Shown: positions 1 through 64,000 of the stretch, in pieces | Numbering within the stretch: the first letter of the stretch is position 1 | Layout of the letters: every line of letters starts with the position of its first letter | Origin: Flavobacteriales bacterium | GTDB taxonomy: Bacteria; Bacteroidota; Bacteroidia; UBA10329 | Reading direction: 5' to 3' | DNA: 64,000 bases | Assembly: GCA_021739695.1 (NCBI GenBank) | Contig: JAIPBM010000018.1 | Coordinates: forward strand, 1 to 64,000 | The notes under the pieces: model-generated | The model's database searches: none | Seen by the model: the letters and a program-made list of their open reading frames with translations, nothing else | What the model was told of the DNA's origin: nothing | Position numbers and translations under genes: made by a program

Positions 1-216
1 GTGCGTATCCAAGGCCTCTTTTGCCCCTTTGATCACTTCCGGATGAGACGATAATCCCAGGTAATTATTAGCGCACATCACCACAACATCTTCGCCAGTG
101 CTAACATGAACTTCAGCACCCTGAGGTGTTGTAATTACACGTTCTCTTTTGAAAAGGCCCGCTTCTTGAATTGAACTCAGTTCTTCGGCCAAAAACTGTT
201 GATATTCTCCGTACAT
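1..216 (-). CDS. kbl: Glycine C-acetyltransferase (2-amino-3-ketobutyrate CoA ligase), N-terminal part
   Basis: Only the first 72 codons are in the window; the gene runs off the left edge in frame. The reading frame starts MYGEYQQF and contains [13 protein letters not shown] followed by [14 protein letters not shown], the N-terminal hallmark of the alpha-oxoamine synthase family (PLP-dependent, fold type I). The pattern fits Kbl, which cleaves 2-amino-3-ketobutyrate with CoA to glycine and acetyl-CoA in threonine breakdown. 8-Amino-7-oxononanoate synthase is a relative, but the PQGAEV stretch favours Kbl. The PLP lysine lies outside the window. A TAnnTTTG promoter element sits 20 bases upstream, divergent from sod. 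Confidence 0.85.
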
Positions 217-235
217 GTCGTTTGTTTTGGGATGC

Positions 236-243
236 CAAAAGTA
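236..243 (-). promoter_or_regulatory. Promoter -7 element for kbl
   Basis: On the minus strand the sequence reads TACTTTTG, an exact match to the Bacteroidota element TAnnTTTG, ending 20 bases before the kbl ATG. Confidence 0.5.
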
Positions 244-298
244 ATGGATCGATGATACTCAAAACGAGGCTTGGGGAACAAGCCCGTCCTTCGATTGT

Positions 299-306
299 TA
301 TATTTG
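299..306 (+). promoter_or_regulatory. Promoter -7 element for superoxide dismutase
   Basis: TATATTTG matches TAnnTTTG exactly and lies 39 bases before the chosen ATG at 345. This is one reason for not starting the gene at the upstream in-frame ATG at 171, which would lie before the promoter. Confidence 0.5.
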
Positions 307-344
307 CGGATCTAGAATTATTAACCTTCAAAAAACAAAATAGA

Positions 345-950
345 ATGGCTTTTGAATTACCGAGTCTTCCATATGCTTACGATGCTTTGGAACCGCATAT
401 TGATGCACGAACAATGGAAATCCATCACTCAAAGCATCACGCAGGCTACACGAATAATTTAAATAACGCAATTGCTGGTACTGAATTGGAAGGAAAATCC
501 ATTGAGGAAATCATGGTTGCTGGTTTCGATAATGCTGCCGTCAGAAACAATGGTGGTGGATTTTACAATCACAGTCTTTTTTGGCAAGTGATGTCGCCAA
601 ACGGTGGTGGACAACCTTCTGGTGCTTTGGCCGATGCCATCAATGCCGCTTACGGTTCATTTGATGGATTTAAAGATGCTTTTAGCAAAGCTGCTGCAAC
701 TCGTTTTGGTTCAGGTTGGGCTTGGCTTTGCGTAAAAGATGGTGGTGCTGTTGAAGTTTGCAGCAGCGCAAATCAAGATAATCCACTAATGCCAGGCATT
801 GGCTGCACTGGAACCCCTATTCTTGGCCTCGATGTTTGGGAACATGCTTATTACTTGAACTACCAAAACAGAAGACCAGATTACATTGCCGCATTTTTCA
901 ATGTGATCAATTGGGATGAAGTTTCTAAACGATATGCGGCTGGAAAGTAA
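345..950 (+). CDS. sodA: Superoxide dismutase, Mn/Fe family (Mn-like)
   Basis: The 201-residue product has the normal length of a bacterial Mn/Fe superoxide dismutase, which converts superoxide to H2O2 and O2. The four metal ligands are visible: H27, H76 in NHSLFW, and D163 and H167 in DVWEHAYY. The active-site glutamine is Q144 in ANQDNPLMP, with glycines before NHSLFW; this arrangement is typical of the Mn type, although cambialistic enzymes share it. There is no signal peptide, so it should be cytoplasmic. The start at [10 protein letters not shown] follows the family. The open frame extends 58 codons further upstream but that part overlaps the kbl leader and has no similarity to the family. 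Confidence 0.93.
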
Positions 951-972
951 TTTCCAGTAGTAATGAAGGAAG

Positions 973-1002
973 AAAAAAGGCCCCGATATCGGGGCCTTTT
1001 TT
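973..1002 (+). terminator. Strong bidirectional-type terminator after sodA
   Basis: A perfect 30-base palindrome: six A, then GGCCCCGAT, its complement, then six T. It ends sodA and, because of the A run, could also stop minus-strand transcripts coming from the rmlD side. Confidence 0.9.
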
Positions 1003-1055
1003 ATGTTTATGAAGTAGTATAACTGCTTCTACCAACAACGCGAGAATAGCACTTT

Positions 1056-1967
1056 TTACTTGGAGCCTTTGGCCAATTGCTGTTCCATAAGCGCAATTCC
1101 TTCCTTGAAACTATGCGGATTGTATCCAAGTTCTCGTCTTGCCTTATCGAGGATGAAACCTGTAATTGGCGGACGTTTGGCCGGTTGATTCAAGGTTTTG
1201 GAAGAAACCGGTTGGATCAAGCTCTTGTCCAATCCATAATAATCGGCCACTTCGCGAACAAGTTCGATAATGGAAAATTGATCCTTGCCTGAGATATTAT
1301 ATATGCCAGTTGCGCTCTTATCAACAGCTAAAATACAGCCGTCAGCAAGATCTTCTGCAAGTGTTGGCGACCTGAATTGATCATCCACAACATTTATCGG
1401 ATTCCCTTTTTCAAGTGCTCCTTTAGCCCAAAGCACAATATTTGAGCGGCTCATATTATCCACAATTCCGTAAACGAGAACGGTTCGTAAAATAGCCCAT
1501 TTCAGTTTACTGTTCTGAACAATAAGTTCTCCTTTCCACTTGGCGGCACCGTAGTAACTAAGCGGATCAGCAACGCCTTCTTCATTATAAGGACCTTCTT
1601 TTCCGTTGAAAATGAAATCGGTTGATATGTGTACCAAATGGCAATTGTTCCGTTCAGCTGCATCAACTATATATTGCACCGCGTCAACATTTGCACGGTC
1701 GCAAGCGGCATGATCCAATTCGCAATCATCAACTTGGGTCATTGCCGCGGTGTGAATGATATGATCTGGCTTCACCAGATCAATCACCGAATCCACGCTT
1801 TCCCGATTTTCAATATCCAAAGGATAATAGGTATAACCCGTTTGGTCGAGCAATCGGTTGGCGCCTCTGGCCGTAGCAATGAGTTCAACATCATAACGGT
1901 CCTTGAGTTTATAGACAAGTTTCTGTCCCAACAATCCGTTAGAACCTGTTACGAGAATCTTTTTCAC
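1056..1967 (-). CDS. RmlD-like NAD(P)-dependent sugar nucleotide reductase
   Basis: A 303-residue extended short-chain dehydrogenase/reductase. GSNGLLGQ (residues 8-15) is the Rossmann nucleotide loop; STD at 115-117 and Y139-x3-K143 (YGAAK) supply the catalytic triad. The layout matches the RmlD subfamily (dTDP-4-dehydrorhamnose reductase), including the HTAAMTQVDDCE stretch near residue 72. No other rhamnose pathway genes are nearby, so the sugar substrate is uncertain. It is the last gene of a minus-strand run and its ATG overlaps the end of the channel gene by 4 bases, suggesting translational coupling. Confidence 0.75.
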   Translation of the reverse strand: MKKILVTGSNGLLGQKLVYKLKDRYDVELIATARGANRLLDQTGYTYYPLDIENRESVDSVIDLVKPDHIIHTAAMTQVDDCELDHAACDRANVDAVQYIVDAAERNNCHLVHISTDFIFNGKEGPYNEEGVADPLSYYGAAKWKGELIVQNSKLKWAILRTVLVYGIVDNMSRSNIVLWAKGALEKGNPINVVDDQFRSPTLAEDLADGCILAVDKSATGIYNISGKDQFSIIELVREVADYYGLDKSLIQPVSSKTLNQPAKRPPITGFILDKARRELGYNPHSFKEGIALMEQQLAKGSK

Positions 1968-2974
1968 TCTTTTGAAATTTCCGTTTTCATCGCAAAAATC
2001 TGTTCCGAAGTACCCAAGACAAACAGTTTAGAATCTGCTTGCACGAGCGTGTCGGGCGCTGGATTGAACACGTATTCGCCCACTGAAGTCTTAAATCCTA
2101 CGATGTTTACTCCCCAATTTTTGCGCACATTGAGGTCGTGAATCGTCAAGCCAATACACGACTTGGGCAAAATACTGCACTGAATTTCTTCGATGTGTGT
2201 ATTAGCAGAAGATTGACCAATAAGAAGGTCAACAAATTCTACCACGTCTGGTTTCACAACCAGTTGCGCCATGTGCGCGCCTCCAACCCTATCAGGCATT
2301 ATTACATTATCTACTCCTGCATGGCGCAATTTGGTGTCCGAATTATCTTCCGAAGCACGGCTAATGATCTTCAGTCCTGCATTATTAACTCGTGCTGTTA
2401 GCACAACAAATAGGTTGTCCGCATCATTCGGCAATGCCGAAATGAGCGCTCGTGCATCTTTTATCCCAGCGCGAATCAACACCTCATCGTGCGTTGCATC
2501 TCCTTCAACATAGAGGATTTTGTCGCTTTCCATCAATTCGGAAATGATGGCTTTGTCTTTTTCGACCACCACGCACTTCACACCATTTTCTGTTAGCGTC
2601 TGATAGGCTTGTTTGCCATTTCTGCCATACCCGCAAAGGATGGTGTGATTCTTTAATTTGTTTATGGTTCGATCCACGCGGAAGTGTAATAGAAGTCGTC
2701 TGAATTCACCATCGACCACGTATTTTGTAACCTCGGTGATGGTGTAGGCGAATGTACCAAAACTGCCCAGTATCAGAAACACGGTGAAAATCCGACCGTG
2801 GAATGACAGCGGCCTCACTTCATTGAAACCAACCGTTGTAACGGTAATAACCGTCATATAAATAGCATCCCAAACGTCATAGTTTTCAATAAACATATAG
2901 CCAGAGATGCCGATAAGCAGCAGCAGGCTAATGACAACGAACGGAAAATAGATCGAGCGGACGCGTTTGTTCAC
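1964..2974 (-). CDS. Two-TM potassium channel with C-terminal RCK (TrkA-N) domain
   Basis: 336 residues. Two membrane helices (about 9-29 and 62-83) flank a pore loop with TVTTVGFNEVRPLS at residues 44-57. A cytoplasmic RCK domain follows: GYGRNGK at 115-121 is the dinucleotide loop, and a TrkA-C-like part ends the protein. The architecture is that of MthK/Kch-type channels gated by ligands. The filter is unusual: the canonical TVGYG(D) reads TVGFN(E), so the second filter glycine is replaced by Asn51. It sits 21 bases after the PspC-like gene and overlaps rmlD by 4 bases. Confidence 0.82.
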   Translation of the reverse strand: MNKRVRSIYFPFVVISLLLLIGISGYMFIENYDVWDAIYMTVITVTTVGFNEVRPLSFHGRIFTVFLILGSFGTFAYTITEVTKYVVDGEFRRLLLHFRVDRTINKLKNHTILCGYGRNGKQAYQTLTENGVKCVVVEKDKAIISELMESDKILYVEGDATHDEVLIRAGIKDARALISALPNDADNLFVVLTARVNNAGLKIISRASEDNSDTKLRHAGVDNVIMPDRVGGAHMAQLVVKPDVVEFVDLLIGQSSANTHIEEIQCSILPKSCIGLTIHDLNVRKNWGVNIVGFKTSVGEYVFNPAPDTLVQADSKLFVLGTSEQIFAMKTEISKE

Positions 2975-2995
2975 GGGTCTAAAGAAACGGAAAGC

Positions 2996-3241
2996 TTAGA
3001 GATCCCAAACGCTTCTGCGTTTTGGTTGCACAGTCGGTTTAAAATAATGTTTGTGCTCGAGAACAAACGAACTGATGAGGTACACGATAATTGGCGATCC
3101 GAAGGTGAAGAAAGACAGGTAAATGAAATACATCCGAATGCTCGTGGCTTTTATCCCGAGCTTTTCGCCCAGCCACGAACAGACCCCGAAAATTTGGAAT
3201 TCGAACAGCGATACATACTTATCCTTTTCCTCTGAACTCAT
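2996..3241 (-). CDS. PspC-domain small membrane protein
   Basis: 81 residues from ATG at 3241, which overlaps the stop of the upstream DUF2851 gene in the arrangement ATGA; the longer open frame beginning at 3286 lies inside that gene. The core FGVCSWLGEKLGIKATSIRM followed by a hydrophobic helix (FIYLSFFTFGSPIIVYLISSF split by Gly-Ser-Pro) matches the PspC family. In enterobacteria PspC is an inner-membrane stress protein; in Bacteroidota the role of these stand-alone domains is not known. The tail is basic (KPTVQPKRRS). Confidence 0.75.
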   Translation of the reverse strand: MSSEEKDKYVSLFEFQIFGVCSWLGEKLGIKATSIRMYFIYLSFFTFGSPIIVYLISSFVLEHKHYFKPTVQPKRRSVWDL

Positions 3242-4509
3242 GAACCAGTTTTCAAAATATTGACCCCAATACTGCAAAATAAGCATTTTTTGTGGTCGCA
3301 GAAGTTGGATTTAAGTTCAATAAGCGCCTGAGACTCAGCAGCACTCTTCACTTCCAATCCTTGATCTGCAAACACGTTTACCTTGACGTTCTTCTCAGCA
3401 GGTAGTTGCTGCAGAATGGCCAATGCCTTGTCTTGCAACTCAGGTTTTGCTTCGCGATGAGCTGAGACAAATAGAAAAGGTGCAACCGCATTGATCAGAA
3501 TATTCTGAGCCATCACGGTTCCAATCCGCTTTGATTTTGCAGCTGATTCCTTCCCGAAATTGTATCGGGTTTCCCAATAATTGGATGGGGAAACACAAAT
3601 AGTTCTCGGATCAATCTGCTCATTATGATTTGAAAACCAGCGAAAGAACGCTCCCGTCTTTTGAAATAGTGCAGCCAACTGCGCTATTCTAACCGTTGGA
3701 AAATTGGCTGGCCGCAACCGAAGAAACTTCCACAGCTTATTATTCAATGGTTGCAATCCATATTTGTGTTGAAGAAAATCATATTCCTGTCGGAGGTGTT
3801 GCTGATAATCATCTTTAGGATGATTGAGAAACCCGGCATTTCCGAACAAGATGGCTTCGAGCTGAAAAAGGTCATCCTGATGTTTGGACAACACTTTCCA
3901 TGATGTATTTCTTGCTAGCTGTTCAAACGGATCAGCGTTAACTTTCATTCCGAATGACCGGAATAAAACAACCATGAATGCCTGCTCCAGATCACCGTTG
4001 AATTCTTCAACCAGCGAATCCATCCACTCAGATTTACGTTGCAGACGACCTATTAGTAAGGAATCGAACCACGCCATGCGTACCAATTCCGAGACCTCCA
4101 TAAACTGTTTTCCACAAGGTAGTGCATCTACCGAAGCGCTCAATTTCTCATAGCGTCTAAGCACCTGATCAGAAATGAGTTCCTTCAATTCTAAGGTTGG
4201 AAATGCGCCAAGCGATTCATTCAGGTCATCTTCAAAAACTACATGTAATATGATGTTTGAATAACTGGAATCGTGCTGATGATCATGTCGCAACCAATCT
4301 GAACTTCGAACATGAATTTCCACGTTTCCCGCCCATTCGGTGCCATCAACCTTGATACGCACATTCCGAAAATCAGGCCCAGCATCCTTATTCAATTCGC
4401 CTACACGAATGATCTGTAGATTTTGTCCATCCGAAGTTTTCAGACCTTGCTGATGGAACAGGCGATGTTGCCAAATGTGATGTAACAGTTCTTCCTTCGG
4501 ATAAGGCAT
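3238..4509 (-). CDS. DUF2851 family protein
   Basis: 423 residues, no signal peptide. The N-terminus (ELLHHIWQHRLF, then GELNKDAGPDFRNVRI and GNVEIHVRSSDW) is the conserved start of DUF2851, a Bacteroidota protein family of unknown function; GNVEIH with nearby acidic residues looks nuclease-like, but that is inference. The C-terminus has a cysteine cluster CDHKKCLFC close to residues 401-412, which may bind a metal. It starts a tightly spaced minus-strand run with the PspC-like protein, the channel and the RmlD-like reductase. Confidence 0.8.
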   Translation of the reverse strand: MPYPKEELLHHIWQHRLFHQQGLKTSDGQNLQIIRVGELNKDAGPDFRNVRIKVDGTEWAGNVEIHVRSSDWLRHDHQHDSSYSNIILHVVFEDDLNESLGAFPTLELKELISDQVLRRYEKLSASVDALPCGKQFMEVSELVRMAWFDSLLIGRLQRKSEWMDSLVEEFNGDLEQAFMVVLFRSFGMKVNADPFEQLARNTSWKVLSKHQDDLFQLEAILFGNAGFLNHPKDDYQQHLRQEYDFLQHKYGLQPLNNKLWKFLRLRPANFPTVRIAQLAALFQKTGAFFRWFSNHNEQIDPRTICVSPSNYWETRYNFGKESAAKSKRIGTVMAQNILINAVAPFLFVSAHREAKPELQDKALAILQQLPAEKNVKVNVFADQGLEVKSAAESQALIELKSNFCDHKKCLFCSIGVNILKTGS

Positions 4510-4544
4510 GAACTAAATATGGGAGATATTTTTAAAATATCCGA

Positions 4545-5360
4545 TTACAATCCTGCTTCGTCTAGAATTTCTTCCATCTGCTGTTGCATGATCAGCGCTT
4601 CAGCACGCGCAGCTTCAGCAAAATCCTCTCCCTGACTAGCATATATTATTCCCCTAGAAGAGTTGACCAAAAGCCCACATTTATCATTCATTCCGTACTT
4701 GGCCACTTCCGTCAGGCTTCCTCCTTGTGCGCCAACACCAGGCACTAAAAGAAAATGATCGGGCACGATATTCCGCACCTTTTTCATTAGACTCGCTTTT
4801 GTTGCACCAATCACAAACATGGTATTGTCTATTGTTCCCCAATCTTTGGCCTGCAACAAAACCTCTTCGAACAATTGTCCGTTTTCTGTCTTCAAAAACT
4901 GAAAATCAGCAGCGCCTTCGTTGGATGTAAGCGCCAAAAGCACCACCCAACGCTCCTTGTATTGGAAATATGGAAGCACGCTATCTGAACCCATGTAAGG
5001 CGAAAGCGTGATGGCATCAAAATTCATCTGATCAAAAAATCCGCGAGCATACATGCGCGTTGTGTTTCCAATATCGCCTCGTTTCGCATCTGCCAATTTC
5101 AACACTTCATCAGGAATGTGCTGCACGGTTTTCTCTAATGAAAGCCAACCTTCAAAACCACGGGCTTCGTAGAAAGCTGTATTCGGTTTGTAGGCCACGC
5201 ACAAGTCGTGCGTTGCATCAATGATCCGTTTGTTAAACTCATACATCGGATCCTGATAACCCAGCAGATGCGGGGGGATTTTTGCAAGGTCCGTGTCGAG
5301 TCCAATGCACAGGAAACTGCGCTTCTTTTGGATGTTTCTGAAAAGTTGAAGATGGTTCAT
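4545..5360 (-). CDS. pyrF: Orotidine-5'-phosphate decarboxylase (type 2)
   Basis: 271 residues, the length of the long PyrF subtype. [10 protein letters not shown] at 17-26 begins the barrel, and [10 protein letters not shown] at 91-100 carries the catalytic D-x-K-x-x-D (D91, K93, D96). [10 protein letters not shown] near residue 206 forms part of the phosphate site. It makes UMP from OMP, the last step of de novo pyrimidine synthesis. pyrG, which uses the UTP derived from UMP, begins 139 bases away in the opposite direction, so the two pyrimidine genes share a divergent control region. Confidence 0.95.
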
Positions 5361-5367
5361 GGCATGC

Positions 5368-5375
5368 CAAATCTA
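5368..5375 (-). promoter_or_regulatory. Promoter -7 element for pyrF
   Basis: Minus-strand TAGATTTG matches TAnnTTTG exactly. Only 7 bases separate it from the ATG, so the transcript would have almost no leader. Confidence 0.45.
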
Positions 5376-5455
5376 ATGAACTGCTGAATCTGACCACTGT
5401 TAATAATAGGTAAACATTCACAGGTTTTTCAACCGACTGCCCTTAGGATTATTCG

Positions 5456-5463
5456 TAGTTTTG
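5456..5463 (+). promoter_or_regulatory. Promoter -7 element for pyrG
   Basis: TAGTTTTG matches TAnnTTTG exactly, 35 bases before the pyrG ATG. Confidence 0.5.
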
Positions 5464-5495
5464 TTTCCCGTTCATCAACTACAGAACCAACGTAA

Positions 5496-7103
<1,608 letters not shown>

Positions 7104-7144
7104 ATCTTACTTTCTGAAGGGTTAGGCTTTATAGCCTCAAACTC

Positions 7145-7152
7145 TAACTTTG
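7145..7152 (+). promoter_or_regulatory. Promoter -7 element for yidC
   Basis: TAACTTTG matches TAnnTTTG exactly, 22 bases before the yidC ATG. Confidence 0.5.
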
Positions 7153-7174
7153 CGCCCCAAATTAAAAAGTCGGA

Positions 7175-9064
7175 ATGGACAAGAATTCAGCCATTGGGCT
7201 AACGCTCATCCTCGTTATTTTCCTCGGGTTCAACTATATGAACATGCCCACGGAGGAGGAACGTGCAGAAGCGTTACGCATCCAAGACTCTATTGCTGCC
7301 GTTGAAATTCAGCAAACACAGCAACAGAACGAAGCCGCAATTCAAGAAGCGGTACGCGATACAACCACTGTTAGCGAACAGATAACACCAGAAACGCTGA
7401 GCAGAGATTCTGCTGCAATGGTCGAGTATAAGTCCCAATTTGGGGAATTCGGTGATGCTTCGATGGGCGAAGATGGAACCGTAATTATTGAGAACGAACT
7501 ATTGGCCATTACGGTCAATAAACGAGGTGGTCATCCACTTTCTGTTCAACTAAAGAAATATCAAACATCAGACTCGCTGCCACTGTTACTTTTTGATGGG
7601 CAGCAGAACCGATTCTCGCTCGATTTCTTTGCGAAAAACAACCGCGTTTCTACACAAGAATTATACTTCGAACCATCTGTCGATGGTTTCTCCATTTCGG
7701 GTGAGGATAAGAAAAGCCTGACCATGCGTCTTAACGCTGGTCCAGAACAATACATCGAATACGTTTACACCATCACTGGCAACTCGTACATGGTTGATTT
7801 CGACATCAACCTTGTAGCAATGGACAAGGTGATTGAGCGTAATGTAACTGCCCTCGATCTACATTGGAAATCAGACCTTCCTCATCAGGAAAAAAGTCTG
7901 TCCAACGAGCGTCAGAACACCACTATCTATTATCGTCATAGCGATGAAGAGGTCGATTACCTTTCGGAGCGTTCTGACGAGAAAGAAAAATTCGCTACCG
8001 GTTTGCAATGGGTTGCTTTCAAACAGCAATTCTTTAGCACAGTTCTCATTGCGAAAGATGGTTGGGAAGCACCTACGGAAATTGAAACCATTCACGATGA
8101 AGCTTCCACTTCGGTTGTAAAAACCTGCGAGGCAAAATTCAGCATTCCGTTCGGACATCGTGAAATGGAACAAGTGGCATTGCAGTTCTATTTCGGACCA
8201 AATCAATACAATGCGCTAAAGGATTTCGACCTAGGTCTTGAGGAAATGATTCCTCTTGGATGGGGAATTTTTGCATGGGTCAATCGTCTTGCGGTAATCC
8301 CGGTCTTCAACCTGCTAAAAGACACAGGATTAGGTTACGGAATCATCATTTTGATTCTCACGCTAGTAATCAAACTGGTGTTGATGCCTTTTACCTATAA
8401 GGCCTATTTGAGCACCGCCAAAATGCGGGTGCTTAAACCTGAAATTGATGAAATAAACAAGAAGTTCGAAGGAAAAGACGACCCGATGGCCAAGCAACAG
8501 GCCACCATGGCGCTTTACAGCAAAGCAGGCGTAAACCCGTTGGGTGGATGTCTTCCAATGCTGTTCCAAATGCCAATTCTGATCGCTTTGTTCCGCTTTT
8601 TCCCAGCTTCTATCGAGCTTCGCCAGCAAAGCTTCCTTTGGGCCGATGACCTTAGTAGCTACGACAGCATTTACAACCTTCCATTTGAGATTCCATTCTA
8701 TGGAGATCACGTGAGTCTGTTCACGCTTTTGATGACCATTTCCACCATCATCTACACAAAGTCTAACATGAGCATGCAGGCGGGAAATCCGCAGATGGAG
8801 CAAATGAAATGGATGATGTATCTGATGCCAGTTATGATGCTTGGTTGGTTCAATAATTACGCATCCGGGCTTAGCTACTACTATTTCTTGGCCAACATGA
8901 TCACCTTTGGACAGAACTTCGCATTCAAAAAATTCGTGGACGATGACGCCTTGCATGCGAAACTCCAAGAGAACAAGAAGAATCCTAAAAAACAGTCTGG
9001 TTTCCAGAAACGATTGGAGGATATGGCCAAGCAACGAGGCTATCAACCACCAAAGAAAAAATGA
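7175..9064 (+). CDS. yidC: Membrane protein insertase YidC
   Basis: 629 residues, matching the Bacteroidota form of YidC/Oxa1. Residues 5-22 are an uncleaved N-terminal membrane helix. A large periplasmic domain (about 80-350) contains the conserved LQWVAFKQQFFSTVLIA. The insertase core follows, with GYGIIILILTLVIK, the loop AYLSTAKMRVLKPEI, NPLGGCLPMLFQMPI and the last helices around LMPVMMLGWFN. The tail is basic (KKNPKKQSGFQKRLED), as expected for ribosome contact. It inserts inner-membrane proteins with or without SecYEG. Confidence 0.96.
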   Translation: MDKNSAIGLTLILVIFLGFNYMNMPTEEERAEALRIQDSIAAVEIQQTQQQNEAAIQEAVRDTTTVSEQITPETLSRDSAAMVEYKSQFGEFGDASMGEDGTVIIENELLAITVNKRGGHPLSVQLKKYQTSDSLPLLLFDGQQNRFSLDFFAKNNRVSTQELYFEPSVDGFSISGEDKKSLTMRLNAGPEQYIEYVYTITGNSYMVDFDINLVAMDKVIERNVTALDLHWKSDLPHQEKSLSNERQNTTIYYRHSDEEVDYLSERSDEKEKFATGLQWVAFKQQFFSTVLIAKDGWEAPTEIETIHDEASTSVVKTCEAKFSIPFGHREMEQVALQFYFGPNQYNALKDFDLGLEEMIPLGWGIFAWVNRLAVIPVFNLLKDTGLGYGIIILILTLVIKLVLMPFTYKAYLSTAKMRVLKPEIDEINKKFEGKDDPMAKQQATMALYSKAGVNPLGGCLPMLFQMPILIALFRFFPASIELRQQSFLWADDLSSYDSIYNLPFEIPFYGDHVSLFTLLMTISTIIYTKSNMSMQAGNPQMEQMKWMMYLMPVMMLGWFNNYASGLSYYYFLANMITFGQNFAFKKFVDDDALHAKLQENKKNPKKQSGFQKRLEDMAKQRGYQPPKKK

Positions 9065-9106
9065 TCTGGTAGGGTTTTTGGCCTTACTGGCAGCAAAACA
9101 TCCGAC

Positions 9107-9637
9107 ATGAAAAAGTTACTCTTCATTATTGGCTTCTGCTCCATTGGAGCGGTGGTTTTGAACAGCTGTAAAAGCAATAAACTCACCACAACTGCTGGTG
9201 CGCAAACCGCACCAAAAGAATCGATCATGCAAACTGAGCCTCAACTTTTGGCATCCATCGAACGTACCGCGTGCTACGGCCGATGCCCTATGTACAAGGC
9301 TACTTTTTTGGACAATGGCGAAGTGATCTACGTTGGAAAACGATTTGTGGATAAAGAAGGCACGTACAAAACGCTTATCTCGCAAGAAGAAGTGCTGGAG
9401 ATCAAAAAGAAGATAACTGAACTCGACTATTTTGGTTTGGACAGCCTTTATCCTACGCCCATTTCTGATTTTCCTTCGTGCATAACAGAAGCCAGTTTGA
9501 ATGGTAAGCGGAAAAAAGTGATTGACCGAAGGAGTCCTCCAGAAAACCTAATGGCCTTTGAAAGATTCCTGGACGGAATGTTGGAAGGAAAGGAACTCGA
9601 GAAAATTTCTGACGAAACGAATTACGAAGAACGATAA
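9107..9637 (+). CDS. DUF6438-type lipoprotein
   Basis: 176 residues. A lipoprotein signal (KKLLFIIGFCSIGAVVLNSC) puts the lipidated cysteine at residue 21. The mature part has ACYGRCPMYKATFLDNGEVIYVG, the signature of DUF6438, whose function is unknown; the two cysteines in CYGRC are conserved in that family. It follows yidC by 42 bases and is convergent with the PD40 protein. Confidence 0.75.
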   Translation: MKKLLFIIGFCSIGAVVLNSCKSNKLTTTAGAQTAPKESIMQTEPQLLASIERTACYGRCPMYKATFLDNGEVIYVGKRFVDKEGTYKTLISQEEVLEIKKKITELDYFGLDSLYPTPISDFPSCITEASLNGKRKKVIDRRSPPENLMAFERFLDGMLEGKELEKISDETNYEER

Positions 9638-9646
9638 GTCAATCGC

Positions 9647-11017
9647 TTACTGACCGAGCACGTTATAATTGCTCAGATCGATCTTCATGATATCAAACTT
9701 TCCGTTGGCGCTTCCTTTGGTGCTGTAGTAAGCAGTCTTACCATCGGCAGTAAGCGTAAATCCAACTTCATCTCCAGGCGTGTTGATCGGGTAACCTAGA
9801 TTAATCGGTTCGCTCCACGTTCCGTCTTCTTGTTTTACCGACTTGAAAATATCGTAGCCGCCCATGTTCTTGTGGCCTTTGCTGCTGAAGAAAAGGGTTT
9901 TGCCATCAGAATGGATGAACGCCCCTTTTTCGTCTTCGATGGTATTTACCGCTGCAAGATTTACCGCAGGCTCCCATTTGCCGGTAGAGATTTCCTTGCT
10001 CATCCAAATGTCTCCGTTTCCTTTTCCCTTTGGGCGCTCAGATGCAAAATAGATCATCGTTCCATCTCCAGTAAGTGATGCGTTGCTGTCGAAATAGCCG
10101 CTGTTTACATTTTTACCTAACGAATAAGCTTTGCTCCATCGATTCAAGCTCATTAAACGTGCAGCATCCGAAGAACCGTCTGCAATCGCATCGCTGGCAT
10201 TCTTGTTCATTCTTGTCTTTGACACAAAAATGTCTCCTGCATTCTGATTCTTAAAGGTCAATAGTTGTCGGCCATCAGGCGAAATGCTCAAACACGCATC
10301 GTGTCCGTCTGTGTTGATAGCACCGGGAATAGGCACCGCTGGCGCCCATGCATTCAAACTATCGCTCCAATAAGAAATGTAAACGTCCTCGTACCAATCG
10401 TTGTCACCTTCGTAACGCTTACCTCCAAAGGTGTCTGGTCTTCGGGATGTGAATACCATGACTCTTCCATCAGCCGTAACAGATGGGCGGTATTCATGAT
10501 TATCTGCTGTATTGATTCCTTCGCCAGCTGAAGTGATCTTCACATCAACAGGATTGGCCATCATGTCGATTGTTGCTTGACATTTTGCCTTCAGTTCATT
10601 CGCCTTTTCAACATCTGGCTTGGCCAGTTTATCGTTGGCCAAATACGCATCCAAGTATTTGATCGCTTCTTCCTGTTCTGCCAACATGCGGTGGGCGCTT
10701 GCCGTCAAATAATCGAGGTCTTTATCTATTGCAGGGTCAGCTTCGCGCGCCTTTTGCAAGTATGCCAACGCATCCTGTCCTTGATTCAAGGCAATGTAGC
10801 ACTCTGCCATGCGCCAATTGAGCATGGCATCGGTTCCGTGTTCTGTGTATTCAGCCCTATAAATTCTGAGTGCGCCATTATAATCCTCCTCGGTCATGCT
10901 GGCCTTTGCCTGCATCATCTTTATCTTATCTGGACCACTGAGAATTTGTGCTTTTGCGGTAAAATCTGCTGAAAGCATACATGTGGCTACAGCGACAAGG
11001 GTGAAGAATGATCTCAT
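9647..11017 (-). CDS. TPR and PD40 beta-propeller exported protein
   Basis: 456 residues with a signal peptide (cleavage likely after AKAQ, near residue 24). Residues 30-150 are tetratricopeptide-like helices (DAMLNWRMAECYIALNQGQDALAYL). From about 165 to 450 there are repeated PD40/WD40-like blades such as RPSVTADGRVMVFTSRR, LSISPDGRQLLTFKN, ASLTGDGTMIYFASER, KTLFFSSKG and FTLTADGKTAYYSTKG. The same N-terminal arrangement precedes OmpA domains in many Bacteroidota proteins, but this one stops without an OmpA domain. Probably a periplasmic or outer-membrane-associated scaffold; a link to type IX secretion (PorE-like proteins have similar parts) is speculation. Confidence 0.75.
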   Translation of the reverse strand: MRSFFTLVAVATCMLSADFTAKAQILSGPDKIKMMQAKASMTEEDYNGALRIYRAEYTEHGTDAMLNWRMAECYIALNQGQDALAYLQKAREADPAIDKDLDYLTASAHRMLAEQEEAIKYLDAYLANDKLAKPDVEKANELKAKCQATIDMMANPVDVKITSAGEGINTADNHEYRPSVTADGRVMVFTSRRPDTFGGKRYEGDNDWYEDVYISYWSDSLNAWAPAVPIPGAINTDGHDACLSISPDGRQLLTFKNQNAGDIFVSKTRMNKNASDAIADGSSDAARLMSLNRWSKAYSLGKNVNSGYFDSNASLTGDGTMIYFASERPKGKGNGDIWMSKEISTGKWEPAVNLAAVNTIEDEKGAFIHSDGKTLFFSSKGHKNMGGYDIFKSVKQEDGTWSEPINLGYPINTPGDEVGFTLTADGKTAYYSTKGSANGKFDIMKIDLSNYNVLGQ

Positions 11018-11091
11018 TTGGAGTGCGTTTGCGTCTAAATTACTAATTCGAATGGGTCAAATTAAGTGTTGATCTTTTCGGTTTCAACAAA

Positions 11092-11841
11092 CTATGATGG
11101 CTTACTTAGCCAGCTAAGAAAAAGTTTCAGCGCCTGACGCTTTTTATCATCAAGTTTATAACTGATCACCTCTTTCACATACCGTACCAACTCGGCCTGG
11201 TTGTTTCCTGCCATGGTTTCAATGGCTTTTGTTCGATTCTGAAGGCCAAGATCAAGTGCTTCCTGAAACGCTGAAATGAAATTTTCATCGAGCGGTCTGT
11301 TGCTTACCCAACAGGCAAAAACAAACGGAAGTTCCGTGAAGTTTTTCCACTCTTCGGCAAGGTCTTTCACCACTGGAAATTTATTGTGCAAGGGAAATGC
11401 CCTATCACCGATAACCACTCCAGCAGCTCGGCCTGTGATCTTTTCAATGAAATCAGCATCAGCCGCTTTCCATTTTGGCGAGATGTTCCAGTGCTTTTCG
11501 GCCAACAACTGCACCAACTGTACGGAAGTTCGAGACTGATAGTCGAGCAGTACTTCTTCTATTTCATCCAGCGGAACTTCACTGAATAGGCAAACGGTTT
11601 CTACCGCGCCATCGGCACCAATACAACAATCGGTAATGATGTGCGATTGGGCCAATTTTGGGATGATGGCCACCGGAACAAGACCAAGGTCCACTTCTCC
11701 GTTCAAGAGCTTTTTGGCACAATCGGCAGGTGTATCCAACTGCAGGTCGATGCTATCAATGACCGGATGATTTCTCAATCCAAAAATGAATGGATATGAG
11801 TTCGTGTAGGATACTGCCGATACCTTTATTCTGTCTGCCAC
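11092..11841 (-). CDS. mqnA: Menaquinone biosynthesis protein MqnA (chorismate dehydratase)
   Basis: 249 residues if started at GTG 11841 (VADRIKVSAVSYTNSYPF). The open frame continues to an ATG at 11907, but that would overlap the start of purB and add 22 residues unlike the family. The core SYTNSYPFIFGL, DTPADCAKKLLNGEVDLGLVPVAIIPKL and VVIGDRAF match MqnA/MqnD periplasmic-binding-like enzymes. MqnA removes water from chorismate, opening the futalosine route to menaquinone. No other mqn genes are in the window. The start codon is uncertain. Confidence 0.85.
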   Translation of the reverse strand: MADRIKVSAVSYTNSYPFIFGLRNHPVIDSIDLQLDTPADCAKKLLNGEVDLGLVPVAIIPKLAQSHIITDCCIGADGAVETVCLFSEVPLDEIEEVLLDYQSRTSVQLVQLLAEKHWNISPKWKAADADFIEKITGRAAGVVIGDRAFPLHNKFPVVKDLAEEWKNFTELPFVFACWVSNRPLDENFISAFQEALDLGLQNRTKAIETMAGNNQAELVRYVKEVISYKLDDKKRQALKLFLSWLSKPS

Positions 11842-11870
11842 AAGCTCCGAAGTTGAGCCCCAAAAATCGC

Positions 11871-11878
11871 TAATTTCG
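11871..11878 (+). promoter_or_regulatory. Probable promoter -7 element for purB
   Basis: TAATTTCG differs from TAnnTTTG by one base, 18 bases before the purB ATG. It lies in the short divergent gap to mqnA. Confidence 0.35.
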
Positions 11879-11896
11879 CGCCTTAACCGACAACAC

Positions 11897-13240
11897 ATGG
11901 AACTCAATGTTCTTTCGGCCGTTTCGCCAATTGATGGGCGTTACCGTAGACACACCGAAATCCTTTCTGAATACTTCTCTGAAGCTGCGCTTATCCGCTA
12001 TCGCGTGCGGGTTGAAATGGAATATTTCATTCAACTATGCGAGTTGCCATTGCCGCAACTCAAAGGCTTTGACCATTCGCTTTTCCCAACGCTGAGAAAG
12101 ATCTATTCAGAGATCTCTGATGCCGATACCCAGCGCGTAAAGGAGATTGAAAAGACGACCAATCACGATGTGAAAGCGGTGGAATATCTGATCAAAGAGA
12201 AGATGGAACAGCTTGGAATTGGCGGACAGATGGAGTTCGTTCATTTCGGATTGACCAGCCAAGACATCAACAACACGGCTACTCCGTTGATGATGAAGGA
12301 GGCCACCGAGCAGGTTTACCTTCCGTTGCTGGATGAATTGATGGCGAAGCTGAATTCGTTGGCAAACGATTGGAAGGATATTCCGCTGTTGGCCAGAACG
12401 CACGGACAACCTGCTTCTCCAACCCGCATGGGAAAGGAGATCTATGTTTTTGTGGAGCGATTGGAGGCGCAGAAAAAACAATTGTTGGCTGTTCCGTTCT
12501 CGGCCAAATTCGGTGGGGCAACCGGGAATTTCAATGCGCATCAGGTAGCTTATCCAAGCATTGACTGGGTGGCTTTCGGAAACAAGTTTGTGAACGAAAC
12601 GCTCGGATTGAACCGATCGCAGACGACCACGCAGATTGAACATTATGACAACATTGCCGCTTGGTGCGATGCGCTGAGAAGGATCAATACGATCATTCTT
12701 GACCTTGACCGCGACATGTGGACCTACATTTCGAACGATCTTTTTAAGCAACGCATCAAAGAAGGCGAAGTAGGTTCTTCGGCCATGCCGCATAAAGTGA
12801 ACCCGATCGATTTCGAGAATTCGGAAGGAAACATTGGCTTGGCCAATGCACTTTTCGGACATCTGGCAGAGAAGCTTCCCGTATCGAGATTGCAACGCGA
12901 CCTGACAGACAGTACGGTTTTACGAAACATTGGCGTGCCGCTGGGTTATACGCTGATCGCCTTCCGTTCTACGCTTCGCGGATTGGATAAGCTGCTGATC
13001 AACGAGGTGAACATCCATCAAGAATTGGAAGACCATTGGGTGGTGGTGGCAGAGGCCATTCAGACCATTCTCCGGAGAGAAGCCTATCCGAAGCCTTATG
13101 AAGCCTTGAAAGCATTCAGCCGAACGAACGCCAAATTGGACGAAAAGGCCATGCTCGCATTCATTGACAGTTTGGCCATTTCGGAAGAAGTGAAGGCGGA
13201 AATGCGCGCCATCACGCCTTTCAATTATACGGGAGTTTAG
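11897..13240 (+). CDS. purB: Adenylosuccinate lyase
   Basis: 447 residues. The superfamily signature GSSAMPHKVNPI lies near residues 292-303; ARTHGQPASPTRMGKE and HFGLTSQDINNTA are the other two conserved regions of the fumarase/aspartase fold. It acts twice in purine synthesis, releasing fumarate from SAICAR and from adenylosuccinate. The longer C-terminal layout with few extra residues matches the E. coli-type enzyme. Its last 4 bases overlap the end of the convergent glucosaminidase gene. Confidence 0.96.
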   Translation: MELNVLSAVSPIDGRYRRHTEILSEYFSEAALIRYRVRVEMEYFIQLCELPLPQLKGFDHSLFPTLRKIYSEISDADTQRVKEIEKTTNHDVKAVEYLIKEKMEQLGIGGQMEFVHFGLTSQDINNTATPLMMKEATEQVYLPLLDELMAKLNSLANDWKDIPLLARTHGQPASPTRMGKEIYVFVERLEAQKKQLLAVPFSAKFGGATGNFNAHQVAYPSIDWVAFGNKFVNETLGLNRSQTTTQIEHYDNIAAWCDALRRINTIILDLDRDMWTYISNDLFKQRIKEGEVGSSAMPHKVNPIDFENSEGNIGLANALFGHLAEKLPVSRLQRDLTDSTVLRNIGVPLGYTLIAFRSTLRGLDKLLINEVNIHQELEDHWVVVAEAIQTILRREAYPKPYEALKAFSRTNAKLDEKAMLAFIDSLAISEEVKAEMRAITPFNYTGV

Positions 13241-14250
13241 TACTCGCTGCGTTTACGCTTGCGTAACCACACTTTTTTACCTACCACAGGCTCTTCGCCA
13301 GAGTTGAGTTCGTTGTACTTATAGAGGTTTTTCAGCTTGATTCCGTATTCCTGAGATATCCACCTCATGGTTTCGCCTTCTGCTACAAAATGGTAGCTGT
13401 GTTTCGGATTCTTACTTCGCTTGGGCTGCAGATAGATCAACTCGCCCGGTTCTAAATCCGAACCGCTTGGCTTATCGTTGTATTTCAATATCTGCCACTT
13501 GCGCACTTCCAGCATGCGCTCCAAATTCTCATAGGTGTCGCCTTCCTCCACAATGACGTAGCGGATGTCATTGCGCAGATACATCTGTTTCTGATAGACC
13601 GAAACCACCGCTTCATTGGCTCCGCTGCTATTGGGTCGTTGGCGATCGGTGCCTGACTTCTCACCTTTATCTCCTTTGGTTCCACCCTTGGGAGGCGTGG
13701 TCATCTTATCGTACTTGTGCAGCTCGTTCTCCTCAATTATTTTGATGAGCAGTGCCGGATATTTGGGATTGGTGGCATAACCGGCAGCTTTCAGCCCGTG
13801 TGCCCAACCCTTGAAATCGGTCCTTTTGAGTTTGAACAGCTCAGCATAACGGTCTCGGCTACTCAGAAACTCCGAATGATCGCGATAGCTGTCGAACACC
13901 GTTTCGTAAACACGGAAACATTCGCCCTTGGCGTCATCATCCATGTGGTATTTCTTGCCTTCCCACATGCCATGGCACTTGATGCCGAAATGATTGCGGG
14001 CCTCGCGTGCAAGCGTGCTATTGCCATCGCCACTTTCTAGAATACCCTGCGCCAAGGTGATGCTGGCCGGAACACCGCTGATCAGCATTTCCTTTACCGC
14101 AACCGGAGCGTACAATTCGATGTATTCGCTGCGCGTGAGTTTGTCTGTAGGTGGTTTAATGGTACTACTCTGCGCAGCAGCTACCAGCTGCAACATGATG
14201 AACATAAAGGAGAGTATACTGCGCATTTGGCCAAAGTTAGATGCCGCCAT
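13237..14250 (-). CDS. Glucosaminidase (GH73) with two LysM domains
   Basis: 337 residues with a signal sequence (about 12-26). Residues 45-180 form the glucosaminidase domain: SGVPASITLAQGILESGDGNS with the likely catalytic Glu, then NHFGIKCH and VYETVFDSYRDHSEFL. A low-complexity linker (GGTKGDKGEKSG) leads to two LysM modules, about 230-275 (EEGDTYENLERMLEV) and 290-330 (VAEGETMRWISQEYGI). It should cut peptidoglycan glycan strands in the periplasm, with LysM holding the substrate. The organisation is common in Flavobacteriales. It overlaps purB by 4 bases, tail to tail. Confidence 0.88.
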   Translation of the reverse strand: MAASNFGQMRSILSFMFIMLQLVAAAQSSTIKPPTDKLTRSEYIELYAPVAVKEMLISGVPASITLAQGILESGDGNSTLAREARNHFGIKCHGMWEGKKYHMDDDAKGECFRVYETVFDSYRDHSEFLSSRDRYAELFKLKRTDFKGWAHGLKAAGYATNPKYPALLIKIIEENELHKYDKMTTPPKGGTKGDKGEKSGTDRQRPNSSGANEAVVSVYQKQMYLRNDIRYVIVEEGDTYENLERMLEVRKWQILKYNDKPSGSDLEPGELIYLQPKRSKNPKHSYHFVAEGETMRWISQEYGIKLKNLYKYNELNSGEEPVVGKKVWLRKRKRSEY

Positions 14251-14298
14251 GTGCCTAACGTCTGATCTGTGCCTATGTTTTGCACACGGCTGTGTTGA

Positions 14299-15282
14299 TC
14301 AGACCAAGCTTCTGTGCCTCATTCCCTCCCACCCTTGCAAACCGCCTGTGTGAATGGCCAGAACCCTTGTTCCATGCGCAAAATGTCCTTTTTTGGCCAG
14401 ATCATAGATCCCGAACATCATCTTGCCTGTGTAGATGGGGTCGAGCGGAATGCCTGTTCGCTCGGTAAATCCGTGGATGAAATCCAGCAGCTCAGGCTTC
14501 ACCTTGGCGTAGCCACCGAAATGGTAGTCGATGATGAGTTCAAGGTTCAAGATTCCATGTTCAAGGTTTGATTCTAGAATCAATCTTTCTACATCGTCCG
14601 AAAGGAAATCGCCTCCTTTCAAGGCGGGGAAACCCAGTAGGGGCGTACGGCCGTACGCCCTTACGGGCAAACTCAGTGCAAGCCCTGCCAGCGTTGTTGC
14701 CGTTCCAGCCGCGCAACAGACAATATCGAAGGGTTCCTCTACTTCTGGCAGAATCTCGGCACAGCCGCGCACGCCCAAACCGTTTGCTCCCCCTTCGGGG
14801 ATGAGAAAAAAACGGCCGAAACGTTCTTGTAGGGGCGTATGGATAATCGCCTGGTCAACATCATCTTCGGGTGTATGTCCATGCGCCCCTTCGGATGTCA
14901 TTTTCCGATAATCATCACGTGAAACGAAATGCAACTGCATGCCGTGCTCGCGGGCAAACTTCAGGGTCGGATTGGTGGGGTCGTTTTCCCCACGGATAAT
15001 ACCGATGCTTTCCAAACCTGCCTTTTTGCATGCGAAGGCCGTGGCGGCAATATGATTGCTGTAGGCTCCTCCAAAGGTGAGCATGGTGTGATGATTCTGC
15101 TGAACAGCTTCAGACAGATTGTACTTCAGCTTGCGCCACTTGTTGCCACTGATGTGCTGGTGGATCAGATCATCGCGTTTTATCAGCAACCGGATTCCCG
15201 ATTCTTTCAGAATCAAATCATTCACCTCCTGAACAGGCGAACCAGTTGGTCGGTAGCTTTTGGCATAATCGATGGCGTCCAT
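14299..15282 (-). CDS. ACC deaminase / D-cysteine desulfhydrase family enzyme with repeat-derived insertions
   Basis: 327 residues from ATG 15282 (MDAIDYAKSY); the open frame extends to 15417 but that part has no family similarity. K48 in GNKWRK is the PLP lysine; GGAYSNHIAATAF, IPEGGANGLGVRG and AAGTATTLAG are family motifs. The enzyme belongs to the tryptophan-synthase-beta fold; whether it acts on ACC or D-cysteine cannot be told. Two stretches look inserted: residues 131-152, encoded by a DNA element with inverted ends, and residues 207-216 (VRAYGRTPLL), encoded by a 28-base palindrome. A third odd patch (about 236-250) is encoded by short CCTTGAAC repeats. All keep the frame. Confidence 0.82.
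   Translation of the reverse strand: MDAIDYAKSYRPTGSPVQEVNDLILKESGIRLLIKRDDLIHQHISGNKWRKLKYNLSEAVQQNHHTMLTFGGAYSNHIAATAFACKKAGLESIGIIRGENDPTNPTLKFAREHGMQLHFVSRDDYRKMTSEGAHGHTPEDDVDQAIIHTPLQERFGRFFLIPEGGANGLGVRGCAEILPEVEEPFDIVCCAAGTATTLAGLALSLPVRAYGRTPLLGFPALKGGDFLSDDVERLILESNLEHGILNLELIIDYHFGGYAKVKPELLDFIHGFTERTGIPLDPIYTGKMMFGIYDLAKKGHFAHGTRVLAIHTGGLQGWEGMRHRSLV
14538..14568. repeat. Short TTCAAGG direct repeats within the ACC-deaminase-like gene
   Basis: GTTCAAGGTTCAAGATTCCATGTTCAAGGTT contains three copies of GTTCAAG in 31 bases. It encodes a low-similarity loop of the enzyme just before LELIIDYHFGGY. Confidence 0.55.
14637..14664. repeat. 28-base palindromic element inside a coding gene
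   Basis: The arms GTAGGGGCGTACGG and CCGTACGCCCTTAC pair at 13 of 14 positions. Palindromes of the form GTAGGGGCG...CGCCCCTAC are common dispersed repeats in several bacterial phyla. Here it encodes VRAYGRTPLL in the ACC-deaminase-like enzyme at a point where relatives have a shorter loop. Confidence 0.75.
14829..14892. repeat. 64-base element with inverted ends inside a coding gene
   Basis: It starts GTAGGGGCGTATGGA and ends TCCATGCGCCCCTTC; the ends pair at 13 of 15 positions. The outer GTAGGGGCGTA is the same as in the palindrome at 14637, so both belong to one repeat group. It encodes residues 131-152 of the ACC-deaminase-like enzyme without a stop or frame change. Confidence 0.72.
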
Positions 15283-15337
15283 TATGGCAAAGGAAGAATA
15301 GAAAGAAGAAAAACGGGGAAATGATAAAGGAAAAACG

Positions 15338-16498
15338 TCAGTTTTTGATGAAACGTGCCGAAGACAATTCACTTTCGCTTTGTAAACGAAAAAGATAAAC
15401 ACCTGGCGGAATTTCACTTACATCCAACACGTTCTTTCCCGAAGCCGACTTTCCTGAAAGGATGGTTCTGCCCTGAACATCCAAAATGGAGAAAGAGCCA
15501 CTTTTAGTTGATTGGAAATGAAGCAGATCGGATGTTGGGTTTGGCGAAACTTTGAGTGATTGACTGACCGCATCATCAACGCCCAAATAATAATATTCGA
15601 GCAGACCTGGCATTTGCGTTTGAATACAATTGAGCATTCTGGCCTTTTGGCCTTCGGTGAAAATGTTTGCGCAACCAGGATTGGTATATGACATGTAATT
15701 CATGTGCATGTTACCATAAGGTCCATTGTCGCATGTAATGGCAGTATCGGAGCATGCAACCACAAAGGTGTCTTTCCCTATCGGTGTGTCAGCCACCAGA
15801 TCAGCATCATAGCATGAATCATGAGCCGTTGGGTGCAACAAGCAGGTAAAATGACCTAATTCATGAGTAATCGTTCTCCAACCATCATTTGCAGAAAATT
15901 GCCCTGTCCGAAGAACCAACCCTGATTCTTCTTCAGGCAGACTGCCTGGCAGTGTTGCAGCACCCAGCGTTATACCACCACCCTGACTGTTGACATCAAT
16001 CTGCCTTACAATCCAAATGTTGAGGTAATGCTGTGTATCCCATGCCGATTTGCCACCGGTTGAATCGTACTTCATGTGCCCGAACTCATACATTGAAGAA
16101 TCTGAGTACGTATGCGTTATTCCAGTTGTAGCTTGTCCATTAGGATCAACCTGGGCCAACCGAAGCTCGATCTCTGTATCGGCCGCATCAGTTAAAAAAT
16201 AATCTGGCGTCAGGCTAGTGTCGGCATTCTGTCTTCGAAGATCTTTATTCACTAGGTCAAGATTAGCTTGAACCACAGAATCTGTCAGGTTGTCATTTGG
16301 ATTGTTCCAAAGCACGTGAACCACCGTTTGTAAATAGGTAACGCTGCGCTGATGATCAAAATTTGCATCGGCCAGTTCCCGTTCTATTTCCTCAATCAAT
16401 TCGGGAGAACGGGTATCTATTTGTTGGGTAACGCAAACCTGAGATCTGGCTCCTAATGTGAGACCTAAAGCGATAAAAAGGAAGAGAAACTGTTTCAT
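15338..16498 (-). CDS. M43-type zinc metalloprotease with type IX sorting domain
   Basis: 386 residues from ATG 16498 (MKQFLFLFIALGLTLGARSQ, a signal peptide); the open frame runs 13 codons further upstream. The zinc site reads HELGHFTCLLH, followed by VADTP, a run of cysteines, and the Met-turn NYMSY before CANIFTEGQKARM, as in the pappalysin/cytophagalysin family M43. The family motif is HExxHxxGxxH; here the glycine is cysteine. The last 75 residues (SPNPTSDLLHF ... GVYLFRL) are a type A sorting domain, so the protein should leave the cell through type IX secretion and be anchored or released at the surface. Confidence 0.86.
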   Translation of the reverse strand: MKQFLFLFIALGLTLGARSQVCVTQQIDTRSPELIEEIERELADANFDHQRSVTYLQTVVHVLWNNPNDNLTDSVVQANLDLVNKDLRRQNADTSLTPDYFLTDAADTEIELRLAQVDPNGQATTGITHTYSDSSMYEFGHMKYDSTGGKSAWDTQHYLNIWIVRQIDVNSQGGGITLGAATLPGSLPEEESGLVLRTGQFSANDGWRTITHELGHFTCLLHPTAHDSCYDADLVADTPIGKDTFVVACSDTAITCDNGPYGNMHMNYMSYTNPGCANIFTEGQKARMLNCIQTQMPGLLEYYYLGVDDAVSQSLKVSPNPTSDLLHFQSTKSGSFSILDVQGRTILSGKSASGKNVLDVSEIPPGVYLFRLQSESELSSARFIKN

Positions 16499-16614
16499 GG
16501 AGTGAATGTATTCAGCCCGACCGCAGGAATCAAACAAAGTTCGGCCTATAAATTACAGTTCAGAGAATACTTTGACCACAACCCTTCACCCCTATTCTTG
16601 TTTACTTTGCAAAC

Positions 16615-16803
16615 GTGAACGAGATGGACGATTATTTCGGGCGGCCGAAGCTTGACCCAGAGGATTTCTACTATTCCAAAGAGGGCTACATCGTCTTCAC
16701 GGAAAAGTATCTGCTAAAGCGTGGGTATTGCTGCAAGAACAGCTGCAAGCATTGTCCGTATGGGTTTGACAAGAAAACAGGACGGATAAAACCCCAGCCC
16801 TAA
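16615..16803 (+). CDS. DUF5522 small cysteine protein
   Basis: 62 residues from GTG 16615; ATG at 16624 is an alternative start. The core DFYYSKEGYIVFTEKYLLKRGYCC followed by CKHCPYG is the DUF5522 signature, with four cysteines that could bind zinc or an iron-sulfur cluster. Function unknown. A near match to the promoter element (TTACTTTG, 16601-16608) lies just upstream. Its stop is followed directly by a remnant of the CCCTCCCC repeat. Confidence 0.8.
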   Translation: MNEMDDYFGRPKLDPEDFYYSKEGYIVFTEKYLLKRGYCCKNSCKHCPYGFDKKTGRIKPQP

Positions 16804-16832
16804 CCCTCCCCAAAAGGGAGAGGAATTCGGAT
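16791..16832. repeat. Remnant of the CCCTCCCC palindromic repeat family
   Basis: AACCCCAGCCCTAACCCTCCCCAAAAGGGAGAGGAATTC resembles one end of the elements inserted in urocanate hydratase (CCAACCCTCCCCAAAGGGGAGGGAGTT). It overlaps the last codons and the stop of the DUF5522 gene. Confidence 0.55.
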
Positions 16833-16836
16833 GGCC

Positions 16837-16844
16837 TAGATTTG
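16837..16844 (+). promoter_or_regulatory. Promoter -7 element for hutU
   Basis: TAGATTTG matches TAnnTTTG exactly, 19 bases before the hutU ATG. Confidence 0.5.
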
Positions 16845-16863
16845 ATTCTTAACTAAATGATAG

Positions 16864-19098
16864 ATGGATTTTAAGAGCGCAGTTTCGGAAGGAATTCCAA
16901 GTCAACTTCCAGCTAAGAACGAACGTGACCCTCAACTAAGTCACGCGCCAAAGCGGAAAGACACTCTCAGTGCAGAAGAGAAAAAACTGGCCTTGCGAAA
17001 TGCCTTGCGCTACTTCCCGCAGGAATGGCATGCTGAATTGGCAAAGGAATTTTCTGAGGAGCTGAACGCTTACGGCCGCATTTACATGTACCGTTTTATG
17101 CCAGCGTATGAAATGTATGCACGGCCGATCTCTGCATATCCAGCCCGATGTCAGCAAGCTGCGGCTATCATGCTCATGATCCAGAATAACTTAGATCCGG
17201 CTGTGGCACAGCATCCGCAGGAACTCATCACTTATGGAGGAAATGGAGCTGTTTTCCAGAACTGGGCGCAGTATCGTTTGACCATGAAATACCTCTCGGA
17301 AATGACCGAAGAGCAAACCTTGGCCATGTATAGCGGCCATCCCATGGGATTATTCCCAAGCCACAAGGATGCACCGCGTGTTGTGGTAACCAACGGCATG
17401 ATGATTCCGAACTACAGCAAGCCTGACGATTGGGAGAAATTCAACGCCTTGGGCGTTACCCAATACGGACAAATGACCGCGGGTTCGTATATGTACATCG
17501 GTCCGCAGGGAATTGTGCATGGAACTACTATAACCGTGCTGAATGCGGTGAGGAAACTGACCTCCCCCAACCCCTCCAAAGGAGGGGAGTGGCAGTCCGA
17601 TTTAACTTTATCTAAAACATCATATCAAGGCACCCCGAATTCCCCTTCCCTTCGGGGAGGGGTCAGGGGTGGGGTTGGCCTTCCTTTATTCGTAACCTCC
17701 GGCCTTGGTGGCATGAGCGGAGCGCAGCCAAAGGCTGGAAACATTGCTGGCGTGGTTACCATTTGTGCCGAGATCAATCCAGCAGCGGCCGAAAAACGCC
17801 ACTCACAAGGTTGGGTAGATGAGCTCATTCATGATGTGGATCTGTGCATTGAAACAGCATTGGTATTTCAATCAGACAAAAAAGCCAGAAGCATTGCTTT
17901 CGTTGGCAACGTGGTTGACCTATGGGAACGCTTGGCAGAACGGAACATCAAGGTTGATCTGGGTTCGGACCAAACCTCCTTGCACAACCCTTGGGCCGGT
18001 GGTTATTATCCAGTTGGATTGAGTTATAAGGAAAGCAATGCACTGATGGCGAATGAGCCAGACGCGTTCAAGAAGCGTGTGCAGGAAACACTACGCAGAC
18101 AGGTTTCAGCCATCAATAAATTGGCAGAAAACGGAATGTATTTCTTCGATTATGGAAATGCTTTTCTGTTGGAGGCAGGAAGAGCTGGGGCGGATATATT
18201 TACCCCTCCCCAACCCTCCCCAAAGGGGAGGGAGTTGCGCTCCGAGCCAAGTTCAGATAAACGTGCCAGCTCCCCTCCTTTGGAGGGGTCGGGGGAGGCT
18301 TCGAATTCCCCTTCCCTTCGGGGAGGGGTCAGGGGTGGGGCTGTTGGGGAGGCCGCTTTCCGCTACTCAAGTTACGTTCAAGACATCATGGGACCAATGT
18401 GCTTCGATTACGGTTTCGGCCCCTTCCGTTGGGTGTGTGCTTCTGGCAAAGAAGAAGACCTGCAAGCCACAGATGCGATTGCAGCACAGGTCATTGAAGA
18501 AATGCTTTTAAATGCTCCTGAAGAAATTCGAGGACAACTACAGGATAATCTTCTTTGGGTTCGCGAAGCGCAGCAGAACAAGTTAGTGGTCGGGTCGCAG
18601 GCGCGCATCCTTTATGCTGATGCGGAAGGACGAACTAAGATTGCGGCTGCCTTCAACAAGGCCATCAAAGATGGGAAGATCGGACCTGTGGTTCTCGGCC
18701 GCGACCATCATGATGTTTCTGGAACAGATTCGCCATATCGCGAGACTTCAAACATTTATGATGGCTCGCAATTCACTGCCGACATGGCTGTGCAGAATTT
18801 TGTGGGCGATGCCTTTCGCGGAGCAACATGGATCAGTCTTCACAACGGTGGTGGTGTTGGTTGGGGAGAAGTGATAAACGGTGGTTTCGGAATGCTGCTG
18901 GATGGCTCAGAAGATGCCGACCGCAGGCTGAAAATGATGCTTCATTGGGACGTGAACAATGGAATCTCAAGACGAAGCTGGGCAAGGAATGAAGGCGCTG
19001 TTTTCGCCATTAAACGCGCCATGGAAGCGGAACCAAACCTGAAGGTGACTTTGCCTAACTTCGTGGACGATGCGCTGCTGGATAATCTCGATATGTAG
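16864..19098 (+). CDS. hutU: Urocanate hydratase with two in-frame repeat insertions
   Basis: 744 residues. The family is recognised along its length: TYGGNGAVFQNWAQYRL, SGHPMGLFPSH, TAGSYMYIGPQGIVHGT, TSGLGGMSGAQPKAG (NAD site), DLGSDQTSLHNPWAGGYYP, GPMCFDYGFGPFRWVC and GGVGWGEVINGGFG. It hydrates urocanate to imidazolonepropionate in histidine breakdown. Residues 233-271 and about 447-492 are foreign: proline/glycine-rich stretches (for example SPNPSKGGEW and SPSLRGGVRGG) encoded by G/C-run palindromic DNA, 117 and 138 bases long, both multiples of three. Without them the protein would be about 659 residues, a usual size for the long form of the family. No other hut gene is nearby. Confidence 0.9.
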   Translation: MDFKSAVSEGIPSQLPAKNERDPQLSHAPKRKDTLSAEEKKLALRNALRYFPQEWHAELAKEFSEELNAYGRIYMYRFMPAYEMYARPISAYPARCQQAAAIMLMIQNNLDPAVAQHPQELITYGGNGAVFQNWAQYRLTMKYLSEMTEEQTLAMYSGHPMGLFPSHKDAPRVVVTNGMMIPNYSKPDDWEKFNALGVTQYGQMTAGSYMYIGPQGIVHGTTITVLNAVRKLTSPNPSKGGEWQSDLTLSKTSYQGTPNSPSLRGGVRGGVGLPLFVTSGLGGMSGAQPKAGNIAGVVTICAEINPAAAEKRHSQGWVDELIHDVDLCIETALVFQSDKKARSIAFVGNVVDLWERLAERNIKVDLGSDQTSLHNPWAGGYYPVGLSYKESNALMANEPDAFKKRVQETLRRQVSAINKLAENGMYFFDYGNAFLLEAGRAGADIFTPPQPSPKGRELRSEPSSDKRASSPPLEGSGEASNSPSLRGGVRGGAVGEAAFRYSSYVQDIMGPMCFDYGFGPFRWVCASGKEEDLQATDAIAAQVIEEMLLNAPEEIRGQLQDNLLWVREAQQNKLVVGSQARILYADAEGRTKIAAAFNKAIKDGKIGPVVLGRDHHDVSGTDSPYRETSNIYDGSQFTADMAVQNFVGDAFRGATWISLHNGGGVGWGEVINGGFGMLLDGSEDADRRLKMMLHWDVNNGISRRSWARNEGAVFAIKRAMEAEPNLKVTLPNFVDDALLDNLDM
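17560..17676. repeat. Palindromic repeat insertion A in hutU
   Basis: Starts ACCTCCCCCAACCCCTCC, contains the hairpin CCCCTCCAAAGGAGGGG, a unique centre, and ends with the hairpin CCCCTTCCCTTCGGGGAGGGG followed by TCAGGGGTGGGGTT. The two ends are rough inverted repeats. Length 117 bases, no stop codon in the hutU frame. Confidence 0.8.
18202..18339. repeat. Palindromic repeat insertion B in hutU
   Basis: Three hairpin modules in a row: CCCTCCCCAAAGGGGAGGG, then CCCCTCCTTTGGAGGGG, then CCCCTTCCCTTCGGGGAGGGG. The middle module with its tail is the reverse complement of the left end of insertion A, and the right module is the same as the right end of insertion A. So B looks like a nested or rearranged copy of the family. 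Length about 138 bases, open in the hutU frame. Confidence 0.8.
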
Positions 19099-19110
19099 TA
19101 AAATTGGTGC

Positions 19111-19185
19111 GTCATTCCGAGGGAAGTATGACCGAAGGAATCTCATGCGTTTCGCTGGAGATTGCTTCGCTCCGCTCGCAATGAC
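19111..19185. repeat. GTCATTCCGAG...AATGAC dispersed repeat
   Basis: A 75-base unit that begins GTCATTCCGAG and ends GCTCCGCTCGCAATGAC, with inner GGAATCTCA and GAGATTGCTTCG. The outer GTCATT and AATGAC are inverted repeats. This sequence type is a widespread bacterial dispersed repeat (its translation often reads SERSEES). It begins 12 bases after the hutU stop and runs into the start region of the next gene. Confidence 0.75.
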
Positions 19186-19726
19186 TGCTCTGCTTCTGTG
19201 TATTCAAACGGATGGCTTTGGCCAGGTTGCGGAAGAAGAAACCCCGTTCAATCAGCAACTAGAGCATCGCGTGGGACTTGGCTTTGCCATCACGGGTTTC
19301 AGTTCCAACTTCACCTATTTCGTTTCGCCTCATTACTCGTTCCGCTACCATCGGCATTGGTTCGGGTTCACTCCTTTTTACGGAAGATTGGATGCCAACG
19401 CCAAGCAACAGGACGTGGGAATTGGCATCGACTATAGGCTTTATCCTTTCAAAAACCTGAACTCGACCTTGCTGTATTTCCCGATCGGTGTCCACTACAA
19501 TCATAAGTGGACAGGCAAGAGCGAAAAGACAGCCATGTTCTACAAAGCTGGATTCGGGGTAGAAGCCTTGCTTGGCAAACGCTTTGCCCTATCGTTGGAT
19601 GCAAATTTTGCAGTCGGTCAAACGCTTAGTTCCAAAATCCGAACAGCCGAGCGTGGCAGCGTTGGCTCGGCAAACAATCTGAACTATTATTTTCTGCCTG
19701 TTATCCGTATATCCTACCGTCTGTGA
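19145..19726 (+). CDS. Exported beta-barrel-like protein, start supplied by a repeat
   Basis: 193 residues from ATG 19145. The signal peptide (MRFAGDCFAPLAMTALLLCI then cleavage after GFGQ) begins inside the 75-base dispersed repeat; ATG 19181, at the very end of the repeat, is the alternative and gives a shorter signal MTALLLCIQTDGFGQ. The mature protein is rich in alternating aromatic strands (FTYFVSPHYSFRYHRHWFGF, GIGIDYRLYPF, LLYFPIGVHYNHKW) and ends in YRL, like a small outer-membrane barrel. The family is not recognised. Its stop overlaps the GTG of the next gene (GTGA), suggesting co-translation. Confidence 0.65.
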   Translation: MRFAGDCFAPLAMTALLLCIQTDGFGQVAEEETPFNQQLEHRVGLGFAITGFSSNFTYFVSPHYSFRYHRHWFGFTPFYGRLDANAKQQDVGIGIDYRLYPFKNLNSTLLYFPIGVHYNHKWTGKSEKTAMFYKAGFGVEALLGKRFALSLDANFAVGQTLSSKIRTAERGSVGSANNLNYYFLPVIRISYRL

Positions 19727-20772
19727 GCAACAACATCTCCAAAAAGAAGCACTTCATTCCCATCATTCCTTCGCTCAGAAAGTATCTGAAAAAGGAAGGG
19801 CGAGAAATGAAACTCGGATTGGTGTATGATGATCTTTTGGAGCATCAATTGGCCACTCCGCTGCTCGACAAGAAGGGTCAGGATACGCTTTGGGAAACCG
19901 TTTTCTACGAACCCGCAAGAACCAAGAAACTCTACCAATCGCTTACCTATATATATGTAATGCTGAAAAATGAGGGCGATTTCAGCTCTCAGGAACATTT
20001 GGATGTGGAGCGTATAGATTACTGCTCATTCGGAAATTCGAACCCGTTCCGCATCCGTATCATCAACAAATTCAACGACAATTACGATTACTTCTACATC
20101 AAAACAGCCGATGCATCGCGGGTTTATGGCTTGGAGTTGGAGCATCTTCTCTCGCCAAATCGTATCAGCTATTATGTAGATGGCAACACCTTAATTGAGG
20201 AACACATTGCCGGAATTCCGGGCGACATGTTCATCAACACCATGATGCTGACCAAACAGACCAATAAGGTGCGATTGGCCAAAGAATTTGTAAAGTTCAA
20301 TGAGCGTTGTTTTGTGCGCCTATTAGGTGATATGCGCAGCTACAATTATGTGCTCGACATTACGCCCGATTTTGATGACGTGCAGTATCGCATCCGCGCC
20401 ATCGATTTTGATCAGCAGTGCTACGAAGGCCGCAAGAACCTTTACCTGCCGCAGTTCTTCAAAGAGAATTTTCCGTTAGTGGAATTGGGCATGCAGCTCA
20501 TCAACGAAAAAACCGTTAAGCAATATCAGGCCGAAGAACGCTCGTTGATCGCGAGAAGGCTAATTGCATCGCGTTACCGCGTGAAAGACCTGATCGATTG
20601 CATGGAAGAGGACAACATATCCACCGAGGAGAAAGTGCAACAGCTACGCGAAGATCTGGCCAAGCATCACGCTCATGAAGCCTTCCTTTCGTGCGCCAAT
20701 ATGGGAAGCATCCTAAAACTGCACCTCAAGCAATCTCTAGGAAAGCATATTCGGAAGGTGAGGAATCTTTAG
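19723..20772 (+). CDS. Uncharacterised protein with kinase-like motif pattern
   Basis: 349 residues from GTG 19723, overlapping the previous stop. I do not recognise the family. The order of motifs resembles aminoglycoside-phosphotransferase/choline-kinase folds: YFYIKTAD with K127 (candidate ATP lysine), LELEHL (helix C, E140), a hinge-like IEEHIAGIPGD (159-168), a catalytic-loop-like LLGDMRSYNYVL with D203 and N208, and AIDFDQQ with D228 and D230 (metal-binding position). No signal peptide or membrane helix. The C-terminal 80 residues are helical and basic. The kinase idea is inference from motif spacing only. Confidence 0.6.
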   Translation: MSNNISKKKHFIPIIPSLRKYLKKEGREMKLGLVYDDLLEHQLATPLLDKKGQDTLWETVFYEPARTKKLYQSLTYIYVMLKNEGDFSSQEHLDVERIDYCSFGNSNPFRIRIINKFNDNYDYFYIKTADASRVYGLELEHLLSPNRISYYVDGNTLIEEHIAGIPGDMFINTMMLTKQTNKVRLAKEFVKFNERCFVRLLGDMRSYNYVLDITPDFDDVQYRIRAIDFDQQCYEGRKNLYLPQFFKENFPLVELGMQLINEKTVKQYQAEERSLIARRLIASRYRVKDLIDCMEEDNISTEEKVQQLREDLAKHHAHEAFLSCANMGSILKLHLKQSLGKHIRKVRNL

Positions 20773-20773
20773 A

Positions 20774-21448
20774 TCAGCTAAAAAGTTTCGCTAGCCAACT
20801 TTTATTACTGGAATTAGGAACAGCAACTGCTAGCTCCAACTCGTTTGTCTTTTTTATAACGTACGGTTGAAAACACCACTCTTTCGAAACTGGTTCATTG
20901 GTCAATCTTCTAAACACTCCGGTTTTCGCAGGAAGTGTCGCGTCATACTGCCAGTCTTCACTTTCCTTTAAAAACTCCTCAAGTACCCTTACCGACCACA
21001 ACTGAGTATCATCTAACAACAGGATTCCACCAACTTTAAGTTTGGAAGCATAATAGTGAAAATCGATCATTGGAGTTGGAAAACCATGTCCTCCATCGAT
21101 AAGGAGAAGATCAAACTCACCCGAGCAAGCTTGATCGAACACTGCCATGTCTGAAGTCTTGAGCACAAATTCCATTTTATCCAAAGACAACCCATTTTCT
21201 GTACAATACACGCTCAAACGTTGTTTTTCCGACTCTTCTGGGTTAATGCAAACATGGGCCGTACCTTTCATTGCGAACAAAGCAGTACTGATCCCCATGC
21301 CTGTTTCCAAGGTTCTCATGCTAGGCGTGAGAATCTTATCCAAATAAAGAAATGTTTGATTTGGAAGGCCAGAGGCAGTTATTTCTCCTTCCGTCCATTC
21401 ATGGACCTTAGGCGGGCATTCTAACAATTGTTCAACTGTGGTTATCAT
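20774..21448 (-). CDS. Class I SAM-dependent methyltransferase-like protein
   Basis: 224 residues from ATG 21448 (MITTVEQLLECPP). A longer frame could begin at TTG 21502, overlapping the pheT stop. LETGMGISTALFAMKG is the glycine-rich SAM loop (canonical ExGxGxST), FDLLLIDGGHGFPTPMIDF gives the acidic second motif, and GGILLLDDTQLWS follows, as in the Methyltransf_24 group. Substrate unknown. It lies directly downstream of pheT on the same strand and may be read through from it. Confidence 0.75.
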   Translation of the reverse strand: MITTVEQLLECPPKVHEWTEGEITASGLPNQTFLYLDKILTPSMRTLETGMGISTALFAMKGTAHVCINPEESEKQRLSVYCTENGLSLDKMEFVLKTSDMAVFDQACSGEFDLLLIDGGHGFPTPMIDFHYYASKLKVGGILLLDDTQLWSVRVLEEFLKESEDWQYDATLPAKTGVFRRLTNEPVSKEWCFQPYVIKKTNELELAVAVPNSSNKSWLAKLFS

Positions 21449-21498
21449 TTGGCGATTAATCCTTTGTATAAAAATCGATTTGAAAAAACCAAAAATAA

Positions 21499-23946
21499 TC
21501 AACCTCTCAAAACAGCACCGACCTCTTGCTCAAATCGTTGTTGAAGGCGGCCCATGGTTTTGTCGATGGTCTTGTCATTCAGCGTTGCCTTTTCATCTTG
21601 AAGGATGAAGCTGAGTGCGTAGGAACGCTTGCCCTCTGGAACACCTTTCCCTTCGTACACATCAAACAGGTCCACTTCTTTGAGAAGACTTCTTTCTGTC
21701 TGATAGGCAAGTTGCTCCAACTGCGCATACTTCACGGTCTTGTCTACAAAAAGCGCAAGGTCTCTCCTCACGGAAGGATACTTCGGCAGTTCTGTTACTT
21801 CAAACTCATTTAGGGCAGAAAGTTTCAGCACACGGTTCCAATCGAAATCAGCAAAGAATACTTCTTGATCAATGTCGAAAGCTTCGAGAATATTGGAATT
21901 GACACTTCCGAAGTTGGCGAGCAATTGCCCATCCTTTGTGCGGAATTCCATACCGTAGTTGAACGTACGGGCGTCAGACAGATCCTGCAACAGCGATTTA
22001 ATTCCCATTCGATTCAGAATGGACCGGACAGCCCCATGAATGTGATGGAAATTGCCATTTCCTACTGGTGAGTTCCAGCGCTCTTTCTGCCATCTTCCAG
22101 TGATAAAAAGACCAAGTGCGGCATGTTCTTCATACGGCCATTTCTCTTTGCCCGAAAGACCATAGACATTCCCGAACTCATAGAATTTGCAGTTCGGGTT
22201 CTGATGGCGAATGTTGCGCGAAAGACTTTCCAATCCACCAAACAGCAAGGTCTGGCGCATGGCGTTGAGGTCCGTGCTCAAGGGGTTCAAAATATCAACT
22301 TTCGACTTTCCTGCTTCCGCAAAATGGGTGTCCATATAGGAAGCCTTGGTGAGCGAGTTATTCATGATCTCGTTAAAGCCCTGAGCCGTTAACGCATCGG
22401 AAACAAGATTTCGCAATTGCTCCGGGCTTTTCTTATCCGAAGCAATGAGTGGCACGCGCAATTGGCCGCTTCCAACGATGCGGTCGTAGCCGTAAACACG
22501 TAGTATTTCTTCAATGACATCCGCTTCTCGCGTCACATCATTCTTGAACGAAGGCACGGAAAGCTTCAACCCGTCTTCCGTTTTCTTCTCCACATAAATT
22601 CCCAGATCATCCAAGATGGAAAGCACCGTTTCTTTCGGGATTTCCTGACCGATCAATCGGTTGATGTTGTCAAACTTCACCTCCACTTTCTGGTGCGGAA
22701 TCGGAATCGGATAGATATCGGTGATGACGGATAGCTTTCCACCTGCCACTTCTTGAATGAGCAAAGCAGCGCGCTTGGCTGCCAACACAACGGTTTCAGG
22801 ATCAATGCCTCTTTCAAAACGGAAAGATGCGTCTGTGCTCAATCCATGTCGTTTGGCCGTTTTCCGGATGGAAACTGGATTGAAATAGGCACTTTCCAAG
22901 AACACGTTCTTCGTGTTCTCTGTCACACCTGAATTCAAACCACCGAAAACTCCGGCAATGCACATGCCATCACTGGCGTTGCAGATCATCAGATCACCAT
23001 CATTCAGCTTTCGCTCCACTTCATCCAGCGTGGTGAATTCCTCAGCCGATTTTGCTGTTCGCACAATCACCTTCTGGTCTTTGATCTTGTCTGCATCAAA
23101 GGCGTGCAGCGGCTGGCCAAGTTCATGCAATACGAAATTGGTGACATCCACTACATTATTAATAGGTCGTGAACCGATGGCTTTCAATCTATTCTGTAAC
23201 CAAGCAGGCGATGGTTTTACTTCAATTCCTTGGATATAAAGTCCTACGTAACGCGGACATGCTTCCAGATCTTGAACATCAATCGTTATCGGATTTTCCT
23301 TCAGATCGGCAGAATAGCCCATCACATCCGGCCACTCCAGTTTCAAGTTTTCATGTCCTCCTTTTATCTCGCGGATAACTGCCCGTAGGTCGCGTGCTAC
23401 GCCAATGTGGCTCATGGCATCAGCACGATTCGGAGTGAGGCCGATTTCCAAAACGAAATCATTCTCCACATCAAAATATTCCGAAGCTGGCGTTCCAACC
23501 TTCACATCTGCAGGCAGAACCATGATGCCATCATGACCTTGACCCAAACCAATTTCATCTTCGGCACAGATCATTCCTTCAGAAACCTGCCCTCTGATCT
23601 TCGATTTCTTAATCTCGAAGGGTTCACCTTCCGAAGGGTAAAGTTTGGCGCCAACAATTGCAACCACCACTTTCTGCCCCACTTCCACGTTCGGGGCTCC
23701 ACAAACGATGTCCAACAGTTCACCCGAACCGATATTCACCTTCGTACAGTTCAAACGGTCGGCATCCGGATGCTTTTCCTTGCTCACCACCTCGCCTAGT
23801 ACCAATCCTTCCAAACCTCCATTGATGGACGTAAAAGGAATGACCTTTTCCACTTCCAGACCACTGCCAGTAAGCAGTGCTGCAGCTTCGTTCACATCAA
23901 GATCAACAGGCAAGTATTGGCGAAGCCAATTGTAAGAAATGTTCAT
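21499..23946 (-). CDS. pheT: Phenylalanine-tRNA ligase beta subunit
   Basis: 815 residues, full length. The N-terminal tRNA-binding OB domain (about 40-150) includes HPDADRLNCTKVNIG; the B3/B4 editing domain follows with RPINNVVDVTNFVLHELGQPLHAFD; the B5 domain and core contain RFERGIDPE and GLSTDASFRFERG; the C-terminal ferredoxin-like anticodon-binding domain starts at ELPKYPSVRRDLALFVD. With the alpha subunit (not in the window) it charges tRNA-Phe. A near-consensus promoter element lies 19 bases upstream of the ATG. Confidence 0.96.
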   Translation of the reverse strand: MNISYNWLRQYLPVDLDVNEAAALLTGSGLEVEKVIPFTSINGGLEGLVLGEVVSKEKHPDADRLNCTKVNIGSGELLDIVCGAPNVEVGQKVVVAIVGAKLYPSEGEPFEIKKSKIRGQVSEGMICAEDEIGLGQGHDGIMVLPADVKVGTPASEYFDVENDFVLEIGLTPNRADAMSHIGVARDLRAVIREIKGGHENLKLEWPDVMGYSADLKENPITIDVQDLEACPRYVGLYIQGIEVKPSPAWLQNRLKAIGSRPINNVVDVTNFVLHELGQPLHAFDADKIKDQKVIVRTAKSAEEFTTLDEVERKLNDGDLMICNASDGMCIAGVFGGLNSGVTENTKNVFLESAYFNPVSIRKTAKRHGLSTDASFRFERGIDPETVVLAAKRAALLIQEVAGGKLSVITDIYPIPIPHQKVEVKFDNINRLIGQEIPKETVLSILDDLGIYVEKKTEDGLKLSVPSFKNDVTREADVIEEILRVYGYDRIVGSGQLRVPLIASDKKSPEQLRNLVSDALTAQGFNEIMNNSLTKASYMDTHFAEAGKSKVDILNPLSTDLNAMRQTLLFGGLESLSRNIRHQNPNCKFYEFGNVYGLSGKEKWPYEEHAALGLFITGRWQKERWNSPVGNGNFHHIHGAVRSILNRMGIKSLLQDLSDARTFNYGMEFRTKDGQLLANFGSVNSNILEAFDIDQEVFFADFDWNRVLKLSALNEFEVTELPKYPSVRRDLALFVDKTVKYAQLEQLAYQTERSLLKEVDLFDVYEGKGVPEGKRSYALSFILQDEKATLNDKTIDKTMGRLQQRFEQEVGAVLRG

Positions 23947-23964
23947 TCTAATAAGTTTGGGTCG

Positions 23965-23972
23965 CGAATTTA
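23965..23972 (-). promoter_or_regulatory. Probable promoter -7 element for pheT
   Basis: Minus-strand TAAATTCG differs from TAnnTTTG by one base, 18 bases before the ATG. Confidence 0.3.
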
Positions 23973-24027
23973 AGCTTTGTGCCGTTCTAAAAGAGAAAGA
24001 CTAGGCATCGCTCAGCAGACATGTATC

Positions 24028-25101
24028 TTATTTGGTTGGCAAACTGATGTGGCCAGAGCTGCTATCTCGTTCTGCTCCTGTTACACTTTTCAAGACATTG
24101 ATTTCGCCATGGTATTTCAAAACGCCCAGAAATGCGAAGATCAGTGCTTCTTTAAAGTCAATTATTTCAGATTCAGGAATTACAACATTTGTATTTGAAA
24201 GTGCGCTGATCCGTTCCATCAGGAACGTGTTTTTTGCACCTCCGCCCGTCACCAAAACACTTCCACCAGCAGCATGTGCATTTATAACCGAACTGATCTG
24301 CTGAGCAGCGTGTTCCACAACGGTTCTCAACTTAGTCTCTATCGATTTTTCAGAACGCTGAATGATCGGTAAAAACGCTTGTTCCAACCACTCGCGCGAT
24401 AAGGAAGGTCGGTTCATCTGAGAATAAACTGGGAGTTGATTCAGATCAGCCAACAGTTGTTCATCCTCATTCCCAGATCTCGCAAGTTCTCCAGCCAGGT
24501 CGTATGGTTTTCCTAATACATTGGCTAATGGATTCAAAGCAATGTTCACTGGGCAAATATCAAAAGCGCGCCTAGTGTCGCCCATCCTGTAACTGATATT
24601 TGAAAATCCACCCAAATTCAAACACATGTCAAATTCAGAAAATAAGAGCTCATCTCCCATCGGAACCAATGGAGCGCCTTGCCCACCCAACGAAACATCC
24701 AATGTTCGGAAATCCGAAATCGTTGTGTTTCCTGTACAATTGGCAATTTCATCTCCACTTCCAATCTGCAATGTGTACCTATTTGCAGGGTCATGGAAAA
24801 CCGTGTGCCCATGCGAGCAAATAAGATCTGGATCAGCCAAATGGAACTTCGTCAAAAAGGCACAAACGTGTTGGCCGATGTACTTTCCGAAAACAATATT
24901 CAGTTCTGCGAGGTCGACAGGAGCAAGAGTGTGTGCGTTCCCGAGCTTAGCGCGCCATTCAGAATCATACTCGATACATTCGGTTGCGCTGATCTTGAAA
25001 CTCCAATTTCCATCGAAATTGAACTCAACGAAACACAGATCAAGCCCATCGAGTGATGTGCCCGACATGATACCAACGGCCAATGTTCTGTGCGGAGTCA
25101 A
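24028..25101 (-). CDS. anmK: Anhydro-N-acetylmuramic acid kinase
   Basis: 357 residues. VGIMSGTSLDGLDLCFVEF near the N-terminus is the family signature with the ATP-binding loop; SHGHTVFHDP, TLQIGSGDEIA, FRTLDVSLGGQGAPLVP and LVTGGGAKNTFLMERI complete it. The enzyme opens and phosphorylates 1,6-anhydro-MurNAc released in cell-wall recycling. It is divergent from the acyl-CoA dehydrogenase gene. Confidence 0.95.
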   Translation of the reverse strand: MTPHRTLAVGIMSGTSLDGLDLCFVEFNFDGNWSFKISATECIEYDSEWRAKLGNAHTLAPVDLAELNIVFGKYIGQHVCAFLTKFHLADPDLICSHGHTVFHDPANRYTLQIGSGDEIANCTGNTTISDFRTLDVSLGGQGAPLVPMGDELLFSEFDMCLNLGGFSNISYRMGDTRRAFDICPVNIALNPLANVLGKPYDLAGELARSGNEDEQLLADLNQLPVYSQMNRPSLSREWLEQAFLPIIQRSEKSIETKLRTVVEHAAQQISSVINAHAAGGSVLVTGGGAKNTFLMERISALSNTNVVIPESEIIDFKEALIFAFLGVLKYHGEINVLKSVTGAERDSSSGHISLPTK

Positions 25102-25140
25102 AGTGTGGTGTAACGTTAATGAATTTTAGGATGAATAAAG

Positions 25141-25148
25141 TACATTTG
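25141..25148 (+). promoter_or_regulatory. Promoter -7 element for acyl-CoA dehydrogenase
   Basis: TACATTTG matches TAnnTTTG exactly, 25 bases before the ATG. Confidence 0.5.
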
Positions 25149-25173
25149 CCGCTCACCAAAGCACCATTTTAAG

Positions 25174-26316
25174 ATGAAAATCGAGCTGAACGAGGAACAC
25201 CTGATGATACAGAAAGCGGCACGCGACTTTGCCCAAACTGAGTTATTACCCGGTGTGATAGAACGCGACAGTAAAATGGAGTTCCCTTACGAACAGGTTA
25301 AAAAAATGGGCGAACTGGGTTTTCTCGGTTTGATGGTTGACCCGAAGTATGGCGGAAGTGGAATGGATACCATTTCGTACGTCCTTGCCATGGAAGAGAT
25401 TTCTAAAGTGGACAATTCGGCTTCTGTTTGCATGTCGGTAAACAACTCGTTGGTGTGCTGGGGATTGGAGAAATATGGAACCGAGGAACAAAAACAGAAA
25501 TACCTGGTGCCATTGGCTACTGGAGAAGTAATAGGTGCATTCGCACTTTCGGAACCAGAAGCGGGTTCAGATGCTACTTCTCAGCAGACTACGGCTATCG
25601 ACATGGGTGATCATTACCTGCTGAACGGAACCAAAAACTGGATCACCAATGGTGGAAACGCTTCAACGTATTTGGTAATTGCACAGACAGATGTTGAGAA
25701 AGGCCACCGCGGCATCAATGTCTTGATTGTTGAGAAAGGCATGGAAGGTTTCACCGTTGGAGCAAAAGAAGATAAACTCGGAATCCGTTCTTCAGACACG
25801 CATTCCTTGATGTTCCAAGATGTGAAAGTTCCGAAAGAGAACAGAATAGGTGAGGATGGATTTGGGTTCAAATTCGCGATGATGACGCTTTCTGGAGGAA
25901 GAATTGGTATTGCAGCACAAGCACTTGGAATTGCAAGTGGCGCGTATGAGTTGGCGTTGGCCTATTCTAAAGAGCGTAAAGCTTTCGGAAAAACAATCAA
26001 TCAACATCAGATCATCCAATTCAAATTGGCCGACATGGCCACAGAGATTGAGGCTGCTCGTTTGTTGATCTACAAATCTGCTTGGCACAAAGACCAAGGA
26101 ATGAACTATGATGTTTCAAGTTCAATGGCCAAGTTATTTGCCTCGAAAGTTGCGATGGACACCACGGTTGAAGCCGTTCAGATTCATGGCGGATACGGTT
26201 ATGTAAAGGAATATCACGTAGAACGTTTGATGCGTGATGCGAAGATCACTCAGATCTACGAAGGCACTTCTGAAGTTCAGAAGATCGTTATCTCCAGAGC
26301 TGTTACGAAGGATTAA
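25174..26316 (+). CDS. Acyl-CoA dehydrogenase (short-chain type)
   Basis: 380 residues, typical length. AFALSEPEAGSDA is family signature 1 and QIHGGYGYVKEYHVERLMRDAKI signature 2; the catalytic glutamate is in YEGTSEVQ near the C-terminus, as in butyryl-CoA/short-chain enzymes. It removes hydrogens from acyl-CoA to FAD and passes electrons to ETF. Butyryl, isovaleryl or glutaryl substrates cannot be separated by reading alone. The gene end overlaps the end of murF by 4 bases on the other strand. Confidence 0.92.
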   Translation: MKIELNEEHLMIQKAARDFAQTELLPGVIERDSKMEFPYEQVKKMGELGFLGLMVDPKYGGSGMDTISYVLAMEEISKVDNSASVCMSVNNSLVCWGLEKYGTEEQKQKYLVPLATGEVIGAFALSEPEAGSDATSQQTTAIDMGDHYLLNGTKNWITNGGNASTYLVIAQTDVEKGHRGINVLIVEKGMEGFTVGAKEDKLGIRSSDTHSLMFQDVKVPKENRIGEDGFGFKFAMMTLSGGRIGIAAQALGIASGAYELALAYSKERKAFGKTINQHQIIQFKLADMATEIEAARLLIYKSAWHKDQGMNYDVSSSMAKLFASKVAMDTTVEAVQIHGGYGYVKEYHVERLMRDAKITQIYEGTSEVQKIVISRAVTKD

Positions 26317-27626
26317 GAAAGAAGCAGTTCAGCAGCTTTCTCCAATTTGTTTCCACGCGAACCTTTGATAAGTACCGTTTCATTTTCGAATGGATGGGTG
26401 CTCAACCAAACATTCAATTCTGAGACGTTCGTAAAGAAATTGAATGGAAAATCATCCTTGAACTGAAGAAATTCAGCTCCAACCAAACAAACCGTTTTCA
26501 GCTTTAGCGACAACAATCTAGAGCAGATGAATCGATGCTCTTCAGAACTTGTTGGCCCTAACTCAAGCATCTCTCCCAATATCACGGAATGGTTCGTACC
26601 ATCAGAGCCAAGCAGATTGCTAATAGCCACATCCATGCTGCTCGGATTGGCATTATAGGCATCAAGAATGAACGTGTTCGAATCCCTTTTTCTGATTTCA
26701 GAACGGTTATTTGTAGGCTGATATCCAGAAATTCCTCGAGCTATTTCATCGTCCGAGAGGCCGAAAACGATTCCAGTTGCAACAGCTGCCATGATGTTTG
26801 GCAGATTATATGTGCCAGTAAGATTTGTCTTTACAACGGGCGCATCATCCAACCTTGCTGAATCTGCTTTACGTGTCCACTGTACGGAAACAAAATTTCC
26901 TTCACGCACGATTCTTGCTTGAACATCATCTGTTGGCAAAGTACCATAATAGAATGCTTTGCTTCCTTCGGCATTATCCATCAATGGCTTGTCGCAACTA
27001 TGCACTAGAAGTTTTCCACCGTACTTTCGAATGTGATCAAACAACTCTGTTTTCGTTTTAAGCACACCTTCCAGTCCACCCATTGTCTCCAAATGTGCTT
27101 TGCCAATGTTTGTTATCAGCGCATAATTAGGGTCAGCAATATCACACAGCTCCTTAATATCTCCCTGCTTGCTAGCTCCCATTTCAATAATGGCAATCTC
27201 ATGGTCTGCATTCAACTGGAACAAGGTCAGCGGAACGCCTATCTGATTATTGAAGTTGCCTGTTGTTGCCAGCACGCTGAACTTCTGACTAAGCACGGCA
27301 TTCATCAGTTCCTTTGTGGTCGTTTTTCCATTGGAACCAGTAATTCCAATTATCGGAATATCAAATTGATGCCTATGATAACTTGCCAGATCTTGTAGTG
27401 TCTTCAAGCCATCTACAACTTTAATAAGGCCTTTTGTTTCTGCTAAGGAAGCATCGTCTGCTATGGAATATGCCGCTCCTTTTTCAAGCGCTTCCAACGC
27501 AAATGAGTTTCCGTCAAACGTTTCGCCTTTAAGTGAAACGTAAATGCAATCTTTTGTGATCTTCCGGCTATCCGTGCAAATTACAGGATGCATTTGAAAA
27601 AGCATGTAGAGTTCAGAGATTTCCAT
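26313..27626 (-). CDS. murF: UDP-N-acetylmuramoyl-tripeptide-D-alanyl-D-alanine ligase
   Basis: 437 residues. GITGSNGKTTTKELMNAVL (about 116-134) is the Mur-ligase ATP loop, then TTGNFNNQIGVPLTLF, IIEMGASKQGDI and DAYNANPSSMD. It adds D-Ala-D-Ala to the UDP-MurNAc-tripeptide in the cytoplasm. It lies just after gldJ on the same strand but behind a terminator hairpin, so it probably has some separate expression; the same gldJ-murF neighbourhood is seen in flavobacteria. Confidence 0.95.
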   Translation of the reverse strand: MEISELYMLFQMHPVICTDSRKITKDCIYVSLKGETFDGNSFALEALEKGAAYSIADDASLAETKGLIKVVDGLKTLQDLASYHRHQFDIPIIGITGSNGKTTTKELMNAVLSQKFSVLATTGNFNNQIGVPLTLFQLNADHEIAIIEMGASKQGDIKELCDIADPNYALITNIGKAHLETMGGLEGVLKTKTELFDHIRKYGGKLLVHSCDKPLMDNAEGSKAFYYGTLPTDDVQARIVREGNFVSVQWTRKADSARLDDAPVVKTNLTGTYNLPNIMAAVATGIVFGLSDDEIARGISGYQPTNNRSEIRKRDSNTFILDAYNANPSSMDVAISNLLGSDGTNHSVILGEMLELGPTSSEEHRFICSRLLSLKLKTVCLVGAEFLQFKDDFPFNFFTNVSELNVWLSTHPFENETVLIKGSRGNKLEKAAELLLS

Positions 27627-27640
27627 TGGCGAAAAATAAA

Positions 27641-27669
27641 AAACCCCAAGCCAAAAAGGCTTGGGGTTT
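27641..27669 (-). terminator. Terminator between gldJ and murF
   Basis: Stem AAACCCCAAGCC / GGCTTGGGGTTT with a 5-base loop, followed on the minus strand by a T-rich run. It lies between the gldJ stop and the murF ATG and should end gldJ transcripts. Confidence 0.85.
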
Positions 27670-27689
27670 CAAATCAGTTATAAGATTTA

Positions 27690-29168
27690 TTAATCCATCG
27701 TTTGTGTTCCCACGCGGGTCATCGCACATCGGAAACCAATATCATCTGTAGATTGCTCAGCATCCAAGAATCTTCTTGTGCCAGGAACTAGGAAGTAAGC
27801 ACGGTCTTTCCAAGAACCTCCCTTGTAAACGTGAGCTTCATCGTTGATCAAAGATGTAGCGCCCCATTCGTACATTCTCTTCTTGGCCTTATCTCCTCCA
27901 GTATTATATTCATCATTGCTGTAGAAAATGGATGAAGAATAATCTCCATCCAAGAAGTTGATGTTGTCGGCTTTCTTGTAATTCCTACGCTGAGTATTTT
28001 CTTCCTCCGTTACATCTCTCCAGATAATTTTACCCAAGCTGTCTTTCTCGGCAATTTCACCTTCTTCTTCTCTTAGCTGAGTTTTGAAAACGTTACCTCT
28101 GAATGCTCGGAAATCATCATCATCCTCCATGCTCAATGGACGATAAACGTCTTTCACCCACTCATTCACGTTACCAGCCATGCAATAAAGACCGTAATCG
28201 TTTGGCCAGTACGAAGAAACATCTGTTGGAATATCGGCACGGTCATTCAAATAACCTGCAGCACCCATGTTATCTCCTTTACCTCGCTTAAAGTTGGCCA
28301 TCATTTCACCTTTGAATTGATCATCGGCATTCCTCATGTAAGCACCATTCCAAGGGTACAGTCTTCTTTCAGTAACACGCTCAAAAACCGTGTTTCCAAT
28401 CAATCCCAGTGCCGCGAATTCCCACTCCGCTTCTGTTGGGAGTCGGTAGCGTGGCAACAGAATTCCATCCTCAATTCTCACTTTACGCGTATCCTTATTC
28501 GGGTCAAGGTCAATCAGATCTGAACGAACCAATCCTTCATACTGTCCTGCCAAATAAGCATCAGTATTGAAGTTATCTTCATCAACCTGATTTGGATTTG
28601 TTCTAAGTATACCTTCTCTTACAAGAATCATTTCGTTAACCCTATCAGTTCTCCAAGCACAGTAATCCGTTGCTTGCAACCAGTTAACGCCAACTACTGG
28701 ATAATAATTGTAGGCCGGATGGCGCAGGTACAATTCCACATACGGTTCGTTAAAGCCCAATTTACTTCTCCACACCAAGGTATCTGGAAGCGCTTTTCTG
28801 TAAACCTCTGGGTAACTCGCGTAAAAAACGCGTGTTATCCAGTACAGATATTCGCGATAATCAACATTGGTTACTTCGGTCTCATCCATGTAAAATGATG
28901 ACACGGTAGCTCTTCTAGGAATGTTATCCCAGTCATGACGAACGTCTTGCTCAACACGACCCATGGTAAATGTACCACCTTCAACAAAAACCAATCCTGG
29001 GCCTGTTTCCTGACCTTCCCACGGAGTTACTTCAAAACCACCATTTTTAGGGTCATTATTATTCCAACCTGTTGTATTTGACCTATCCTTTTGGCAGGAA
29101 ACCAAACCAAACGTGGCAACCAAGAACAGACTGAATATTTTTATGATATTGATGCTTGTGGACTTCAT
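27690..29168 (-). CDS. gldJ: Gliding motility / type IX secretion lipoprotein GldJ
   Basis: 492 residues from ATG 29168. The lipoprotein signal IKIFSLFLVATFGLVSC places the lipidated cysteine near residue 25. The rest is a formylglycine-generating-enzyme (SUMF1)-like fold: FVEGGTFTMG, DETEVTNVDYREYLYW, YRLPTEAEWEFAA, NVNEWVKDVYRP, YKGGSWKDRAYF and IGFRCAMTRV. GldJ is required with GldK for gliding and type IX secretion in flavobacteria, and forms part of the outer-membrane ring. The neighbours porP, porU and porV support GldJ over the related GldK. Confidence 0.88.
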   Translation of the reverse strand: MKSTSINIIKIFSLFLVATFGLVSCQKDRSNTTGWNNNDPKNGGFEVTPWEGQETGPGLVFVEGGTFTMGRVEQDVRHDWDNIPRRATVSSFYMDETEVTNVDYREYLYWITRVFYASYPEVYRKALPDTLVWRSKLGFNEPYVELYLRHPAYNYYPVVGVNWLQATDYCAWRTDRVNEMILVREGILRTNPNQVDEDNFNTDAYLAGQYEGLVRSDLIDLDPNKDTRKVRIEDGILLPRYRLPTEAEWEFAALGLIGNTVFERVTERRLYPWNGAYMRNADDQFKGEMMANFKRGKGDNMGAAGYLNDRADIPTDVSSYWPNDYGLYCMAGNVNEWVKDVYRPLSMEDDDDFRAFRGNVFKTQLREEEGEIAEKDSLGKIIWRDVTEEENTQRRNYKKADNINFLDGDYSSSIFYSNDEYNTGGDKAKKRMYEWGATSLINDEAHVYKGGSWKDRAYFLVPGTRRFLDAEQSTDDIGFRCAMTRVGTQTMD

Positions 29169-29229
29169 GACTATGTTGTTTCTAAACATGCGTTGAACGG
29201 AAAAACGACTCAATTGTTACGATATTGTA

Positions 29230-30210
29230 TCAGAACGATGGACAATCGATGGCTCTGAACTTTTTCTTAGGCTTTCTACATCCGAATTGGAGACCCAACG
29301 AGAACTCGTGAGAACCAGCAGTATTATTGGTCAGAGAAGAGATGGTAACGTCATAACTATATCCGAATTTGAATGCTCCTTGCTGAAAGCCAATAAGGAC
29401 GATGAATGCATCCGGATTATTGAAACTCTGACGGAACCATAGACCACCTACGATAAATCCTTTTGACAAGTAAAAACCGTAATTCAACTGCTGAAAATCT
29501 TGTTGGTGTTGGTAAAGGATATTTGGAGAAAGGTTCCATTTCTTATCCTGCTCTCTTCTGTTCCCGAAGTAAATGTTAACTCCAGCATGTCCGGTGAATT
29601 TCACTGGTAGCTTACTGAAACCAGCAAAACCTTCATCAGGTTGAGTCATATGATGCGCTGCGAATCCAACGTAAAACTTTTCAGTGTAACCGATGATTCC
29701 AGCAGAGAAATCAGCGAAGATTCTACTAGTATTAGGTTTAACTTCATTAGTTGGATAAACGAACCCATATCTAGGATCAATCATATCTCCAAAGGTCAGT
29801 TTATTCCAGTCAATACTTCTTTGTACAACAGTCGCTTGCGCGCCAATTCTCAAAGAGAATTTTCTGGTAACATTCATTCGGTAAGCATAAATAAGGCTTC
29901 CCTCGAAACTATTCAACGTTCCTTCTCCAGCCCTGTCTGCCATAAAATATCCGCCCAAGCCTCCATGAAGAGCATTAACATCCATATCAAAGGACGCAGC
30001 ATAGGTAACGAACGTACCAGAAATGGCTGGCCACTGATTTCGATAGTTCATCACAACCCTCGGACACCTCTTCGAACCAGCAAACGCAGGGTTCAAATAG
30101 AGTGGATTAGCATAGAATTGAGTGAACTGCGGATCCTGAGCAAATGCTTCATTGGCCGTCCAAGTCCCCACAAATACCAACACAAAGGCAACGAAAAACC
30201 GCTTCAGCAT
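29230..30210 (-). CDS. PorP/SprF family type IX secretion outer-membrane protein
   Basis: 326 residues from ATG 30210 with a signal peptide (cleavage after EAFAQ). QDPQFTQFYANPLYLNPAFAGS is the PorP/SprF signature at the mature N-terminus; the remainder is strand-rich with LRIGAQATVVQRS and FKFGYSYDVTISSL. PorP links the periplasmic core to the outer membrane in type IX secretion, while SprF-like paralogs serve single large substrates. The position next to gldJ fits a core or PorP-like role, but paralogs are many in this phylum. Confidence 0.88.
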   Translation of the reverse strand: MLKRFFVAFVLVFVGTWTANEAFAQDPQFTQFYANPLYLNPAFAGSKRCPRVVMNYRNQWPAISGTFVTYAASFDMDVNALHGGLGGYFMADRAGEGTLNSFEGSLIYAYRMNVTRKFSLRIGAQATVVQRSIDWNKLTFGDMIDPRYGFVYPTNEVKPNTSRIFADFSAGIIGYTEKFYVGFAAHHMTQPDEGFAGFSKLPVKFTGHAGVNIYFGNRREQDKKWNLSPNILYQHQQDFQQLNYGFYLSKGFIVGGLWFRQSFNNPDAFIVLIGFQQGAFKFGYSYDVTISSLTNNTAGSHEFSLGLQFGCRKPKKKFRAIDCPSF

Positions 30211-30444
30211 TCTGGCTTTTTGAAATTTAAAGGACAATAATACGAATTAATTTAGTTTGGAATCTTGGCAACAAAGTAGAATAAAATGATTGTTTTTGTA
30301 CAATATTTCGGAACACTAGTCGTTATGCGGCTGTTTCCTGATTCGAACGGGTCAAATTTAAGTTGAAACGAAACACAACCGACAGATATTATACCGTAAA
30401 ATTAATTGTACTACAATTGCCTTTGAAAAATCGTTTTTCGACCA

Positions 30445-33400
30445 ATGAATAGCTTCTTAAAATTTTCCCTCAGCATTTTTTTTGTCATTCTCGTTGTCAG
30501 TGACGTAAATGCGCAGCAAAATTCATCCCTAATAACCAAGGTCCAGCGCCTAAATGGTCTTGACCCCGTCAATTGGAAAGCTCCAATCAAGGAAGTGACC
30601 TTTGATGGTTCCGAAAAGACCCATCTCTTTTTTGAAGGTGCAGTCTATTTGAACGAAAGTTCGCTTCCGTCTTACATCAGAAATATTCGCACATCATCAG
30701 GAAATTCACTTCAGGCAAGTTTTGCAGACATACAATTTGAGCCTCTTACCTTAAGTGAAAGAGAAGCAATTCAAGGAATTGCTATTGAATCTTCAGTACG
30801 CATCGAAGTTGATAATTACACGGAACGGAAACAGAATTACACACGAGTTTCGTTCGTTCCGATCAGAAAAAACCCAACATCAGGTCAACTGGAAAAAGTA
30901 GTTGGCTTCAGATTGCAAACACAATCAATTCCAATCTCTGAAACCAAAGCCGCTGCTGCTACCGGATTTGCTACCAGTTCTGTACTTGCATCTGGCAATT
31001 GGTATAAAGTTGCCGTTACGCAAGACGGAATGTTTCGACTAACGTACAGCGACCTCCAGAATTTAGGATTAGACGTGGCATCGATAGACCCTAGACGAAT
31101 CAATATATATGGTAATGGTGGCGGAATGCTGCCAGAAGCAAATAATGCTTTTAGACATGACGACCTTGAGCAGAATGCGATTGAAGTAGTCGGAGAAGCG
31201 GATGGAAGTTTTGACCAAGGCGATTACATCATATTCTACGCAAAAGGGCCTAATAGCTGGATCCAAGACAGTTCGAGTTGTGGCTTATTTCGCCATCAAT
31301 TGAACCTATATAGTGATAAAGCCTACTATTTCCTCACGATTGATCGCGGAATGGGAAGAAGGGTTGCGACCGAGAACGATCCTGCATCGTCATCTACGCA
31401 TACAGTTACATCATTTGTTGACTATCAATTTCATGAATCGGACCAGGTAAACTTGGTGAAGTCAGGACGACAGTGGTTTGGAGAAGAATTCGATATTCAA
31501 ACTTCCTATGGTTTCGACTTTGGTTTTTCAAACGTCAGATCATCTGAGCCAGCATACGTTGCTGTCAATTTCTTAGGCAAATATTCGTCCGCGACTTCCT
31601 ATTCTGTCAAGGTGAATGGAACATCAGTGGTCAGCTCCCTAACAATCAACGGAACTTCTGGAGCTTACGCACCACAGGCGGTTGCCAAGAGTTCTTGCAC
31701 GGAAGTTCAACTTTCGTCTGGCAATACCAATGTGACAGTAACTTATAATAAGAGTGGAATTCCCAGTGCTGTGGGTTGGCTCGATTATATTGAGGTCATT
31801 TTAAAACGGAATCTTTCAATGTCGGGAGGACAAATGGCATTCCGAGACCTAGAATCTGTCGGACTTGGAAATGTTGGAGAATTCCAGATTGCAAATGCGA
31901 ATGGGTCTTTACGAATTTGGGAAACTACTGACCCTACGAATGTGATCCAGCGCAATCTCACACTATCTGGTTCAACGGGTCGATTTAAAATAGAGACTGA
32001 TTCGTTGCGCCAATTCATGGCCTTTAATGGTAGCAGCTACTATACTCCAGAACTTATCGGACAAGTGGACAACCAAAATCTCCATGGGCTTTCACAAAAA
32101 AACATGGTTATCGTTGCTCATCCAAACTTCATGAGCGAAGCCGAACGTTTGGCCAATTTCCATGAACAAAATCAGACAAATGCTCTTTCGGTTCATATCG
32201 TAACGCCACAGCAGATATATAATGAGTTCTCTTCGGGTGCACAGGATGTATCTGCTATTCGTGACTTTGTGCGCATGTTCTATCAGCGAAGCACAGGTTG
32301 GCAAGATATGCCGCGCTATCTCCTGCTTTTTGGAGATGCTTCTTACGACTACAAAGACCGCTTGCCAGACAACACCAATTACGTTCCAACTTACGAGTCG
32401 GTTGAATCTTTAACACCAACAACAAGTTATGCCTCTGACGACTTCTACGGACTTTTAGATCCTCAGGAAGGAAATTGGACCACATCTTCGAACGCTGCTT
32501 TGGATATTGGAATAGGAAGATTCGTAGCAAGAACATTGGATGACGCCCGTGTATTCGTAGATAAGATCTATCGATACGAGGAATTGAACATCGCAAGTCT
32601 TGTCACTACAGAAGCGTGTAGCACAGGTGTTTCAACAACCACGTCACCAGATTGGCGAAACAGGATCTGTTTTGTTGCAGATGACGAAGACAATAACATG
32701 CACCTCAATCAGGCAGATCAGTTAGCCACGATGGTTGACACGATGTATCCAGAGTACAACATCAGCAAGATTTATTTGGACTCCTACATTCAAGAGTCTA
32801 CACCTGGCGGACAACGTTATCCAGAAGTGACAATTGACATCAACAATACGGTACAGCGTGGCTCACTCATAATAAATTACACAGGGCACGGTGGAGAATT
32901 GGGTTGGGCGCATGAGCGTGTTCTTGGCGTGACAGATATAGATAGCTGGACCAACCTATCTGACCTTGCCGTTTTCGTTACTGCAACTTGCGAATTTACA
33001 CGGTATGACGACCCGAGTCGGATTTCTGCTGGAGAGCTGGTTCACCTGAATCCGAACGGAGGCGGGATTGCGCTCTTTACAACTTCAAGATTGGTTTATT
33101 CTGCTCCTAACTTCACCTTGAACAAAAACTTCTACCTCAACTTGCTGGTTGAGCAACCTTGGGGGCCGCCAACAATGGGAGACGTTATTCGGATGACCAA
33201 AGTGGCAAGTGGCGGTTCTGTGAATAATCGGAATTTCAGTCTGATAGGAGATCCAGCACAACGTTTGGCTTTCCCGCTTCATGATGTGGAAACACTCACC
33301 ATCAATTCTGAAAATGTAAATTCTCTCACCGACACAATAAATGCCTTAGAACTCGTTACGGTAACCGGTAGAATGAAGAACAGGAACGGTCAATTAATGC

Positions 33401-34359
33401 CAGATTTTACTGGAACAGTATATCCAACTGTATTTGATAAGAATACCGTGGTAAGCACATTGGCCAACGACCCAGGATCTTCCGTAACGCAATTCAGTGT
33501 TCAGAAGAACCTTATATATAAGGGTAAGGCCAGCGTGATCGATGGCAATTTCTCGTTCTCTTTTGTTGTACCTAAAGACATTGCTTACAATTACGGCAAA
33601 GGCAGGATAAGCTATTACGCGGAAGGAGATGGCACGAATGCCAACGGCTACTTTGAAGAGTTCATTATTGGAGGCTCGAACAATCAAGCAGCAGCTGACG
33701 AAACAGGTCCTTCTGTTCGATTGTATATGAATGACGAGAATTTCGCCTATGGAGGGACAACAGACGAAAACCCATCGATGTTTGCCATTGTGGCTGACAG
33801 CAATGGGGTAAATACAGTGGGTAATGGAATTGGGCATGACATCACTGCCGTGCTAGACGACAACACGAATAACACTATCAATCTCAACGATTTCTATCAA
33901 GCGGACCTGAACAGTTATCAAAGCGGGAAAGTGGTGTATCCGTTCAGCAAACTGAGTGAAGGAACACACAATCTCAAACTCAAAATATGGGATGTTTACA
34001 ACAACAGTTCTGAAGCGTACACGGAATTTGTTGTGGCAGAATCTGCTCAATTAGCGCTGCAGCATGTGCTCAACTATCCAAATCCGTTTACAACAAGAAC
34101 ATCCTTCATGTTTGAACATAATCAACCTTGCAACAGTTTAGATGTGCAGGTTCAGGTATTCACAGTATCAGGCAAGTTGGTGAAAACGATAAATGAAACT
34201 GTTCTGACCGCTGGATTTAGAAACGACCCAATAGAATGGGACGGATTGGATGATTACGGACAGAAAATTGGACGAGGAGTTTACCTCTATAACTTAAAGG
34301 TGAAAACACCTGACGGACAGACTGCCGAACAGATAGAACGACTGGTCATTCTCAATTGA
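30445..34359 (+). CDS. porU: Type IX secretion sortase PorU
   Basis: 1304 residues with an N-terminal signal peptide (cleavage after NAQ, near residue 24). The C25 gingipain-like peptidase domain spans about 545-950; the catalytic pair is H815 in NYTGHGGELGW and C849 in ATCEF. The C-terminal 90 residues (NYPNPFTTRTSFMF ... GVYLYNLKV) form a sorting-type domain. PorU cuts off the sorting domain of type IX cargo at the surface and joins cargo to lipid. It is followed by porV after 46 bases, the usual pair. A weak promoter match (TACAATTG, 30412-30419) precedes it. Confidence 0.95.
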   Translation: MNSFLKFSLSIFFVILVVSDVNAQQNSSLITKVQRLNGLDPVNWKAPIKEVTFDGSEKTHLFFEGAVYLNESSLPSYIRNIRTSSGNSLQASFADIQFEPLTLSEREAIQGIAIESSVRIEVDNYTERKQNYTRVSFVPIRKNPTSGQLEKVVGFRLQTQSIPISETKAAAATGFATSSVLASGNWYKVAVTQDGMFRLTYSDLQNLGLDVASIDPRRINIYGNGGGMLPEANNAFRHDDLEQNAIEVVGEADGSFDQGDYIIFYAKGPNSWIQDSSSCGLFRHQLNLYSDKAYYFLTIDRGMGRRVATENDPASSSTHTVTSFVDYQFHESDQVNLVKSGRQWFGEEFDIQTSYGFDFGFSNVRSSEPAYVAVNFLGKYSSATSYSVKVNGTSVVSSLTINGTSGAYAPQAVAKSSCTEVQLSSGNTNVTVTYNKSGIPSAVGWLDYIEVILKRNLSMSGGQMAFRDLESVGLGNVGEFQIANANGSLRIWETTDPTNVIQRNLTLSGSTGRFKIETDSLRQFMAFNGSSYYTPELIGQVDNQNLHGLSQKNMVIVAHPNFMSEAERLANFHEQNQTNALSVHIVTPQQIYNEFSSGAQDVSAIRDFVRMFYQRSTGWQDMPRYLLLFGDASYDYKDRLPDNTNYVPTYESVESLTPTTSYASDDFYGLLDPQEGNWTTSSNAALDIGIGRFVARTLDDARVFVDKIYRYEELNIASLVTTEACSTGVSTTTSPDWRNRICFVADDEDNNMHLNQADQLATMVDTMYPEYNISKIYLDSYIQESTPGGQRYPEVTIDINNTVQRGSLIINYTGHGGELGWAHERVLGVTDIDSWTNLSDLAVFVTATCEFTRYDDPSRISAGELVHLNPNGGGIALFTTSRLVYSAPNFTLNKNFYLNLLVEQPWGPPTMGDVIRMTKVASGGSVNNRNFSLIGDPAQRLAFPLHDVETLTINSENVNSLTDTINALELVTVTGRMKNRNGQLMPDFTGTVYPTVFDKNTVVSTLANDPGSSVTQFSVQKNLIYKGKASVIDGNFSFSFVVPKDIAYNYGKGRISYYAEGDGTNANGYFEEFIIGGSNNQAAADETGPSVRLYMNDENFAYGGTTDENPSMFAIVADSNGVNTVGNGIGHDITAVLDDNTNNTINLNDFYQADLNSYQSGKVVYPFSKLSEGTHNLKLKIWDVYNNSSEAYTEFVVAESAQLALQHVLNYPNPFTTRTSFMFEHNQPCNSLDVQVQVFTVSGKLVKTINETVLTAGFRNDPIEWDGLDDYGQKIGRGVYLYNLKVKTPDGQTAEQIERLVILN

Positions 34360-34380
34360 TAGTAAAAACCGCAACATGGC

Positions 34381-34388
34381 TATATTTG
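34381..34388 (+). promoter_or_regulatory. Promoter -7 element for porV
   Basis: TATATTTG matches TAnnTTTG exactly. It lies 17 bases before ATG 34406 and downstream of the first in-frame ATG (34376), which argues for the later start. Confidence 0.45.
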
Positions 34389-34405
34389 CAGCCCTCAAAA
34401 AAGAA

Positions 34406-35707
34406 ATGATGTTCAATTTCAGGCATTTTTCAGCCATCTTAGTACTAGTGTTATTGTCTCTGGCCTTGAATGCTCAGAACATTCAGACAAAAGATGGTGG
34501 TGATGGTTCATTACAGCTTAATACCATAACCACAGCTGTTCCCTTTCTTATGATTACGCCAGATGCACGCGCTGGTGGCATGGGAGATGTGGGTGTCGCT
34601 ACCGATCCTGATGGAGCTTCCATTCACTGGAACCCGGCCAAGATGGCCTACATTCAGAGTAAGATGGGATTTGCCGTGTCTTACACTCCATGGTTGCGAG
34701 CATTGGTTCCAGATATCAACCTGGCTTACATCTCAGGTTATGGTAAAATCGGAAAAAAAGGAATGCAGACGCTTTCAGGCTCATTGCGCTACTTCTCGCT
34801 TGGAAGCATCACATTTACAGATAATCAAGGCCAAACGATAGGAACCTTCAATCCGAATGAATTTGCAATTGACCTTAGTTATGCACGAAAACTTTCGAAA
34901 GAATTCTCTGGTGGTATCGCTCTGCGTTATGTATACTCAAATCTTACGGGAGGACTTAACGTTGGTGGAGCGAACACAAAACCCGGCCAAGCTGCTGCGG
35001 CCGATGTTTCTTTCTATTACCAGACAGACCGAGTGGAAATCGGCAAAAAGAAAACCTTGATTTCCGCTGGTTTGAACATCTCGAACATCGGTTCAAAGAT
35101 GTCTTATACTCAGACTAATCAAGAAGATTTCCTTCCGATCAATATGAGGTTAGGTGTTGGTTTCAAATATTTCATCGATGACAGGAACAGTATTGCTGCC
35201 TACTTCGATGTCAACAAATTGATGGTACCGACTCCTCCGAAATACGATACCGATCCATACATAGACAATTCCTTGCCCCCTGGAGACACGTTAGGCGCCA
35301 TTGGAAATCCTGCAAATGCCAATCCTAACTACGGAACAATCATTGCGGGAAAAGACCCGAACAGAAGTGTTCCAAACGGAATGTTCACATCGTTTGGCGA
35401 TGCACCAGGAGGTAGCGCAGAAGAACTACGAGAGGTTAATTACTCAGTAGGAATTGAGTATTGGTACAATAAGCTTTTTGCTGTTAGAGCTGGTTATTTC
35501 CATGAAAATTGGACAAAAGGTAATCGCCAATTTTTCACTGTTGGAGCAGGAATCCGTTACAATGTATTCGGGCTGGATTTTGCTTATCTGATTCCAACGA
35601 AGCAGCAGAATCCACTTCAAAATACACTTCGATTTACGCTCACTTTCGATTTCGAGGCTTTCAAAAAGCAGAATAAAGAGAGTAAAGAAAGTAAACCAGA
35701 AGATTGA
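34406..35707 (+). CDS. porV: Type IX secretion outer-membrane shuttle protein PorV
   Basis: 433 residues from ATG 34406, with signal peptide MMFNFRHFSAILVLVLLSLA and cleavage after NAQ. AVPFLMITPDARAGGMGDVGVATDPDGASIHWNPAK, read in parts, is the signature of the PorV (LptO) barrel, related to FadL. PorV collects cargo from the translocon by its C-terminal domain and brings it to PorU. Its stop overlaps the ispF ATG by one base (TGATG). Confidence 0.95.
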   Translation: MMFNFRHFSAILVLVLLSLALNAQNIQTKDGGDGSLQLNTITTAVPFLMITPDARAGGMGDVGVATDPDGASIHWNPAKMAYIQSKMGFAVSYTPWLRALVPDINLAYISGYGKIGKKGMQTLSGSLRYFSLGSITFTDNQGQTIGTFNPNEFAIDLSYARKLSKEFSGGIALRYVYSNLTGGLNVGGANTKPGQAAAADVSFYYQTDRVEIGKKKTLISAGLNISNIGSKMSYTQTNQEDFLPINMRLGVGFKYFIDDRNSIAAYFDVNKLMVPTPPKYDTDPYIDNSLPPGDTLGAIGNPANANPNYGTIIAGKDPNRSVPNGMFTSFGDAPGGSAEELREVNYSVGIEYWYNKLFAVRAGYFHENWTKGNRQFFTVGAGIRYNVFGLDFAYLIPTKQQNPLQNTLRFTLTFDFEAFKKQNKESKESKPED

Positions 35708-36186
35708 TGCAGATCCGAGTCGGATTCGGATATGATGTGCACCAATTAGCTCAAGGCGAAGAACTTTGGCTGGGAGGCAAACTGATTCCTTCTGAACTTG
35801 GGGCTGTTGGTCATTCCGATGCAGATGTTCTCATTCATGTGATCTGTGATGCGCTGCTCGGTGCGGCAAACCTTAGAGACATCGGCTTTCATTTTCCAGA
35901 TACTTCTGCCGATTTCAAAGGAATAGACAGCAAGATCCTTCTTAAAGATGTGGTGAAATTGCTGGAAGAAAAAGGTTATTCCATTGGAAATGTGGACAGT
36001 ACAGTGGCTCTTGAAAAACCAAAAGTCAATCCACATATTGACGATATGAAAGCGATTCTTGCGAAGATTTTGAAGGTTGACGAAGATGCCGTTTCAATAA
36101 AAGCGACCACGTCAGAAAAAATCGGCTTCGTAGGACGACAAGAAGGAGTTGCTGCTTTCGCAACAGTTCTCATTCAGAAAAACTAA
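35707..36186 (+). CDS. ispF: 2-C-methyl-D-erythritol 2,4-cyclodiphosphate synthase
   Basis: 159 residues, standard. GFGYDVHQL gives the first zinc ligands (Asp and His), GHSDADVLIHVICDALLGAANL is the IspF signature, and GFVGRQEGVAAFATVL the C-terminal part. It makes the cyclic diphosphate of the MEP isoprenoid route. The start is the ATG overlapping the porV stop; a TTG two codons upstream is possible but less likely. Confidence 0.95.
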   Translation: MQIRVGFGYDVHQLAQGEELWLGGKLIPSELGAVGHSDADVLIHVICDALLGAANLRDIGFHFPDTSADFKGIDSKILLKDVVKLLEEKGYSIGNVDSTVALEKPKVNPHIDDMKAILAKILKVDEDAVSIKATTSEKIGFVGRQEGVAAFATVLIQKN

Positions 36187-36199
36187 TCTCCAATTTGTA

Positions 36200-36688
36200 A
36201 TGGGCGAGTTTTCACTTACGATAAAAGGACTTTCTGTTTCGCGGTCAGAACTTGCCATTCCAGACTTGCAATTGCTGGAAAAGGCGGAAGATGTTTCCAA
36301 GAATGCTTACGCGCCTTATTCTCAGTTTTTTGTGGGAGCTGCCCTTAGGTTAGATAACGGAACAATTGTTCTTGGCACCAATCAGGAGAATGTTGCTTAC
36401 CCATCTGGCCTATGTGCTGAACGCGTTGCACTTTTCTCTGCATCTACCAATCACCCCAATATTCCTGTCGCTGCCATGGCCATCACAGTAAACACTGCGA
36501 AAAGTGTCATTACAGTACCGCTTTCTCCTTGCGGAAATTGTCGTCAGGTTATTATGGAATATCAACATAAACAGAACCAGCCAATCCGACTTATTCTTGG
36601 CGGACAAGGCGACACGGTGTGGATTTTTGAAGATTCAGCTGCACTTCTTCCGTTCGGGTTCGAGGCTGATTATCTCAAGAATTCCTGA
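36200..36688 (+). CDS. cdd: Cytidine deaminase
   Basis: 162 residues from ATG 36200. Zinc site: C72 with E74 in GLCAERVAL and the pair C111/C114 in SPCGNCRQ. AYAPYSQFFVGAAL is the conserved entry. It converts cytidine or deoxycytidine to the uridine form in pyrimidine salvage. The length is greater than the 130-residue short form; the N-terminal 30 residues are not conserved. The order porV, (ispF), cdd, pdhA is a frequent flavobacterial neighbourhood. Confidence 0.92.
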   Translation: MGEFSLTIKGLSVSRSELAIPDLQLLEKAEDVSKNAYAPYSQFFVGAALRLDNGTIVLGTNQENVAYPSGLCAERVALFSASTNHPNIPVAAMAITVNTAKSVITVPLSPCGNCRQVIMEYQHKQNQPIRLILGGQGDTVWIFEDSAALLPFGFEADYLKNS

Positions 36689-36757
36689 ACAAGCATTACA
36701 TCTTGCTGTTTCAGATTGGAATGTAGGCAAAGCCCGCTTACCTTTAACTCCGACTTC

Positions 36758-36765
36758 TATTTTTG
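36758..36765 (+). promoter_or_regulatory. Promoter -7 element for pdhA
   Basis: TATTTTTG matches TAnnTTTG exactly, 15 bases before ATG 36781; the earlier in-frame ATG at 36763 lies within it. Confidence 0.45.
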
Positions 36766-36780
36766 CACAAAACCAAGGTC

Positions 36781-37776
36781 ATGGCCAAAAAGAAATTTGG
36801 AAAAGAAACTTATCTGAACTGGTACGAAGAAATGCTGCTTTGGCGCAAGTTCGAGGAGAAAGCAGGTCAGCTATACATTCAGCAGAAAATCCGTGGATTC
36901 TGTCACTTGTATATTGGTCAAGAAGCGGTGTTAGCCGGAAGTGTGGAAGCGACCGAAGAAGGCGATAAGTTTATCACTGCGTATCGCGATCACGTACATC
37001 CAATTGCTCTGGGCGTGCCGGCCAAGAACATCATGGCCGAACTTTTCGGCAAGAAAACCGGCATCGTAAAAGGCAAAGGTGGATCGATGCACATGTTCTC
37101 AAAAGAGAAGCATTTCTTTGGCGGTCATGGTATTGTTGGTGGTCAGATTCCATTGGGAGCTGGAATTGCTTTTGCTGATAAATACCGTGGTGAAAAGCAC
37201 GTAACACTTACTTACATGGGCGATGGTGCCGTGCGTCAAGGTGCGTTCCACGAAGCCTTGAACATGGCAATGACCTGGAAACTTCCGGTCATTTTCATTA
37301 TTGAAAACAACAATTACGCAATGGGAACCTCCGTAGAACGGACTTCGAACGTAAGCGACCTTTACAAATTGGGCCATGCCTACGAAATGCCCAGCGAAGC
37401 CGTGGATGGAATGAGCGTTGAAGCGGTTTACGAAGCGGTAAAAAAAGCTGCCGACCGTGCTCGTAAGGGCGATGGACCTACATTGCTAGAGATGAAAACC
37501 TATCGGTATAAAGGTCATTCGATGTCTGATCCGGCCAAGTATAGAACCAAAGAAGAGGTTGAGAATTACAAGAAACAAGATCCGATTCAGCAAGTTCTGG
37601 ATGTGATTATCAAAAACAAATTTGCATCAGACGAAGAGTTGGAAGCAATCAATGAACGTGTGAAAGACGAAGTGGAAGAATGCGTAAAATTCAGTGAAGA
37701 ATCTGCATTTCCGGAAGCATCAGAGTTGTACGAGGATGTTTATACGCAGGCAGATTATCCGTTCATTAGAGAGTAA
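36781..37776 (+). CDS. pdhA: Pyruvate dehydrogenase E1 component, alpha subunit
   Basis: 331 residues. The thiamine diphosphate motif is GDGAVRQGAFHEALNMAMTWKLPVIFIIENN; other family marks are HLYIGQEAV, GGSMHMFSKE, GHGIVGGQIPLGAG and YRYKGHSMSDPAKYR. With the beta subunit (not in this window) it decarboxylates pyruvate and passes acetyl to E2. The E2 gene pdhC lies downstream, separated by an inserted four-helix-bundle gene. Confidence 0.95.
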   Translation: MAKKKFGKETYLNWYEEMLLWRKFEEKAGQLYIQQKIRGFCHLYIGQEAVLAGSVEATEEGDKFITAYRDHVHPIALGVPAKNIMAELFGKKTGIVKGKGGSMHMFSKEKHFFGGHGIVGGQIPLGAGIAFADKYRGEKHVTLTYMGDGAVRQGAFHEALNMAMTWKLPVIFIIENNNYAMGTSVERTSNVSDLYKLGHAYEMPSEAVDGMSVEAVYEAVKKAADRARKGDGPTLLEMKTYRYKGHSMSDPAKYRTKEEVENYKKQDPIQQVLDVIIKNKFASDEELEAINERVKDEVEECVKFSEESAFPEASELYEDVYTQADYPFIRE

Positions 37777-37779
37777 TTA

Positions 37780-37809
37780 AGTCGTAAGGCATAAGTGATA
37801 AGTAGTAAG
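37780..37809. repeat. Left inverted repeat of the four-helix-bundle unit
   Basis: AGTCGTAAGG followed by two more runs of the type ATAAGT-GATAAGTAGTAAG; pairs with 38211-38240 at 23 of 30 positions. Confidence 0.65.
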
Positions 37810-37811
37810 AA

Positions 37812-38165
37812 ATGGCCATCCAGAAGTTCGAGGACATTATTGCTTGGCAAAAAGCACAGGATTTAGCTGTTGATGTCTATGAAACCTTTCGAGACATTAA
37901 GGATTTCAGTTTTAGAGACCAGATTTGTCGTGCGGCAGTTTCAATATCCAATAATGTTGCTGAAGGCTTTGATAGAAGTTCAGATGCAGACTTCTCGCGC
38001 TTTCTGTACTTTTCAATCGCTTCATGCAGTGAAGTTCGGTCGATGACCTACTTAGCAGAAAAACTTGGATACATATCTGAAGAAAAACAAACACAGCTAC
38101 TAAAACAATCTCAAGAAATATCGAAAATCCTTCGAGGATTGATAAAATCGATCAATAAGCATTAA
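37812..38165 (+). CDS. Four-helix-bundle protein (S23 / 23S rRNA intervening-sequence family)
   Basis: 117 residues. KFEDIIAWQKAQDLAVDVYETF, FSFRDQICRAAVSISNNVAEGF and FLYFSIASCSEVRSMTYLAEKLGYI are the conserved marks of the S23/IVS four-helix-bundle family, first known from insertions in 23S rRNA genes of spirochaetes and related to Avd of diversity-generating retroelements. The biochemical role is unknown. Here it lies in a protein operon, flanked by inverted repeats, with its ATG only 3 bases after the left repeat. Confidence 0.88.
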   Translation: MAIQKFEDIIAWQKAQDLAVDVYETFRDIKDFSFRDQICRAAVSISNNVAEGFDRSSDADFSRFLYFSIASCSEVRSMTYLAEKLGYISEEKQTQLLKQSQEISKILRGLIKSINKH

Positions 38166-38210
38166 TGTCAATAATCATGACAAAATTGAATTCAACGTTG
38201 CGTTTTATGG

Positions 38211-38240
38211 CTTACGCCTTATTCCTTAAACCTAACGACT
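38211..38240. repeat. Right inverted repeat of the four-helix-bundle unit
   Basis: CTTACGCCTTATTCC then TTAAACCTAACGACT; reverse complement matches 37780-37809 at 23 of 30 positions. The pdhC ATG follows 6 bases later. Confidence 0.65.
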
Positions 38241-38245
38241 AAAAA

Positions 38246-39505
38246 ATGGCAGAAGTGATAAGAATGCCCAAATTGAGCGACACCATGACTGAAGGCGTGG
38301 TGGCTGAATGGCATAAGAAAGTAGGCGATCAGGTTTCTTCGGGCGAGTTATTGGCCGAGATTGAATCGGACAAAGCCACAATGGAGTTCGAATCGTTCTT
38401 TGATGGTGTGCTTCTGTACATAGGGGTTCAAAAAGGAAAAGCGGCTGTGGTCGATTCCATCTTAGCCATTTTGGGCGAGAAGGGAGAAGATATTTCGGAG
38501 TTACTCAATACAGAATCGAAACCAAAACCCGCAGCTGAGGATAAAAAAGAGGAAAAGAAAAGCGAAGAGCCGAAACAGCTGACAGAGGAGAAACCTCAGC
38601 AAAAAGCAGCACCAATCGCTGCTCAAAAACCTTCCACAGTTACTCAATTCTCTTCGAACGGACGTGTAATTGCATCGCCATTGGCCAAAAGGCTAGCTAC
38701 AGACAAGGGAATTGACATCAATTTAGTACCAGGTTCTGGAGATGGCGGAAGAGTTGTCAGGAGAGATATTGAAGCCTTTCAACTTCACGGTCCTTCTGCT
38801 GTCAATGCTGTCGAAAGCTTTCATGATGAAGAAGTTTCGCAGATGCGAAAAACCATTGCGCGAAGATTGGCTGAGAGTAAGTTCACTGCTCCGCATTTCT
38901 ACTTGACAATGAAAATTGATATGGACTCGATGATGGATGCCCGCGATTCCATTAATAGCGTTTCCAAAGTCAAAATTTCATTTAACGACCTCGTCATCAA
39001 GGCATGTGCAGTGGCACTGAAACAACATCCTCAGGTGAATGCTGCTTGGATGGGTGATTACATCCGTTATAATCAACACGTTCATATTGGGGTTGCGGTT
39101 GCAATTCCAGATGGATTACTTGTTCCAGTGGTGCGATTTGCTGATACAAAACGACTTAGCGAAATCTCCAGTGAAGTGAAGGATTTTGTGCTTCGCGCCA
39201 ACGATAAGAAACTTCAGCCTGCCGATTGGCAAGGAAATACCTTCACCGTTTCCAATCTTGGTATGTTCGGAATTGACGAGTTCACAGCCATCATCAATCC
39301 ACCAGATAGTTGCATCATGGCAGTTGGCGGCATCGAAGAAGTTCCTGTGGTCAAAAACGGCCAAATCGTTCCAGGGAATGTGATGAAAGTGACACTTTCG
39401 TGCGATCATCGAGTAGTTGATGGTGCTTCTGGTGCCAAATTCCTGCAAGCCTTCAAAAAATTGATGGAAAATCCGGTGTTGCTGCTGGGTTCATATTCGA
39501 TTTAA
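38246..39505 (+). CDS. pdhC: Dihydrolipoamide acetyltransferase (pyruvate dehydrogenase E2)
   Basis: 419 residues. One lipoyl domain (1-78) carries the lipoylated lysine in ESDKATMEFESF; a lysine/glutamate/proline linker follows; the E1/E3-binding domain is SPLAKRLATDKGIDI with GSGDGGRVVRRDIE (about 137-175); the catalytic domain ends with DHRVVDGASGAKFLQAF, which has the active-site His and Asp. It transfers acetyl to CoA. The name pdhC follows Bacteroidota usage. Confidence 0.94.
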   Translation: MAEVIRMPKLSDTMTEGVVAEWHKKVGDQVSSGELLAEIESDKATMEFESFFDGVLLYIGVQKGKAAVVDSILAILGEKGEDISELLNTESKPKPAAEDKKEEKKSEEPKQLTEEKPQQKAAPIAAQKPSTVTQFSSNGRVIASPLAKRLATDKGIDINLVPGSGDGGRVVRRDIEAFQLHGPSAVNAVESFHDEEVSQMRKTIARRLAESKFTAPHFYLTMKIDMDSMMDARDSINSVSKVKISFNDLVIKACAVALKQHPQVNAAWMGDYIRYNQHVHIGVAVAIPDGLLVPVVRFADTKRLSEISSEVKDFVLRANDKKLQPADWQGNTFTVSNLGMFGIDEFTAIINPPDSCIMAVGGIEEVPVVKNGQIVPGNVMKVTLSCDHRVVDGASGAKFLQAFKKLMENPVLLLGSYSI

Positions 39506-39571
39506 ATACGTTGATCTACGGATGATTGTTGATGTTTTAGTGCATTGATTTGTGTGCTAAACTCAATCGAC

Positions 39572-40048
39572 ATGAAGCATTATTCTCTGATTCTAATCGC
39601 CCTAGCTGCTTTTTCATTAACCAGCTGTACAAAAGACTTTGAAGACGCGAAGTACCGCTGCAAAATGAACGGTGAAGATTTCGTACCTGAAGATGGTCTG
39701 ATCGATTTCAGTTACACCGAGCAAAGTGGCGATGACAGGGTTCGAATTCGCGGTACGCGATTGGCCACAAGCAAACTCAGTGGCGATCCATATGGAGAAT
39801 TAGAAATAAAATTCTCTGTGGATACAGCCAATATCGGCACAGTTGAACTCGGGTATGATGCAGTATACTATGGCAATAATGAGTGGGACAAAGCATTCAG
39901 AAGCACAGCAGCACACCCTGGAACGGTTACAGTTACCAGCTTAGACCTTATCAACAAGCGTATTACCTGCAATTTTGAAGTTACTATCTATGCTGACGAC
40001 AGCTCCTCTTTGACACTTACTGAAGGATTCTTCGATCAAAGTTGGTGA
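39572..40048 (+). CDS. Small lipoprotein, paralog of the next gene
   Basis: 158 residues from ATG 39572. Lipoprotein signal SLILIALAAFSLTSC with the lipidated cysteine at residue 19. The mature protein starts TKDFEDAKYRCKMNGEDFVPEDG, then strand-rich segments, ending in LTEGFFDQSW. It resembles the downstream lipoprotein in the KxNG motif near the start and in the final GxFxxxW. Some Bacteroidota lipoproteins grouped as DUF6252 look similar, but that link is tentative. Function unknown. Confidence 0.65.
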   Translation: MKHYSLILIALAAFSLTSCTKDFEDAKYRCKMNGEDFVPEDGLIDFSYTEQSGDDRVRIRGTRLATSKLSGDPYGELEIKFSVDTANIGTVELGYDAVYYGNNEWDKAFRSTAAHPGTVTVTSLDLINKRITCNFEVTIYADDSSSLTLTEGFFDQSW

Positions 40049-40115
40049 TTGGATCATCGATCTGGTTCTGAAAAAGAATCTGCATGTGTTCGATTTAAGA
40101 ACAAATGACCACTGC

Positions 40116-40583
40116 ATGAGGAAGTTTGGCTTTCGGTTGTTCCTAGCAGCAATCGGATTGATTACGTGTCTAAGTTCTTGCAAAAAGAGTCATTTCGAGA
40201 ACGCAGCTTTTCATTGTAAGATCAACGGAACGGCCTATTGGCTTGATCAAGAGCAAATTGCGGTTTCGGTTACTGGAAATCAAAACATCTATATCAAGGT
40301 CTCAGCCCTCAATACATCTTCAGGTAAAAGCGACCAACAGATCATTTTGGATTTTCAGGGTAATTCAGGAGAAATTACTCCGCTCAACTCGTCCAATACA
40401 TTTCAGTGGTTCAACAATGCATCGGAGTTTCGTTCTATTTCAACTGATGCAGGTATTCTTCGTATCGAACAGCTGGACACAATTGAACATCGAATTTCCG
40501 GAACGTTCAATCTCACAGCATACGGACGAGAAACAAACTCTACTGCAACTATCTCTGACGGCTCTTTCAACCTTCAATGGTAG
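40116..40583 (+). CDS. Small lipoprotein, paralog of the previous gene
   Basis: 155 residues from ATG 40116. Signal FRLFLAAIGLITCLSSC with the lipidated cysteine at residue 22; mature part KKSHFENAAFHCKINGTAYWLDQE, ending ISDGSFNLQW. The pattern F-x-x-A-x-[YF]-x-C-K-[MI]-N-G is shared with the upstream gene, indicating tandem duplication. Function unknown. Confidence 0.65.
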   Translation: MRKFGFRLFLAAIGLITCLSSCKKSHFENAAFHCKINGTAYWLDQEQIAVSVTGNQNIYIKVSALNTSSGKSDQQIILDFQGNSGEITPLNSSNTFQWFNNASEFRSISTDAGILRIEQLDTIEHRISGTFNLTAYGRETNSTATISDGSFNLQW

Positions 40584-40609
40584 TTAAGAGAATTTAGATC
40601 AAATTGGCA

Positions 40610-40726
40610 TTTGGCTGTAGCCAAAGGCGCTACTTTCGACACACGCTTTCGGGACCACGGTTCTGGCGGTGTATTTTCATTTGGTTTGGCTGCGGCTCTG
40701 CGAAAGTGGGGCCGCAGTATTTTTTA
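40610..40726 (+). ncRNA. Candidate structured RNA between lipoprotein gene and recG
   Basis: The segment opens with a perfect hairpin (TTTGGCT-GT-AGCCAAA, 40610-40625), contains ACTTTCG (40632-40638) that can pair with CGAAAGT (40701-40707), and ends in a terminator-like stem CTGCGGC/GCCGCAG followed by T-rich sequence. No open frame of note. It may be just a compound terminator for the lipoprotein genes, or a small RNA or leader. I do not recognise the family. Confidence 0.3.
40690..40726 (+). terminator. Terminator-like hairpin upstream of recG
   Basis: Stem CTGCGGC (40690-40696) and GCCGCAG (40711-40717), then TATTTTTTAG. Confidence 0.65.
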
Positions 40727-40760
40727 GGTGTTTGCTTTCAGGTCACTTAGCGTATGCCCT

Positions 40761-40768
40761 TACTTTTA
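40761..40768 (+). promoter_or_regulatory. Possible promoter -7 element for recG
   Basis: TACTTTTA differs from TAnnTTTG by the last base. Only 4 bases separate it from the GTG start, so the mRNA would be leaderless. Confidence 0.25.
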
Positions 40769-40772
40769 AGCC

Positions 40773-42887
40773 GTGAAACCATTTCTCGAAACATCCATCG
40801 AATTTCTAGCTGGCGTTGGTTCAGAGCGCGCAAAATTGCTACGGGAAGAATTTCACATCAAAACCTATGGCGATCTGCTTCAGCATTTCCCATTCCGTTA
40901 TGTCGATAAAACCCAGTTTCATCAGATAAATACCATAGAAAGCGATGAAACGGACATTCAGCTCCGTGGAAGAATCACTTCCGTTAGGCTTGTCGGGCAG
41001 GGTCGTGCCATGCGATTGGTGGCTGAATTCACCGATGGTACGGGCGCGATTGAGCTGGTTTGGTTCAAAGGCATAAAATGGGTGCAGCCAAACCTTAAAC
41101 AAGGAGTTGATTACGTGGTTTTCGGAAAACCTAGCAATTTCAAGGGTAAGTACAATGTGGTTCATCCGGAGTTGGAAACGGTGGAATCACAGCAGAAAAA
41201 AGTGGCCACCGCGTTACAACCTGTTTACCCATCTACAGAAAAGGCGAAAGCCAAAAATCTCGATAGCAAAGGATTGTCGAGGTTGCTCAACACATTGGTG
41301 CCGCTACTGAAAGGCCAAGGTCACATTGCCGAAATGTATGGAGCAGAATTCCGCCAGCAACAGCATCTCATTCCGCGCGAAGAAGCATTTATAAATGTCC
41401 ATTTCCCGAAGGATAATGACACGCTACGCAAGGCACTTTTTCGATTAAAATTTGATGAACTGTTCTTCATTCAACTTCGATTACTGAAGCTGAAACTCAT
41501 CAATCAGAATAAATTCCAAGGAGCGGTTTTCAGCGAAGTAGGCGAAATGGTCAATCGGTTCTATGCCGAATGTCTGCCGTTTGATCTAACTGATGCACAG
41601 AAACGCGTGATCAGAGAAATTCGCCACGACCTTGGTTCTGGCAAACAGATGAGTCGATTGCTACAAGGAGATGTTGGAAGTGGAAAAACCATTGTGGCCT
41701 TAATGTCGATGCTATTGGCGGTTGACAACGGATATCAGGCTGCGCTGATGGCGCCAACTGAAATATTGGCCGAACAGCATTTCGCTACCATTTCGGCTTT
41801 CCTGAAAAAGCTGAATCTGCGGATTGCCTTGCTTACTGGTTCTACCAAAACAGCAGAACGAAGAATTCTTCACGAACAGCTCAAAACGGGAGAAATCCAT
41901 GTGCTGATAGGAACACATGCCTTGATTGAAGATGTGGTTCAATTCCAAAAGCTAGGTCTTGTAATTGTAGATGAGCAGCACCGTTTCGGTGTTCAGCAAC
42001 GGGCAAAATTGTGGCTGAAAGGAAGTAATGGCGAAGTCCCGCACATGCTTATCATGACGGCTACGCCTATTCCGCGCACCTTGGCCATGACCGTTTATGG
42101 TGATCTGGACACTTCCGTCATCGATCAACTCCCGCCTGGCCGAAAACCCATTAAAACCTTACACCGGTTTGATTCTTCGCGGCAGAAGATCTTCGATTTC
42201 ATGCGTCAGGAAATTGCCCTCGGAAGACAGATCTACGTGGTTTATCCGCTGATCAGCGAAAGCGAAAAACTGGATTTTAAACACTTGGAGGACGGCTACG
42301 AAAGCATTGTCCGCGATTTTCCACAACCACAATATCAGGTCAGTATTCTGCACGGAAAAATGAAAGCCGACCAGAAGGAATTTGAAATGCAACGTTTTAA
42401 AGAAGGTAAAACGCATATCATGGTTTCCACCACGGTGATTGAGGTTGGTGTGGATGTTCCGAATGCATCCGTAATGGTGATTGAGAGTGCCGAGCGCTTT
42501 GGGTTATCGCAGTTGCATCAGCTTCGTGGTAGAGTTGGCCGAGGTGCCGAACAGAGTTATTGCATCCTGATGACAGGTTATGCATTAGGACAGGAAGCAC
42601 GAACACGAATGGAAACCATGGTTAGAACAAACGATGGTTTTGAGATTGCGGAAGTTGACATGAAACTTCGTGGCCCGGGCGATATTCAGGGCACACAGCA
42701 AAGCGGACAGCCTGTGTTCAGAATTTCGAATTTGAGCAAAGACGGACAAATACTACAAGCGGCCAGAACAGCGGCCATTGATCTGCTGACAGACGACCCA
42801 AAACTGGAAAAGCGCGAAAATGCGTTGACCAAACATTATCTGGTTCAGGAGATGAAAGACAAGCCGAATTGGGCGCGGGTGTCCTAG
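40773..42887 (+). CDS. recG: ATP-dependent DNA helicase RecG
   Basis: 704 residues from GTG 40773. The N-terminal wedge domain (about 50-200) includes FPFRYVDKT and GRITSVR. The SF2 helicase part has LLQGDVGSGKT (Walker A), DEQHRFGVQQR (motif II), MTATPIPRTL (motif III), STTVIEVGVDVPNA and QLRGRVGRG (motif VI), and the RecG tail GPGDIQGTQQSG. RecG remodels stalled replication forks and branched DNA. Its end overlaps the end of tsaC by 4 bases. Confidence 0.96.
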   Translation: MKPFLETSIEFLAGVGSERAKLLREEFHIKTYGDLLQHFPFRYVDKTQFHQINTIESDETDIQLRGRITSVRLVGQGRAMRLVAEFTDGTGAIELVWFKGIKWVQPNLKQGVDYVVFGKPSNFKGKYNVVHPELETVESQQKKVATALQPVYPSTEKAKAKNLDSKGLSRLLNTLVPLLKGQGHIAEMYGAEFRQQQHLIPREEAFINVHFPKDNDTLRKALFRLKFDELFFIQLRLLKLKLINQNKFQGAVFSEVGEMVNRFYAECLPFDLTDAQKRVIREIRHDLGSGKQMSRLLQGDVGSGKTIVALMSMLLAVDNGYQAALMAPTEILAEQHFATISAFLKKLNLRIALLTGSTKTAERRILHEQLKTGEIHVLIGTHALIEDVVQFQKLGLVIVDEQHRFGVQQRAKLWLKGSNGEVPHMLIMTATPIPRTLAMTVYGDLDTSVIDQLPPGRKPIKTLHRFDSSRQKIFDFMRQEIALGRQIYVVYPLISESEKLDFKHLEDGYESIVRDFPQPQYQVSILHGKMKADQKEFEMQRFKEGKTHIMVSTTVIEVGVDVPNASVMVIESAERFGLSQLHQLRGRVGRGAEQSYCILMTGYALGQEARTRMETMVRTNDGFEIAEVDMKLRGPGDIQGTQQSGQPVFRISNLSKDGQILQAARTAAIDLLTDDPKLEKRENALTKHYLVQEMKDKPNWARVS

Positions 42888-43843
42888 ACGTTCACTGCCG
42901 CCCTTCTCAATCGGTCGTTGATTGCTCTTCCCAATCCGATCTCCGGAAGCGGTTCTGCTAGAATCAGGTCTACAGGAAACTTATCGAACTGCCGCATGAA
43001 GGCAAAAAGATTAACGGCCGCTTCGTGCAGGTCGCTATTAGGCGAAAGCAGCAGCTGCCGATCTGGTGGTAGAAACTCCAATCGGGTTTTGAATCCTAAG
43101 AAGCCAATGCGTTTCCCTTCAAATTGAGTGAACATTTGATCAGGATTTCCGAAGTAAAGCGGCTTTCCGGGTGCATAATGGCTTTTGAGCATGCCTGGTG
43201 CTTTCGGGTCGGACGATTGATTGAGCGCCACTTCTACTGGACCGATTGATTCTTCAATGACATCAATACTCAATCCGCCCAAGCGATAAACTATTGGTTT
43301 TCCCTCTTCAAAACCAATGATGGTGCTCTCCAGACCAACAGTGGTTGGACCGCCATCCAAGATGTACTCGATCTTGTCGCCCAATTGATCGTTCACGTGT
43401 TGTGCTGTGGTCGGACTCACATATCCAAAAGGATTGGCACTTGGTGCCGCCAATGGGAAATTGAGCATTTCCAACAATTGTTTGGTCATTGGATGCATGG
43501 GCACGCGAACTGCCACGTTATCTAAACCTGAGGTCACAAGATCTGGAATGATCGGCTTTTTGGGCAAGACCAATGTGAGCGGACCGGGCCAAAATTCGTT
43601 CATGAGCCTTTCGGCTAGTGGTGGAATTTCGGACACGTGCTCTTTTACCCATCTCATTCCTGAACTGTGCACAATAAGCGGATCGAAATGTGGTCTGTCT
43701 TTGGTGTCGAAAATGCTAAGAACAGCTTGTTCGTTAAACGCATTTCCAGCCAGGCCATAAACGGTTTCGGTAGGAATGGCAACGAGCTTTCCGCTTCGTA
43801 GAAGCTGAGCTGCTTTGTGTATGTCGGTTCCTATTTCGGCCAT
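42884..43843 (-). CDS. tsaC: L-threonylcarbamoyladenylate synthase (Sua5 type)
   Basis: 319 residues. The YrdC domain (1-200) has GKLVAIPTETVYGLAGNA, KDRPHFDPLIVHS, WPGPLTLVLPKK, VAVRVPMHP and APSANPFGYVSPTTAQHV. The extra C-terminal 115 residues with PGMLKSHYAPGKPL form the Sua5 domain, so this is the long Sua5 rather than the short TsaC form. It makes threonylcarbamoyl-AMP for t6A modification of tRNA. Confidence 0.94.
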   Translation of the reverse strand: MAEIGTDIHKAAQLLRSGKLVAIPTETVYGLAGNAFNEQAVLSIFDTKDRPHFDPLIVHSSGMRWVKEHVSEIPPLAERLMNEFWPGPLTLVLPKKPIIPDLVTSGLDNVAVRVPMHPMTKQLLEMLNFPLAAPSANPFGYVSPTTAQHVNDQLGDKIEYILDGGPTTVGLESTIIGFEEGKPIVYRLGGLSIDVIEESIGPVEVALNQSSDPKAPGMLKSHYAPGKPLYFGNPDQMFTQFEGKRIGFLGFKTRLEFLPPDRQLLLSPNSDLHEAAVNLFAFMRQFDKFPVDLILAEPLPEIGLGRAINDRLRRAAVNV

Positions 43844-43847
43844 AACG

Positions 43848-43855
43848 CAAATGTA
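43848..43855 (-). promoter_or_regulatory. Promoter -7 element for tsaC
   Basis: Minus-strand TACATTTG matches TAnnTTTG exactly and ends 4 bases before the ATG, suggesting a leaderless transcript. Confidence 0.45.
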
Positions 43856-43980
43856 AAGGCTAGGGAAGTGTTATGATCAACTTTTCGATGAGCGTAGGTG
43901 TTACGCATCTGAGGCTTTTAAACCAACTGCTGAAAATCGGTTTTGAGGGTGGCGAGAAGTTCTAGGGTCATTGACTGCGC

Positions 43981-44120
43981 GCGTGAAGGATGGAAGCGGC
44001 ATCCTTTTCTTTTCCATGGCTTGCGCTTCGAGAGCCTCAGCGACTGCTGGGAAAAGAAAAGATATAGCGGACAGCCTGACCCGAATGTGGGTGGAATGGT
44101 GCGTGGCGAGGGACACGCCC
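43981..44120 (-). repeat. Structured dispersed repeat, copy 1
   Basis: The largest part of the gap between tsaC and the glutamate dehydrogenase gene. On the minus strand it begins GGGCGTGTCCC, has CACATTCGGGTCAGGCTGTCCGCTATATC, a variable hairpin TCTTTTCTTTTCC/GGAAAAGAAAAGGA, then GGATGCCGCTTCCATCCTTCACGC. Copies 2 and 3 (46811 and 63075) share the same ends and core. The rest of this gap shows no gene. Confidence 0.8.
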
Positions 44121-44204
44121 AACTCTTTTAGGCTAATGTGGAAAGGAAAAATGCGGGCTTTGGGATATGACTTTGGTGTGCTAAACGCAGCTTTGAATTT
44201 GTTT

Positions 44205-44212
44205 TACATTTG
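44205..44212 (+). promoter_or_regulatory. Promoter -7 element for the glutamate dehydrogenase family gene
   Basis: TACATTTG matches TAnnTTTG exactly. It covers the first possible start (TTG 44210), which therefore cannot be used from this promoter. Confidence 0.5.
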
Positions 44213-44239
44213 CGCGGAATTTTTGAGCGAATCCGCGCC

Positions 44240-45502
44240 TTGAAAGACCTGCTGAAGAAATACGAGGAGAAAAGTCCTGAGATTGTTTTTGAATGGAACG
44301 ATCGGGAAACTGAAGCGCGTGGTTGGGTGGTTATCAACTCATTGCGTGGCGGTGCTGCGGGAGGTGGAACACGGATGCGCGTTGGACTTGACAAGGACGA
44401 GGTGGTTTCGTTGGCCAAGACGATGGAGATCAAATTCACGGTGAGTGGACCTGCCATTGGCGGTGCCAAATCTGGGATTGATTTTGACCCGAAAGACCCG
44501 CGCAAAAAAGGCGTTTTGGAGCGCTGGTACAAAGCGGTTGCACCTCTTTTGAAAAACTACTACGGAACGGGTGGCGATATGAATGTGGATGAGATCCACG
44601 AGGTGATTCCGATTACGGAAAGCTTCGGGATCTGGCATCCGCAAGAAGGTATTGTGAACGGGCATTTTGACCCGACCGATGCTGAAAAGATCCGTAAGAT
44701 CGGACAATTGAGAAACGGTGTTTCGAAGGTTTTGGAAGACCCGAATTATTGTCCTGACGGACCAACCAAATACCGCGTGGCGGATATGGTGACCGGATTT
44801 GGCGTGAGCGAATCGGTGAAGCATTTCTACTCCATTTTCAAGAAAGAAACGCTGGAAGGCAAGCGCATTATTGTGCAAGGTTGGGGAAATGTGGCTTCTG
44901 CAGCTGCTATGGAATTGGCACATGCTGGTGCTAAGATTGTGGGCATTATTGACAGAAACGGTGGATTGATAAACGAAGCCGGATACGGTCTGGAAGAAGT
45001 GAAAGACCTTTTCATCAATCACAAGATCGGAAACACGCTTTCGATTGATGGAATGCTCCCTTTTGATGAGGTGAATGCGAAGATCTGGGATGTGAATGCT
45101 GATGTTTTCATTCCTGCTGCTGCATCACGACTGGTTTCGGCCGATCAGTTGCAACGTTTGGTGAATGCTGGTTTGAAAACCATTGCCAGTGGCGCTAATG
45201 TTCCGTTTGCCGACAAGGAGATATTCTACGGTCCAATTATGAGTCAGGCTGATGATCAGTTGAGTCTGATTCCAGATTTTATTGCCAACTGCGGAATGGC
45301 ACGTGTATTCGCCTTCCTGATGAGCCACGAGGATAAAGACCTGACGGACGAAGCCATCTTCAGCGATACATCCAGAACGATCTATAACGCCCTTAAAAAG
45401 GTTCACGATAAAAACCCATCATTAACAAACGTAAGTAACACGGCTTTTCAACTGGCGTTGGAAGAGCTGATGGAACACCCACAACTTCAAACCACCAACT
45501 AA
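44240..45502 (+). CDS. Glu/Leu/Phe/Val dehydrogenase family protein
   Basis: 420 residues if started at TTG 44240 (KDLLKKYEEKSPEIVFEW). No ATG is available in frame near the start, so the exact codon is uncertain. GGAAGGGTRM, the catalytic-lysine region VSGPAIGGAKSGIDFDPKDP, GTGGDMNVDE and the NAD-binding loop IVQGWGNVASAAAMELA match the family; IASGANVPF is close to the C-terminal substrate region. It interconverts an amino acid and its 2-oxo acid with NAD(P). Glutamate is the default substrate, but branched-chain amino acids are possible, and the GGG-type N-terminal motif differs from classical GdhA. Confidence 0.85.
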   Translation: MKDLLKKYEEKSPEIVFEWNDRETEARGWVVINSLRGGAAGGGTRMRVGLDKDEVVSLAKTMEIKFTVSGPAIGGAKSGIDFDPKDPRKKGVLERWYKAVAPLLKNYYGTGGDMNVDEIHEVIPITESFGIWHPQEGIVNGHFDPTDAEKIRKIGQLRNGVSKVLEDPNYCPDGPTKYRVADMVTGFGVSESVKHFYSIFKKETLEGKRIIVQGWGNVASAAAMELAHAGAKIVGIIDRNGGLINEAGYGLEEVKDLFINHKIGNTLSIDGMLPFDEVNAKIWDVNADVFIPAAASRLVSADQLQRLVNAGLKTIASGANVPFADKEIFYGPIMSQADDQLSLIPDFIANCGMARVFAFLMSHEDKDLTDEAIFSDTSRTIYNALKKVHDKNPSLTNVSNTAFQLALEELMEHPQLQTTN

Positions 45503-45504
45503 CA

Positions 45505-46803
45505 ATGGAAGCACTATTACTCATAATTTTTGTTCTCGGCTATCTATCAATTACCCTTGAGCACTCGCTGAAAGTAGATAAACTCATTCCCGCATTGGCC
45601 ATGATGGCTTTTCTGTGGACGGTGATCGCGGTGGCGCATGTTCCGGTCTTCGAAATTGAAGACGGTCTGGTTCCTACTCACATGGATGAAATGCTCTTGC
45701 ATCACCTTGCAAAAACAGCCGAGATCCTTGTATTCCTACTAGGCGCCATGACCATTGTAGAAATAACCGATCATTTCAATGGTTTCGGAGCTATCAAGAA
45801 ATTCGTAAAGACCAAAGAGAAGAAAGTCCTTCTGTGGATCATGGGTATTCTTGCCTTCATCCTTTCTGCCGTTATCGATAACCTTACAGCTACCATCGTA
45901 CTCATCACCATCCTCAAAAAACTGGTCGACAAACAGGAAGACCGTATGTGGTTTGCAGGTCTCATCATCATTGGAGCAAATGCTGGTGGCGCATGGTCGC
46001 CAATTGGAGATGTTACCACAACCATGCTTTGGATCGGAAATAAAGTATCTGCCGCCAAATTGGCCGAGCACCTTTTCCTGCCTTCACTTTTGTGCATGGC
46101 TGTACCAACATTCATCGCCACATTACTTCCTGCATTCAAAGGAAAACTTACCGTTCCGGCAGAGGATGCTGACGAAAAACCAGCAAGTCTTTCCATGCTG
46201 CTTTTGGGCTTGGGAATGATCGTGTTCGTTCCAATATTCAAAACCTTCACGCACCTGCCTCCTTACATCGGAATGATGTTGTCGCTGGCCGTAGTTGCTG
46301 CTGTGGCCGAGATCAAAAGTCACCGTGCATTCACCATGTCAGATGCAGTGTCGCACCACAGCCCACTGCACACTTCGCTTACCCGCATCGAAATGCCAAG
46401 CATCCTCTTCTTCCTCGGAATTCTGATGGCCGTGGCAGCACTAGAAAGCGTTGGAATGATCTTCGAAGCAGGCGAAGCCGTACGTTCTGTCATTCCAGAT
46501 GACGTGTTCGTACTACTTCTTGGTGTTGGCTCAGCCATCATCGATAACGTTCCGTTGGTAGCCGCCAGCATGGGCATGTTCCAACTTCCACTCGATCACC
46601 ACATCTGGCATTTCATCGCATTCTCTGCCGGAACAGGCGGTAGCATGCTCATCATCGGTTCAGCCGCAGGAGTTGTGGCCATGGGAATGGAAAAGATCGA
46701 CTTCATGTGGTACGTTAAGAACATCACATGGCTTGCAACCATCGGTTTCCTTGCCGGTTCAGGCGTGTTCATGCTGATGGTGAAATTCATATTCGGAATC
46801 TGA
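45505..46803 (+). CDS. nhaD: NhaD-type sodium/proton antiporter
   Basis: 432 residues with about 12 membrane helices. The ion-transporter motifs FILSAVIDNLTATIVLI, GANAGGAWSPIGDVTTTMLW, AIIDNVPLVAASMGM and FSAGTGGSMLIIGSAAGVVAMG match the NhaD family of the IT superfamily; the charged residues D in the DNLTAT and GDVTT stretches are those expected in the transport path. It exports Na+ or Li+ in exchange for H+ across the inner membrane. It starts 2 bases after the dehydrogenase stop, so the two are probably co-transcribed. Confidence 0.93.
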   Translation: MEALLLIIFVLGYLSITLEHSLKVDKLIPALAMMAFLWTVIAVAHVPVFEIEDGLVPTHMDEMLLHHLAKTAEILVFLLGAMTIVEITDHFNGFGAIKKFVKTKEKKVLLWIMGILAFILSAVIDNLTATIVLITILKKLVDKQEDRMWFAGLIIIGANAGGAWSPIGDVTTTMLWIGNKVSAAKLAEHLFLPSLLCMAVPTFIATLLPAFKGKLTVPAEDADEKPASLSMLLLGLGMIVFVPIFKTFTHLPPYIGMMLSLAVVAAVAEIKSHRAFTMSDAVSHHSPLHTSLTRIEMPSILFFLGILMAVAALESVGMIFEAGEAVRSVIPDDVFVLLLGVGSAIIDNVPLVAASMGMFQLPLDHHIWHFIAFSAGTGGSMLIIGSAAGVVAMGMEKIDFMWYVKNITWLATIGFLAGSGVFMLMVKFIFGI

Positions 46804-46810
46804 TCCTTTA

Positions 46811-46937
46811 GGGCGTTCCCCTCTCCTACTCTCAGCCCAACCCACATTCGGGTCGGGCTGTGCGCTATATCTTTTTCTCTCTACCCTTCGAGAACCTCAG
46901 GGTACGAGAAAAAGGATGCCGCTTCCATCCCTAACGC
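46811..46937 (+). repeat. Structured dispersed repeat, copy 2
   Basis: Begins GGGCGTTCCCC, continues CACATTCGGGTCGGGCTGTGCGCTATATC, has a hairpin with TCTTTTTCTC/GAGAAAAAGGA arms, and ends GGATGCCGCTTCCATCCCTAACGC. It starts 8 bases after the nhaD stop. The 400-base gap before exbB holds this repeat, the hairpin at 47014, and otherwise no feature I can support. Confidence 0.85.
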
Positions 46938-47013
46938 AATGCGGCCTAAAACCTTTAGTGCGTAACTCGAAGTTGTCCTTCGGTTTATTCTCCAAGAAAA
47001 GCTCAATTGTATC

Positions 47014-47055
47014 AAGCAGTCATAAAATATGTTTCAATTTCGAAACTGACTGCTT
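47014..47055. repeat. Isolated perfect inverted repeat upstream of exbB
   Basis: AAGCAGTCA and TGACTGCTT pair perfectly (9 bp) around an inner GTTTC-AATTTC-GAAAC stem. There is no T run, so it is not a standard terminator. Confidence 0.55.
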
Positions 47056-47203
47056 CTTAAAACACCATTTTCCCTACATCCGAACATACTAAAGCTAACA
47101 TATCGGTGTTTATAAAAGGAACACGGCCCAACCAAGCAGGCCTTCATCTATAGATACTTTCGATACGGAGTACAAATACCTGAACCTTTAAGAAAACCAC
47201 AAG

Positions 47204-47908
47204 ATGAAACTCATGTTCATTACATCGGCCATGGCCCAACAGACCACCATGGTGCCCGAGGAGATAGGCGAAGAAAAGACGATTTCGATCATTGAACTGA
47301 TGACCTCCGGAGGCCTCGGTGGGCAGATCATCATGCTTTCACTGCTGGTTCTTTCTTTCATCGCCATCTACATTTTTGTAGAGCGTTTTCTCACTATCCG
47401 CAAAGCCGGAGAAGAAGATGCTGCATTCATGAGCGCTATAAAAGACAGCATCCAACGAAGCGACCTTGCCGCAGCAAAAGCACTTTGCCTCAGAACTGAT
47501 AGTCCGGTAGCGCGCATGCTCGAAAAAGGTATCTCCAGAATTGGTCGTCCGCTCGGAGATATTTCTGCAGCAGTTGAGAATGTGGGCAAGTTGGAAACCT
47601 ACAAACTAGAGAAGAATTTGGCTTCGCTGGCAACCATTTCGGGTGCTGCGCCAATGATCGGATTCCTTGGTACCGTTATCGGAATGATCCTGGCCTTTCA
47701 CGAAATGGCCATGGCCGGAGGACAGGTCAATGTGGAAATGCTTGCTGGCGGAATTTATACTGCTATGACCACAACAGTTGCGGGTCTCGTGGTTGGTATC
47801 ATGGCTTATTTGGGCTACAACGTATTGGTGGCCAAAGTAGAAAGCGTGGTTTTCAAAATGGAAGCACGCTCTACCGAATTCATCGACCTACTTCACGAAC
47901 CGGCTTAG
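47204..47908 (+). CDS. exbB: ExbB/TolQ/MotA family proton channel protein
   Basis: 234 residues. An N-terminal extension leads to a first membrane helix (about 42-62, IIMLSLLVLSFIAIYIFVERF), a cytoplasmic loop, and the two C-terminal helices with ASLATISGAAPMIGFLGTVIGM and GIYTAMTTTVAGLVVGI, the ExbB/TolQ signature. With ExbD it uses the proton gradient to drive a TonB- or TolA-like partner, here encoded two genes downstream. In gliding Bacteroidota the comparable motor is GldLM, but these are classical ExbB proteins. Confidence 0.93.
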   Translation: MKLMFITSAMAQQTTMVPEEIGEEKTISIIELMTSGGLGGQIIMLSLLVLSFIAIYIFVERFLTIRKAGEEDAAFMSAIKDSIQRSDLAAAKALCLRTDSPVARMLEKGISRIGRPLGDISAAVENVGKLETYKLEKNLASLATISGAAPMIGFLGTVIGMILAFHEMAMAGGQVNVEMLAGGIYTAMTTTVAGLVVGIMAYLGYNVLVAKVESVVFKMEARSTEFIDLLHEPA

Positions 47909-47949
47909 GTAATTATTAATTGAGAATGACGAATTAATAATTAGAAAAC

Positions 47950-48342
47950 ATGGGTCTTAAAACAAGAAATAAGGTCAGTCCGAACTTCAACATGTCGTCT
48001 ATGACAGACATCGTATTCCTGTTGTTGATCTTCTTCATGCTTACGTCCACGTTGGTCACAACCAATGCATTGGATCTTGTGCTTCCAAGCAGCAAATCCA
48101 AGTCGGTAAAAAAGCAGACTGTTTCTGTTTCCATCGATAAAGACCTTATCCATTATGTTGATCAAGATAAAGTTGACCCTGCATTTATGGAATCGATGAT
48201 CAATCAGCGTCTAGCAACTGCCGAAGACAAAGTGATTGTTCTTCGAGTAGAAAAAGGTGTGCCGATAGAGTATGCGGTGAAGGTGATGGACATTGCCTAT
48301 CAGAATCAATACAAGATCGTGCTGGCCACAAAGCCTGAGTAA
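47950..48342 (+). CDS. exbD: ExbD/TolR family biopolymer transport protein
   Basis: 130 residues: a short cytoplasmic N-terminus with SPNFNMSSMTDIVFLLLIFFML, where the Asp in the membrane helix (MTD) is the proton-carrying residue, and a periplasmic domain. It sits between exbB and the tonB-like gene; its TAA overlaps the next ATG by one base. Confidence 0.93.
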   Translation: MGLKTRNKVSPNFNMSSMTDIVFLLLIFFMLTSTLVTTNALDLVLPSSKSKSVKKQTVSVSIDKDLIHYVDQDKVDPAFMESMINQRLATAEDKVIVLRVEKGVPIEYAVKVMDIAYQNQYKIVLATKPE

Positions 48343-49169
48343 TGGATACTGCATTCGAAAAGAAAAATAAGCGTACTGGAATGATCACATCGTTGATCAT
48401 TCACGGGCTACTATTGCTCCTATTTCTCTTTTTAGGATTGACCACCATTCAGCCTAAACCCGAAGAAGGCATGATGATCAACTTCGGCAACACAGAAACC
48501 GGTCTTGGCGATTCAGAGATGGACCCTGCCCAATCTGAGGAAGTTGTGGAAGACGTAACGGAAGAAGCCGTGACACAGACCGAAACGGTTGTAAACGAAG
48601 TTTCTGAACCCGTGGTGGAAGAACAAGTGGTAACGCAGGAAATGTTGGATGCCATTGCGCTTCAAAAAGAAAAGAAGAAAAAACAACAGGAAGAGGCCGA
48701 GAAAAAAGCGGAGGAAGAAAGACGAAAGGCTGAAGAAGCGCGCGTTCAGGCAGAGAAGAAAGCAGCAAGCGATGCGCTTTTTGCCAAAGCAAAGCAGGGT
48801 CAAGGTAAAGGCGAAGGGAACAATCAGCCAGGTGGCAATCAAGGCTCACCGAACGGAACTCCTGGTGCACCACATGGTTTGGGTGGCAGTGGAGATGGTT
48901 TCTCGTTCGACCTTGGTGGTCGTTCAATGGTCAGTGCTCCCAAGATCGTTGACACGTCTCAAAAGGAAGGAAAAGTGGTAGTAGAGATCATTGTAGATAA
49001 ATACGGCAAAGTGGTGAAAGCTACTCCTGGTGCCCGAGGATCGACAACCACAGACCGACATCTTGAAAAATTGGCCACCGAAGCGGCCTACAATACAAAA
49101 TTCAACGCCAAGCCAGATGCTGCCATTCAGCAAAAAGGCAGTATGACCTTCGTTTTCATTCTGGAATAA
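48342..49169 (+). CDS. TonB-like energy transducer
   Basis: 275 residues. A single N-terminal membrane anchor (about 13-36, MITSLIIHGLLLLLFLFLGL), an acidic region, then a long charged helix (about 105-150, EKKKKQQEEAEKKAEEERR) and a glycine-rich linker that spans the periplasm. The C-terminal 70 residues (VVEIIVDKYGKVVKATPG ... FNAKPDAAIQQKGSMTFVF) fit a TonB/TolA C-terminal fold. The lysine-rich helix is more TolA-like; the proline-rich spacer typical of TonB is missing. Partner of the upstream ExbB/ExbD. Confidence 0.85.
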   Translation: MDTAFEKKNKRTGMITSLIIHGLLLLLFLFLGLTTIQPKPEEGMMINFGNTETGLGDSEMDPAQSEEVVEDVTEEAVTQTETVVNEVSEPVVEEQVVTQEMLDAIALQKEKKKKQQEEAEKKAEEERRKAEEARVQAEKKAASDALFAKAKQGQGKGEGNNQPGGNQGSPNGTPGAPHGLGGSGDGFSFDLGGRSMVSAPKIVDTSQKEGKVVVEIIVDKYGKVVKATPGARGSTTTDRHLEKLATEAAYNTKFNAKPDAAIQQKGSMTFVFILE

Positions 49170-50470
49170 TGAACTACGCGGAGACGCTGGATTATCTGTT
49201 CAGCCAATTGCCCATGTATCAGCGGCAAGGCGCTGCAGCTTTCAAAAAAGACCTTACCAATACACTTGCGCTCTGCGAATTGCTGGATGATCCTCAGCAC
49301 AAATTCAAAAGTGTTCATATCGCTGGAACCAATGGAAAAGGCTCGGTCAGTCACATGCTGGCATCCGTTTTTCAAACTGCTGGTTACAAAGTTGGGTTGT
49401 ACACTTCCCCTCATCTGAAGGACTTCCGCGAACGCATCAAAATCAATGGCGAGATGATCGCTGAGGAATCGGTAGTAGAATTTGTGGCAGAACATCAATC
49501 TGATTTCGAACGGATAAAACCTTCTTTCTTCGAAATGACCGTTGCACTGGCGTTCCATCATTTCGCCAACAATGAAGTTGATATCGCCATTGTTGAAACG
49601 GGTTTGGGCGGAAGATTGGACAGCACGAACGTCATCACTCCAGAACTTTCTATCATTACCAATATCGGTTACGACCACCAGCAATTCTTAGGCGAAACAC
49701 TACCAGAGATTGCAGGAGAGAAAGCAGGAATCATCAAACCCAAGGTTCCAGTTGTAGTTGGCGAGTTTCAGCAAGAAGTGGCTGAGGTTTTTCAGAACAA
49801 AGCGAGAGAAACCAATAGCCGTTTACGTTTCGCCAACCGCGAATGGGAGATCCGCAATGCAGAATTACTCTCGAATGCTGTGGACGATTATTCACTGAAG
49901 TTGAGCGTTCGGCACTACGATGGCTTGGAGCTGGAAGTTGAAGGCCAATTGACAGGGCCGCATCAACGCAAGAACCTACTCACTGTTTTGGAATCGGTAA
50001 GAACCCTCAGCGAAATAGGCTGGAACGTGACCCGTGAGCACTTTAAAGATGGCGTAAAGACCGTGATTGACCGAACAGGCCTTCTGGGACGCTGGCAGAT
50101 ACTTCAACGCGATCCATTGGTCATCTGCGACACTGGCCACAACACCGAAGGATTGCTTCCGAATTTGGAAAGATTGCTTTCCAACCGCTTACCAGAACAA
50201 ATTCATTTCGTTTGGGGAATGGTAAATGACAAGGACGTATCTAAAACACTCCAAATGCTTCCTTCAAAAGCAAACTACTATTTCTGTAAACCAGATGTTC
50301 CAAGAGGATTGGATGTTTCGATTCTCACAGAAAAAGCCAAAGAACTTGGATTTCATTTTAGTTCATTCCTATCCGTTTCACAAGCACTTGAAGCTGCAAA
50401 ACGTGTCGCCAAGTCAGACGAAATCGTCTATGTTGGAGGCAGCACATTTGTGGTTGCAGAAGTTGTTTGA
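49169..50470 (+). CDS. folC: Folylpolyglutamate synthase / dihydrofolate synthase
   Basis: 433 residues. HIAGTNGKGSVSHMLASVF (about 50-69) is the ATP loop, YTSPHLKDFRERI and ETGLGGRLDSTNVI the family signatures, and ICDTGHNTEGL the C-terminal mark. It adds glutamate to dihydropteroate and folates. The ATG overlaps the preceding stop by one base, so it is translationally linked to the exbBD-tonB genes. Confidence 0.94.
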   Translation: MNYAETLDYLFSQLPMYQRQGAAAFKKDLTNTLALCELLDDPQHKFKSVHIAGTNGKGSVSHMLASVFQTAGYKVGLYTSPHLKDFRERIKINGEMIAEESVVEFVAEHQSDFERIKPSFFEMTVALAFHHFANNEVDIAIVETGLGGRLDSTNVITPELSIITNIGYDHQQFLGETLPEIAGEKAGIIKPKVPVVVGEFQQEVAEVFQNKARETNSRLRFANREWEIRNAELLSNAVDDYSLKLSVRHYDGLELEVEGQLTGPHQRKNLLTVLESVRTLSEIGWNVTREHFKDGVKTVIDRTGLLGRWQILQRDPLVICDTGHNTEGLLPNLERLLSNRLPEQIHFVWGMVNDKDVSKTLQMLPSKANYYFCKPDVPRGLDVSILTEKAKELGFHFSSFLSVSQALEAAKRVAKSDEIVYVGGSTFVVAEVV

Positions 50471-50501
50471 ATTTTCTGCTTGCAAATACCAAATGCTTAT
50501 T

Positions 50502-50509
50502 TACATTTG
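50502..50509 (+). promoter_or_regulatory. Promoter of tRNA-Val
   Basis: TACATTTG matches TAnnTTTG exactly, 12 bases before the tRNA. TTG at 50480-50482 lies 19 bases upstream of it, which fits the full Bacteroidota promoter TTG-N19-TAnnTTTG. Confidence 0.6.
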
Positions 50510-50521
50510 CAGCCCCAATTC

Positions 50522-50599
50522 GGGAAATTAGCTCAGTTGGTTCAGAGCACCTCGTTTACACCGAGGGGGTCGGGGGTTCGAATCCCTCATTTCCCACCA
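50522..50599 (+). tRNA. tRNA-Val (anticodon TAC)
   Basis: Acceptor stem GGGAAAT/ATTTCCC, D arm AGCTCAGTTGGTTCAGAGC, anticodon stem CCTCG/CGAGG with loop TTTACAC (anticodon TAC), T arm GGGGGTTCGAATCCCTC, and an encoded ACCA 3' end. 78 bases including CCA. TAC reads valine codons GTA and GTG. Confidence 0.96.
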
Positions 50600-50603
50600 A
50601 ATG

Positions 50604-50635
50604 AAAAGCCTTCTCAATTGAGAAGGCTTTTTTTG
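50604..50635 (+). terminator. Terminator after tRNA-Val
   Basis: AAAAGCCTTCTC-AATT-GAGAAGGCTTTT, a 12-bp perfect stem, followed by more T. It also faces the convergent ABC permease gene. Confidence 0.93.
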
Positions 50636-50638
50636 TTT

Positions 50639-51757
50639 CTACCCGCTCGTCTTGCTGTAGCTACGCATAGCCGACACGATGTAGAAAATCGCGAAGCCTG
50701 TCATAACCAAGAAGTGATAGCTGATATCGGCAAACGTGCTGCCCTTCAGCATCACCATTCGCATCACTTCCACGAAGTATTTGATTGGGTTGAAGTGATT
50801 GATGAACTTGGCCCATTCGGGAATGCTGTCAACGGGAGTAAAGAGGCCGCTCAGAAGTAGAAAGATCACTAAGAAGAACCACGTGATGAACATGGCCTGT
50901 TGCTGCGTTTCGGTGACCGTGCTGATGAGAATTCCGATACCCAAGACCGCAATGAGGTAAATGGCGAGAAAAGCGTAAAGCGTAAGCAGACTTCCGGCCG
51001 TGGTAATGTCGAACAAAAGATAGGCAATCACCAGCCCGAAGGTCATCACCAACATGCCGATGATCCAGAACGGAATGATCTTGCCGAGAATGAATTCGAA
51101 TTTGGTGATAGGCGTAACGTTAAGCTGTTCGATGGTGCCCATTTCGCGTTCGCGGATGATGTTGATGCTGCTGAGAAAAGCCGTAAGCATCGTGACCAGA
51201 ATGGCCAAAATGCCAGGCACCATGAAGGTCTTGTAGTTCAACTCGCTGTTGTACCAGTATTCCGATCGGATATCGACTGAAAGTGGCGTGACGCCTTGCG
51301 GCAACGACATGTTCTTTAAACGGTCGGCATTGAAAGCGTTGATGACCTGCATGCTATAGTTGCTGGCAATTCCGGCCTTTTGGTTGTTCACCGCATTCAA
51401 CAACAATTGAACTTTGACAGGCTGCAATGAATTCAGATCGGCATCAAGGTCTTTAGGAATGCAGAGGATCATGTCGGTGTTCTCCTTTTCGAGTTCGAGC
51501 ATCGCTTCTTTGACATTGGTAAAACTGCCCACTTGCGTGAAATATCCCGAAGAAGTGAACTTGCTCACCAGTCGTTGCGAGGTGACGGTTTTGTCGAGAT
51601 CAACAATGGCCATGTTCACATTCTTCACCTCAAAATCGGCCGCATAGCTTAGTATGATTAACTGCACGATCGGCATGAGGAACAGCAGCGGCAGCATCAC
51701 CCTATTACGGCTTATCTGTCGGAATTCCTTGCGGACGATATGTGGCAGCGCTCTCAT
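50639..51757 (-). CDS. ABC-2 type transporter permease (YbhR/YhhJ-like)
   Basis: 372 residues from ATG 51757, overlapping the upstream permease stop (ATGA); the open frame to 51898 lies inside that gene. One N-terminal membrane helix (about 19-38, RVMLPLLFLMPIVQLIILSYA), a large periplasmic domain, then five C-terminal helices with IREREMGTIEQLNVTPI, the ABC-2 signature. The last gene of a seven-gene efflux operon like E. coli ybhGFSR. Substrate unknown. Confidence 0.9.
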   Translation of the reverse strand: MRALPHIVRKEFRQISRNRVMLPLLFLMPIVQLIILSYAADFEVKNVNMAIVDLDKTVTSQRLVSKFTSSGYFTQVGSFTNVKEAMLELEKENTDMILCIPKDLDADLNSLQPVKVQLLLNAVNNQKAGIASNYSMQVINAFNADRLKNMSLPQGVTPLSVDIRSEYWYNSELNYKTFMVPGILAILVTMLTAFLSSINIIREREMGTIEQLNVTPITKFEFILGKIIPFWIIGMLVMTFGLVIAYLLFDITTAGSLLTLYAFLAIYLIAVLGIGILISTVTETQQQAMFITWFFLVIFLLLSGLFTPVDSIPEWAKFINHFNPIKYFVEVMRMVMLKGSTFADISYHFLVMTGFAIFYIVSAMRSYSKTSG

Positions 51758-52863
51758 TCTCCCAATCGAGGTTTCACATTCTTGACGGCTGCCACGCCCA
51801 AAACCAAAGTGATCAACACGAGCACTGCCACCGGCTTCCAGATCACATTCATTCCCGAACCTTTTATCATCAGTCCTGTGATGATCATGATGAACCATTT
51901 GGCCGGGATGATATTCGACACGATTTGTAATGGAAGTGGCATGTTCTCAATAGGGAAGATGAAACCGCTCAAAAGGATGGTGGGCAGCAGCAATCCCATC
52001 ATGGAAACGAACATGGCGGTCATTTGCGAATTGGCTTTGGAGGAGATGAAAATTCCCAGCGCCAATGCGGTGAGGCTGAACAATAGACAACTCCCGATCA
52101 ACAACACCACCGAGCCGTTCATCGGCATATCAAAAACGAGTATTCCAAGAGAGACGATGACCATCGCATTGAAAAAACTGAGCAGCCAATAAGGCGTCAC
52201 TTTCCCGAAGATGATGTGCCACGAATAAAGTGGCGAAACCAGCAAAAGTTCCATTGTTCCGAGTTCTTTTTCTCTGGCGATGGTGAGGGAGGTCATCATG
52301 GCACCAACGAGCAACAAGATCAGCCCCATCACACCCGGAACGAACATGTAAACGGCTTTCAATTCAGGGTTGAAGATCATCCGCGGAATGGCCGAAACAA
52401 TGGGTACATCTTGAACAACGGTAGCGCGACCTTTTACGTGCGTGAGAATAATGGCCGTAGCATAAGAAGTCAGTACTTGTGCTTGGTTCGGATCACTGGC
52501 ATCACTCACAATTTTGATGGCGGGTTTTGCTCCGTTCAGCAGGTCTGAACCGAAATTCTGTGGGAGAATGATGCCTAATCGCGCTTTGCTTTGTCGGAAT
52601 GCTTCCTCGATGCATTCGGTGGTCTGGCATTCGCGTTCGATGTAAAACTGTTCCGAATTCTCCAATCGGGTTTGAAGCAGCACACTCTCGTAATCGCCCG
52701 ACATATCGTAAATCGCTACGCCCGCATTCTCCACCTCATTGTTCAGCGCAAAACCAAAAATGAGGATCTGTGCAACTGGCATGCCGAACAAGATCAGCAG
52801 CGTGCGTTTGTCGCGCAGAATGTGCCGAAACTCTTTTTTAACGAAGGCGAAATACTGTTTCAT
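51754..52863 (-). CDS. ABC-2 type transporter permease (YbhS-like)
   Basis: 369 residues with the same layout as its neighbour: N-terminal helix (TLLILFGMPVAQILIFGFA), periplasmic domain with two cysteines (RECQTTECIE), and five helices with IAREKELGTMELLLVSPLYSW. The pair probably forms a heterodimeric membrane channel. It overlaps both neighbours by 4 bases. Confidence 0.9.
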   Translation of the reverse strand: MKQYFAFVKKEFRHILRDKRTLLILFGMPVAQILIFGFALNNEVENAGVAIYDMSGDYESVLLQTRLENSEQFYIERECQTTECIEEAFRQSKARLGIILPQNFGSDLLNGAKPAIKIVSDASDPNQAQVLTSYATAIILTHVKGRATVVQDVPIVSAIPRMIFNPELKAVYMFVPGVMGLILLLVGAMMTSLTIAREKELGTMELLLVSPLYSWHIIFGKVTPYWLLSFFNAMVIVSLGILVFDMPMNGSVVLLIGSCLLFSLTALALGIFISSKANSQMTAMFVSMMGLLLPTILLSGFIFPIENMPLPLQIVSNIIPAKWFIMIITGLMIKGSGMNVIWKPVAVLVLITLVLGVAAVKNVKPRLGE

Positions 52864-53597
52864 TTCGTTGAAGTTCCTCGTGCCAGTTCTTGGAAGACCG
52901 CATCTATACTATCTGCGTTAAAGCTTTTGCGCAGGTTTTCAGGACTGTCGAGCGCTTTAATTTTCCCGTCCACCATGATGCTGACGCGGTCGCAATATTC
53001 CGCCTCATCCATGTAGTGTGTGGTCACGAAAATGGTGACGCCATCGTGTGCCGCTTCATAGATCAGATCCCAGAATTGCCTTCGTGTGATCGGGTCAACA
53101 CCACCTGTCGGCTCATCCAAAAAGATGATGCCCGGTTGATGGAGCGTTGCCAGCGAAAAACTCAGTTTTTGTTTCCAACCAAGCGGCAGCGAATCGACCA
53201 GCGAATTGGTCGCCTCGCGTAGCTGAAGCAAGCCAAGCATCATATCCAATCGCTCCAAAACAACCTTGCGTTTCAGACCATAAACGCCTCCGTAGAACAG
53301 GAAATTCTCCTTCACCGTGAGGTCTCCGAACATGCTGAATTTCTGACTCATGTAGCCGATGCTTTTCTTCACCTTTTCGGTTTGAGAAGCGATGTCAAAA
53401 CGAGCTACCGTGGCTTCGCCAGATGTCGGAGCAAGCAATCCGCAGAGCATGCGCATGGCGGTGGTTTTTCCTGCGCCATTCGCACCAAGGAAACCAAAGA
53501 TCTCGCCTTTGCTCACTTCAAACGAGACGGCATCAACCGCAACGAAATCACCGAATTTTCGGGTGAGGTCTTTCGCTATGATCACTTTCTCGCTCAT
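52860..53597 (-). CDS. ABC transporter ATP-binding protein (half of a YbhF-like pair)
   Basis: 245 residues. Walker A GANGAGKTTAM, Q-loop YMSQKFSMF, signature-like SLPLGWKQKLSFSLATLHQP (the canonical LSGG is replaced by LPLG), Walker B IIFLDEPTGGVDP, and switch histidine in TTHYMDEAEYCD. In E. coli YbhF two such domains are fused in one protein; here they are separate genes. Confidence 0.92.
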   Translation of the reverse strand: MSEKVIIAKDLTRKFGDFVAVDAVSFEVSKGEIFGFLGANGAGKTTAMRMLCGLLAPTSGEATVARFDIASQTEKVKKSIGYMSQKFSMFGDLTVKENFLFYGGVYGLKRKVVLERLDMMLGLLQLREATNSLVDSLPLGWKQKLSFSLATLHQPGIIFLDEPTGGVDPITRRQFWDLIYEAAHDGVTIFVTTHYMDEAEYCDRVSIMVDGKIKALDSPENLRKSFNADSIDAVFQELARGTSTK

Positions 53598-54514
53598 GCC
53601 TCGGCTGTCCTTAACAGTTGCATGAAAACGTTCTCAATTCCGACCGTTGCATCGTGCGCCACAAGGTCATCGAAGCCTTGATCGCGCATGTCTTTTTCGA
53701 TGGGTTTCCAATCCGTTTCACCTTCAATCAATGTGGCATTCAAGTACTCGCCAAAGGCATAGCAACTCTCCACTTTCGGGTGATTGCGAAGTGCGGTCAG
53801 CAGCTCATACATGCGGTGGCTTTTCATGGCCACGAGCGTACCTTTGAATTCCTCATTGATGCTCTCGGGCGATGCAATACTGAGGATCTCGCCTTTCTGA
53901 ATGAGCGCGATACGGTCGCAAAGCGCAGCCTCGTCCATGTAAGGCGTGCTCACGAGAATGGCGATGCCTTCCAGCTTCAAGCGTTTCAGCATTTGCCAGA
54001 ATTCCTTGCGACTTACGGGGTCAACGCCTGTTGTCGGCTCATCCAAAAAGAGTACTTCAGGTTTGTGGATGAGCGCGCAGCACAACGCCAATTTCTGCTT
54101 CATTCCACCGCTCAATTTTCCAGCAGGACGATCCTTGAATGGCTCCAATTGAACGTAAATATCCTTCACCAATTCGTAATTGGCTTCGATGGTCGTCCCG
54201 AAAATGGTGGCGAAAAACTCGAGATTTTCCTCAACGGTCAAATCCTGATAAAGGGAAAACCTACCTGGCATGTAACCGATGCGATTGCGGATGTCGCGGA
54301 AGTCGTTTACCGTATCCAAACCCATCACTTCGGCCTTTCCGTCATCTGCCAGAAGAAGTGTGGTCAGAATTCGAAACAGCGTGCTTTTCCCCGAACCATC
54401 TGGACCGATAAGTCCGAACAGTTCGCCTTGCTGCACGTCAAAGCTGATGCCTTTCAGTGCCTGCACGTTCCCGTACGACTTGCTCAGGTTTTGTATGGAA
54501 ATGGCGGGGCTCAA
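53594..54514 (-). CDS. ABC transporter ATP-binding protein (other half of a YbhF-like pair)
   Basis: 306 residues from TTG 54514 (SPAISIQNLSKSYG). The open frame continues to ATG 54553 and 54583, but these starts lie inside a palindromic repeat, so the true start is uncertain. Walker A GPDGSGKSTLF, signature LSGGMKQKLAL, Walker B VLFLDEPTTGVDP; the histidine switch reads STPYMDEAALCD, so Pro replaces the usual His. One full and one altered site in the pair suggest unequal ATP sites. Confidence 0.88.
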   Translation of the reverse strand: MSPAISIQNLSKSYGNVQALKGISFDVQQGELFGLIGPDGSGKSTLFRILTTLLLADDGKAEVMGLDTVNDFRDIRNRIGYMPGRFSLYQDLTVEENLEFFATIFGTTIEANYELVKDIYVQLEPFKDRPAGKLSGGMKQKLALCCALIHKPEVLFLDEPTTGVDPVSRKEFWQMLKRLKLEGIAILVSTPYMDEAALCDRIALIQKGEILSIASPESINEEFKGTLVAMKSHRMYELLTALRNHPKVESCYAFGEYLNATLIEGETDWKPIEKDMRDQGFDDLVAHDATVGIENVFMQLLRTAEA

Positions 54515-54538
54515 GATTTTTTGTTTTGAATTGAAATC

Positions 54539-54652
54539 AATCCCCCGTCCCATATCGTTCCGCAAGCTGCACTCATGGGCCACCCCCTTTGAAAGGGGGA
54601 TTGAGCTCCTTCCCCCTTCAAAAGGGGGTGCCGAGGAACGGGACGGGGGATT
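54539..54652. repeat. Inverted-repeat element, copy next to the hlyD stop
   Basis: 114 bases with perfect 12-base inverted ends AATCCCCCGTCC/GGACGGGGGATT. Inside are two hairpins, CCCCCTTTGAAAGGGGG and CCCCCTTCAAAAGGGGG. It fills nearly the whole gap between hlyD and the downstream ATPase gene and is inverted relative to the copy at 55585. Confidence 0.85.
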
Positions 54653-54655
54653 TCT

Positions 54656-55558
54656 CTATTCATAACCTCCAAATTCAACTTCCGCAGGCATTCCGATCTT
54701 CAGGCTGCCATCATTTGGAACATCGATTTTCATCGCGTAAACCTGCGTGGCGCGCTCGTCTTTCGTCTGGATCATTTTTGGTGTGAATTCCGCTTCGCTG
54801 CTGATCCACGTAACTGTTCCTTCCGCAGCTTTCATTGTGCCATCAGGATTATCTGTATTCACCGTCACTTTGTCTCCGATTTTCACCTCGCCTAGCATGT
54901 CTTCGCTCACGTAGGCTTTCAACACCAACGGATCGAGCGAAGCGATCTTGTACAACGCTTTTCCCATCATGGTCAGTTCACCACTTTTCGCCAGCGTTGT
55001 CAGAACCGAACCGTTAATTGGATTGTAGATGTACGATTTGCGAAGCTGACCCTCAATCTGCATCAATTGAAATCGCATGGGGTCGATCTCGGCCAACATG
55101 CCTTGCGTTTGCGTTCCAAGCGTGGAAGCTGTGGCAGCCCGTTGCTTCATCGTTCCATCCAGTTCGGCTTTCAGGTCATCCAACTGCTTAGAAGGAGCTG
55201 CGTTGGCCGCGACCAGTTTGCTGATTCGGGTAATTTCCGTGTTGATCTTGTCCATGCGTTGATCGAAAATGGCAAGCTGAGCCGCTTCGTTCGGAAGCTT
55301 TTTTCGCACGGCAGCAATCGTGGCTTTCACCTGTTCCTTTTTCAGGTACAGTTGCGTGGTGTCGATCACCGCAACCAAATCTCCTGCCTTCAAATTTTGG
55401 CCTTCTTCAGCATTAAAAACAAGAAGTTTTCCGCTTGCTTCCGAACTGACGGTCAGTTCGTCCGTTTCGAAATTTCCATAAGCATCGGCTTTCTCATCTC
55501 CTCCATTGCAGGCGGAAAGTGAGGCTAAAAAGGTCACTATTAGAATTGCGTTTTTCAT
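54656..55558 (-). CDS. HlyD-family membrane fusion lipoprotein (YbhG-like)
   Basis: 300 residues from ATG 55558 (MKNAILIVTFLASLSAC), a lipoprotein signal with the lipidated cysteine at residue 17. The open frame runs on to 55714, but that extra part is repeat DNA. GNFETDELTVSSEASGKLL is the lipoyl/barrel-sandwich strand, residues about 75-170 form the alpha-helical hairpin, and a second half-lipoyl and beta-barrel domain follow. It should bridge the ABC-2 permeases to the TolC-like protein. Inverted copies of one repeat element lie on both sides of the gene. Confidence 0.88.
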   Translation of the reverse strand: MKNAILIVTFLASLSACNGGDEKADAYGNFETDELTVSSEASGKLLVFNAEEGQNLKAGDLVAVIDTTQLYLKKEQVKATIAAVRKKLPNEAAQLAIFDQRMDKINTEITRISKLVAANAAPSKQLDDLKAELDGTMKQRAATASTLGTQTQGMLAEIDPMRFQLMQIEGQLRKSYIYNPINGSVLTTLAKSGELTMMGKALYKIASLDPLVLKAYVSEDMLGEVKIGDKVTVNTDNPDGTMKAAEGTVTWISSEAEFTPKMIQTKDERATQVYAMKIDVPNDGSLKIGMPAEVEFGGYE

Positions 55559-55584
55559 CGGAATTGTGGTTTTGTGATTCATTA

Positions 55585-55693
55585 AATCCCCCGCCCTTCG
55601 GGCACCCCCTTTTGAAGGGGGGACTGCGCTCATCCCCCTTTCAAAGGGGGTAGCTTGGAATTGGAGCTTGCGAAAATTCCAAGACGGGGGATT
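55585..55693. repeat. Inverted-repeat element, copy next to the hlyD start
   Basis: 109 bases with inverted ends AATCCCCCG/CGGGGGATT and two inner hairpins. Its reverse complement has the same module order as the copy at 54539, so the two are oppositely oriented around hlyD. It lies between the tolC-like stop and the hlyD ATG. Confidence 0.85.
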
Positions 55694-55710
55694 GATCTGT
55701 ATATTCATTT

Positions 55711-56982
55711 TCATTTCAATACGCCAGTTTCAAACTGCAACATCACTTGATTTTGATACAAGCTTATTTGGTCAACGCTGCGTGTGAGTTCAGTTAGTTG
55801 CTCGGCCAGCACTTCTTCCAAATAGGCGGTGGATGTAATGACGCCTTGCTCTACTTGCACTTCCGCATTCTTGCGTATCTGCGAACGCAGTTCAAGCATT
55901 TTTTCGTCCCACTCGAGCGCTTTGACGAGTTTGGCGTTTTCCACTCGCATCTGTGAGATCGTACTTTCAATCTCCACCGTCTTTTGGAGTTGTTGAACAT
56001 CCATCATCTTGCTATTCAATCGGAGGTTTTTTCGTTCCAATGAAGTCTTTCCCCAATCCCAAATATTCCAAGTAGCCTTCAGACCGACCATGCCATACCC
56101 ACTGATATCTGCTTTGAAGAAATTGTAAGGATTTGGTGCGCCCAAGCCTGCTTGCCCGAAAAGATTGATGCGCGGCAATCGTTTCGTTTTCAGCAGTTTT
56201 TCGGTCGCCATTAGGCCTTTTTGTTGCGTATTGATGAGTTTCAACTCGAGGTTTTCTGCGTAGGCGAATTCGGATTCCGTTTCAATCACTGGAGTTTCCA
56301 GCTTGGCGTTCTGCAAATCTATTCCAGTAAGTAGCGAGAGCACGTCCAATCCGCTTTCCTTGGCGCTCCTCAACTCATTCTGCTTCTTTTCTTGCTGAAG
56401 AATTTCGCTTTGAAGTTTTAGTAGATCGTTCTGCTGCGCCACGCCATTTTCAAGTGCAGTCTTGACCGTCTTTTCGCGCTCCGCCATTAGCTCCAAGGTT
56501 TTGGAAATGATGTCCAATTGGTCATCAACCAACAACATTTGGAAATACAGTTTCGCCACTTGCTTCTTGTATTCTGACAAGCCAACTTCGAGCGCCATCA
56601 ACGACACTTCATTCTTGGCTTTTTCGGCCGTTTTCTGTGCGCCAGAAACACCCGCATCGAACACAGGCTGGTACAATTCGAAGTACGCTCGATATTGGAA
56701 TTTCGGAATATCCAAGCTGGGAACGCCTGGAAACGAAAACGGTAATTCAGGAACATTCGATTGATAGGTTGCCTGTCCGTTGGCCGTAACCATCGGGAGA
56801 TAGGACCGATTGTAGGTCTTCAGTTTATTCTGAAGCATCTCGGCCAGAATAGGTTCTTGCTTCAGAATGGGCATGTTCTTCTCAGCACTATCTAGACACG
56901 CATAAAGCGTTTGCGCCTGCGTTTGCTTAGAAAAACTGAGGGCAACGAGCCCGATGATCAGGAGAATGTGCGTTTTCATCAT
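55711..56982 (-). CDS. TolC-like outer-membrane efflux protein
   Basis: 423 residues with a signal peptide (cleavage after QTQAQ). Two TolC repeats of long coiled helices are evident (for example KKQVAKLYFQMLLVDDQLDIISKTLELM, and the second half with ISQMRVENAKLVKALEWDEKMLELR). It provides the outer-membrane exit duct for the ABC/HlyD pump. It starts 2 bases after the tetR stop. Confidence 0.9.
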   Translation of the reverse strand: MMKTHILLIIGLVALSFSKQTQAQTLYACLDSAEKNMPILKQEPILAEMLQNKLKTYNRSYLPMVTANGQATYQSNVPELPFSFPGVPSLDIPKFQYRAYFELYQPVFDAGVSGAQKTAEKAKNEVSLMALEVGLSEYKKQVAKLYFQMLLVDDQLDIISKTLELMAEREKTVKTALENGVAQQNDLLKLQSEILQQEKKQNELRSAKESGLDVLSLLTGIDLQNAKLETPVIETESEFAYAENLELKLINTQQKGLMATEKLLKTKRLPRINLFGQAGLGAPNPYNFFKADISGYGMVGLKATWNIWDWGKTSLERKNLRLNSKMMDVQQLQKTVEIESTISQMRVENAKLVKALEWDEKMLELRSQIRKNAEVQVEQGVITSTAYLEEVLAEQLTELTRSVDQISLYQNQVMLQFETGVLK

Positions 56983-56984
56983 TC

Positions 56985-57587
56985 CTATTCTTGAGGTTTA
57001 AGCATGGACAAAAACCATTGTGGTATCAGTGCTCTGCGCTGTTCCATCATCATCATAAAAACCTCATCATTCATTCCTGTTGCCGAAGTGATCACCGGTT
57101 TTCCGATGAACGGAAAAACGGTCATGGATAAGAGGTTCATGAACAGATGAATGGGATGAACGCCATCTGGGCAGCGTTGCGCTAACTCTTGAAAGAATTT
57201 CACCTCGTGCATGAGTTTGTCTATTCCGAGTTTCGCAGCCATTTCCTGCGGATGGTTTCTGATCTCACTCAGCATGAAAATGGGCAGGTCGGGACGCTTT
57301 TTAAGAAGTTCGATGTAATTACCGACCACCAATTCCACCTTCTCCTCGAAAGTCTTTTCATCATTCAGTAGCACCCGCAATTGTCCGATAAAACCTTGGA
57401 CTGTCTCTAGCATGATGGTTTTAAACAATTCGTCCTTGCTTCGGAAATAGTAATTGACCAATGCCAAGTTCACTCCTGCTTCGGTGGCAATGTCTCGCGT
57501 GGTCGTTCTGCCAAACCCTTTTTCGGTGAAAAGGCGGCTGGCCGCTTCTTTGATCTTACTGGCAGTATTTAGGTCTTTCTCGCTCAT
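56985..57587 (-). CDS. TetR family transcriptional regulator
   Basis: 200 residues. The N-terminal helix-turn-helix is clear: KEAASRLFTEKGFGRTTTRDIATEAGVNLALVNYYFRSKDELF, read in parts at residues 12-55. The C-terminal ligand-binding part is CecR/YbiH-like in context, since CecR precedes ybhGFSR in enterobacteria. It is the first gene of the efflux operon and probably represses it and itself; a 16-base palindrome lies 31 bases upstream. Confidence 0.9.
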   Translation of the reverse strand: MSEKDLNTASKIKEAASRLFTEKGFGRTTTRDIATEAGVNLALVNYYFRSKDELFKTIMLETVQGFIGQLRVLLNDEKTFEEKVELVVGNYIELLKKRPDLPIFMLSEIRNHPQEMAAKLGIDKLMHEVKFFQELAQRCPDGVHPIHLFMNLLSMTVFPFIGKPVITSATGMNDEVFMMMMEQRRALIPQWFLSMLKPQE

Positions 57588-57617
57588 AATGGCACAAAGG
57601 TGTGTTGATCATTTGAT

Positions 57618-57633
57618 TTAAACAAATGTTTAA
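57618..57633. promoter_or_regulatory. Candidate operator for the TetR regulator
   Basis: TTAAACA-AA-TGTTTAA: perfect 7-base arms with a 2-base centre, in the divergent gap between tetR and the first mscS gene. Size and position fit a TetR-type operator. Confidence 0.5.
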
Positions 57634-57686
57634 TTCATGGCTTTCGTTTTTAGTTCCTTTGCAAGCGAATCAAAAACAAACATTTT

Positions 57687-58505
57687 ATGAAAGATCTATT
57701 TGGAGAAGGAGGAACCGATTACATGCCGCTAATCATTGAATACGGACAAAAACTGGCCGTTGGCATTCTAATACTTGTAATTGGACTATGGCTGGCGGGT
57801 ATGATTACCAAAGCTGCTAAGAAACTGATGGCTGCAAGAAAGCTCGATGCAGCACTTCAAAGTTTCCTCGGAAGTATGCTCGGAATTGCGCTCAAAATAC
57901 TTGTGGTTATAACAGCCCTAGGAACGCTGGGAATCGAAATGACCTCGTTTGTTGCCATTCTCGGAGCGGCCAGTTTGGCTGTTGGTATGGCGTTGAGCGG
58001 AACGCTTCAGAATTTTGCGGGAGGCGTCATCATTCTTATTCTCAAACCATTTAAGATCGGTGATGTGTTGGAGGCTCAAGGTTACGTGGGCTCGGTCTCA
58101 GACATTCAGATTTTCAACACCATTCTCAAAACTCCAGACAACAAAACCATCATCATTCCGAACGGTGGGCTTTCTACTGGAAGTATGATCAACTATTCAA
58201 CAGAGGCAAGAAGACGTGTTGACTGGACCATCGGAATCGGTTATGGCGATGATGCCGATAAAGCCGAGCAAGTGCTGCTGCAAATGTTGAAAGATGACAA
58301 GCGAGTTTTGCAAGATCCAGCTCCGTTCATTGCTTTGTCAGCTTTGGCAGATAGTTCTGTGAATTTCACTGTGCGTGCTTGGGTCGATGCTGCAGATTAT
58401 TGGAGCGTTTTCTTTGACCTCAACAAGCGAGTTTACAAGGAATTCGGGCAACACGGCCTCAACATTCCTTTTCCACAAATGGATATACATTTGCACAATA
58501 AGTAA
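57687..58505 (+). CDS. Small-conductance mechanosensitive channel (MscS), first copy
   Basis: 272 residues, the size of E. coli MscS. Three membrane helices (about 16-36, 58-80, 86-112); the pore helix is AILGAASLAVGMALSGTLQNFAGG, then VIILILKPFKIGDVLEAQGYVG begins the beta domain, and the vestibule includes VRAWVDAADYW. It releases solutes under hypo-osmotic stress. A paralog follows after 17 bases. Divergent from tetR. Confidence 0.93.
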   Translation: MKDLFGEGGTDYMPLIIEYGQKLAVGILILVIGLWLAGMITKAAKKLMAARKLDAALQSFLGSMLGIALKILVVITALGTLGIEMTSFVAILGAASLAVGMALSGTLQNFAGGVIILILKPFKIGDVLEAQGYVGSVSDIQIFNTILKTPDNKTIIIPNGGLSTGSMINYSTEARRRVDWTIGIGYGDDADKAEQVLLQMLKDDKRVLQDPAPFIALSALADSSVNFTVRAWVDAADYWSVFFDLNKRVYKEFGQHGLNIPFPQMDIHLHNK

Positions 58506-58522
58506 CCTCTTTTTACTCTAAA

Positions 58523-59344
58523 ATGAACTCAGAAGCACTTTCTCAATACTCAGACAAAGCCATTGAAATGATCATGCTTTATGCACCTAAATTGGTGCTA
58601 GCATTGCTCGTTCTAGTAATTGGTCTGTGGGTCATAAACCGCTTCGTTGGCGTGCTTGGCAAACTGATGGACAACAGGCATGTAGATGTCAGCCTTCAAC
58701 CATTCTTAAAAAGCCTCATAGGAATTGGTCTGAAAGCCATGTTGCTGATAAGTGTGGCTAGCATGATCGGCATTGAGACCACATCTTTTGTGGCTTTGAT
58801 CGGTGCCGCAGGTTTGGCCGTTGGATTGGCTTTGCAGGGAACGCTGGCCAACTTTGCCGGTGGCGTACTCATTCTGATCTTCAAGCCTTTCAAAGTTGGT
58901 GATCTGATTGAAGCCCAAGGACACTTGGGTAACGTGAAGGAGATTCAGATTTTCGTGACTATTCTGAATACACCAGAGAGCAAAACGGTGATCATTCCGA
59001 ATGGAGCGATCAGCAATGGAAACATCACAAATTACGCTACTGAAGGCAAGATCCGTGTTGATCTGAACATGGGAATCTCGTACGATTCAGACGTGAAGAA
59101 AGCGCGTGAAGTACTGATAAATGTGATGACATCTCATCCTAAAGTGATGACAGATCCAGCACCATTTGTCGGTGTAGTTGGGTTGGGCAGCAGCTCTGTG
59201 AACTTAGCAGTTCGTCCGTACTGCGATCCTGCTCATTATTGGGATGTTTATTTTGACGTTTACGAGAGCGGAAAAGAGGCTTTGGATGCGGCAAAAATCA
59301 CCATTCCATTCCCGCAATTGGATGTGCATATGCCAAAGGCGTAG
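58523..59344 (+). CDS. Small-conductance mechanosensitive channel (MscS), second copy
   Basis: 273 residues, same fold and length as the upstream copy: pore helix LIGAAGLAVGLALQGTLANFAGG (GTLANF, the more usual sequence; the first copy has GTLQNF), ILIFKPFKVGDLIEAQGHLG, and AVRPYCDPAHYW. Tandem duplication is clear. A terminator follows. Confidence 0.93.
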   Translation: MNSEALSQYSDKAIEMIMLYAPKLVLALLVLVIGLWVINRFVGVLGKLMDNRHVDVSLQPFLKSLIGIGLKAMLLISVASMIGIETTSFVALIGAAGLAVGLALQGTLANFAGGVLILIFKPFKVGDLIEAQGHLGNVKEIQIFVTILNTPESKTVIIPNGAISNGNITNYATEGKIRVDLNMGISYDSDVKKAREVLINVMTSHPKVMTDPAPFVGVVGLGSSSVNLAVRPYCDPAHYWDVYFDVYESGKEALDAAKITIPFPQLDVHMPKA

Positions 59345-59362
59345 AATCAAATTTGTTCTTTA

Positions 59363-59404
59363 AGAAATGGCCTGTTGCGATTCGTTTCAGGCCGTTTCTT
59401 TTTG
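59363..59404 (+). terminator. Terminator after the mscS pair
   Basis: AGAAATGGCCTG pairs with CAGGCCGTTTCT (one G-T pair), followed by TTTTT. Confidence 0.85.
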
Positions 59405-59419
59405 GCACGTTTGAAGATG

Positions 59420-59427
59420 TAATTTCG
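59420..59427 (+). promoter_or_regulatory. Probable promoter -7 element for the 59432 methyltransferase
   Basis: TAATTTCG, one mismatch to TAnnTTTG, ends 4 bases before the ATG; a leaderless transcript would follow. Confidence 0.3.
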
Positions 59428-59431
59428 CGCA

Positions 59432-60214
59432 ATGTCTCATCTATGGCGCGCAGCCGAATACGCAAAGTATCTCTCTAAAGCCAAAAATCGGCACGGAATA
59501 CACTCTCCTTTTGTGTATGAATTGCTCGATAAAGTGATTTACGACAAGGCGAATTATCCTGCTTACGAATCCGTAAAGACGATTCGAAAAGAGCTTCTTT
59601 CTAGAACGGATGAGATAGAAATAACCGATCTTGGAGCAGGTTCAACGGTCAACCGATCCAACAAAAGAAAGGTTTCCGATATCGCTAAAAACTCCGCGAA
59701 AGCTGGAAAATGGGGCGAATTGCTCTTTCGCCTCTCCAAACGTTTTGAACCCGAAACCATGATTGAACTAGGAACTTCGCTCGGCATAGGAAGCCTCTAC
59801 CAATCGCTCGGTAATCCGAACGGAAAACTCACAACTTTTGAAGGTTGCCCGAACACGGCTGCCATTGCACAACAGCAATTCCGAACAGCGAAAGTCAATC
59901 CAACGATCATCAAAGGAAACTTTGACGATACCCTTCAACCATTTCTTGATTCCATCGAAAAACTGGATTGGGCGTTTATTGATGGCAATCATCAAAAAGA
60001 ACCGACCATTCGCTACTTCGAGCAATGCTTGGAGAAATGCCACAATGATTCTGTGTTGCTTTTCGATGATATTTATTGGAGCAAAGGCATGGCCGAAGCT
60101 TGGGCGAACATCAAGGCACACGAACGTGTTAATGTGACACTCGATTTGTTTCAAGTAGGAATCGTTTTCCTACGGAAAGAGCAACCGAAGCAACATTTCA
60201 TCATCAGGTATTGA
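59432..60214 (+). CDS. Class I SAM-dependent methyltransferase
   Basis: 260 residues. N-terminal RHGIHSPFVYELLDKVIY is typical of a Bacteroidota methyltransferase group; the SAM loop is MIELGTSLGIGSLYQS (about 109-124), followed by FEGCPNTAAIAQQQF, AFIDGNHQKEPTIRYF and DDIYWSKGM, which resemble O-methyltransferase acidic residues. Substrate unknown. Confidence 0.82.
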   Translation: MSHLWRAAEYAKYLSKAKNRHGIHSPFVYELLDKVIYDKANYPAYESVKTIRKELLSRTDEIEITDLGAGSTVNRSNKRKVSDIAKNSAKAGKWGELLFRLSKRFEPETMIELGTSLGIGSLYQSLGNPNGKLTTFEGCPNTAAIAQQQFRTAKVNPTIIKGNFDDTLQPFLDSIEKLDWAFIDGNHQKEPTIRYFEQCLEKCHNDSVLLFDDIYWSKGMAEAWANIKAHERVNVTLDLFQVGIVFLRKEQPKQHFIIRY

Positions 60215-60236
60215 ACGCTGAACTTGCTACCTTGTG

Positions 60237-61301
60237 ATGAAATTAGACCTCTTAGTGAAAACAATTGTCCTTTTCTTCATTCTGAACACCATGTCTATGG
60301 TGGGTTTTACTCAGATTGTTCAATCCGATTGCTCTGCGCCTGGATACGTGGAAGCATTCTACAAAGAAGATGCAGATCAAATCACCCTTCAAACAACTTA
60401 CACTCCCGCTCCAACGATTTTTTTTCCATCCCCATCTCCTTCACTTTACGCTTATCAGAATAATCAAGATGATGTGGATATTCCGGAGGCTTTATCTGAC
60501 ACGATTCTAAGTGCCCTTATCGCAGTCTATAACGCTACAAGTTTACCTCAAGCAGATAGTGTTATTAATATTTACAACATACATCCCTACGAAACTTTCA
60601 CGATGAGCAGGTTATATCTTGCTGCTGACACAACTTATCCTTGGGCAATGAATCTTTGGAACGAGATTGCTCCTACAGGTCAACCATTTATAGATAGTTT
60701 AATGGTCAGGTACGCTATGGTAAGTGATAGTGCCTACTGGCTTTCCAATTCAAGTGATCTCGTGGTTCGACTCATTTCAGATAGCAATTATAATGCACCG
60801 GCTCTTTCTCTAGTATTTGAGCTAATTCCAGAAGTTACTTATGCTGAAATGATTCCGGCACTTGGAGACGGAGACAACATTACAGCTACTATTAACCTAG
60901 ACCACGTTGAGTTGATTTATTCAGTGGGTTGGGGTGATTGCCTTGCTGGTTGCATTCAAAGAAGATTTTGGAAATTCAAAGTTTATTATGACTGTGAAGT
61001 AGAATTCATGGAGAGCTATGGAAGCTCCAATCCTCCGTACCCACCATTAATCACTTCGATTCCAGAGAATAGCTACAATTCCCCTAATGCATATCCCAAT
61101 CCACTTGAAAGTCACATCAAACTTTGTAACACCCCCGAGAACGCGCACTACGCAATTTTCAATATGATGGGGCAAGAATTGACAAGGGGGAATATTGACA
61201 AAGACGGAATTATTGATTTGAACTTCCTCTCTCCTGGGGAGTTTCTTCTTCGTATGGTCAGCGAAGAAACCAGCCAATTCATAAGGCTTGTCAAATACTA
61301 A
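60237..61301 (+). CDS. Exported protein with type IX sorting domain
   Basis: 354 residues from ATG 60237, three bases after an alternative GTG. Signal peptide MKLDLLVKTIVLFFILNTMS, cleavage near GFTQ. The body (about 25-275) is not recognised; it has scattered cysteines and many strands. The last 75 residues (NAYPNPLESHIKL ... LNFLSPGEFLLRMVSEE) are a type A sorting domain, so it is cargo for the type IX system whose PorU and PorV are encoded in this window. Confidence 0.75.
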   Translation: MKLDLLVKTIVLFFILNTMSMVGFTQIVQSDCSAPGYVEAFYKEDADQITLQTTYTPAPTIFFPSPSPSLYAYQNNQDDVDIPEALSDTILSALIAVYNATSLPQADSVINIYNIHPYETFTMSRLYLAADTTYPWAMNLWNEIAPTGQPFIDSLMVRYAMVSDSAYWLSNSSDLVVRLISDSNYNAPALSLVFELIPEVTYAEMIPALGDGDNITATINLDHVELIYSVGWGDCLAGCIQRRFWKFKVYYDCEVEFMESYGSSNPPYPPLITSIPENSYNSPNAYPNPLESHIKLCNTPENAHYAIFNMMGQELTRGNIDKDGIIDLNFLSPGEFLLRMVSEETSQFIRLVKY

Positions 61302-61334
61302 TTCAGTGATCAAGCAACTTAATTTAGCCATCCA

Positions 61335-62069
61335 ATGGAAATCAAATTCTCCCCAGTCAAAGACGTCATCCGCACCGAACACATCGCCAAAGTGTATGTG
61401 ATGGGAACAGAAGAAGTGCATGCATTGCGCGATATCAGCATCACCATCAAGCAAGGCGAATATGTGGCTTTGATGGGACCTTCTGGTTCGGGAAAATCCA
61501 CATTGATGAATATGATCGGTTGCTTAGATACACCAAGTTCTGGGCAGTATTTTCTAGACGGACAGGACGTGAGTCGCATGACCGATAATCAACTGGCCGA
61601 AGTGCGCAACAAAAAGATCGGTTTCGTATTCCAAACGTTCAACCTGCTCCCCCGATCCACTGCCTTGGAAAACGTTACGCTGCCGCTTATCTACGCTGGT
61701 TTTGGAAAAGCAGATCGTATTGTGAAAGGAGAGAAAGTGCTGAACCAAGTCGGTTTGGGCGACCGAATGAAACATCAACCAAACGAACTTTCGGGCGGAC
61801 AGCGCCAACGGGTTGCTGTTGCGCGTGCTTTGGTAAACAATCCAGCATTGATCCTGGCCGATGAGCCAACGGGAAACCTCGACTCAAAAACTTCCATCGA
61901 GATCATGGGACTTTTTGAAGAGATCCATCGTAACGGAAATACCATTGTGGTAGTGACGCACGAGGAAGAAATTGCACAACACGCACATCGCATCATCCGA
62001 CTGAAAGACGGTTTGGTGGAAACGGACGAAGTGAACCTTAATGTTCAAACTGTGTTGCAGCAGTCATGA
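61335..62069 (+). CDS. LolD/MacB-type ABC transporter ATP-binding protein
   Basis: 244 residues. Walker [24 protein letters not shown], read in parts, Q-loop [18 protein letters not shown], signature [15 protein letters not shown], Walker [16 protein letters not shown] and switch [16 protein letters not shown] are all intact. FxLLPRLTALENV-type Q-loops and TGNLD mark the LolD/MacB/FtsE group, which extract lipoproteins or drive mechanotransmission. No permease gene lies next to it; the next gene, overlapping by 4 bases, is a cobalamin enzyme. Confidence 0.93.
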
Positions 62070-62614
62070 AAGTTTACACAAAAACAGGCGATGATGGCAC
62101 AACCGGACTTTTCGGTGGCGCGCGTGTTCCAAAGCATCACGTCCGAATTGAAAGCTATGGAACAGTCGATGAGTTGAACTCCTACATCGGTCTTGTACGT
62201 TTCCGCGACATCGATCCGTTTGCCAAAGAAATGCTGGCCGAAATTCAAGATCGCTTGTTCACCATCGGTTCTATTCTTGCTTCCGACCCAAGCAAATCGA
62301 ATCTTGTCGTTCCAGACCTCCACGAATCAGACATCGAACTTTTGGAAAAGGAAATGGACCGCATGAATGATACGCTGCCCGAAATGCGCTCCTTCGTGCT
62401 TCCTGGCGGAAACGACACCGTTGCGTTCTGTCACATAGCACGGTGCGTATGCCGCAGAGCAGAACGACTTACCGTTCTTCTAAACGAAAAAGAACCGATT
62501 TCTCCGCTGGTCATAAAATATTTGAACCGACTTTCCGATTACCTCTTTGTACTAAGTCGCAAAACCACGCAGTACAACGAACTGAAAGAGGTTCCATGGA
62601 GACCGCGTAAATAG
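62066..62614 (+). CDS. Cob(I)alamin adenosyltransferase (PduO type)
   Basis: 182 residues. [22 protein letters not shown] is the ATP-binding N-terminus, then [40 protein letters not shown] and [13 protein letters not shown], all PduO-family marks. It makes adenosylcobalamin from cob(I)alamin and ATP. The ATG overlaps the ABC ATPase stop. Confidence 0.94.
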
Positions 62615-62674
62615 CTGATTTTAAGCATTTACGAGGAAATTTCAATCACCTCTTTCATGTCTAGTTAAAATTTT

Positions 62675-62682
62675 TAGCTTTG
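62675..62682 (+). promoter_or_regulatory. Promoter -7 element for the DUF2795 gene
   Basis: TAGCTTTG matches TAnnTTTG exactly, 39 bases before the ATG. Confidence 0.5.
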
Positions 62683-62721
62683 CGCGAAATAGAGTAGGTA
62701 ACCTTTTTTATACGATTCACA

Positions 62722-62943
62722 ATGTATTGGACACTAGAATTAGCATCACGTCTCGAAGACGCACCTTGGCCAGCCACAAAGGACGAGCTGATTGACTTCG
62801 CAATGCGATCTGGCGCACCGATGGAGGTGGTCGAGAACCTGCAAGAAATTGAAGATGATGGCGAAGTATTCGAAAGCATCGAAGACATCTGGCCAGATTA
62901 TCCAACCAAAGACGACTTCTTCTTCAACGAAGACGAGTATTAA
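62722..62943 (+). CDS. DUF2795 small acidic protein
   Basis: 73 residues. YWTLELASRLEDAPWPATKDELIDFAMRSGAP, read in parts, is the DUF2795 core (a small helical domain), followed by a very acidic tail with EDIWPDYPTKDDFFFNEDEY. Nearly all Flavobacteriales have this short protein; its function is unknown. It has its own promoter element and terminator, which suggests independent and probably strong expression. Confidence 0.88.
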   Translation: MYWTLELASRLEDAPWPATKDELIDFAMRSGAPMEVVENLQEIEDDGEVFESIEDIWPDYPTKDDFFFNEDEY

Positions 62944-62967
62944 ACTCCACGAACACCTTTTTCGAAG

Positions 62968-62998
62968 AGCGATTCCTTAAACGGGGTCGCTTTTTTTG
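62968..62998 (+). terminator. Terminator after the DUF2795 gene
   Basis: AGCGATTCC pairs with GGGGTCGCT (two G-T pairs) around a 6-base loop, followed by seven T. Confidence 0.85.
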
Positions 62999-63074
62999 TG
63001 CCTCGTTCAAAGGCAATACCAACACCTTCGAAACGTTCCGAGCTTCAAACTTCACATTATTTCCCTTTTCCTTT

Positions 63075-63158
63075 GGGCGTTCCCCCGATAAAAATCGGGG
63101 TCGGGCTGTACGCTTTATCCCCGAAAAAATCGGGGGATGCCGCTTCCATCCCTAACGC
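63075..63158 (+). repeat. Structured dispersed repeat, copy 3
   Basis: Begins GGGCGTTCCCCC, has ATCGGGGTCGGGCTGTACGCTTTATC, a hairpin CCCCGAAAAAATCGGGG, and ends GGATGCCGCTTCCATCCCTAACGC. Shorter centre than copies 1 and 2, same ends. Confidence 0.85.
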
Positions 63159-63189
63159 AGGCGCGTTAACGAAACCACAGAGCTTTTCC

Positions 63190-63197
63190 TAGATTTG
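63190..63197 (+). promoter_or_regulatory. Promoter -7 element for the M42 peptidase
   Basis: TAGATTTG matches TAnnTTTG exactly, 20 bases before the ATG. Confidence 0.5.
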
Positions 63198-63217
63198 ACC
63201 TTCCTAAAAACAAGCTT

Positions 63218-64000
63218 ATGCCTCTAGATATTAAATTGATGGCCGAAATCTGCGAAGTAGCAGGCGCGCCAGGTTACGAAAAACGAATCCGCGACATCGT
63301 ACTCAGAGAAGTCACACCATTGGTTGACGAAGTTTCGGTCGATAATCTCGGAAACGTAACCGCCATCAAACGCGGAAAAGACCGTAAGAAAGTGATGATC
63401 GGTGCACACATGGACGAGATCAGTTTCATGGTAACACACATAGAAGATGGCGGATTTCTGCGTTTTCATACACTCGGAGGCTTCGACCCGAAAACCTTGA
63501 CAGCCCAACGCGTGATTGTTCACGGAAAGAAAGACCTGATCGGTGTAATGGGCTCAAAACCTATTCATGTGATGACGGTGGAAGAGCGCGCTAAGCTTCC
63601 GAAGACAACCGATTTCTTCATCGACATGGGAATGTCGAAGGAAGAAGTAGAGAAATACGTTTCGGTTGGTGATGTGATCACGCGTGAACGAAAACTCATT
63701 GAAATGGGCAATTGCGTCAACTGCAAAAGCATCGACAACCGCATTTCCGTTTTCATTCTTATTGAAGCTTTACGAACCTTGGGCGATGTGCCGTACGATG
63801 TGTACGGAGTATTTACCGTTCAGGAAGAGGTCGGTATTCGTGGTGCGCAGGTTTCTGCTTTGCAACATCAACCCGATTTCGGCTTCGGACTCGACACAAC
63901 CATTGCATACGATGTTCCTGGAGCGCAAGCACACGAGAAAATCACAGAGCTTGGAAAAGGCACCGCCATCAAGATCATGGACGCATCTACCATTTGCGAT
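63218..64000 (+). CDS. M42 family metallopeptidase (glutamyl aminopeptidase type), N-terminal part
   Basis: The first 261 codons; the gene continues past the right edge in frame. EVAGAPGYEKRIRDIV, GAHMDEISFMV (metal ligands His and Asp), ALRTL and FTVQEEVGIRGAQV (catalytic Glu pair), and LDTTIAYDVPG match family M42 (FrvX/PepA-type aminopeptidases that form tetrahedral dodecamers). CKSIDNRISVFILIEAL carries the bridging Asp. Probably a cytoplasmic peptide-degrading enzyme; M42 cellulase annotations are a misnomer. Confidence 0.92.
   Translation, partial: MPLDIKLMAEICEVAGAPGYEKRIRDIVLREVTPLVDEVSVDNLGNVTAIKRGKDRKKVMIGAHMDEISFMVTHIEDGGFLRFHTLGGFDPKTLTAQRVIVHGKKDLIGVMGSKPIHVMTVEERAKLPKTTDFFIDMGMSKEEVEKYVSVGDVITRERKLIEMGNCVNCKSIDNRISVFILIEALRTLGDVPYDVYGVFTVQEEVGIRGAQVSALQHQPDFGFGLDTTIAYDVPGAQAHEKITELGKGTAIKIMDASTICD

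Follow-up and report, generated by a model that had tools for sequence, protein, structure and literature searches.

An S23-family gene between inverted heptamer arrays at the pdhA-pdhC junction: a probable mobile intercistronic cassette without a transposase

Why does a gene for a small four-helix-bundle protein lie between pdhA and pdhC in a Flavobacteriales genome, tightly enclosed by inverted repeats? The question arose from a sequence-only reading of a stretch of 64,000 nucleotides (the window), which described a single S23/IVS-family gene between 30-nt inverted ends and proposed a minimal gene-plus-repeat unit able to settle in transcribed places. The anatomy it described is confirmed. 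The end at 37780-37809 and the reverse complement of 38211-38240 are identical at 23 of 30 positions, the borders with the pdhA stop codon and the pdhC ATG lie where they were claimed to lie, and the sole gene within the unit belongs to the S23/IVS family (Table 1). The inverted repeat is longer than first noted, with 33 nt on each side (37777-37809 and 38211-38243, 76% match), and the right-hand array begins further inside, at 38205. What had been overlooked is that both arms are arrays of a 7-nt word. The left arm reads TAAGTCG, TAAGGCA, TAAGTGA and TAAGTAG, and the right arm is of the same type in inverted orientation. At the threshold used, the left arm is the sole such heptamer array in the 64 kb window. 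In a close relative of this unit (locus L100, 1-231), about 18 TAAGTCG words make up a nearly perfect left-arm array, and the right arm is short.

Table 1. Features of the pdhA-pdhC region in the window
Feature	Position	Strand	Basis
pdhA, pyruvate dehydrogenase E1 alpha, upstream cistron	36781..37776	+	PF00676 and TIGR03182 over cut-off; stop TAA 37774-37776
Left arm, degenerate heptamer array TTAAGTCG TAAGGCA TAAGTGA TAAGTAG TAAG	37777..37809	+	inverted repeat I1; lag-7 identity 20/28
S23/IVP-family gene, four-helix bundle, 117 aa	37812..38165	+	PF05635 E 1.3e-32; TIGR02436; model pLDDT 96
Right arm, inverted heptamer array; reverse complement TTTAGTCG TTAGGTT TAAGGAA TAAGGCG TAAGCCATAA	38205..38243	+	inverted repeats I1-I3; lag-7 periodicity 18/28
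pdhC, dihydrolipoamide acetyltransferase, downstream cistron	38246..39505	+	TIGR01349 over cut-off

Taken singly, the end match of the pdh unit is just moderately beyond chance, with P 0.0014 against Markov-resampled flanks and P 0.0018 against random window places with the same spacing; the family-wide test secures it. Among the 54 window genes, the S23 gene included, the flank score has a mean of 9.7, and the S23 gene shows the best flank match. The second-best gene (47950, ExbD) was rejected as an S23 locus, since it is not an S23 gene.

At the exbB-exbD junction of the window (47911-47942), the space from the exbB stop to the exbD ATG is taken up by a short hairpin built of heptamer-like words (TAATTATTAATTGAG..GAATTAATAATTAG, fold z -3.0), and no S23 gene is present. 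This hairpin may be the remnant of an S23-type unit that has no gene left.

The S23 gene product scores 112.7 bits against PF05635 (curated cut-off 33.8). Its structure model is a four-helix bundle that matches 2GSC (Z 19.8) and 2RLD (Z 17.7). The next matches are to the Avd subunit of reverse-transcriptase complexes from diversity-generating retroelements (DGRs), with Z 14.8 to 8UB7 and 14.6 to 4DWL at 11-12% structural identity, and Avd is also detected by sequence (PHROG 3206). The S23 entries 2GSC and 2RLD contain five chains each, and the Xanthomonas protein has been described as a homopentamer (PMC4990558). S23 genes are present in 90 of 118 sampled Bacteroidota. A phage origin of the unit was rejected, with 0 matches in 50,697 phage records, as was membership in a defence system, with no PADLOC match. 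Locus L107 has an S23 unit flanked by an Avd-like gene on one side and a reverse-transcriptase gene on the other, in what appears to be a DGR operon.

Matching inverted ends are present at most other S23-family genes. We defined the arms as the best local alignment within 150 nt of the S23 gene, and compared each left flank with the reverse complement of its own right flank or with those of other loci. The mean is 17.4 against 9.5 across loci for 65 Bacteroidota loci, 18.8 against 10.1 for 78 named loci, and 18.0 against 9.8 for a merged set of 232 distinct units from many phyla. In the merged set, 167 units reach at least the 95th percentile of cross pairs and 113 at least the 99th; the arms of about 28% do not go beyond the cross-locus 95th percentile. 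Outside Bacteroidota, paired arms are found in Thiohalocapsa, Desulfobia, Acidobacteria, Nitrospirae, Omnitrophota, Phycisphaerales, Clostridia and Oscillospiraceae, with the caveat that most of the genomes are drafts or MAGs and that the taxonomic label of some is in doubt (locus L186, labeled 'Limnohabitans', looks flavobacterial). The units on cyanobacterial plasmids have arm heptamers such as GGGAACA, GGGAGTA, GGGTGTA and AGGTGAC.

The 7-nt period is likewise a property of the family. The autocorrelation of S23 flanks peaks at lags 7, 14 and 21, and lag 7 scores highest in 44 of 65 left flanks and 35 of 65 right flanks, compared with 23 of 260 coding controls. Octamer arms form a minority, and the modal count of heptamers is 5 in the left arm and 5-6 in the right. 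Only this inverted-array form is general. The expectation that AGTCGTTAGG-like ends would recur in other units failed: the heptamer word is specific to each unit lineage, and AGTCGTTAGG was rejected as a general shared terminal sequence because the words differ between copies. Within one unit, the word is common to both arms. The host genome has 12 S23 genes, nearly all of them with inverted arms and with a different word each time (TTAGGTG, CGAGTTG, GTCGATA, GAAATTC, ACGATTA and others).

The units occupy a consistent position in operons. Among 218 units with both neighbors read, 182 are in sense with both, 13 run against both, and 23 lie at mixed junctions. On the left, the arm begins at the stop codon of the upstream cistron (median -2 nt); on the right, it stops short of the downstream ATG by a median of 5 nt. 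For 40 of the 232 units, another unit is located less than 3 kb away, and runs occur at successive junctions of one operon, with three S23 units in a row at G000:C2:45-49 kb. Certain junctions recur across the phylum, among them fadJ-fadA (23 units), thiolase-acyl-CoA dehydrogenase (19 units), nuoC-nuoD, sufB-sufC, sdhA-sdhB, hisA-hisF and metH, as judged by gene names read from translations. On the poorly resolved S23 tree, the fadJ-fadA units need 14 changes, of which at least 2 are forced by well-supported branches, so that different S23 lineages have reached this same junction. With short conserved motifs as probe, no 23S rRNA context was found for the fetched S23 loci.

On cyanobacterial plasmids (loci L215, L218 and L220), S23 units lie within CRISPR operons, twice as cas6-S23-cas4 and also as cmr2-S23-cmr3. 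Earlier work had noted S23 genes in the cmr2-cmr3 interval and close to cas4/cas6, and listed their function as unexplained (PMC3936711). We find the same arms at the S23 genes in these CRISPR contexts.

A unit able to move should leave junctions with and without it, and the pdhA-pdhC junction is cleanly empty in 6 of 9 genomes of the genus. It is filled in G000, G004 and G008, while the six other congeners have 1-10 nt from stop to ATG. The S23 identity between filled junctions (73-75%, and 90% for G004-G008) tracks that of pdhC (73-75%, and 88.5%). Because the S23 divergence follows the host genes, the pdh copy is old and the empty sites may be losses. The pdh tree on its own needs two changes, and the simplest reading of these comparisons would be one old insertion followed by clean losses. 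A recent acquisition of the unit by horizontal transfer out of the G004/G008 lineage was rejected, since S23 divergence equals pdhC divergence.

At hisA-hisF, G000 and G005 carry a unit, and the site is empty in G008 and G002. Where the unit is present, its left arm takes the place of the HisA tail and supplies the HisA stop. At paaJ-paaY in one flavobacterial genus, the site is empty in G073, carries unit A in G034, G062, G108 and G077, and carries unit B in G046; the S23 protein of unit B is 51% identical to that of unit A, and the arms are different. No near-identical pair of empty and filled sites was found, and the empty sites of pdhA-pdhC, hisA-hisF and paaJ-paaY are too diverged to give base-exact borders at which a target-site duplication would show. 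In another context of G004 (locus L212), a heptamer array CAATCGTAAATCGGCAATCGTTATTCG is present just ahead of hisF.

We further compared the arms of units at unrelated junctions. Where the S23 proteins are less than 55% identical, arm similarity is 10.5-11.1 against a background of 10.2. It is 12.4 at 55-65% identity, 18.6 at 65-80% (n=32) and 25.2 at 80% or above (n=3), in unit pairs that are phylogenetically non-independent. Unrelated units of one genome stay at 10.8, so genome composition does not explain the shared words. S23 genes at least 65% identical at unrelated sites have common arm words, and therefore the arms travel with the gene. In one example pair inspected by eye, the unit lies one junction over in the same operon (marR-S23-fadJ versus fadJ-S23-fadA). 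No recent transposition was seen, and different-site pairs with at least 80% S23 identity number only 3. The clean empty sites and the matching inverted ends elsewhere are comparative evidence that supports the gene-plus-repeat unit of the sequence-only reading as a mobile one, and neither of the two outcomes which that reading had named as contrary to it was obtained.

Once in place, the gene and its arms evolve differently. S23 genes at orthologous sites have a dN/dS (omega) of 0.03-0.13, like their neighbors. These ratios indicate that the S23 protein is under strong purifying selection and does something that selection sees. Differences per site are 0.15 in the arms, 0.13-0.24 in spacers and 0.26 at fourfold sites; special conservation of the arms was rejected, as their drift about equals that of the adjacent spacer. 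In the predicted RNA fold, the two arms pair around the S23 gene (z -2.3), and a stem in the transcript is possible. That the stem is maintained is unsupported. The arm mismatches comprise 184 of the G.U+U.G type versus 222 of the A.C+C.A type, with no G.U preference, and orthologous units show 137 one-sided pair breaks versus 14 compensatory changes. Neither measure supports selection for an RNA stem. Because the arms drift without compensatory or G.U-keeping changes, their complementarity is best read as a mark of how units arise or move, and not as a stem that every host maintains.

These counts weigh directly on the proposal of a messenger intervening sequence with a maintained RNase III stem, where the transcript would be cut in the stem, the unit RNA discarded and the cistrons uncoupled. 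Such an element predicts more G.U than A.C mismatches and is at odds with the excess of one-sided breaks. It gains from the predicted pairing of the arms and from an anatomy like that of the Coxiella IVS, which RNase III cuts at the first heptamer (PMC4990558), but we regard it as distinctly improbable. Alternatively, the unit may be a host regulatory module, in which the S23 pentamer binds heptamers in the operon mRNA, one per subunit in a TRAP-like manner, and tunes the translation or processing of the neighbors; the unit would be kept for this service and spread by ordinary gene transfer. TRAP itself binds repeated triplets. The purifying selection on the protein is strong over long times, the arms overlap the region ahead of the downstream start codon, the modal heptamer counts stand beside the five chains of the solved relatives, and units are found repeatedly at certain junctions, among them fadJ-fadA and thiolase-acyl-CoA dehydrogenase. 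However, the arms drift about as fast as the adjacent spacer with no compensatory or G.U-keeping changes, the unit is freely missing from the same operon in relatives, and S23 proteins are not strongly basic (net charge median +1.5, window copy -1). We consider a regulatory module unlikely.

On the other hand, the heptamer arrays could be independent simple repeats of the STRR kind that spread by slippage and recombination, with S23 genes merely landing in or near them. This is hard to reconcile with arrays that form inverted pairs around a gene, share one word between both arms, and carry a word that follows the S23 lineage between unrelated sites. Host arrays are also concentrated at S23 genes. 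An unbiased sample of 857 kb from the host genome contains 10 heptamer arrays and 8 S23 genes. Five of the arrays are no more than 250 nt away from an S23 gene, compared with 0 of 27 control arrays of period 6 or 9 in the same sequence; of the five that remain, two consist of simple A/T-rich sequence, and one, placed at the next junction, has the same word as a nearby S23 unit. Arrays lacking an S23 gene do exist, in prmC, at G000:C7:17850-17886, and in Cyanobacteria and Beggiatoaceae (PMC4679880), yet we find this explanation very unlikely.

The prmC array (L307/L308, G000:C20 about 54050-54100; L309-L311) is in frame and located just ahead of the SNPPY motif. At this position, arrays of equal length are present in four species of the genus, each with a different word, and two further species lack an array. 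The G000 array uses the word of the pdh unit, with no S23 gene detected at this locus; a reversed control pattern also gives 1 match. The array on C7 (L264, 17850-17886) is a solo arm at the next downstream intercistronic junction, with the word of the S23 unit C7:16095 (30/33).

Several known systems resemble the S23 units in part. The 23S rRNA IVS with an S23 ORF (Coxiella, Leptospira) has, like them, inverted terminal repeats of about 28-33 nt, a variable number of heptamers just before the ORF, a total length of about 430-470 nt and a patchy occurrence. In Coxiella, the IVS carries an S23 ORF and a terminal stem of 28 bp that RNase III cuts; just ahead of the ORF it has 3-4 tandem heptamers GACAGAT, whose copy number varies between strains (PMC4990558). 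CPR bacteria also have IVP ORFs, located in insertions within 16S and 23S (PMC11270868). In contrast, the units described here lie between protein-coding cistrons, in many copies per genome, each with its own word. The pdh unit shows the complementary ends and the pre-ORF heptamers of an IVS. It is not classed as an rRNA IVS, because it lies between pdhA and pdhC outside any rRNA and its excision by RNase III without religation is only a prediction, though its anatomy is the same, set between cistrons.

Avd shares the fold and a detectable sequence similarity with the S23 protein, whereas the pdh unit has no reverse transcriptase, template or variable repeat inside. The STRR of Cyanobacteria and the TAACTGA repeats of Beggiatoaceae are also degenerate 7-nt units, intergenic and often just before a start codon. 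Heptamer arrays ahead of start codons have been described in Beggiatoaceae, Cyanobacteria and Bacteroidetes with no evident spread mechanism (PMC4679880). The STRR and Beggiatoaceae repeats are described as direct and with no associated gene (PMC4679880), whereas S23 units have inverted pairs around one. Insertion sequences and MITEs share inverted ends, clean empty sites and multiple copies with the S23 units, but the latter have no transposase and no conservation of ends between copies, and are intercistronic and nearly always in sense. The pdh unit differs from them in the same way, as the PF05635 gene is the only one inside it and the terminal words differ within the genome. Our searches of open-licence papers turned up no description of S23 units with heptamer arms between cistrons, and none that joins rRNA IVSs, heptamer repeats and intra-operon S23 genes.

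On balance, we favor the view that the S23 unit is probably a transposase-less mobile intercistronic cassette, whose mode of movement we infer from comparison. The cassette would consist of one S23-family gene between two inverted heptamer arrays, with a word belonging to the unit lineage. It would settle sense-wise in the gap between operon cistrons, its left arm abutting the stop codon of one cistron and its right arm finishing shortly before the start codon of the next, so that both neighbors stay translatable. Gene and arms move jointly, as the comparison of unrelated sites shows. A settled unit would be inherited for a long time, its protein under purifying selection and its arms drifting; occasionally it would disappear cleanly, or a different unit would take over its junction. 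Because its anatomy is that of the 23S rRNA IVS, the S23 unit is best described as an IVS-type element that resides in messenger RNA genes. We speculate that the S23 pentamer, a relative of Avd, recognizes its own heptamer arms, and that movement proceeds via RNA or depends on this arm recognition. The strong purifying selection suggests a cellular role, which a purely selfish element would not need. A broader proposal, which we put forward tentatively and with some doubt, is that S23 units form a cross-phylum class of transposase-less mobile elements, in which an Avd-like pentamer recognizes or helps write the heptamer arrays, and that the repeats of Cyanobacteria, Beggiatoaceae and rRNA IVSs are arms or solo traces of this class.

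S23 genes, hundreds of which are annotated in genomes only as 'four helix bundle protein', thus gain a consistent genomic anatomy, that of a sense cassette whose two heptamer arms lie where one operon gene stops and the next one starts. For annotation, this is a warning that an S23 gene inside an operon says nothing on the function of that operon. Our findings link three unexplained things, namely rRNA intervening sequences, heptanucleotide repeats and intra-operon S23 genes, including those in cas operons (PMC3936711), and make both the mobility of S23 units and the role of their protein directly testable.
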